From contig JAKSYS010000666.1 in assembly GCA_022925895.1 (NCBI GenBank), positions 1 to 34,102 on the forward strand: a stretch of DNA of 34,102 bases, in the 5' to 3' direction. The translations under genes and the position numbers were made by a program. The DNA is from Fragilaria crotonensis. Its lineage: Eukaryota > Bacillariophyta > Fragilariophyceae > Fragilariales > Fragilariaceae. A model generated the notes under the pieces. The model was not told the DNA's origin and searched no databases. It saw only the letters and a list, made by a program, of their open reading frames with translations. Of the stretch, positions 1 through 34,102 are shown in pieces (position 1 is the stretch's first letter; the number at the start of each line of letters is the position of its first letter).

Positions 1-1213
1 TGTCAATCTAATTTGTTCTAAAAGTGAGCTTATGCGATAGTGTGATCAGCGATCACATAAGACCGAGATTGTGTGTTACCGCGACACCGTCATGAATCCA
101 TGTGCACCCATTTTCAAACAGTCAGAAATGAACAAGGTACCACTTTTGAAAGAAGTGCCGTGTTTGATGGCTTCCGCTGTGTATCGGAATGTCATTTACA
201 TGTAAACATTCGTTCGATATCTATTATGAGAAGTGGTCGTGTTTAAGTACGACAGTGCGCGGATTCGCAAAAACCAGCATTTCCTCATTTTATCGCCATT
301 CAGATATTGACCATCCAATGATTTCGTGAGGTAATCACGGCCTGGGTCAATGGATTCGAACCAATATCCTCCAATTGGTCGAAGATGTCAAAGATTAAAC
401 TCACAGCTACCCCGATTCGACGGTGCCGCAAAAGTGGTGCGTTCGGCCATTACGGGCTTTTGGCAGATAGTGACTTGTCCTCGAAAATCTTACAACAGAA
501 GGTGGAAATAACCAGCGTCCATTCGACCATCCTCTCCTGAACCGCTTTTCATTTAATTCATGAGCCAAATGACGTCCCGCGCGGACCTCGGATAAAGGCG
601 AAATCGTCGATCGCAGTTGTGATGCCCAACGGATGGGTGTGGGGCACCATCCATATAATCATGAAATTTCACTGGACTTCCTCTACAGTTTGAAGGAGTC
701 CAGTACAGTTGTTGCTAGGCGGGCGCTTGTGTCATGTGAGCAACGTGTGATGGTGCTGGGACCGGTGGTGCGAAGGAGTTGTTGGACCATGACCGCTTTT
801 CTGGAGCACCAGCAACTAATGTGTGTCCCCATTATTAACCGTCACACAACTTGGCCTGTGATTTTCATGCTCATACACGTAGACTTGATCTCCTTATTAT
901 AGTATACCTATTGTATTACATCAAGTCAGGACTTCTGACTATTGATTGCTACATTTTTTCATATTTTAACGGCCGCTGCGAGGACAATCGAAAGGATTTT
1001 CGGAATGCGGAAAAGTATCAAGTGATCTTCATGCTTCTCATGCTGTTTCGAATCTTCATGGTTCGAACGTTCGAACTAACTTACTGTATCATACGATTAC
1101 CTGGTAGCTGGTAGTACATCTGTTCAATATCCTTTGTTTGCCTAGACCTTTCCTGCTAAAGATAGCAACTGACTTGTGTAGAGAAACAGCACGTTGTCAA
1201 GGCACTTCGGGTA
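1..1213. other. No gene recognised (left intergenic region)
   Basis: Only short, low-complexity open frames with no family resemblance are present on either strand. The last few hundred bases precede the start of the cyclic-nucleotide-dependent kinase gene at 1214 and should contain its promoter. I see no TATA-like element that I would defend, and no tRNA or other RNA gene. Confidence 0.5.
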
Positions 1214-3676
1214 ATGATCAATGTTTTGAACTGTTGCTTCGGTGAGGAAGAGGAGATCAAGCAGGGAATATGGAAAGTAAGTGGAAGGATGATAAGAGAT
1301 ACTTGTAATTCAGTACAAGAGTTGTGCATCTGTTTGTCGACAATAACCGGCACCAATCCAAACTCACTCCTTGACGCAATTCCCTGTAAAGAATGGCAGG
1401 AGTGCATGGTACGAGGTGGATGATAAAGAAAACGATGACCGCAATCACTCCTTTATTCGAGAACAGGAGATTTTGCGACACCAAAAAGCCAAAGCCCGAC
1501 ACCATACCATCTATGCCAAGCCCTTGGACCTTGACGAGCATTTTCAAGTCCCACACTTTCCCAAGGGCGAAACTGAGAAAAAATTCATTGACCAAGCTCT
1601 GGGCGAGAACTTTGTTTTCTCACACATGGACGCCGACGAACGTCAGGTTCTAATTGACGCAATGCAAAAGTATGTTGCGCCCAAAGGTAGTGAAGTTATC
1701 AAACAAGGGGAACACGGAGACTACTTCTACATACTTCAAGAAGGAGAAATTGAGTTCTTCACCGATGGACACCGAGTTGGGTCTTGCAGTCCTGGTGGCT
1801 CCTTTGGTGAACTTGCCCTTCTTTACGACGCACCTCGCGCTGCAACGTGTCGAACAACTATGAAATGCGTCTTTTGGAAGGTTGGCGCCAAGACATTTCG
1901 TCATGTGCTCGCACGCTCGGCAGCCGAGGCTCATGGAGGGCTTTGTACCACAATCAAGTCGATTTCTCTCTTTGAGCACTTGTCTCCGAGTGAATTGACC
2001 AAGTTCGCGGCAGCGTTGACCCCAGTAAGTTACGTTGAGGGCGAACGCATCATCACGAAAGGAGAAATCGGTGAGGTGTTTTATATAATTCAAGAGGGCA
2101 CAGTTAGATGTCATGACATGGGTCTTGGAGGTGCCCAGTATGATACACAGTTGTTTCTATCGAAAGGAGAATGGTTTGGCGAACTCGCCTTGATGACCGG
2201 CGAACCACGATCCGAAAACGTAACTGCCGTTTCCAATGTCGACTGCCTAGCCCTTGATCGCGAAACATTTGAAGCGTGCTTTGGATCTCTACAATCGAGT
2301 CTATCGGGAGGGTTGAAGAAAAAGTTCATCGAAACGTCGCCCGTGTTTTCACACTCACAGTTTTCAGAGCAAGAATTAGACGAACTGGCCAATTTGTGTT
2401 CTGAGCAATGCCTTTGAAGGGCAGCACACTGGCAGAAGCGGGAAAGCCATACCAGCAGCAGTTGTGGATAATTGAGAAGGGAAAGATTGTTGTGACAAAT
2501 AGGCACGGTGATCTGTTCACCCTCGAATCCGGAGATTACTTCGGGATAAGTCAATAAAGGGTGAGCCCGGTCACATCAGCTCTCACACAGCAATTGTCGA
2601 GGAAAATTGCACCTGTTTCGTGTTGACGCGATTGGACATTGAATCAGTAATCGGCGACATCAACAGATTAGGAGCAATTCTACCATTCACTCCATCCAAG
2701 GTGAATTGTGCTCTCACTTTGAAAGATCTGACACTGCATCGCGTTCTTGGAAGCGGGGCCTTTGGGAAGGTCTGGCTGGCAAGCAGTAAGGCTGATAGCA
2801 AGCCATACTCAAACAGTTAAATAAGCGCCAGCTCATAAAGGCGAATCAAGTCAAGGCTATCTTCCGTGAGAAAACAATCATGCACTCAATAGGGCATCCA
2901 TTCCTTCTCTCGTTGTTCGCTTCCTTCCAAGATGAAGGTCACCTCTACCTTCTGTTGGAATTCATACAAGGGGGCGAGCTTTTCACTTGATTCACGACGA
3001 TAAAACCAATGGAATTCCAAACAGCCATGCAGTCTTCTATGCTGCGTGCGTCATATCCGCCTTGGGTCACTTGCATCAACGGTCCATTTGCTACCGTGAC
3101 CTGAAACCAGAAAATGTCATGGTGGGCGCTGACGGCTACTGTACCGTCATTGACATGGGATTCTCCAAAGTAGTGATGGAAGACCTATATACATTATGTG
3201 GAACGCCGGAGTACCTGGCGCCAGAGATAATCATATCGAAAGGTCACGATAAGGCCGTCGACAACTGGGCATTCGGGGTGTTGGTGTACGAAATGCTGGT
3301 CGGAAAATCTCCCTTCTTCGAATCGGGCATTGACCAGCTAAGCCTCTTCAAGAAGATTGTTTTTGTTAAGTTTGGCATTCCGAGTGATCTTGACGAGGAC
3401 GCCAAAGATTTGATTCAAAAACTGTTGCAACGTAGGGTCGCTGCTCGCCTCGGAAACCTCGCTCGCGGCAATCTTGACATTCGCCATCACAAATGGTTCA
3501 AAACCATTCACTGGCCAAGTCTTCTACGAAAGAAAATCGAAGCACCGTGGTTGCCAACAATCAAGAACCCCTTTGATGTGTCCCATTTTGACAAGAATAT
3601 CCCTAGTCCACCGCACGAAAAATTCTCTGCAAGACTAATAGATGAGAGAGAACAGCTACTTTTCAAGGATTTTTAG
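1214..3676 (+). CDS. Cyclic-nucleotide-dependent protein kinase (PKG/PKA type, AGC family)
   Basis: This is a serine/threonine kinase controlled by cGMP or cAMP. Exon 1 (1214-1276) begins at ATG and joins exon 2 (from 1392) across a 115-bp GT-AG intron (GTAAGTGG ... TGTAAAG), which replaces an ATG-less start in exon 2. The N-terminus MINVLNCCFGEEEE has two cysteines that could be lipidated. After adding one base near 2404, 2544, 2808 and 2985 the protein is 783 aa. It has two clear cyclic-nucleotide-binding domains (FGELALLYDAPRAAT about residue 160; FGELALMTGEPR about 283) and a weaker third (about 337-450). The kinase domain (466-720) has GSGAFGKVW, YRDLKPEN, DMG in place of DFG, and CGTPEYLAPE. 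The last residues, FKDF, match the FxxF hydrophobic tail of PKA-type AGC kinases. The N-terminal regulatory/C-terminal kinase order is that of PKG. Its 3' end converges on the carrier gene with a 73-bp gap. cGMP versus cAMP preference cannot be read from sequence alone. Confidence 0.9.
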
Positions 3677-3749
3677 AGTCTCTCTGAAGATTGTAATTCT
3701 GAAACCAACCAATTGACGATGCCCGCGCGAGAAGTCCCTGCAACGACGA

Positions 3750-6700
3750 CTATGGTGCCATGTCGAGAAAGCCCTGCCTGACTGCATAGAAAACGTCTAG
3801 AACCAGACTCAAATCGTCCGATCCAACTTCGAAGATATTCTTCACGTAGTCATAAAGGAAGAATTGCAGGCCAATCACAAGAAAGAAGAAAACGCTTCTG
3901 GCTGGAAGCCCGATAAAAAGATTTGCGATTCCACCTTCTCGTAGGAGGAGTTCCTTCACAACGTCTTTCCAGTCCAAGTTTTCATTTCCCTTTGCGGTCG
4001 AGGTCAGTGTGAGGATCAAATCGGCCGGATGGCTGACAAATGCTCCAGCAACTCCAGCGAAGGCTCCTGATATTGCCGAAATTGCCAATCCAGTGGTACC
4101 AACGCCTACCTGCACTGGAATCGCCCCTTCACTAGCTGGGAATTCGCAATGTTCGTAATTTCTCGTGCAAGGACGTCAAAAACCAGAAATTTGGTGACCG
4201 CAAATGGCAGTTCGCGAGAAACTGTCGGGAAAAATCCGTTCCACAGCGGTAGCAAATCCTGGATTAAACTTGCTACCGATGCGCGATGATCCGTTGTCCT
4301 CGAGAAATTTGTCAGCACCTCTAACCATCCTTTCGGTTCAACCAGGCCCATGCTCTTCACTCTGAGGACTTCGAATGGGGTAGCCGCAGCACTGGTCACG
4401 ACGCAAGCCAATGCAGCCGCTGCCAGCAAAACAATCTCGACGTTGTTTTCCCCACCTACGTCGTCCGCAAATATCGCAGTGGTGAACGATCTTCGAAAGG
4501 CTCTGGCTCCAGACCCAAGGACCCGAAGACAAGTGACGCCAAGAACGTGATGTCTGATGATTGAAACAACGATTTTACTCCCGAAGCTTTATCAAACTCT
4601 TCAGCACATCAACTGTCCCGATCGCTTCGCTTTTGGCTTCGACGCCAGTGGCATTGGCGGGGACATCTTCAAGAGAAAGACTGGACACGTCCTCATGATG
4701 AACCTGCCTTGCTTGGGCCAAGACATATTCATTGACCTCCTTGTCATTTCCAAGCTGAATCTTAGTCTTCACTAATTCCAGAGGATTCAAGGCTGTCCTG
4801 ACAATAACCGTGCAAACAGCTCCACTTAACGCAAGGCGTGTGTATTCCGAAGTGCTTAGCTCCATAGCTCCTTTCGTGACTGGGACACGACCAATCGGGC
4901 CAAATATTGGATCGAACGCTCGATATCGAGGAGAAAGGGATACGGTTGAAGTCGGTGCTGGCAGAGATGGTATCGTGTATGATAAGCCCGACAATGAATC
5001 CACTAGTTGCGGTCGAACCAAGAAGGTAGTAACTCAGTGGGTCACGCCTGATTCTAGCAATCATGCCATCGCTGAGAACGTTGCCACGGAAAGACTTGTC
5101 GACGATTGTCCCGTCATCCAGTCGCATTTCGACGACTGAAGCAGTAACGTAGGATTGACTGAGCACATCACCTAGATCTGGGATCTTGTAGGTATCTTCT
5201 AGTATAAACCAATCCGGATCTTCAAGTGGCGGGGCAACTTCGATGCTAGGAAAGTCGTCAGCGACATACCCATTTCCACCATCGACAATATCAATGCCAG
5301 CAATCTCGTACTCTAGTTCGGCAACAGCCCTTGCTGGACGAAAGTCAAGTATTTGTTTTGGGGCCTCAATGGTTACCTTTGGTGGCGTAGGCGATTTGCC
5401 TTTTTGTCCATAACCATAGCCTGGGTCCAGAACGATAATGGACTCAATATGGCCGAATCGATCAATAATCGCACACGCTTCACATCGGACAGTCGATCCA
5501 GCTCGAGCAACCTTAATGTCAGGTGCGACTGTGTACCCGTGGCCACCGTCCACGACTGTAATGCGCAACACTCGTGACGTCGGTTTCAGAATCGGTTCGA
5601 GTCGAGCCGAGGATATGAGTCGCCCAAGGCGGGCGGGGCATCGACCACAATTTTGGCGGAGTCAGTATGGAATACCCACCGCCTCGTCGAGGACTAGTGC
5701 GGGATTCGGGTTCGTTTCGAACAACGGGGAGGAGAGATTCGAATCTGAGTGATTGTTGCGTTGTCTGCTTCGCCAAGGATGCTTTTGATTTCCTCCACGG
5801 GTTGAAGGGTAGGCGAAGATATCAAGGAAAATAGAAGTGCCAGTTGTCTCTTGGCAGCTTTTGACGTGTAACGAGCCTTGAGAAGTGTGTACAAGTTTAG
5901 GATTCCCTGTTTTGACACGTCTTCACCGATAGCAGTAACGATCGGCTTTACTTTCATTCCTGGGACAATTTTTGCCAAAAGCTGACCTCTTCAGGACGAG
6001 CAGAGGTTGCTGGCTGCGACGCAATGAGACCCGCTTTGGCCGCTTCCACTGACGCATAGGATCCATAGGGCCCCACAAAGTAGTTGGATAATCCAACTTC
6101 GACACTCTCGGCAAACTCTGCGAACTTTTCTTGCTGCAGTTTTCCTTCTTATCATCCCTACCAAAACTTTGAGATTCCCACGAATCATCCATTCCCTGAT
6201 TGGCCCACCATGTGCGGATGGCTGGATCAAAGTTCAGAAGGAATCGACTAAGGTAGGCAATGAATCTTGCCTCATAGACGACTTGTACAGGCTGACCAGG
6301 TTTCAACTTGACGGGTCGCTTTTCATTATTCAATGGAATCCCTCGAGTCATGGTACTGCCACCACTCAACATTTCTGCCTTGGGAGAGAATAATTGTCCT
6401 GAACCATCAATCTCCGGTTTCCCAGCAAGAGCTGGGTTTGGAAACATTCCTGCGGCAAACGTTGTGGTGGACCACAATATGGATTGCAAGGCGAATCGTC
6501 TCGAGTCATCTTGTATCGAGACCATGTTTTCAGAGTCATCAAGATTCGAGTTGTTGTTGTCGTTATGATTATCATCATCGTCATCGCAGGAGGCGTGCTG
6601 TAGTTGCTGTCTCCGCTGACAGTATCGGTCCTTGTGATTGGATCCAACGGCGGAGGCGTTTTTGAATGTAGGATTGACATGTGCGGTTGTGTACATGTTG

Positions 6701-6785
6701 GAATGACAAACGCCGACGCCGACACTGGCAAATAATGCCATATCAGACAAGTTAGGTGTATTCGAAGGCAGCTGTAGTACTTCAT
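3750..6785 (-). CDS. Plastid-targeted mitochondrial-carrier-family (SLC25-like) fusion protein
   Basis: Twelve single-base deletions must be restored (about 6590, 6148, 5985, 5748, 5672, 5654, 5608, two near 4938, 4610, 4513, 4127) to read a 1015-aa protein. It starts at ATG 6785 with a hydrophobic signal peptide ending VSASAF, the diatom plastid-targeting motif. A second signal with RRFALQS and ending NPALAG (about residues 95-122) resembles a twin-arginine thylakoid signal. A middle region follows with three Gly/Tyr repeats (VDGGHGY, LDPGYGY, VDGGNGY; nucleotides about 5570-5250). The C-terminal third (about 645-1015) is a mitochondrial carrier domain: NPLELVKTKIQ and TPFEVLRVK fit the PxD/ExxK/R signature, and HPADLIL is a degenerate third copy. 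Carriers move small metabolites across inner membranes; the substrate is unknown. Family members are usually about 300 aa, so the 640-residue N-terminal extension is exceptional. It is divergent from the PsbP-like gene over a 791-bp gap. Confidence 0.72.
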
Positions 6786-7576
6786 GATCTTGTCGTTGTG
6801 ACGTGTTGTTATGGCACGTCCGCTTTGCTTGTTCTTAAACGGATATGCAGAACAAATACTCCAAATATCTATTTTGTGAGACGAACGCGATACTCATTAC
6901 CTGGTGCAGTTGATATTAGTGATAGGATCCTTCTCACCGACCGAATGATTCCTAACGGACTTGTTGGTATCACAATGTTACAGATCACAAATGCTTAGAC
7001 CTCCGAGTTCAACTAGCTGGTACTCTAGACGGCTCTTGAGCATACACGTCTTGTGCCTTGTGTCGCTAAAGAGAATAGATTGTTCAGAACGAGTACTCTA
7101 GAGAGTACAATACTCCGAGTAGCGTAGTAACAGTCTTCTCACTTCTCTCGGTCTCGGTCCAATCCGTCAGCAAACAAGAAACACATCATCCGACATCCGA
7201 CTTCGCATCGATTTCAAAAGTTCTAGGATAGGGTGAAATATATTGCATAGAGATAGAGTTATATTTATTTGTCATATAGTCACAGGTTGCCTATACAAGT
7301 TGAAACCCTACGCTACCGGTAGGTTTGTTTATGCCTCCCATTCATTCTCACCGACATCGGAGTGTGACTGACGGATGCGTGCACTTCATTTTCATCACAA
7401 TCGCATCATGTTTTGGCAATCCGAATCCGAGCGTCACAAACTCACCATTTTGAGGCCTTGAACTCGGAGTAAATACTTGTGAACCCAATTAAAACGCAGC
7501 GGACTTTCCCTACTACAAATCGTTTTACAAATTGTTCTCATCAAGACAAGACCCATTTGATCTCGCCGACAGCACC
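6786..7576. promoter_or_regulatory. Divergent intergenic region (carrier and PsbP-like genes)
   Basis: This 791-bp spacer lies between two divergent genes that both encode plastid-type leaders, so it should hold both promoters. It contains several GTAC/GAGTACT-rich patches (about 7089-7125), a CT-rich run (about 7137-7165) and the palindrome CTACCGGTAG at 7313-7322. No promoter element is assigned with confidence, and no open frame here looks like a gene. Confidence 0.45.
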
Positions 7577-8657
7577 ATGACTCGCTTCTTTCCTCCCCTT
7601 ATCCTCTTCAGTCTTTTCGCGTCGACTCCAATTGACGCCTTGTCGATGACGAGGACTCCCTCTCCTAATCCCAAATCTCAACTAAATCGCCGAACTGCCG
7701 TGGGTTGGATCGGTTCGCTCGTCGGATCTGCTGTCATTATGCAACAGCCGCTACCATCGTTGGCGGCTACTGTGGACAGTGGCCTTAATGTGAATGACTT
7801 TCTCAAAACAGGTCAAGTTGCCATGCCCATGGGTGTGGCAGGACAAGCGGAAAATCGAGACCTGAAACAGGTGTAACCTTGCGTGATGGGACGGATGTGT
7901 CTCGAGATCCACGAACTGGTGACGTGTTGGCAGAAATTATTGTCCAAGATGCAAAGAACCAACAAGCGGCAGTCGTTCTGGCAAGCTATTCGTCACCATG
8001 GCCACTTGGTACGTTTGTTTTGTGCATGACAAATTTATTAATGTCTTTGTGATGGATGTATAGTGACCAAGGATATGCAAAATGTTTTTTCAGACACGTT
8101 ATATACTCACATTCTCTGTCTTGATTTTCAATTTCTCCATCTCTCTCGTCCAACTACAACAACTAGCCAAGGGAACTGTCTTTGATGTCGAATGCCGTGA
8201 TGCCGGCACTGGGGATGGTGCATTCAGTCACACCGAGCGTCGGTGGCAAAGTAGCGTCTCGGAACTGTCTGACTCGTTCATTCTCAACAATTTGGTCAAA
8301 CGTGATGGTCGATTGAGTTTCTATGGCCCACCCACGGATGTCAAGATCAAATCCAGTCAAATTGTTCAAGCCAACGATCGTGGTAGTAATAACGGTGCAT
8401 CGTACAAAGTCATGGATCTGTCCTATTCGATTGTATCTCAGGCCACCCAAACGGAGATCCCACGCAAGGCACGATTGGCAATCACCATTCCGTCGGGGTC
8501 AGACCAGGCTGTCATGTTGGTGGCAAGCACATCGGCCAATCGATGGAATAAGGGATCCAACAAGTTGGTGGCATCTACTATTGAATCCTTCCGGGCTGTA
8601 CCAGCTCCGCAAACGTCCATGAAGATTCGGAGTAAACCGAAGAAGTCGAATCTGTAG
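7577..8657 (+). CDS. PsbP-like thylakoid lumen protein
   Basis: This is a PsbP-domain protein of the thylakoid lumen, a family linked to the oxygen-evolving side of photosystem II and to photosystem assembly. Exon 1 is 7577-8008 and exon 2 is 8167-8657, separated by a 158-bp GT-AG intron. One missing A near 7857 (GGAAAATCG) must be added; the exons then total 308 codons (307 aa). The first ATG with a fitting leader is 7577: a signal peptide (MTRFFPPLILFSLFAS, ending IDA) and then a twin-arginine signal (NRRTAVGW, hydrophobic core, ending SLAATV). An in-frame ATG at 7532 would bury the signal peptide. The mature part contains PMGVAGQAE, a SRPETGVTLRDGT block across the shift, and RRWQSSVSEL. 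The exact PsbP/PPD subgroup is not resolved. It is convergent with the first HECT gene. Confidence 0.78.
8009..8166 (+). other. Spliceosomal intron in PsbP-like gene
   Basis: The donor is CTTG|GTACGT and the acceptor is ACAACTAG|CCAAGG, following a pyrimidine-rich stretch. Splicing joins the codons for SSPWPL to AKGTVFDV in one frame. The downstream exon otherwise has no sensible start. Confidence 0.8.
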
Positions 8658-8893
8658 GATTGAGATGCATTTGGATTGAAAATACTATTGTTCCAGCACC
8701 ATTAATTGAGTACAAGTTTCATACTACTATATGCGATACAACTACCTGGTACCAGATAAAAGATCCAATGCTTCTTTACAAACGTAGATGGATAGCAAAA
8801 CGACTTGTAAAGAAAAGCAGACCTTCAAGCTCGAGCCTCATTATGTCCAAACAACCAACTCATGGGTTAGTAGAGAAGTTCCTTCGCCTTGGC

Positions 8894-11328
8894 TTACTCC
8901 AAACCAAAGCCAATGGCCGAGGTTGTGACTGCGATCTTCAGTTTCTCCAACATATCTTTTTTGGATGTGTAGTCGGGCAGATCGAGTCGATTGAAGCATG
9001 TGTGTGCTCTTGGGAATGTATATGTCTTTTGGTCGACGCCATGAATTGCAAACTTTTTAATATTTCCATCGCTGCCTTGCAGCACCGCAAAACCTCTGGC
9101 GGGGACACCCGAGGTACCAGTCACAAATTGAAGGAGGCGAGCCTTCATCTCTTGATCAAAGTCGTCCCTCACAATCTCCCAGAACCAGGTGACGACTTGA
9201 TGATCCTTGCCCTTAGATTCATAGCAACCCGAATAAACGGTGTGAGATTTCCAGTCATCCATATCAATCGTAGGCAAACCGCACAGCATCAGTTCCAGCT
9301 CGTGCGGATCAAAAATAGTCAGCGCCGGTTCAGGAATAACATCAAAGAAACCGAAGAGCAGTTCCGCCATTTGAGGCTTGGTTCGGTCAAGCATTCTGTA
9401 CTTGAGGTTTGCCTCAAGGTACTCGGGAATATTCTCGTTGGTTACCTCTTTCATGGCACCCTTCTCAACTAGTTCAACTTCAGTACGAATACCCAGAGTC
9501 TCCTCAGTAGCCGTAAAGTCTAGGCACATGAGGGACACGTCTTCCATGTTCGCGAGCTTTTTGAGCGACTGGTAGTACTCATAGTCTTCGTGTTCAATGT
9601 CTGCAAACGAGATGGGCCAACCCAACAAATGCTTGTAAATATGTCGAACCATGTGTCCTTTGATCAGCTGACGATCAAACAACGCACGGCCGATCACACG
9701 GCCCAGAAATCGGAAGTAAACGAGATGGTCGTCGGGCATGAAATACCTAATGTATGGAAAGATCAAACAAGTTAGAAATGGACAGCACAAAAACCAGGCA
9801 TATAGCTGCAAGCGAGCTTCCAGTAGTACGTACTGCTGGCAGGATTAATCGTCATGCACATTTGATTTTGAGTCGAGTTGAGCCACAACCCACGATCGGG
9901 TCAAAAATTTCGGCAGATATAAGTTCAAACCATTCTCGCGCCAAACCACCTGCATCAACACCAGGTTCACCGAAATTCAAATCGCCACCGTTTTCGAAGA
10001 TCATCGCGGCCCAGCGACATGATTGCATCGACTGAATCGTAGAGAAGCGACTGTCTTCGGACCCCAATTTGATGTGACCATCTTCCCACGGAGATGTCAA
10101 CTGGCCACAAGGTTTTCAAACCATCTCATCTTTTGTTCAGGGACTTGCCCTGAATCATTGAAATATCGGTGTAACTCATCAGCGTCTTGTCTCCCACAAC
10201 AACTTTGGAATCCACAACTGCATCTTGAGCATGGACAAAGTCGACGGTACCGGTACGCATGCGAGCATCATTGCCCTCCAAATAGGTAATCTTCCGAACA
10301 TATGCAGAGGCCTTGAAATCAATCTTTCCATCATCCTCCACGACGACGTGGTCATTCTCCGTTCGAACCCATTGGAATTTGAGGTCCTGAACACGAACGG
10401 TTCGACTCCACAGTTGATTGCCTTCGTAGGCGAGCTTTATATTGGAAATACTTGATTCACAGGTAACTGAAATCGAATCTTTTGTCCAGGCATAACGTTG
10501 GGAGGGCACGTGACCAAGACCCGTTGTTCATTGGCCATGAGTGTAAAAGGTTGTCCGGGGTTAACCCCAGGAGGGACAACGACCTCAAATACTTGAGTCT
10601 TGGGAGCTGCTTGGGGCTCTTCAGGTTGAGTGGGTGGCACGATTCGAACTTTCATGTTGGGCCCTGCATTTGGAGGACAGGTGACCATAAAGCGTTGCCC
10701 TTCCGCGGTGACGTTGAATTGCATGCCAGGGTATACGTTGGGAGGGATAGTGACTAAAAAAGTTTGCGCAGTCCCACCGGAGTCAACTGCCGCGCGATTC
10801 ACTTGAGCCACGTCCGGGCTCATTTGAGCGTATCCTCCACCAGGCCCTTGATCCGGGAGCTGTCAGTGATGCAGCCTTGAGCAGCGTGGACTGTGTGACA
10901 GGCTCAGGTGGTAAGGTTATCTGCAAACTCTGCCCGGGTCGGCTAGTTGGAGGACACCTTACTCGAACACGGCGAGATCCAGCGTGCACAAAACTCGAGC
11001 CCGGCTGCACTCCTGCTGGAACGATTACTCGAAATACTTGCGCTGGACCAGCGGAAGTTCTAGTGACACCATATGCTCCAGGACGGGAGGTATCATTAGA
11101 AGAAGAGGCCACTTGTGGCACACTAGTCCCAGCAACTATCAGATTGCCGGATGGTAAACTCCCGTTTGTGGTACAGTAGTGGAAGAGATGATGAAGGGAA
11201 TTTGAGGCGCTGTTGTGAGTTGTGCTGGAGGTACAGATGAGACCATACGAGCCCCGACTTGACCCGGTAGCTCATAAAGGATCGTTGTCCTGGATAAGCG
11301 TTTGTTCTTTGCTGTGGTTGTTCAGGCT

Positions 11329-11381
<53 letters not shown>

Positions 11382-11428
11382 TGCTGATTCGCGGAGGCAT
11401 TTCCTCCCATGATTCGAAAGATCGGCAT
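8894..11428 (-). CDS. HECT-type E3 ubiquitin ligase with repeated PPGVxPGQ modules (copy 1)
   Basis: HECT ligases accept ubiquitin from an E2 on a catalytic cysteine and pass it to a substrate lysine. The gene starts at ATG 11428 (MPIFRIMGGNASAN), runs into about 20 glutamines, and needs eight added bases (about 11265, 11140, two near 10865, 10447, 10122, 10105, 9885) plus removal of an 83-bp intron (9747-9829). The lengths then give 820 codons (819 aa). Three tandem modules (11060-10450) share the pattern VPPGVxPGQxF ... VxCPPxxxPGQxxRxxLP. A middle domain leads to EPGVDAGGLAREWF, the usual start of a HECT domain. The domain contains YFRFLGRVIGRALFDRQ and the catalytic AHTCFNRLDLP; the Cys codon is at 8996-8998. 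It ends IGFGLE. A close paralogue lies at 31.3-33.7 kb. Substrate is unknown. Confidence 0.85.
9747..9829 (-). other. Intron in HECT copy 1
   Basis: Read on the minus strand, the donor is AGCAGTAC|GTACTACTGG and the acceptor CATACATTAG|GTATTTC. Splicing joins NPASS to TYFMPDDHL, the expected HECT order. The second HECT gene has an intron at the equivalent place, after NPAS, which supports the call. The donor could be shifted by a few bases because GTAC is repeated. Confidence 0.75.
11324..11388. repeat. Polyglutamine-coding CAG/CAA tract
   Basis: On the plus strand this is a run of CTG and TTG triplets; read on the minus strand it encodes about 20 glutamines just after the start of HECT copy 1. 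The mixture of CAG and CAA makes it less prone to slippage than a pure repeat. The second HECT copy lacks it. Confidence 0.9.
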
Positions 11429-13737
11429 GATAACTGCTTTCTAATGAATGTACCTGCAAACTGGAATGAAAAGTGTTCAAGAAGTGAATAGAAACCTCTT
11501 GAAACTGGGTTAGAACTTGTTATTCGGTCAGTCTCATCAACGAAAAAACGTTGGTTGCTGTCGTCGTTGTGTACTCGTACTCAATATGCGTTTTATTATC
11601 TGTGCTGGACACAGCCGCTGTGGAAACGCAACACGCTAAAACGCTACAACAGGCACGAGCGGGATAACCAGGTCTTCCTTCGATTTTTTTGATTCGTGGC
11701 GCAGACAATCGTTGTGGAAGAAATCCAACTCGGGTTTTGGAAAATTCAACGAAATTTGGTCAGACAAACATACGCTTGACTGACTCACGTTCCTCGAACT
11801 TCGTGACACCGGTACGAACACTGGAACTTGTACACGTTTTGGAGTTACACTACTGCTCGTGATTGGCTTCTCGAGAATGCAGCGACAAATGACTTGGCTC
11901 CCGATTCAGACGTATGGATCGCAGACATGTTCTCTCCGAGCGCTGTCATCGAAGAAAGCAGATCAGGGTCGAAACCACCAGGATGACGAATTTTGACGTC
12001 AGCAAGATGTCACGGAATGTTTCATCAAGGGAATTTCGGTTATGAAACTGAAACATGGGCACATGTATTCCTCTATTTATATAGCTTGAATTTTGAAATG
12101 TCATACTAGGGATACACACGTTGTATGGAGTTCTACCTACTGTATTAGGTGCCGTTAGAACCTTTGTGTGAGCCATTGAGCCGCGCCCATATTCAAATTT
12201 GACAGCCACGAGAGTCCCTGTACAAGAATACTGATACGTACATTTTTACGGAACCGGATTCGGCACACAATTGGATTCACAATTCCAATAAAATGTAATT
12301 TGGGACAATGGACCCCAGCTGACAATCTGCTTGTAATATCTCTGTAGTTCACTTCTTTTTTCTTTCCACTCTGTGCATTTACAGAACATGTAGTAATTGT
12401 AGTCATTATTTGTGGAAATGGGATTGAAGCTCTCTGCTTTTGATTGATAATCTTATCATTTTTCTGAGGAGGATGACACCAACACCAGTGTACAAGCACC
12501 GGTATCGCATCAATTCCATATCGACAAATCTCACGACGGTAATGCCGGAGTACTGTACCAGGCAGCCTGAGTACTCCAGTGTAGTAGTAGATGTAGACCT
12601 GCGTAGTCTCCAGTACAGTTAGTGGATGTACAGCAAATGTAGGCTTCGAAGTAAGACGTATATTGAACTCGGGTACGTGGGCCACTCGAAATATTTTGTA
12701 CTGTAGTATAATACCCTGATGACAAGTTACGAACATCATTCTCTCTTTCTGTACGGCCTTACGTAGAGGTGAGTATGACATACTTGTATACCACTCGCAG
12801 GTATGCACACCAGGTAGGAACATATTCGAGTGCATGTGCATGCCGTTAACGCCAACAGAACAATCGCAACGGGAATGTGATGCACACATAATGTAAGATT
12901 CCCATCGTCAATTAGCTACGCGTGGAATTAATTTTCTACGCAATCTTTGTGTATGGACTCCACATGCTGACGTCAAAAATCGTCACTCTGGTGGTTTCGA
13001 CTCGGATCTGAAAATGCACAAAACGGGAGTACGCGAGCAACACTCCAGCAATGTGCAGTACTGAGACTTCGTAGAATTCGGAGAAAAGGAATTGTCGTAC
13101 CAGTACCAGCGACGAGTATTGTAGACAACACTGCGCGCGACTTCGCATTCGGCCTTCGGCGTCCATTCTCAAAACAGAAGGTCGTGCGTCGTGCAGTCGT
13201 GCATTCGTGCATTCTGCTTTTCCACGCAATACCGGTAGACTACTTGGCGACGATACGCATTTGGAGTGAGCTTGGTACATATCATACGGTACCAAGCACC
13301 TGGTACCGGTACTTGCACTTGACTGTCAAAGTGTAGTACGTACTGTACGTACTGGACAAGTACCCGGTGTGCTACTCAGGAGGTTGCGGAAAATTGACTT
13401 TCGCTACTGGAAACGAGTACTGGACTATTCTAGATGCAGACACCAGCACACCGCAGTTCTTGTGTGCCACCATTCCACGTTGCGAGGTAGTGCAACCTTT
13501 AAAACCCCAAATTCGAACTCACTACAATATTTCATTTACGTCAATATCAGCTGGACCAATTTTGATTGCTGATGCGGAGAACGTGCTAATCGTTTGTTAT
13601 ATTAAAAAACGACATACACATTTTCAATTGATGTCAATTACATTGTTGATACGATTGTACTATATGTAAGGATCATGTAATTACTCCGAAAATAGATATC
13701 CGCATCAGGGTTAGTAAGCCGTGACCATAGTTCAGGT
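11429..13737. other. Long intergenic region, GTAC-rich, no gene recognised
   Basis: About 2.3 kb lie between the start of HECT copy 1 and the left TGACTCA array. Several open frames occur, the longest on the minus strand at 12155-12889, but they have no recognisable domain and Cys/Arg/Ser-rich composition. The DNA is dense in overlapping GTAC palindromes (12545-12610 and 13280-13365). No RNA gene is identified. Confidence 0.5.
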
Positions 13738-13888
13738 AAAGTGACTCATGGTGAGCAAATGACTCTGGTGAAGTGACTCATGGTGAGCAAATGACTCAGG
13801 TAAAATGACTCATGGTGAGCAAATGACTCATGTAAAACGACTCAGGGTGAGCAAATGACTCAGGTAGAACGACTCATGCAGAGAAAAT
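13738..13888. repeat. Left TGACTCA array (boundary of mobile nest)
   Basis: Nine copies of the core YGACTC[A/T], most of them within AATGACTCATGG or AACGACTCAGG, occur in about 150 bp. Several are joined by the spacer GGTGAGCAA. The last unit reads AACGACTCATGCA. A matching array lies at 23267-23416 in the same orientation, and no such cluster is seen elsewhere in the window. The two arrays enclose all the transposase genes. Confidence 0.8.
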
Positions 13889-14095
13889 GATGCACCCAAC
13901 AGAACTCAACCAAAAACAAACCGGCATCGAAAACCTGAAAATATCTCCCAACACGAACTCGAAAGCTCAACTGATGTCGTTGCTCCTGTTTCAACGGTAC
14001 TCCCACGGTCACGATGCACGACTTCAGTTTAAAATTCAGCACACTTTCTGCACAGCTCCCAATGACTACCACAGGGGAGCAATCAGCCTCTGCTG

Positions 14096-14578
14096 ATGAG
14101 CCACCATGGAGAAACAGCAATGCGCAAAAAGGAGCTACGCAATCTTTTGACAACTGGAACAGTGCCGAGTGTGTCGGGAATCATGTCGCCTGCAGACGTA
14201 TGGAAGACGTTCTGTGCTCCTCGACCAGAGTTTTCAGGATTTCTCTACCAAAAGTTTCCTCAACGGCTTCGAGCAATGCAGAAGCAGCAACTTTCCAAGA
14301 GTGGCAGGGCTGCAGAAGAGAATGCTGCACTGCTGCATGACAGGATTCATTTCCCAACACCTACGCACAATTATCGTGGCGAGTTGCAATGGCATGGTTC
14401 AGAGGCTGAACGGCTTCTCAAATTTGATGTTTCCATCAAGAACCATGAGAGGATGACTCCGCATCAGCTCTATCATACTAGAATTCAGTACCAAGAGTAC
14501 CCCTTGGAGGTCGTCCGAAAACACATTCATCAGGAAGTTCGATTGTTGAAACTGAAATCTCAATACGGCATTAAGTGA
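14096..14578 (+). CDS. Unknown 160-aa protein near left end of mobile nest
   Basis: I do not recognise this protein. It begins at ATG 14096 (MSHHGETAMRKKEL) in a favourable context and ends KLKSQYGIK. The composition is coding-like: basic, with many His, Arg and Gln residues, and a C-terminal half (TRIQYQEYPLEVVRKHIHQE) that looks helical. There is no signal peptide or membrane segment. Other frames are open just upstream (from 13887 and 14014), so the N-terminus could be longer if a base is missing there. Its place, just inside the TGACTCA array, suggests that it belongs to the element. Confidence 0.5.
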   Translation: MSHHGETAMRKKELRNLLTTGTVPSVSGIMSPADVWKTFCAPRPEFSGFLYQKFPQRLRAMQKQQLSKSGRAAEENAALLHDRIHFPTPTHNYRGELQWHGSEAERLLKFDVSIKNHERMTPHQLYHTRIQYQEYPLEVVRKHIHQEVRLLKLKSQYGIK

Positions 14579-15546
14579 ATGGAGATAAGCAAGTGTGAAA
14601 GAAAATCACTATTGAAGCTGGTTAGACATTAGTTATTGCCTTAGTAATAAACACTCTGTTCGCACTTCTAACTATCTTTACAATTTGCATCCCTCGCTTT
14701 TGGGCTCACATTGTGGGGTTGCGTCAAGCACTAGGCTTCTTGCATCATCCGATCCCCACTGTTGATTGACAAGTGTGTCTGTATAGTCTACAACTGGCAC
14801 TTGACGAAACGACGGTGAAATCGTAATCGTCAACTTCACAATTGACTAAAAACGTACGATAGACGGTAGGAAAACGAGATTCCGATAAAGAAAACGTTAC
14901 ATTGTGTTCAATCGCACATCAGTCGCACATCATGATCGTTCGTACGGTGACTCGCGTACCGAACACAATTCATACCGTATGCACAATAGTTTTATGGGGA
15001 AATTACAATTTAGTCCTTTTTTAAAGATTTTTCAAAGTAGTACAATGACTTACTATTTAGTACAAATACGTTTGCACTTACAATTTAGTCCATTTCTTTT
15101 GCCCACTTTTTACAATTTAGTCCATAATCACCAAAAATCCAATTTCCACGCCTGCCATCTTCATTTCTCACGAAATGAATGGTACCCCGTCCTGTAGAAG
15201 ACATCAAAATGAGCATCATTGCCGTCGCATTTTCCTCAAACATTTCATTTCCAATGTGTTCACATCTCACTTATACTTTCAGAACTTTACGCTTATGAAT
15301 GATGTTGACTGTGGTCATAATTGTTGACCACAGAGGTCTGTTGCATAAATGGCTCTTCATCCATGATGTCATTGTGGTGCTACCAAATTTCAGGTGTGCA
15401 CGACAACAGTGTTTGACCTACTTCCTCATACACAGTAGCGTTGACTTCATTGTTTGGAGGCAACTGCATCGAACACAGAGAATGGAAAAATCTTTGCACT
15501 CTCATCTGTCACACCACTCGCTCCCCTCAAACCAAACTTCTTGGCA
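14579..15546. other. Intergenic region 5' of Ulp1-MULE gene with short direct repeats
   Basis: No gene is recognised. Three copies of TACAATTTAGTCC lie at about 15004, 15079 and 15111, with a related TACTATTTAGTAC at about 15050. They could be subterminal repeats of the MULE element or a promoter feature; I found no inverted copies on the far side of the gene. Two copies of ATCGCACATC/AGTCGCACATC sit at about 14910-14930. Confidence 0.45.
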
Positions 15547-18500
15547 ATGTTGTCTTTACGAAAGCCTTCTCGTCATGCGCGAACTCAGTTGTTTCCTGGA
15601 GATCCCCGTTTTGGAGTTGTCATCAAACCGCCGGCAAGTGATGTTGAATGTCTAAAAAAAGAGCTTTTCTCAGTACTGCTCTTCTTGACTACATCATCAA
15701 CCTTACAACTTTACTGCCTGACTCGACATTGTCACATACAGTACCGGCTGTTGAACCGTTGCTGGGTAGTCTTGGTGCAGAGGCATTTATATCATCAATG
15801 AATCTAACTGCCTCAATTAAAAGGGAACAAGCGAGAACAAAGAATGATTGGAAAGCATACCAGAATCACATTCGCAAGATTCGCACCAAGTTCAAGAATG
15901 TTCTCAAATACCATGTCAAGGATGGCGATTTCAAGAATATTCTCGATGAAAACATCGAGGATGTCCCACAGAGGCTTATTATTCCAATTGTTCGGGGGCC
16001 ACCTGATAGTCCCGGACATTTCTTTGTGGCATGCTTTGACTTTTCGGTAAATGATCCAAAATTCTTTGTGAACGTGTGTTTCTACGACTCTATGGAGCGC
16101 GCACGAACGAGAATTCATCGTTCCAGTACTGCTGCTGAAATTGTCGAGAAGGTCAACTTCTTCTTTAAGTTCTACATTCTTCATGAAGCCAAATATCAGT
16201 CCCTACACCAGTCAGATGTCGACGTTCTTCAACGCGCACAATACAAAGAATGTCCTCGGCAGAACAATGGATACGACTGCGGAATCTTTACAGTCGCTGT
16301 CGTGTTACATCTTCTTGAACGAAAAGAAGTTGATGAGATGTCTTTCACTCAAAGTAATGTCACAGAAGGTAGGAAACACTTGGCGACGGCTTTGATTAAT
16401 GCAAAATCCCCTTCACGTGAGCAGATTCGTGGCGTTTTCAGGAAATGCTTCCCTCTGCTCTTTGTCACCGAGGAGGGAAACAGTAGTGTCCCAACCATCG
16501 ATTGTACTGAGGATCAGGATACACTATTGAGTGTTCCCTTGCAGGTCTGTGGTGGTGCCAACGACATCAAGGAGACCACCAGTGTGGACGACAAGGATGA
16601 GGACAACATAGCACTCCGGGTGAGACACAAAGATTTGGCAACTCTGAGTGCAAGTGTGGACGACGAGGATGAGGACAACATAGCACTCCGGGTGAGAGAC
16701 ACAAAAGATTTGGCAACTCTGACTGCTGATGTGTTTCCTTCGAATAACAGAAACATAAGTAATGAGGCGAAGGTAAAGGACGACGATGAAGAATTTTTTG
16801 ACACCATCGACACTGACACTGAATCCCAGATGGAAGATGCTGCTGCTTCAAAGACAGAGAATGAAGATAGTGTTAGCGCTCTTTCAGGCGACACTACCTT
16901 CTACGACCTTATGAAGGAAGCAAAGTTGCAGTGCTTTCCAACACTGGAAGCTGTGAATCCTATTGTCGAAGCTTATGAAGTTCGGACTGGGAATTACTTG
17001 CGCATCAAGAGGTCAATCAACGACAAATTTCGTGTGTACGAATGCCGCGAGCATCTGGGGTGTCCTTTCCAAATTCGTATCTCCCGCCGACGAGCCAATG
17101 GAAGTTTTGTGGTCTCGAAGATGAAGACCAAACACAGTGACGTTCGCCGCCCAGCAAAGGCAAAAGATGGGCGGAAATGGAAGAAGCGTCGCCATGCAAA
17201 GCTGAATGACATTGTCGTCAAGGTTCTCAAAACGAAGGATGGTGATCCGACACCGAACGACGTCATCAAAACCGCAGCAAACGAATGCGGTATAATTGTC
17301 CCTTACATGACGGCATACCGTGTAATAACAACCGATGCCGGGGTAGGACGGAGATTAATTGCGAAGAGTTTTGAGCAGATTATCCCGTACGTAGAAGCCA
17401 TGAAGAAATGCAACCCCAAGTCGGTCATCGGATGCACAAAGAGCGAAACCAACGAGTTGGTCGATGTCTATTTCTTTCCTGGTTTTATGAACGAGGCTCT
17501 GAAGTTTGTGCGACCTGTTGTTTCGCTTGACGCAACTCACCTGCGCAGCGAGTACAAGGGAACACTGTATGTCGCATCTGTGTTGTCAGGAAACAATGAT
17601 GTGTTTCCCATTGGGCTGATGATATCTTCTGGTAACGAAGATGGAGCAACATGGACGAAGATGCTAAGGCTTCTCAAGCAAGCATCTCCTATCCTTAGTG
17701 GACGTTCATTTGTCTTTATTTCGGATCGGGATAAGGGTCTCAAGGCTGCCCTGGACGATGTTTTCCCAAGGAATTTGAGTTTAGCTGTGCTAAGCACATA
17801 GAATCCAACGTGACCCAGCGGTTTGGAAAACAGTGTGGACGCTATGTTATGGCGATGGCCAAGACGTATTCTGCAAGGAATGCTGCTAATATGCTGGATC
17901 TGGTGCGCCAAATAAAGCCCAGCGCTGCTGCCTACATTGAAAGCATTGAAAGCGGCGGTGTGCTCTGGAAATGTTCACAATGGATTGCCTGGCAACACTC
18001 GAACTTGCCCCCTCGATACGGAATTGTTACATCCAACACGAGTGAGAGCGTGAACAACATGTTCTCAGAGGCTCGGGATCTGGCGTGGATGGAAGCTTTA
18101 GAAAGATTGTTGACATTATGTCGACAAGGATTGGTGATTGTCGAACGAAGTATTTGAAGCGTGAGGATTCGGAAGTTGTTCCCCGTGTCGCTCAGATTTT
18201 GAAAGCACGTTGGGATGCTGCAGCATCCATGGCAGTGATGGAGATTGAACTTGGGTGTGATGAGTTCAAAGTGACATCATCAGAGTATGGTTCCACTGCT
18301 GACGAAGGCGAGCATGACATTGTCCTCTCCGTCGCCCACGGGTCACCAATGCACCAGCGAAGTATTCACATTGTAAGGCCTGGTGTACAATGGTGTTCGT
18401 GTGGGGCATGGCAAGATTGTATGTTTCCCTGCCGGCATGCCTGTGCGGTGTACAGAAAGTGGAAAGAAGTCGACTTTATGACACCTTGTGTTCTTTTCCG

Positions 18501-18728
18501 CGTGAGCATACGAGCGTTGGGATTAACTCGACTCGGAAATGCCGTTCACACATCAAGAGTCAACGAGATGTTGTTGTGTTTGGGAATGATCCTATCGGTC
18601 AAGCCAGTCCGCAGTTCGGGGATGTACTGAAAACAATGGAGGATACTGGATCTCAGTCACACGTCGGTATTGCTTCCACGGAACTATCTGTCAGGTTGGC
18701 AAATCAGCAAGGTCACAATTTAATATAG
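15547..18728 (+). CDS. Ulp1/SENP-type cysteine protease fused to a MULE transposase
   Basis: The protein appears to combine a SUMO-type (C48) protease with a Mutator-like DDE transposase. Adding one base near 15652 (A run), 17768 (CCC), 18099 (TTT) and 18477 (TTT) gives one 1061-aa frame from ATG 15547. The N-terminus (KPSR ... DPRF ... LST.LLDY) is matched by an antisense fragment at 18691-18990, which supports the upstream start; the ATG at 15648 is the alternative. The protease keeps its catalytic set: His in PGHFFVACFDF (16017), Asp in FYDSM (16086), Gln and Cys in RQNNGYDCG (16260, 16278). An acidic linker with a tandem repeat follows, then a Cys/His-containing DNA-binding-like region (CREHLGCPF). 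The transposase has Asp in VSLDATHL (17529), Asp in FISDRDKGL (17724), Glu in NTSESVNN (18044) and a SWIM zinc finger (CSC ... CRH, 18394-18438). Plant Kaonashi MULEs also carry Ulp1-like genes. Confidence 0.85.
16581..16727 (+). repeat. Tandem repeat in the acidic linker of Ulp1-MULE
   Basis: Two adjacent units of 72 and about 75 bp encode SVDDKDEDNIALRVRHKDL and SVDDEDEDNIALRVRDTKDL. They are nearly identical in DNA as well as protein, so the duplication is recent. It lengthens the Asp/Glu-rich spacer between protease and transposase. Confidence 0.9.
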
Positions 18729-18990
18729 GGGAAGTTGTTGCTAATCCACCAATGTACAATGGTGGTACCGATATATCTTCATCCTGAGAGGGAAGCAATG
18801 GTCGTGTGGGAGATGGAGCTCCTCCTTGGATCAAGTAGTCCAACAGGTTCTTTGTACTCAAATACTTATTCTTGCGCAGCGCCTGCACATCTTCTGCATG
18901 TGCCGAGAGAGCAAAATTGAACCTTGGGTCTCGTGGAAAAAAGTTCTTCTCAACAGCACCTCCTCTACTTGGCTTCTTCTTTGGTGGCAT
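18691..18990 (-). CDS. Antisense fragment homologous to the N-terminus of Ulp1-MULE
   Basis: A 99-aa open frame starts at ATG 18990 (MPPKKKPSRGGAVEKN) on the strand opposite the Ulp1-MULE gene and overlaps its last 38 bases. Its sequence lines up with the start of the Ulp1-MULE protein: KPSR, then FPxDPRF, then DVxxLxK, then LSTxxLLDYLI, and a Pro/Leu-rich stretch. It stops before any protease motif. It may be the first exon or relic of a second, divergent copy inserted in inverse orientation, or a small stand-alone protein with this domain. The two protein sequences are clearly diverged, so it is not a recent local duplication. Confidence 0.55.
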   Translation of the reverse strand: MPPKKKPSRGGAVEKNFFPRDPRFNFALSAHAEDVQALRKNKYLSTKNLLDYLIQGGAPSPTRPLLPSQDEDISVPPLYIGGLATTSPILNCDLADLPT

Positions 18991-19621
18991 AATGAGACAA
19001 GAAATCAGAGACAGGGACTGTCAACAAGGGAAGGGCGAGAACGAGGGTGATTCTGTTGATGATGATGAATGGCTGATGAGATTGTGTTGTGTTGGTGTCA
19101 AAAAAGATTGTTGTTGTATTTGTACAGCACTGTATACGAGCATTTTGTTGTTGGTGGCCGGTCTCCAAGCCCAAGAAGCAAATCTGACGGCGTATGACAA
19201 TGCAACCAGAATGTATCCAGGAGCACACAAGATGACCACATTCTTCCTCACACCATCAAGCCAAGCCTTGTCTAAAGAATAGTAGATTACGACCGTTAAT
19301 TTGTACTGTTCATTCTACAGGACATTGTACAATGCAAATAGATATTGTATGCAGCCCTACTAATCTTTGAGTTACTATCGTATGTACCATCATGTTATAG
19401 TTGTATGCAGGGTACGTACTCAAGACGAGAATTGTAAGTGTTACTGGAGTACAATCATACATGCATACACCATTGATCCTTGGATACTACAGTACAAGTA
19501 CCTGGTAGGTATGCAGTAAGACAAATTACTGTGTTAAAATTCAACTAGAAGATTTTGACGGTTAATTCGAACAGATCATTCTACAGTACTCCGAGTACAT
19601 TGAAGCCGTGGTTGTTTGAAA
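18991..19621. other. Intergenic region inside mobile nest
   Basis: No convincing gene is seen. It includes a pair of 30-bp near-identical direct repeats and several GTAC-rich patches (19410-19420, 19489-19503). It separates the antisense Ulp1-MULE-like fragment from the 597-aa gene and may contain the right edge of the inserted MULE element. Confidence 0.45.
19291..19586. repeat. Pair of 30-bp imperfect direct repeats
   Basis: The repeats are at 19291-19320 and 19557-19586 and agree at 25 of 30 positions; both end in TCATTCTACAG. They flank 236 bp without a gene. They could be the ends of a small non-autonomous insertion or traces of a duplicated insertion boundary. Confidence 0.6.
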
Positions 19622-21585
19622 ATGGCACCTCGTGGGCACATTCACTTGGCCCATTCTTGGTGTGATTCACAATTTTGGATTTGGTCAATGGAAGTCGACA
19701 ACCGAAACAGAATCTCAGACGACAACGGCCAACAACAAGCAAACCAAGAATTGCCCTGTACTGCTCCCCATAGCACAGCTGTCAAGAAGACAAAGGGTCT
19801 GAGCGACGCAGTACTACGCCAGCTCTTGGTAGACATAGAAGAAAAGGGTGGAATATATCAAGTATCTGCCAAAAGTGTTTGTGATCGAAAGCCAGAGCTC
19901 TACGGGAGAACCAAGTCAGACCTGAGAAAGCAGGTTCGCAACAAGATAGCAAAGTGGAAACTTCTCCCAGCAGAGTCATTTCATCAAGTTGCTCTCCGTC
20001 TATTTTCTGGCACAACCTTCAAAATCGCCTCAAGCATTGTTCCATTCCACGGATCCCCGCCACCACCTGAACAAAGCACATTTGGATCACCTCCTCCTAT
20101 TCTGCATCAACCATTGTTTGCATCACTGCCAACAAACCCATCAGAAGCAACAAACATGATGTCCATTGCTACTACCATTCCAGCAACCGCAAGCAAAGAT
20201 ATGACGTACATTCACCGGGTTTTGATGGCGAAGGATTTTGGTAAGTTGTATTGACTTTCTTTTATTCCATTTTGTGTTTGCATTCATTCTGATCAACACA
20301 CCGTTTTCATGTATGATTAAGTTGAGATTGAAGTGGATATTGAAAGCCCCGAGAGGAACAGAGAGGCACAGGTGTTCCACTTCACGGGGAGAAGGACAAA
20401 CGGAAAACTGCACAATGGATTCACGATTGAGATGTGTGTCGACCCCCGTGACTACACCAACCATCATTACCAAGCCTATTTACTCCCCGATAAGCATCGG
20501 ATCTTCATCAAAGTCCCTTCCCAGTGCGCATCGTTCACATTGGATCACGCGCTTGTTTCCGGTAGAGAGAGAGCTAATTTCTGCGACAGAGTGCAGGAGT
20601 CCAGAGATGTGGCCAGACATGCTATCCAAGACAGCGACAAGCGTGTTTACAAGCATATGGTTCTCATGTTCCCTGGCTACATGGAGCTTTCTAATGCCAT
20701 CTACAGTCCCACCACTGCTGATGGAAAGATAAGGATGGTTCCGGTACCATATGAAGGGAGTGTTACATTGGGCGGCACAGAGTATCCCACATTGTTGTGC
20801 CGCGTCGTGTGGAAGGTTCACATTGTTGAAGCAACGGATCGCGTCGTTGAAAGGGAACATCTCAACGAGGGCACTTACGAGGATGAGTTGGTGCAGGCAC
20901 TCAGGGAAGGTATGGCTTGAAGTAGCTACTTTAGTATCTCATATTATTTCTCGTCGATTTTCTAAGCCTTGCCTTCTCTTTTCTTTCCTCCTTCTTAGGA
21001 TTGGAGACTAACTACGAGCAATATATTTCTAGTAGACAACAGTGGCCCACTCATCAGACTGTGGCGGCATCTTCCACAGTGCTGAATAACCAGTATGCTG
21101 CCGTTCAAGCACTCGGAGCTGATGATACCCCAGCATCCATTGTCAACCTTGCTTGTCCGCCAACAAAACTACCAGTTATGGCGTTTGCTGACGGAAGATT
21201 CATTTTGTCGCCCCAGTATTCCGCACCACCCCCAGCATCCATTGTTGACCATGCCCATTCACCAACATCACTAGCAAATATGCCGCGGGCTGATGAAAGA
21301 TTCCACCAGAAGGAGGAGTCTGCGCTGCCAGCAGCATCCATTTTTGACCCTGCTCGTGCAGTTGCTCGTGCACCATCAGCACGAACTGTAGCGTGGGCTG
21401 ATGAAAGATTCCATTTGTCGCCGCAGAAGCCCGCCCTTCAGCAGCATGCTGTCCATCCACCGTCATTTCCACAAGCAGCTACGGCACCCATTTTCGACTC
21501 TGCTCAACGTCTAACAAGAACAATGCAAGCAGGTGCCGAAGGTGCACCTCCCGATGTTCTCATGGATGATGAGGAGGTCATTTGA
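19622..21585 (+). CDS. Three-exon 597-aa protein of the Harbinger-like element, function unknown
   Basis: I do not recognise a named family. Exons are 19622-20240, 20322-20909 and 20999-21585; the introns (81 and 89 bp) have GTAAGT/TTAAG and GTATGG/CTTAG ends, and the spliced length is exactly 598 codons with no indels. The N-terminal part (about residues 55-120) is a compact basic helical region (KGLSDAVLRQLLVDIEEK ... KVRNKIAKW-like) that could bind DNA. A Pro-rich linker follows, then a globular middle (EAQVFHFTGRRTNG ... LLCRVVWKVHIVE). The last exon has three degenerate 35- to 40-residue repeats with PASI and ADxRFxLSPQ. It is convergent with the Harbinger transposase 305 bp away. Harbinger-type elements usually have two genes, the second often DNA-binding; this is a candidate for that partner. 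Confidence 0.7.
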
Positions 21586-21890
21586 AACACATACACAGAT
21601 GCATTGGACGAGTCTGACTTATATCCAGATGTGGATGTCTAGAACTGTCAGAAAAGGAAAGCAATGCTTAGTATTTATTCAAGATGCCAGCTATAGGACC
21701 GCAGCAAACCGGGAACAAATTCAATGGGCATCCCAAAGCCATTTTCGTTCGCTCATAGGCTAGTACATCTGCTCTTTAGTAGCAGTAAATATGGAGAACT
21801 TTTGAGACGACCCGTCATTGGCACAAGCATTTTTACTGCAGGTTTGTCCTATCGACATCAGCTTCCAGTACACAACCAAACCCATCACTA
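21586..21890. other. Spacer between convergent element genes
   Basis: The 305 bp between the stop codons of the 597-aa gene and the transposase hold no gene that I can support. The stretch presumably carries the two 3' ends. Confidence 0.5.
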
Positions 21891-23182
21891 TTAGATATCG
21901 AAGAGTGGAGCCCCATTCTCAAGCTGGTATTGGACAATCACACAAATTGCCTCAAAGCAAATCTTATGCTTTGCCATTCCATGGCGAAACTGATTGTCCA
22001 GGGAGGCGAAGTTTTTGAGCCTACCATTGAATGTTTCATGTCTGGCTCGAGCTCGTGTCTGTGATAGTTGTCATTGCAATGATAATGTGATGCGACATCA
22101 AATATCATGAGAAAATTCCTCCTGTTGGCAAGCACATGATTTTGCAAGCAAAGCAAGCTCGTGCTTGAACTTACCTTGAACTCCCGAAGCGCTGGCGTGT
22201 CACGCGAGTTTGGTGTACAAAGGATTTCTTTCTCGCCACGGTACCCCTGATCTGCTATTCCCTTCTTTCCCGTTGGTGTCTTCTCTTTCAGTCCCCCATC
22301 TTCACGGAAAATAGAAACATCATGCTTTGAAGCGACAAAGGGACCATTCATCCATACAAGTGAGTTATCGGAGAGAGAAATTGCAAGCTCGTATGCGAAT
22401 CCTGCTTGATTGAACTTGTGCGAATATAATTGTTTGTCTTTGGCCAATGTTGGATGCATAACTTCATTTGTTCTGCAATGAATGCCATCGACTGAGTATA
22501 GAAAGTTTGGAACAGTTATGTCGGCAACGTGCACATTGTTCACAGCACCCCAGTGCTCTGGCCATACAATCTATATGCATGCGATGATGTCAGTTGTTGG
22601 TTTGAGAACATAATAAAGTACTAGCTAGTGGAGCACGATTCTTACCTTCTTTGCCTTCAAAGCCTGAATCCTGGAAGCAATGAACCAAGCCCACTTTCGA
22701 GCTGTTGTCTCACAGAGTTTGGAACTTCCAGCCAACTTCTCTTCTGTCGGGTATACATTCAGGAGGTATAGAGCAAGAAAAAACTTGTCCAGAGTTGTTG
22801 CAGGATTGATGCGGGCCTCTTGAATCTCAGTTGTCAGCAAATCTTCCCATATGACAGCGCAGACGAGTGGGGAACAACCAAAATGGGATTGGAAGCGCTT
22901 GATGTTGGTGGCCCTAATAACTCGCTCTCGTCGGCAAGCATCAAAGCCTGCCCAATCAAGGCCAATTCGCATCACCTGGTCGACTGTGAAGATCATTTGT
23001 TTGGTATCGCTTGCTCTTGGTTTCTTGTGTTTTGTGACATGCGAGGGCAAGGCAGTGTGCCTGTCATCGTGAACGCCACGATACTCGAAACGCCATCTCA
23101 CACGATAGCCTTGCAAAATAAACGGTTGCGGACGGACAACACAGAGAAATTTTGTATCGAAACATAAGCGTATATAGGTCAA
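21891..23182 (-). CDS. PIF/Harbinger-like DDE transposase
   Basis: This is the nuclease of a cut-and-paste PIF/Harbinger-like (IS5-related) element. Exons on the minus strand are 23182-22646, 22570-22175 and 22058-21891, with GT-AG introns of 75 and 116 bp (GTAAGAATC ... CATATAG; GTAAGTTC ... ATCACAG). The joined frame is open with no indels. The catalytic residues are Asp in SVDGIHCRT (22487-22489), Asp in IADQGYRGE (22250-22252) and Glu in RARHETFNGRLK (22035-22037). The C-terminal FRHGMAKH ... VQYQLENGAPLFDI is family-typical. An N-terminal helical region (IKRFQSHFGCSP) precedes it. The leftmost open codon is TTG at 23182, not ATG; the first in-frame ATG is at 22996, so either the protein starts there or an upstream exon is missing. 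All catalytic parts are present, so it could be active. Confidence 0.85.
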
Positions 23183-23266
23183 CTACGAAGTTCGAACTAC
23201 ATTTTCGAAAAAGTTGGAGTTTAGCATGCCTCACCGGCTTGCATGCTCGTCATCTAAAATCAGGAA

Positions 23267-23416
23267 AAATGACTCAGGCAGAAACTTAGCCTCGACGAAT
23301 GACTCAGGTTTGTTCAGAATGCCTGAACAAATGACTCATGGGTGAGTCATTTTATTGATGCCGGAGAAAATGACTCAGGCATAAAACGACTCAGGCAGTG
23401 AAAACGACTCATGCAT
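23267..23416. repeat. Right TGACTCA array (boundary of mobile nest)
   Basis: Seven copies of YGACTCA occur in about 150 bp, six in the same orientation as the left array and one inverted (GGTGAGTCATTTT). Typical contexts are AAATGACTCAGGC and AACGACTCATGCA, the latter matching the final unit of the left array. It lies just outside the 5' end of the Harbinger-like transposase. Confidence 0.8.
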
Positions 23417-24048
23417 AAGTAAAAAACCCTAAGGTAAAGCTTAAATGCGAATCGTGGACATATGTTCTCTTCCAATTGATTTTCGGATAATTCGAAGTTT
23501 ACATTGGAAAAAACTATGACCATTTTTGTCATGGTTTCTCAATCTTCTTCGTTGTGCTTGTATGTAGCTTTTCTGATTCACAGTCGAATTCGCCTCAAAG
23601 ATATAAAACGATAAAACACGCTCTCAATGTGTGCTCAGTCCGACACGACGGTTTTTTAATGAGGAAGAGCTCGCTTAAACAAATCCTTAACTCGTGATGA
23701 CAAGCACGTCATTTTGAGTCGTTGTCAGTGTCTACGCCGGATTTGTACGACGAAAAGTCAATCTTCCGCAACCTCCAGACAATGGCCACGACGCATCCAC
23801 CGAAATACTTACACACGACTCGACACTCGGCACGACTACTATCCTCCCTCTCGGCTTGCGGAAGGGTGCGCCATGAACCTTGACTGGACGTCAGACCTGA
23901 CTAAGACGAGGAGGACGTGAAAACCCCACCGAGCTCGTAGGAAGACCACGACCTACTAGTTGAATAATGCAAGACCTACACAAACATAACTACCGGTAGG
24001 TTAGCCAGCCATGCGGTGGAAAATCTACTTTACTTCAATTGCAAGGGC
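23417..24048. other. Intergenic region right of the mobile nest
   Basis: No gene is recognised. The palindrome CTACCGGTAG lies at 23990-23999, about 50 bases past the stop of the histidine-phosphatase-like gene. AAAAAACCCTAAGG at about 23422 may mark the outer edge of the mobile element. Confidence 0.45.
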
Positions 24049-25617
24049 CTATTGCTCGTCGTCGTCACCTCCGGCATCCAGCAACTCCGACATGACTTGA
24101 AGCCAACCCTCCCCACCATCATCTTGATTCAAATAGTCCTCCATAGCTTGTTCTGCTGTCACCCGAGAACTGGACGTTGCTACAGGTGGTGCCATGGGAG
24201 TCCCGAGATCTGCTTTTGCCTCAAAGTCTGGGAAACTGCTAGGCGAAGCCGTCCACGGCAAGGGTTTAGATGACTTTTGCACCACGTCTAATTTTGGGTC
24301 AAATACTCGATCTTCTCGCGGAGGCGCTAGGAACGTGTCTTCCACTCGCAAAGGCGGCTCTTCGATCGGTTCTGGCAGAGTCTCGTCTAGCGGTGGCGTC
24401 ACAAGCTCCAGGCTCGACAACGGCTCTGGACTTTTTTCAGCGCTGTTCACCACAACGGCTGCAGCCAGCATGCCCAGACCGACGCCAGCCGCCGCCATGG
24501 GGGGCACAGTAGATGGTTCCGCTGCAACTCTTTGGGCTCGTTCTTGTCGAGCCAATCGTTCCTCGGTTTCAATGCGTCGTTTCACTTTCTGTTCCTTTTG
24601 ATAGACAGCTTCCAATTCTCGCTGTTCTTCATCAATGCGTTGATCCTTGAGAGACACAATGTCATCCATTCCCCGTAGTCGATCTAATTCAATCTTTCCT
24701 TTTTCAATGAGTTTATTGTAGTCGACCAGTCCAGCTGCTTTTCGCTCCTCCCATAAGGCCAGCGTCGAATCCATTGTCACATTCAATCGCACTTCTCCTG
24801 GCTTGTATTCCAACTCATGCACATGCTCAAACGGAATACCAGCCATCATACAAGACAACAACGCCAATGTCGTTCCATCACACGCCACCAGAAGTACGGC
24901 ATCACCCGAATACTGCGTTTCCAGAACGGACAACAATTGTCGCAATCGCACCGCCACATCGGCCAATCGTTCATGGGGCGTGCCATCATCCTTGGGCGGG
25001 GGTCTGCCACCAAGTCCATCGCGTCCCGCTTCCATAGCGTCCATGGCCCACACGGCCGGTTCGGTCGACGACCGTGATGTCGTATCCCACGCTCCGATAG
25101 CTCGAGGTTCCAAATAATTGAATTCGGGCACCAACTTGTCGCGACCCACATTCAAGGCGCGCGCGACAAGGTTGGTAGTGTCGGTACTGGAGGCGGCGAT
25201 GGCGTATCGAATGATACTTGGATTGATGTTGTTGGCGATGAGCACTCGTGCGATAGAGTCTTCGACTTGTTCTATGCCAAGGTTGGAGAGTGCAGCTTCG
25301 CGGTTTGTAACAAAGAGGGGGTTGGTCGACCAAATATCTTGTTGATCCATAAGCGATTGACCAGCACACATGAAATGGTAGGTGTTTCCCAATGGTTCAT
25401 TGCAAGGAAATTGCACCAGACCGCGGGCGTGAACTGGTCGAGACAGCCCTAGCAAGGAAATGCCAACGATACTGTTGGGGATAGAAAGAATTTGACGTCG
25501 TGTGAGTTCATTCTTCTCAAAGATTGCAGTAGGAGTTCGTTGTTGTGTTGTTCGTATGTGGAAGGAGTCAGCTGGAGGGAGGATGGACAGAAGGAGTAGC
25601 GTCAATGATTTCATCAT
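24049..25617 (-). CDS. Lumen-targeted histidine-phosphatase-like protein with lost catalytic motif
   Basis: A single intact frame of 522 aa starts at ATG 25617 (a second ATG is one codon later). It has a signal peptide ending PADSF, then a twin-arginine signal (TRRQILSIP ... LSRPVHARG), so the predicted site is the thylakoid lumen or membrane. Residues about 80-260 have the phosphoglycerate-mutase/histidine-phosphatase layout: QDIWSTNPL, LSNLGIEQ, AIAASSTDT, HERLADVAVRL, AVLLVACDGTTLALL. The catalytic RHG motif is CAGQS (residues 84-88) and the second, usually xHGD, is ACDGT, so both histidines and the first Arg are absent. A charged coiled-coil-like segment (about 295-370), a short hydrophobic segment (GVGLGMLAAAVVV) and an acidic, Pro-rich tail follow. 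It is probably a non-catalytic binding or scaffold protein. It is divergent from the proteasome-like gene. Confidence 0.75.
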   Translation of the reverse strand: MMKSLTLLLLSILPPADSFHIRTTQQRTPTAIFEKNELTRRQILSIPNSIVGISLLGLSRPVHARGLVQFPCNEPLGNTYHFMCAGQSLMDQQDIWSTNPLFVTNREAALSNLGIEQVEDSIARVLIANNINPSIIRYAIAASSTDTTNLVARALNVGRDKLVPEFNYLEPRAIGAWDTTSRSSTEPAVWAMDAMEAGRDGLGGRPPPKDDGTPHERLADVAVRLRQLLSVLETQYSGDAVLLVACDGTTLALLSCMMAGIPFEHVHELEYKPGEVRLNVTMDSTLALWEERKAAGLVDYNKLIEKGKIELDRLRGMDDIVSLKDQRIDEEQRELEAVYQKEQKVKRRIETEERLARQERAQRVAAEPSTVPPMAAAGVGLGMLAAAVVVNSAEKSPEPLSSLELVTPPLDETLPEPIEEPPLRVEDTFLAPPREDRVFDPKLDVVQKSSKPLPWTASPSSFPDFEAKADLGTPMAPPVATSSSRVTAEQAMEDYLNQDDGGEGWLQVMSELLDAGGDDDEQ

Positions 25618-26029
25618 GCCATAATTGTACGTTAGTGTGTGAGCATTGTTTGCTTGTGAAAGAACGTGATGGACAGAGGGTTCTCTCTTCTGTTGTTCTC
25701 TGGTCGGATGTCGGATCTTCGATCTTTTGAATCCATTCCACTTTCCGTACCGGGTATGATAGTCCAGTACTTGTACTCTACTGTATTACTACACCGATTA
25801 GGAAAGGCTGCGGAGTGTATCACTATAAACACTAACCCCCAACCCCTTAAAATACTGTAGTACATGTACGACTCTCTAGTATTTATATTAGTGTATCACT
25901 ACAACAGTAGGACATGACTGAATGAAGAATAAAGCATGATACCTGTTATGAACATACAAGTACGATGGTACTACAGTACTTGTTACACAATTTGCTCACA
26001 TTCAAGAATTGTTGTTGCAACTGCTCACC
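25618..26029. promoter_or_regulatory. Divergent intergenic region with GTAC palindromes
   Basis: These 412 bp should carry promoters of the histidine-phosphatase-like and proteasome-like genes. They contain several GTAC-centred palindromes (CAGTACTTGTACTC at about 25762, GTAGTACATGTACGAC at about 25857, CTACAGTACTTGT at about 25972). No core promoter element is assigned. Confidence 0.45.
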
Positions 26030-26882
26030 ATGGCCATGAGCACATCGCGTCTCACCATTCGTTGCATGTTGCGGTTGTTGCTTCTCCTTTCTCCCTGCGT
26101 TGTTCCTAGTGTCAGTTCCAGCAATCAGAATTACAATGCGTACAATTACGATATGACAACCCCACAATTCACTCCCGACGGTCGTTTGCTGCAAGTGGAA
26201 TACGCCTCACTTGCTGCAACACATTCCTCCCCCTGCGTCATTTGGAAACCACCGCAGGGCACTGATGATGAAATAACGATCATCATGAATGCAAAACCCT
26301 CTCGAAAGATTCAAAATCGATTGATTCCGCTCTCGGACACGACCCGTTTGTTTAAGCAGAGTGGTTAGTGATTCACTCGCCTTGTTATCCAAAGTCTACG
26401 AACAGCAAGACAATAACAGACGATTGTACGGCTCCGCCTTGACCGAACTCCAAATTGCCAGTTCCATTGCCATGTCCTGTCAGCGTCATTCATTTGGAGG
26501 TGGACTGCGACCATTCGGGTCCACTATGGTCATTGTATCACCAAATCGCATCCTCCAAACAGACCCGAGTGGTGCCGTCGTTACAGTGAATGCCGATGCG
26601 ACGCTTCATTTCGTGGGAGGCAGTAGCAGTAGTGTAGACGAGTTGCGACGAACCACCCAACTGCTTCTGCTGCAGCAACACCAACGAGCCGAAACAACCG
26701 AGACGACATTGGCAGACGCACTGGTAATTCTGGCCAAAGCAGTATTAGAAACATCTCTGGGTGAGAATGAACCAGTTGACAATGCGTGGCTAGAAGTAAT
26801 GGTGGTAAGCAAGAAACGAGGTATTCACAAGCTGACAAATGACCAAATTGAACGACTCTTGGCTAAAGTTAGAGAACAATAG
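26030..26882 (+). CDS. Divergent 20S proteasome alpha-subunit-like protein with signal peptide
   Basis: Alpha subunits form the outer rings of the 20S proteasome. ATG 26030 (CACCATGG) has a good context; ATG 26036 is the alternative. The frame changes near 26360, where two missing bases restore a 284-aa protein. The alpha-subunit signature is clear in TPQFTPDGRLLQVEYA (about residues 43-58), and later GGGLRPFGSTMVIV and LQTDPSGAVVTV match the family core. Unlike cytosolic alpha subunits (about 230-260 aa, starting close to this motif), it has a strongly hydrophobic leader (RCMLRLLLLLSPCVVPSVSS), which predicts entry into the ER. No Phe follows the likely cleavage site, so plastid stroma is less likely; periplastid compartment, endomembrane or secretion are possible. 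The C-terminal half is divergent, so it may not assemble into a normal ring. It is convergent with the NVL-type gene (99-bp gap). Confidence 0.75.
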
Positions 26883-26981
26883 CATTTATACGAACTACCG
26901 GTAGATCATCTCTTGAGTTGTTTTGCTGCAGTTTTGAAATCAGCATGAGTGTGGATAAGCCCCAGACGTCAATGTCCATAC

Positions 26982-29352
26982 CTAGCTGGACTCAGCTGCC
27001 GCTGCAGCCATGGATTCCTCGGATTTTACTTCCGCTGGGTGTTCCGTCACAGCTCGACTCCTCGCACGGGCCATGCGATTGCGGAGTTTGTCATATTGAG
27101 CTTGATCTCGTTTCGAAACGGAAGGCAGGACATGATCAAAGGCATAATCAAAGTGCTTTCTGCTTATGCGGAGTTCCGTATCCGGTGCCACCATGGATTG
27201 CTTGAGCACAGCGAGTCCGGCTTCCCTCAGCAAGGCAGCACAGTCAGCTCCCGAGTACCCATCGGCTCGTGATGAGTGACCAATCTCCGTCAAATCAACG
27301 TCGTCTGCGAGTCGAATCTTCCCCGCCAAGGCGCGAAGAATCGAAGATCGATCGTCGGGAGTCGGAAGTGGAACATAGAGAAGCTTGTCCAGTCGACCTG
27401 GCCTCATCATGGCGGGGTCAATTAGTTCTGGTCTATTGGTAGCTGCAATGACAAACACGGAACGTCGACTCTCAAGTCCATCCATTTCCGTCAGTAGCTG
27501 ATTGACGACACGCTCCGAAACTCCACCCCCACCACCGCCGTCACTTCCGCGTTTGGGGCACAGTGAATCCACTTCGTCGAAAAAGACGACGCATGGACTG
27601 GAACTTCTGGCGCGTTCAAAGACGACACGCACGGCCCGCTCCGATTCGCCCACGTACTTGTCTAGAAGTTCCGGACCCTTGACGGATAAAAAGTTACAAC
27701 CTGATTCATTGGCGATTGCCTTTGCAAGAAGAGTTTTGCCACAACCAGGAGGTCCATACAGCAATACTCCAGCAGGAAGTGACAGGCCGAGGGTGGCAAA
27801 CTTTTCGGGATTACGAATGGGTTCCAAGACCGAGAGCGTCAACTCTTCTCGTACACTAGTAAGAGCCCCAATGTCTTTCCAGGAGACATCTGGAACAGTT
27901 GCGAAACCCTCCCGTTTGCTTGACGGTTGCACCAGAGGCACGGCTTGAAGAAAGTCATCCATCGTCACGTACAGTGGATCCATTTCTTCGGTCGAGAGGG
28001 GCGCCACAACACCAGTTGATTCAGGATGCTCAATGTCATCCGATTCAGGTTTATCAACATCTGTCATAGATTGATCAGCATCGACGTCACTATTCTGCAG
28101 AAGCAGCCACTGTTTACTTGGCATGATATCATCGCTGAGCACATCCCTAAAGATACGATTGATTGCAATCACTGCAGCCTCTTTGGTCAAGGACCTAACA
28201 TCCGCTCCCACATACCCGGGAGTTAATCGAGCCAGCTTTTTAAAATCAAAATCTCCACTCAGGCGCATTCCCTTAGTCATTGTCTTCAAGATGGCAAATC
28301 GCGCAGCTTCGTCTGGAACACCCAACAGAATCTCTTTATCAAACCGTCCTGCTCGTCGCAAGGCTGGGTCCATCGCATCCGGTCGATTGGTCGCCCCGAG
28401 TATGATGACTGCCGCTTGGTTCCGGTTATACTTGGGCGCCACCATATCCATGGAGGTTAACAATTGCGCCACCATACGTTTTTCCATACCCCTTGAAGAT
28501 CCCCCTTCGCTTCGCTTGGGGGCTATTGCGTCCAGCTCGTCCAAGAATATGAGCGACGGCGCCAGATCGGATGCCGCCTGGAACAAGTCTCGTATCCGAC
28601 CCTCTGATTCTCCCGACATGCCCGATACCAATTCAGGTGCCGAAACGAAAAAGGAAGTCCCATTTGGCCTGCAATGGCGTTGGCCAAGTGTGACTTGCCG
28701 CATCCGGGCAGTCCTCGCAACAAGACACCACGAGGCGGATCCACTCCCAAATGGTAATACAGTTCGGGACGAATGAGTGGATACTCGATTACCTGACGGA
28801 TTTGTTGTAAAATGTCGTTCAAACCACCAAGATCTTGGTAGCGTTCGGTCGGTCGAGCGACGGTGTCAAGGATGCCAGGGAGGGAACTTGGGCATCCTGG
28901 AGTCTTACGCCGTTTGACGCGTTTGTTGGCTATTTTGCAAGGGCGTCGGCTTGTTTAATCTTTTCTTCTGCTGCTTCTTTTTCTGTTTGTAGTTTGTACT
29001 TGTCTCGCAGACCGGCATTGAGTGACATTCCGACAGACTCGTCGTTGAGTGCCTGGCGAATGGCATCACTATCCCTGGCTTCATGGTCGTATCGTTCCTC
29101 TTCGATGTCGTCAAGCGATCTCTTATTATTGCTACTGCTCGAAGTGTCATCCTGAATCACAGCCAAGGCCTTTTCGACGTTCCGTTGTAGCCAGGAAGGA
29201 TCCTTGCGTTGATACTCTCGATACTGGAGTTTCAGTCGGTTGATCACATGTTCGACAGATTCTTCGCTTCCAGATGGGTTCACAAGCTTGCGCAGGAGAT
29301 GCAGGAGCTTTGTGTCAACACCTGCCGGTGACGAAGATTTGGCCTTTGCCAT
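26982..29352 (-). CDS. NVL: NVL/Rix7-type tandem AAA ATPase (nuclear VCP-like)
   Basis: NVL/Rix7 is a nucleolar double-AAA unfoldase needed for release of factors from pre-60S ribosomal particles. ATG 29352 starts MAKAKSSSPAG; an N-terminal domain (about residues 10-65, RKDPSWLQRNVEKALAVI) resembles the nucleolin-binding domain of NVL. A missing A near 28937 and a missing T near 28674 must be added, giving 790 aa. D1 has Walker A GLPGCGKSH (usually GPPGCGKT), Walker B FLDELDAI and ATNRPDAMDPALRRAGRFD. D2 has GPPGCGKTLLAKA, FFDEVDSLCPKR and ATNRPELIDPAMMRPGRLD. The linker FLQAVPLVQPSSKREGFATV is typical of NVL and separates it from CDC48/p97. The protein ends in an Ala/Ser-rich tail. Its upstream neighbour on the same strand is the NOSIP-like gene. 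Confidence 0.9.
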
Positions 29353-29788
29353 GGTGCGTTTACCTTCTGCAGTACTGCACTTGATATTGATCCGATCGAC
29401 GACGTGGGCACTGCGACCTTTGCACTTTGCATGACTTTCAACTCGGACTGCCGCGCTTGTTTGATGAGTCTTTGATTGGCCTTGGCCAGAAATCGTGCGT
29501 CTGTCAACCGCAAGCGACTCTGGCGTACAGTCGTTGGAGTTGACCGTAGGAAGACTGGTATTCAGTAGCGTAGGCACGGTAGTAGACTCAGCAACGAATC
29601 GGGTGCTCCAGTACAGTACTGAATTGCTCCGTGTACTGCACTCCGAGCATCTCGCACGAACTGGAATCTCGAGCCCAACACATCTGTCTCCACTTTTGCT
29701 ACCCTTGGAGCAACCGCTCGACTCTGAGCTTCCTCAGACTACGAGGAGATTCTAGCAAAATAATGCATGCATTGATAATAGGAACGCT
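29353..29788. promoter_or_regulatory. Intergenic region between NOSIP-like and NVL genes
   Basis: These 436 bp contain the 5' leader of the NVL gene; its frame stays open upstream to 29577, but no better start is indicated. A GTAC palindrome cluster (CCAGTACAGTACTG, about 29609-29622) lies here. Confidence 0.45.
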
Positions 29789-30580
29789 TTATGTAATCGT
29801 TGGTCTGTATTTCTTTGCTTCAACCGGCCCACTAGATGCGAATCCACTTTTGCCCTTTTGCAACTCAAGCACATGCTTTTCCTTCATTTTCTTGGACGAG
29901 AATGGATCTGTCATTGTTGGTTTCACTAGCTTGTCGTAGCACTCCTTCAAAATCACGTGCCCACTCGCTAACGCCACTACCGGTTGCATCGAAATCGTTT
30001 TATCCGATAATGCACAGACTACCTTCCCTTGTTCTCGTTTCAAAATCAGGTCCTTCAAATCCTTGCGCCGCAATGGCTCTCCAGAGCAAGGGGATGGAGG
30101 TCGGTCGGGTGGTGGATCGGGATTCTCAGAACAATGTTCCGGTTGAAACTCGGCCAACCAATAACTGGTGCTCGCCAGAGCATTAGGTGCTGCGGGTCCT
30201 CGTGCTCTCTTCTTCGATGACACCTTTTGAGAGTCTTCAAAGTCTTGCAGCGCCTCCCGCTTTTGTTGATCCACCTCCAATTTCTCCTTCGATTGCTCGG
30301 TCTTGAGATACGCTTCATACTTCTCTTGCGCTTGTCGCACCTCCACAGCTTTGGTCAACAAGTACTCGACAATCGCTTCGCGACTGTACACGTGGCCCGA
30401 CGGCGTGGCGACGGGATCGACGGCTTCACTCAAACTCAAAGCACAATTTCCAAAGGGGAGCTGCGAATCCGACGACAAACGAGCCGTTGTGGTCCCATAC
30501 TCCGAGGACGCAAATTTTTTCGTGCGTTCGTAATGCGTCAATGGCTTGTGACCACCAGCCTGTTTCGATTTGCGTGTCAT
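29789..30580 (-). CDS. NOSIP: NOSIP-type split U-box/RING E3 ubiquitin ligase
   Basis: NOSIP proteins are U-box type E3 ligases; in animals the protein binds nitric oxide synthase, and in other eukaryotes it is thought to act in the nucleus with the spliceosome. The intact 263-aa frame starts at ATG 30580 with MTRKSKQAGGHKPLTHYERT, the conserved N-terminal pattern. The first half of the split U-box is CALSLSEAVDPVATPSGHVY (about 47-66), followed by SREAIVEYLL and a charged helical insert. The second half is CALSDKTISMQPVVALASGH (about 188-207). The end, LELQKGKSGFASSG, matches the family. Length is close to that of animal NOSIP (about 300 aa). No frameshift or intron is seen. Confidence 0.88.
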   Translation of the reverse strand: MTRKSKQAGGHKPLTHYERTKKFASSEYGTTTARLSSDSQLPFGNCALSLSEAVDPVATPSGHVYSREAIVEYLLTKAVEVRQAQEKYEAYLKTEQSKEKLEVDQQKREALQDFEDSQKVSSKKRARGPAAPNALASTSYWLAEFQPEHCSENPDPPPDRPPSPCSGEPLRRKDLKDLILKREQGKVVCALSDKTISMQPVVALASGHVILKECYDKLVKPTMTDPFSSKKMKEKHVLELQKGKSGFASSGPVEAKKYRPTIT

Positions 30581-31278
30581 GATTGACTACTTGAATGAAT
30601 TACAGCTATCCAAGTAGTATACAGTAATATCGGAAATATTCGTGACAAAGGTTGATGGATAGTAGACAATGATGTGGCCTTGTTCGAGAATAATCGAAAG
30701 GTATGCTGGTATGCTATTGCTTTGACAGTGTGTACGGGTTGAGAATGTTGGTCAATTTCATGTGAGTACTTACGTTGTTTCTAGGTATTGTACTGTACTG
30801 ACTCCTGTCCATACCATAATGGGGTCTGAGTACTGTACTGTTACATTTTCTTGATCGTACTGGAGTATCACTGTTAAACCATCGCACTGTGACAATTGGA
30901 CAGTTGGTGATAAAGTGCTGACAGCTGACATGAGATAGAGCGTGATAGCGGCGATGGGATGCATGGTTTGGAGTTTGGATCATCCCACGTCCCAGCAATG
31001 ACTGCATGCTGCACGCTTTATACCTACCTTGGTTGTGCACGTGAATCCGTTCATTGTACTACTCTGGACTCTGGAGTATGTTATTGATCCCGTCAACAGT
31101 AAAACCCAGAACCCAGATGTATGATTTTTCACAACGCTACAGGCATGCTTGCCTTCAAATCTACCATTAAGCTCGCTCCTGCACAACTGGTTTGAATGAG
31201 CACGTCCAACGCAAGCCTTTAAGAAACATCAGGATTGTCTGCATTAGTATTAGTCACCCGAAACTCTATTCTTTTCCT
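30581..31278. other. Intergenic region, no gene recognised
   Basis: About 700 bp between HECT copy 2 and the NOSIP-like gene, both on the minus strand. It should contain the NOSIP promoter. A cluster of TGTACTGTACTGAC and GAGTACTGTACTG palindromes lies at about 30787-30840. Small open frames look spurious. Confidence 0.45.
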
Positions 31279-33718
31279 TCACCTGTCAATGTTAAACATC
31301 GTTACAGCAAGCTTCAGTTTCTCCTCCAATTCAGCCTTCGATTCGTACATCGGTAAATCGAGACGATTGAAGCATGTACTGCGGTGTCAACGAAGAGTGC
31401 GGGAGAGAGGTATGTTGAGCATGAGAACCAGGTCGACAGCAAACTCGCCTATGTATTCCACAGCCTAAAGCACTTACTGAGCACGAGGATACAGACAGAC
31501 ACCAAGAGCAACACCATGAATTGTGAACTTGCGAATGTTGCCGTCGATACCCTGCAACACACCAAAACCTCGACTGGGGACCCCGGATGTTCCAGTCACA
31601 AACTGCAACAGACGCGCCTTCATTACATGGTCGAACTCAGTCACCACCTCCCAAAACCATTTGCATGATTGATGCTCAACTCCAATACGATCGCATTCGC
31701 CAGAATATTCTGTATGCTCCATCCAATCGGCCATCATAATCGCTGGCAGACCACACATGAGGAGTTCAAGCTCCTGGAAATCAAATACTGTCAAGAGAGG
31801 CTCAGGAATGACATCGAAGAAACCGAGCAACAATTCATTCAATTGCGGTTTCACGCGGCCGAGCATTCTGTACTTCAGGCAAGCCTCCAAGTACTCTGGA
31901 AGGTTATCGTTCGTCACGCCAACGTTGGCACCGTCCTTGATCAACTCAATTGTTTCCTTGGCTCCCAGTACTTCTTGCGTCATGCTGAAGTCTAAACAAA
32001 GCATCGAAATATCTTCTCCATTTCGACTCATCGTTTCCAGCGACTTCAGCTTATTATAATACTCCTCGTCCACCATTTCCAGGTCGCTGAAAGTGAAGGG
32101 CCAACCAAGCATATGCTTGTAAATATATTGAACCATGTGTCCGGCAACCAATTGCCTGTCAAACAATGCCTTGCCCATAACGCGACCCAGGAATCGATAG
32201 TATATCAAATGATCTTCGCAGCAGAATTCTGATGACGAAATCAACGCAAATGAGTGACACGACACAAGTTTGGCATTAGGGACGTCAACGTAAACCATAC
32301 GCACCGCTTGCTGGGTCGATTTCCATGCACTTTTGATTGACCGCACTGGACTGCCACAGACCCATGTCTGGATCGAATATCTCCTCCGTCACAAGTTGGA
32401 ACCATTCTCTCGCCAACCCACCCGCGTCAATACCCGTTTCTCCAATAAACTCAAATCGCCAATACCTACGAAGATCTTGTCGATTCAACGACATGACGAC
32501 GTCGACAGAATCTCCAAGCAGGAATTGACGTCGAACGTTCATGCGCATGTATCCTTCTTTCCATTCCACTCGCAATTGATGACATTCGAGTTCGAACCAT
32601 TGAGCCTTTTCTTCAAATGCCTTGACTTGTGCGTTGGCCATATCTGAATAGGAGACCAGGTCTCGATTGTCGGCAGACACGATCCTGGAATCGACCACCC
32701 CCTCCGTGGCTGGAACAAGCGACAAGATTCCAGCTCGGATGCGGTGATCAGTTCCCGGTCGGAATTCCAACTTTCGCACGTACGCCGATTTGGTGATGTG
32801 GAATCTTGTGTTGTTCTCAATTTCAACCTTGTCGTCGACGCGGACCAAATGGATTTTCAAGTTTGACAGGCGAATCGTGCCCTCCCAGGCGTCCTTGTCG
32901 TAGGAGAACTTGAGTCTTGCAGCCTCGTTGGTAGCCTTTGGTTTTTGCGTAATGGCGAGAGGCACCTTGAAGCGAATGCGCTGTCCAGGCGAGGCGTTGT
33001 GTGGACACGTGACCAAAATCCGGACGCCTCCAGCCAGGAGAGCAAAGGGTTGGCCTGGTTGAACCCCGGGTGGTACTTCGACCTCAAAAAGCTGTGACGT
33101 GTTGTCCTTGGGGGGACGAGGATCATTGAACTGTCCCGAGTCATGCGGACCACTGAGACCCTTCGTCAGATCTGTAACTGGGACGATGCGAACTCTCATT
33201 CCACGTCGCACGGTTTGAGCATGTAACCAAGAGGTGCTGAGTTTGAGTAATGACCGGAAACAGCTGGCCACCACGTGAATAAAACCTTATGAATGCACGC
33301 AGCAGAGACACCTTTCGCGCTTGGATCATCGTCTCTACGAACATTTGGAGAATCAGGAAGTATTTCCGGATTGCGAGGTGGAGGTGCACTTCTGCTGTCA
33401 CTTGATCCACCGGAAGTGTTATCTTCAGGGACTGCCCTGGTCTGAAATCAGGAGGGCATCTCAATCGCAAAATTCTACCTGCTGCGTAAACTTGAAATTC
33501 TTCGCCAGGACTGATGTTGTCATGAACTGTAACGAGATAGTCCGTGGTTCCTTTACGGGTCGCATCATGTGCATGTATAGTTGCATGTAACGTGGGGGGG
33601 GGGGGTTCACCAGGTACGCCCCAGGCTCAAACATGGTCGGCTTCGTTTCCGGTTCTTGTCGGAATGTTCTTCGTTGAAACCAGTGCATAATGCGAGCAGA
33701 GAGCCGTGTGGGCGACAT
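31279..33718 (-). CDS. HECT-type E3 ubiquitin ligase with repeated PPGVxPGQ modules (copy 2)
   Basis: This is the paralogue of the gene at 8894-11428 with the same layout. Exons on the minus strand are 33718-32305, 32228-31478 and 31378-31279. Introns are 76 bp (GTGCGTATG ... TCATCAG) and 99 bp (GTAAGTGC ... CACCGCAG). About six bases are missing, one in a run of twelve C (33594-33605), one near 33393, two near 33290 and two near 33225; adding them gives 757 codons (756 aa). Three modules carry the VxVPPGVQPGQPF ... VTCPxxxxPGQRIRF pattern. The HECT domain has ETGIDAGGLAREWF, YYRFLGRVMGKALFDRQ and the catalytic HTCFNRLDLP. The catalytic Cys codon (31372-31374) lies in the last exon, five bases after the splice site. 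The ATG at 33688 is an alternative start. No polyglutamine tract is present. Substrate is unknown. Confidence 0.83.
31379..31477 (-). other. Intron splitting the HECT catalytic loop (copy 2)
   Basis: Donor CGTGCTCA|GTAAGTGC and acceptor GACACCGCAG|TACATGC join PRA-H to TCFNRLDLP. The other copy reads through the same residues without an intron, which both confirms the splice and shows intron gain or loss between the paralogues. Confidence 0.85.
32229..32304 (-). other. Intron in HECT copy 2 (NPAS position)
   Basis: Donor CAAGCG|GTGCGTATGG and acceptor TTCGTCATCAG|AATTCTGC join DPAS to EFCCEDHLIYYRF. The position matches the single intron of copy 1, so this intron predates the duplication. 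Confidence 0.85.
33594..33605. repeat. Run of twelve G (C on coding strand)
   Basis: A G12 homopolymer on the plus strand lies in the 5' part of HECT copy 2 and encodes prolines. The reading frame breaks exactly here, and one more base restores it. Confidence 0.9.
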
Positions 33719-34102
33719 GTGAAGGCAAGGGCAAATTTGACAAAGAAGATCCGGAACAAAATTGAATCGTTCGTGTACAGTACTCCAGTACTCAAGTACG
33801 GGTCCATGTTTGCTAGTCTATGTCTCCGGTCGACGAGCGGACTCACCAGCATGTGTCCGCTTGTTTGCATAACTTGTAACTGGTGATTTGTGGCAAAACG
33901 GCTACGTGGCATTATAACCTGAGCCACATAGAAGATGTGGAATCCAAAAATACGAAGGACCGTTTTTTTATTCATGTTACGTTGTACCATTGTCGTTTGA
34001 GAAACGAAAAAACAAGAGAAAGGACTAGAGTGATGGCCGACCTTGTGAACTGCAGTCCTCTGAGGAGTGCCCCGGTCGTACGAACCTCCCGATCCCCTTC
34101 AG
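33719..34102. other. Right end of window, upstream of HECT copy 2
   Basis: No gene is recognised. The stretch should include the HECT copy 2 promoter; it contains a GTAC-rich patch (about 33777-33800, GTACAGTACTCCAGTACTC). A minus-strand open frame (33607-33990) lacks family features. Confidence 0.45.

Follow-up and report, generated by a model that had tools for sequence, protein, structure and literature searches.

A MULE family of the diatom Fragilaria crotonensis with a C48 protease and the transposase in one protein

Introduction

Ulp1-related C48 peptidases have been reported in MULEs of Arabidopsis, rice, maize, melon, grapevine, Hydra and lancelet (PMC2836005, PMC2528002), and also in Ginger1, CACTA elements and oomycete Cryptons (PMC2836005, PMC2528002, PMC3212892). 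The family described here, from the diatom Fragilaria crotonensis, resembles the plant Kaonashi elements (KI/KIU) and the ULP1 MULEs of melon, rice and grapevine in that many MULE copies carry a C48 domain. However, KI-MULEs are described as lacking terminal inverted repeats (TIRs) and as carrying the ULP domain in reverse orientation to mudrA (PMC2528002), whereas in the diatom family both domains are read in the same sense and the same frame, between long TIRs. With TIRs and an unreversed ULP domain, the diatom family falls outside the Kaonashi group; in the ULP1 MULEs of melon, rice and grapevine, both ULP orientations occur (PMC2528002). A first, sequence-only reading of the locus had set it against plant Kaonashi elements alone, which overstated its novelty, as Mutator transposases of Hydra and lancelet also carry Ulp1 (PMC2836005). 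These MuDR elements (Repbase), which we compared by description only, belong to animal hosts.

Other described systems share part of this organization. In Ginger1, an Ulp1 or OTU protease is fused to the transposase, as in the diatom family, but the transposase is Gypsy-integrase-like and the protease is C-terminal (PMC2836005). Oomycete Cryptons are, like the present family, stramenopile DNA transposons with an Ulp1-related C48 peptidase, but they use a tyrosine recombinase instead of a DDE transposase, and in CryptonS the peptidase lies on an additional protein (PMC3212892). Group 37 (MULE-Diatoms) of Dupeyron et al. (2019) comprises diatom MULEs with one ORF and a SWIM finger, as here; its description gives 123-124 bp for the TIRs and names no further motif (PMC6446971), whereas the present family has TIRs of 444-638 bp and a C48 domain. 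The words "protease", "peptidase" and "ULP" appear nowhere in the main text of that survey of 1631 MULEs (PMC6446971). No report of a diatom C48-MULE was found among the literature matches listed, a coverage that mostly excludes subscription papers and Repbase reports. Thus, Ulp1 in MULEs was already known, and what is new is a diatom MULE with C48 and transposase as one protein.

Results

Architecture of the window copy

The window is the whole of contig C631 (34,102 nucleotides), in a 62.1-Mb assembly of 881 contigs within which all family counts given below were made. The published nuclear genome of F. crotonensis SAG 28.96 comprises 61.85 Mb in 879 contigs, with 47.4% GC, from Nanopore and Illumina data (PMC9476933). 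The host is thus a diatom, as had been suspected from the letters alone.

On the plus strand, a main open frame of 717 aa (15648..17801), delimited by ORF, Pfam and family profile analyses, contains the protease, a linker, a DNA-binding region and most of the DDE domain. The sequence-only reading had stated that this longest uncorrected frame already joins the two halves, and Pfam agrees: Peptidase_C48 (E 2.3e-8, residues 110-247) and MULE PF10551 (E 3.4e-9, residues 624-708) both lie above their cut-offs in it. The third profile that it had proposed to search, SWIM PF04434, is also above cut-off, in the frame 18046-18627 (E 8.1e-5).

All the coding features that follow are on the plus strand. 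The Ulp1/SENP-type C48 protease domain (15654..16475; PF02902, family profile and residue positions) has its His, Asp, Gln and Cys codons at 16017-16019, 16086-16088, 16260-16262 and 16278-16280, respectively, and this set, with the PF02902 match above cut-off, is that of the C48 family. Next comes a poorly conserved linker (16476..16889), acidic as had been noted (Asp and Glu make up 26%) and containing an internal repeat some 72 bases long, and then a MuDR-type DNA-binding region (16890..17192) recognized by the family profile; PF03108 (E 0.00078-0.039) is below cut-off in the window and in the copies showing it. The MULE transposase core (PF10551; 17517..17771) includes D1 (17529-17531) and D2 (17724-17726), which share the protease frame, and the remainder of the DDE domain (17756..18064) is in the next frame (17735-18157), with CxxH at 17786-17797 and the catalytic E at 18044-18046. 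The residues of both predicted active sites were thus located in the window. The C-terminal region (18094..18480), with its SWIM zinc finger (Pfam stretch 18388-18459), stops before the CCHC knuckle of the full-length relative, and the third DDE residue and the SWIM finger occupy two further frames after the main one. An N-terminal coding piece (15586..15669) is likewise off the main frame; it was detected as a C48 family profile match in the frame 15445-15801 and carries an FPGDPRF motif common to relatives.

State of the window copy and other versions of its locus

The left TIR (14996..15477, plus strand), which starts GGGGAAATTACAATTTAGTCC, was identified by homology to the C49, C540 and C764 copies, whose similarity to the window begins at 14990-14998; C49 and C540 carry it again, in inverted orientation, at their opposite end, and 45 stretches of the genome match it. 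The sequence GGGGAAATT, which forms most element ends in the family, occurs once in the window, at 14996. The nine bases TAGTTTTAT (14987..14995, no strand assigned) stand at the place expected, from sister elements, for a target-site duplication, and have no partner in the window, as the right end is lost. Homology to C49 and C540 stops at 18476, short of the natural C-terminus, and the normal 3' end is replaced by an inverted 5' piece (18732..19281, minus strand) of the C54/C875 subfamily, made up of a repeat end and a C48 N-terminus. This piece has 88-89% identity, on the opposite strand, to L031 and L032 and a minus-strand match to the C48 N-terminal profile. As homology stops at 18476 and this inverted piece follows, the window copy is decayed and 3'-rearranged; it has lost its right end and is probably immobile.

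The locus seems to exist in two further versions, on contigs C509 and C646, whose flanks match the window from about 13375. In C509, a single unbroken frame of 997 aa runs from the protease through the SWIM region (where the Pfam SWIM profile does not score), also without the first N-terminal piece. Relative to the window, the coding part of C509 shows 7 substitutions and 6 indel events (7 and 19, respectively, in C646). As the C509 version is unbroken and so little different, the frame breaks of the window are best viewed as copy-specific decay or residual assembly errors. The earlier reading of protease and transposase as one protein is confirmed, with two qualifications for the window copy: the N-terminus is off the main frame, and the sequence beyond about 18476 is not the natural C-terminus.

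Fused copies in the genome

Searching the genome with the 717-aa protein yielded at least 79 matching stretches, grouped into 51 loci: at least 31 with protease and transposase, 3 with protease alone and 17 with transposase alone. More loci may have both parts, as a C48 match lies close to several of those 17 (C22, C65, C532, C798). With so many stretches and loci, 31 of them with both halves, fusion by chance is excluded.

The C873 copy (L025) provides the clearest example, with one frame of 1041 aa in which C48, MULE and SWIM are all above cut-offs and a CCHC motif follows; its order is C48, acidic linker, MuDR-like DNA-binding region, DDE, SWIM and CCHC knuckle. Among ten related frames scanned with Pfam, C48 and MULE are both above cut-off in eight (L033 lacks MULE, and L036 lacks C48 in the frame scanned), PF10551 in nine (none listed for L033) and PF04434 in four (L024, L025, L026, L036), several of the others ending before the finger. 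C48 and DNA-binding matches share one uninterrupted frame in 15 of the 24 extracts having both, a count that includes versions of one locus (window/C509/C646; C775/C526; C87/C131:35097). Thirteen of these 15 also begin the DDE domain and 6 reach the SWIM region, while the frame breaks of the remaining copies vary from copy to copy. The sequence-only reading had accepted that it would fail if the two domains were never joined in related elements; these 15 extracts show them joined. The linkers that we read in 15 copies span 86-231 aa, with 13-27% Asp+Glu, and are unconserved between subfamilies.

PF10551 has 91 matches in the genome, at least 24 of which have a same-strand C48 match within 3 kb upstream; conversely, at least 24 of the 44 PF02902 matches in all have a same-strand MULE match within 3 kb downstream. 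These 24 pairs are again a lower bound, because C131:127736 and C636 are fused yet left unpaired by the 3-kb rule. We examined 12 of the 67 unpaired MULE matches, none of them among the 79 stretches, and 10 had no match to the family DDE profile at E <= 10; the other two are a decayed family member (C290) and a weak relative (C18). Since 10 of 12 lack such a match, the fused elements look like a separate lineage, not a random subset of MULEs. No relative was found in viral and prokaryotic contig collections when the C48 alignment, the whole-protein alignment and the second gene described below were used as queries.

Terminal repeats of 444-594 bp, 91-100% identical, bound the element in 9 of 20 extracts, several of the other 11 possibly falling short of one or both element ends, and the C873 element has TIRs of 638 bp (96% identical). 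Target duplications are A/T-rich. A script detected them, at 8-10 bp, in four of the nine TIR elements (L022, 9-10 bp; L026, 9; L031, 9; L039, 8, in a T run), and duplications of 9 bp were seen by eye in two more (L028 and L040); the remaining three end at a contig edge, so the duplication is unreadable there. C873 shows only a 7-bp flank match, offset by one base. The family thus displays the hallmarks of the MULE superfamily: a DDE domain with D, D, CxxH and E, a SWIM finger after it, long TIRs and, in sister elements, target-site duplications within 8-11 bp. Several similar copies have the element in common but different flanks, and there are shorter relatives with paired ends (for example C20:75686-76595) which look like non-autonomous copies. 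Both observations imply that the family has moved.

Selection on the protease and history of the two halves

Catalytic C48 residues are retained in nearly all readable copies: Gln and Cys are present in each of 25, His is kept in 23 of 25 and Asp in 22 of 24. The same holds for D1 (21 of 24, one being a gap) and the DDE glutamate (20 of 22), some copies in these counts being versions of one locus. The C48 tetrad is kept between copies down to 35% identity.

Codon models were fitted to single uninterrupted pieces, after dropping copies more than 93% codon-identical to a kept one (C48, 17 to 10 copies; DNA-binding region, 23 to 10; DDE, 14 to 8; SWIM, 17 to 9). Omega was 0.148 for C48 (277 codons), 0.149 for the DNA-binding region, 0.098 for DDE and 0.127 for SWIM, and fixing omega = 1, over nine kappa values, was worse by 2dlnL of 523, 238, 712 and 359, respectively. 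With 11-21 substitutions per codon, the codon trees are long enough to bring synonymous sites close to saturation. Judged from these models, C48 is under purifying selection, kept by natural selection like the transposase domains, and as its omega is in line with theirs (0.098-0.149), it is no passenger. Constraint on C48 as strong as that on the DNA-binding region, together with unbroken fused frames in relatives, upholds the single polypeptide that had been proposed. Between recent copy pairs omega is higher (C48 median 0.43, maximum 1.2), as expected of decaying insertions. This pairwise dN/dS analysis is partly contaminated: for L021 and L037, the C48 comparison took in an opposite-strand fragment. 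It also joined broken copies together from their pieces, and for these reasons we rely on the codon models.

Trees of C48 and transposase for eight copies agree in their main groups. In AU tests, the transposase topology is not rejected with the C48 data (p 0.095), whereas the exact topology of C48 is rejected with the transposase data (p 0.004), two divergent copies being placed differently. Halves have also been exchanged between copies: L029 and L045, for instance, differ by a dS of 0.07 in C48 and of 0.40 in DDE.

Nature of the protease and its candidate substrate

The best solved relatives of the family profile are SENP1, SENP2 and yeast Ulp1 (E 2.9e-7 to 1.7e-4), host enzymes with which the catalytic part of the transposon C48 aligns; SENP7 and SENP5 match less well, and for SENP8, a NEDD8 protease, E is 0.66. 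The significant part of the SENP alignment is the catalytic half, with His, Asp, Gln and Cys aligned. The N-terminal WLxxxLLD motif aligns with WLNDEIIN of SENP1, non-significantly on its own (i-Evalue 75). In SENPs, two Trp residues cover the Gly-Gly tail of the substrate, one following the catalytic His and one in the N-terminal motif. The transposon family has Phe after the His where SENP1 has Trp, and Trp, Phe, Tyr or Met at the Trp position of the N-terminal motif, so that the substrate tunnel may be kept in kind, not in letters. We infer that the substrate is SUMO or another ubiquitin-like protein; given the Phe in place of the SENP1 Trp, it could differ from SUMO.

SUMO-like proteins are encoded in the genome (12 PF11976 matches). 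SUMO-interaction-like motifs are not enriched in the linkers (none in 12 of 15 and one in 3 of 15, against shuffle means of 0.03-0.70). Among candidates for a host source of the protease, the best host-type C48 (C460) has no match to the family profile, which speaks only weakly against it, as its frame covers just the beginning of the domain (profile positions 1-120). A single-domain AlphaFold prediction of the window protease, run with no alignment, had a mean pLDDT of 36.4 and was unusable for fold searches.

A second gene beside the protease

Members of the C873/C87 subfamily carry a divergent gene, up to 808 codons long, head to head with the C48-MULE gene. The two halves of this second gene have 111 and 136 matching stretches in the genome, and its 808-aa frame has no meaningful Pfam or PDB match. 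It accompanies the protease at 25 of the 44 C48 or C48-MULE loci examined and is absent at 19, including from the vicinity of the window copy. At 19 loci it lies head to head within 4 kb (C32 rearranged) and at 6 it is the upstream member of a tandem, 798-971 bases away (C20, C579, C346, C313, C193, C873:61316); no other arrangement was seen at the 44 loci. Four of the six tandem loci (C346, C313, C193, C873:61316) are without a same-strand MULE match. The second gene lies inside the inverted repeats of C873 and, as repeat matches at positions 26639 and 34170 indicate, also of C532.

An invariant HxD and a WDGRxxRHCTS motif are common to six copies, in which we presume a possible resemblance to iron-dependent dioxygenases. 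Membership of the TET/JBP proteins was considered and rejected, as searching the genome with the Pfam profile Tet_JBP gave nothing at E <= 1. We regard it as a rather doubtful conjecture that this protein (about 800 aa, perhaps such a dioxygenase) and the C48 protease travel with transposons as a pair that counters silencing; if they did, one mobile element would carry two enzymes against host chromatin marks.

Discussion

On balance, we consider it probable that the window holds a decayed copy of a MULE with a single-polypeptide protease-transposase, in which removal of a ubiquitin-like modifier at the element's own DNA aids expression or transposition. By its architecture, the transposase is a single predicted polypeptide with an N-terminal Ulp1/SENP-type C48 domain, an acidic linker, a MuDR-like DNA-binding region, a DDE nuclease with SWIM finger and a CCHC knuckle, and it would carry the protease to the DNA ends of the element. 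There, the protease would free silencing or repair proteins on element chromatin, or the transposase, of SUMO or a similar ubiquitin-like modifier, and the element might then stay expressed or transpose. Related processes are known elsewhere: transposon silencing in flies involves a SUMO ligase (PMC7272611), and in Arabidopsis, KIU-carrying VANDALs, with Ulp1 on the anti-silencing VANC, hypomethylate their relatives, an effect not assigned to Ulp1 itself (PMC13317346). In F. crotonensis, all 48 differentially expressed mobilome genes are up at high pH (PMC9732472), a set that may or may not include the C48-MULE family.

A less likely but real possibility is that the protease targets the transposase itself or DNA-repair factors during transposition, and not silencing chromatin. 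Bao and Jurka proposed such a role in repair around transposition for the Ulp1 and OTU domains of transposases (PMC2836005), and a fusion in cis favours nearby substrates. What is seen is a maintained enzyme in cis, and the sequence data do not separate a silencing role from a repair or self-directed one; both may hold. An N-terminal protease followed by a long linker before the transposase could also suggest a polyprotein which the protease cuts to free the transposase. We find this self-processing improbable, as C48 enzymes normally require a folded ubiquitin-like substrate and no shared Gly-Gly or other site was apparent by eye in the 15 linkers across subfamilies.

The two remaining explanations would deny the fusion any function or existence. 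Capture of gene pieces is common in MULEs (PMC2528002, PMC13317346), and C48 could in principle be a functionless host fragment acquired passively by transduplication; this is very hard to reconcile with an omega far below one, with a tetrad kept between copies only 35% identical and with the N-terminal position of C48 in all 15 single-frame extracts. Finally, the window copy has frame breaks, and an assembly from Nanopore reads and Pilon is error-prone in repeats, so that the fusion might be an assembly or frame-reading artefact. We give this virtually no weight, since the fused frame is unbroken in 15 of the 24 extracts, among which several are distinct insertions with inverted repeats on both sides.

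As to modifier removal at the element's own DNA, the selective retention of both halves suggests that stripping such tags serves the element in transposition or in evading silencing. DNA transposons have acquired C48 proteases time and again, in MULE, CACTA, Ginger1 and Crypton elements, and the diatom MULE adds a case in which both belong to one protein and the constraint on the protease can be measured. A long-standing conjecture, that deSUMOylation aids transposition, thereby becomes testable and, if it is true, SUMO would figure in diatom transposon control.

Sequences surrounding the C48-MULE copy

Two domains of HECT ubiquitin-ligase type are encoded on the minus strand of the window, at 8894-9811 (E = 4.9e-82) and 31474-32346 (E = 2e-63), and DNA stretches located near them (8925-9001 and 31301-31377) are 71% identical. 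On the plus strand, cyclic-nucleotide-binding domains are followed by a protein kinase domain (1371-2414 and 2987-3673), and both regions may perhaps form a single cyclic-nucleotide-dependent kinase gene with an intron. Inverted repeat arms of 46 bp each (11959-12004 and 12965-13010; 89% complementary, spacing 960 nt) enclose a minus-strand frame of 244 aa, for which a Pfam search yielded no match; arms and frame are possibly another small DNA transposon. A tandem array (13732-13876) consists of 32-base units with an AP-1-like TGACTCA core, and a related stretch lies at 23382-23418.

Second gene and exchange of halves

The second gene adjoins the C48 protease gene, for example at L059:62-2485 (C87:156261-158684) and, on the minus strand, at L025:44-1441 (C873 copy). 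Among the 44 loci examined, the two genes are arranged head to head in 19 and in tandem in six. The second-gene family has many members in the genome, with invariant HxD and WDGRxxRHCTS motifs in six copies, and no relative in Pfam or PDB.

Between the related elements L029 and L045 (contigs C87 and C707), dS is ~0.07 in the protease half versus ~0.40 in the DDE half. The former is near-identical and the latter diverged, which indicates an exchange of halves between related elements.
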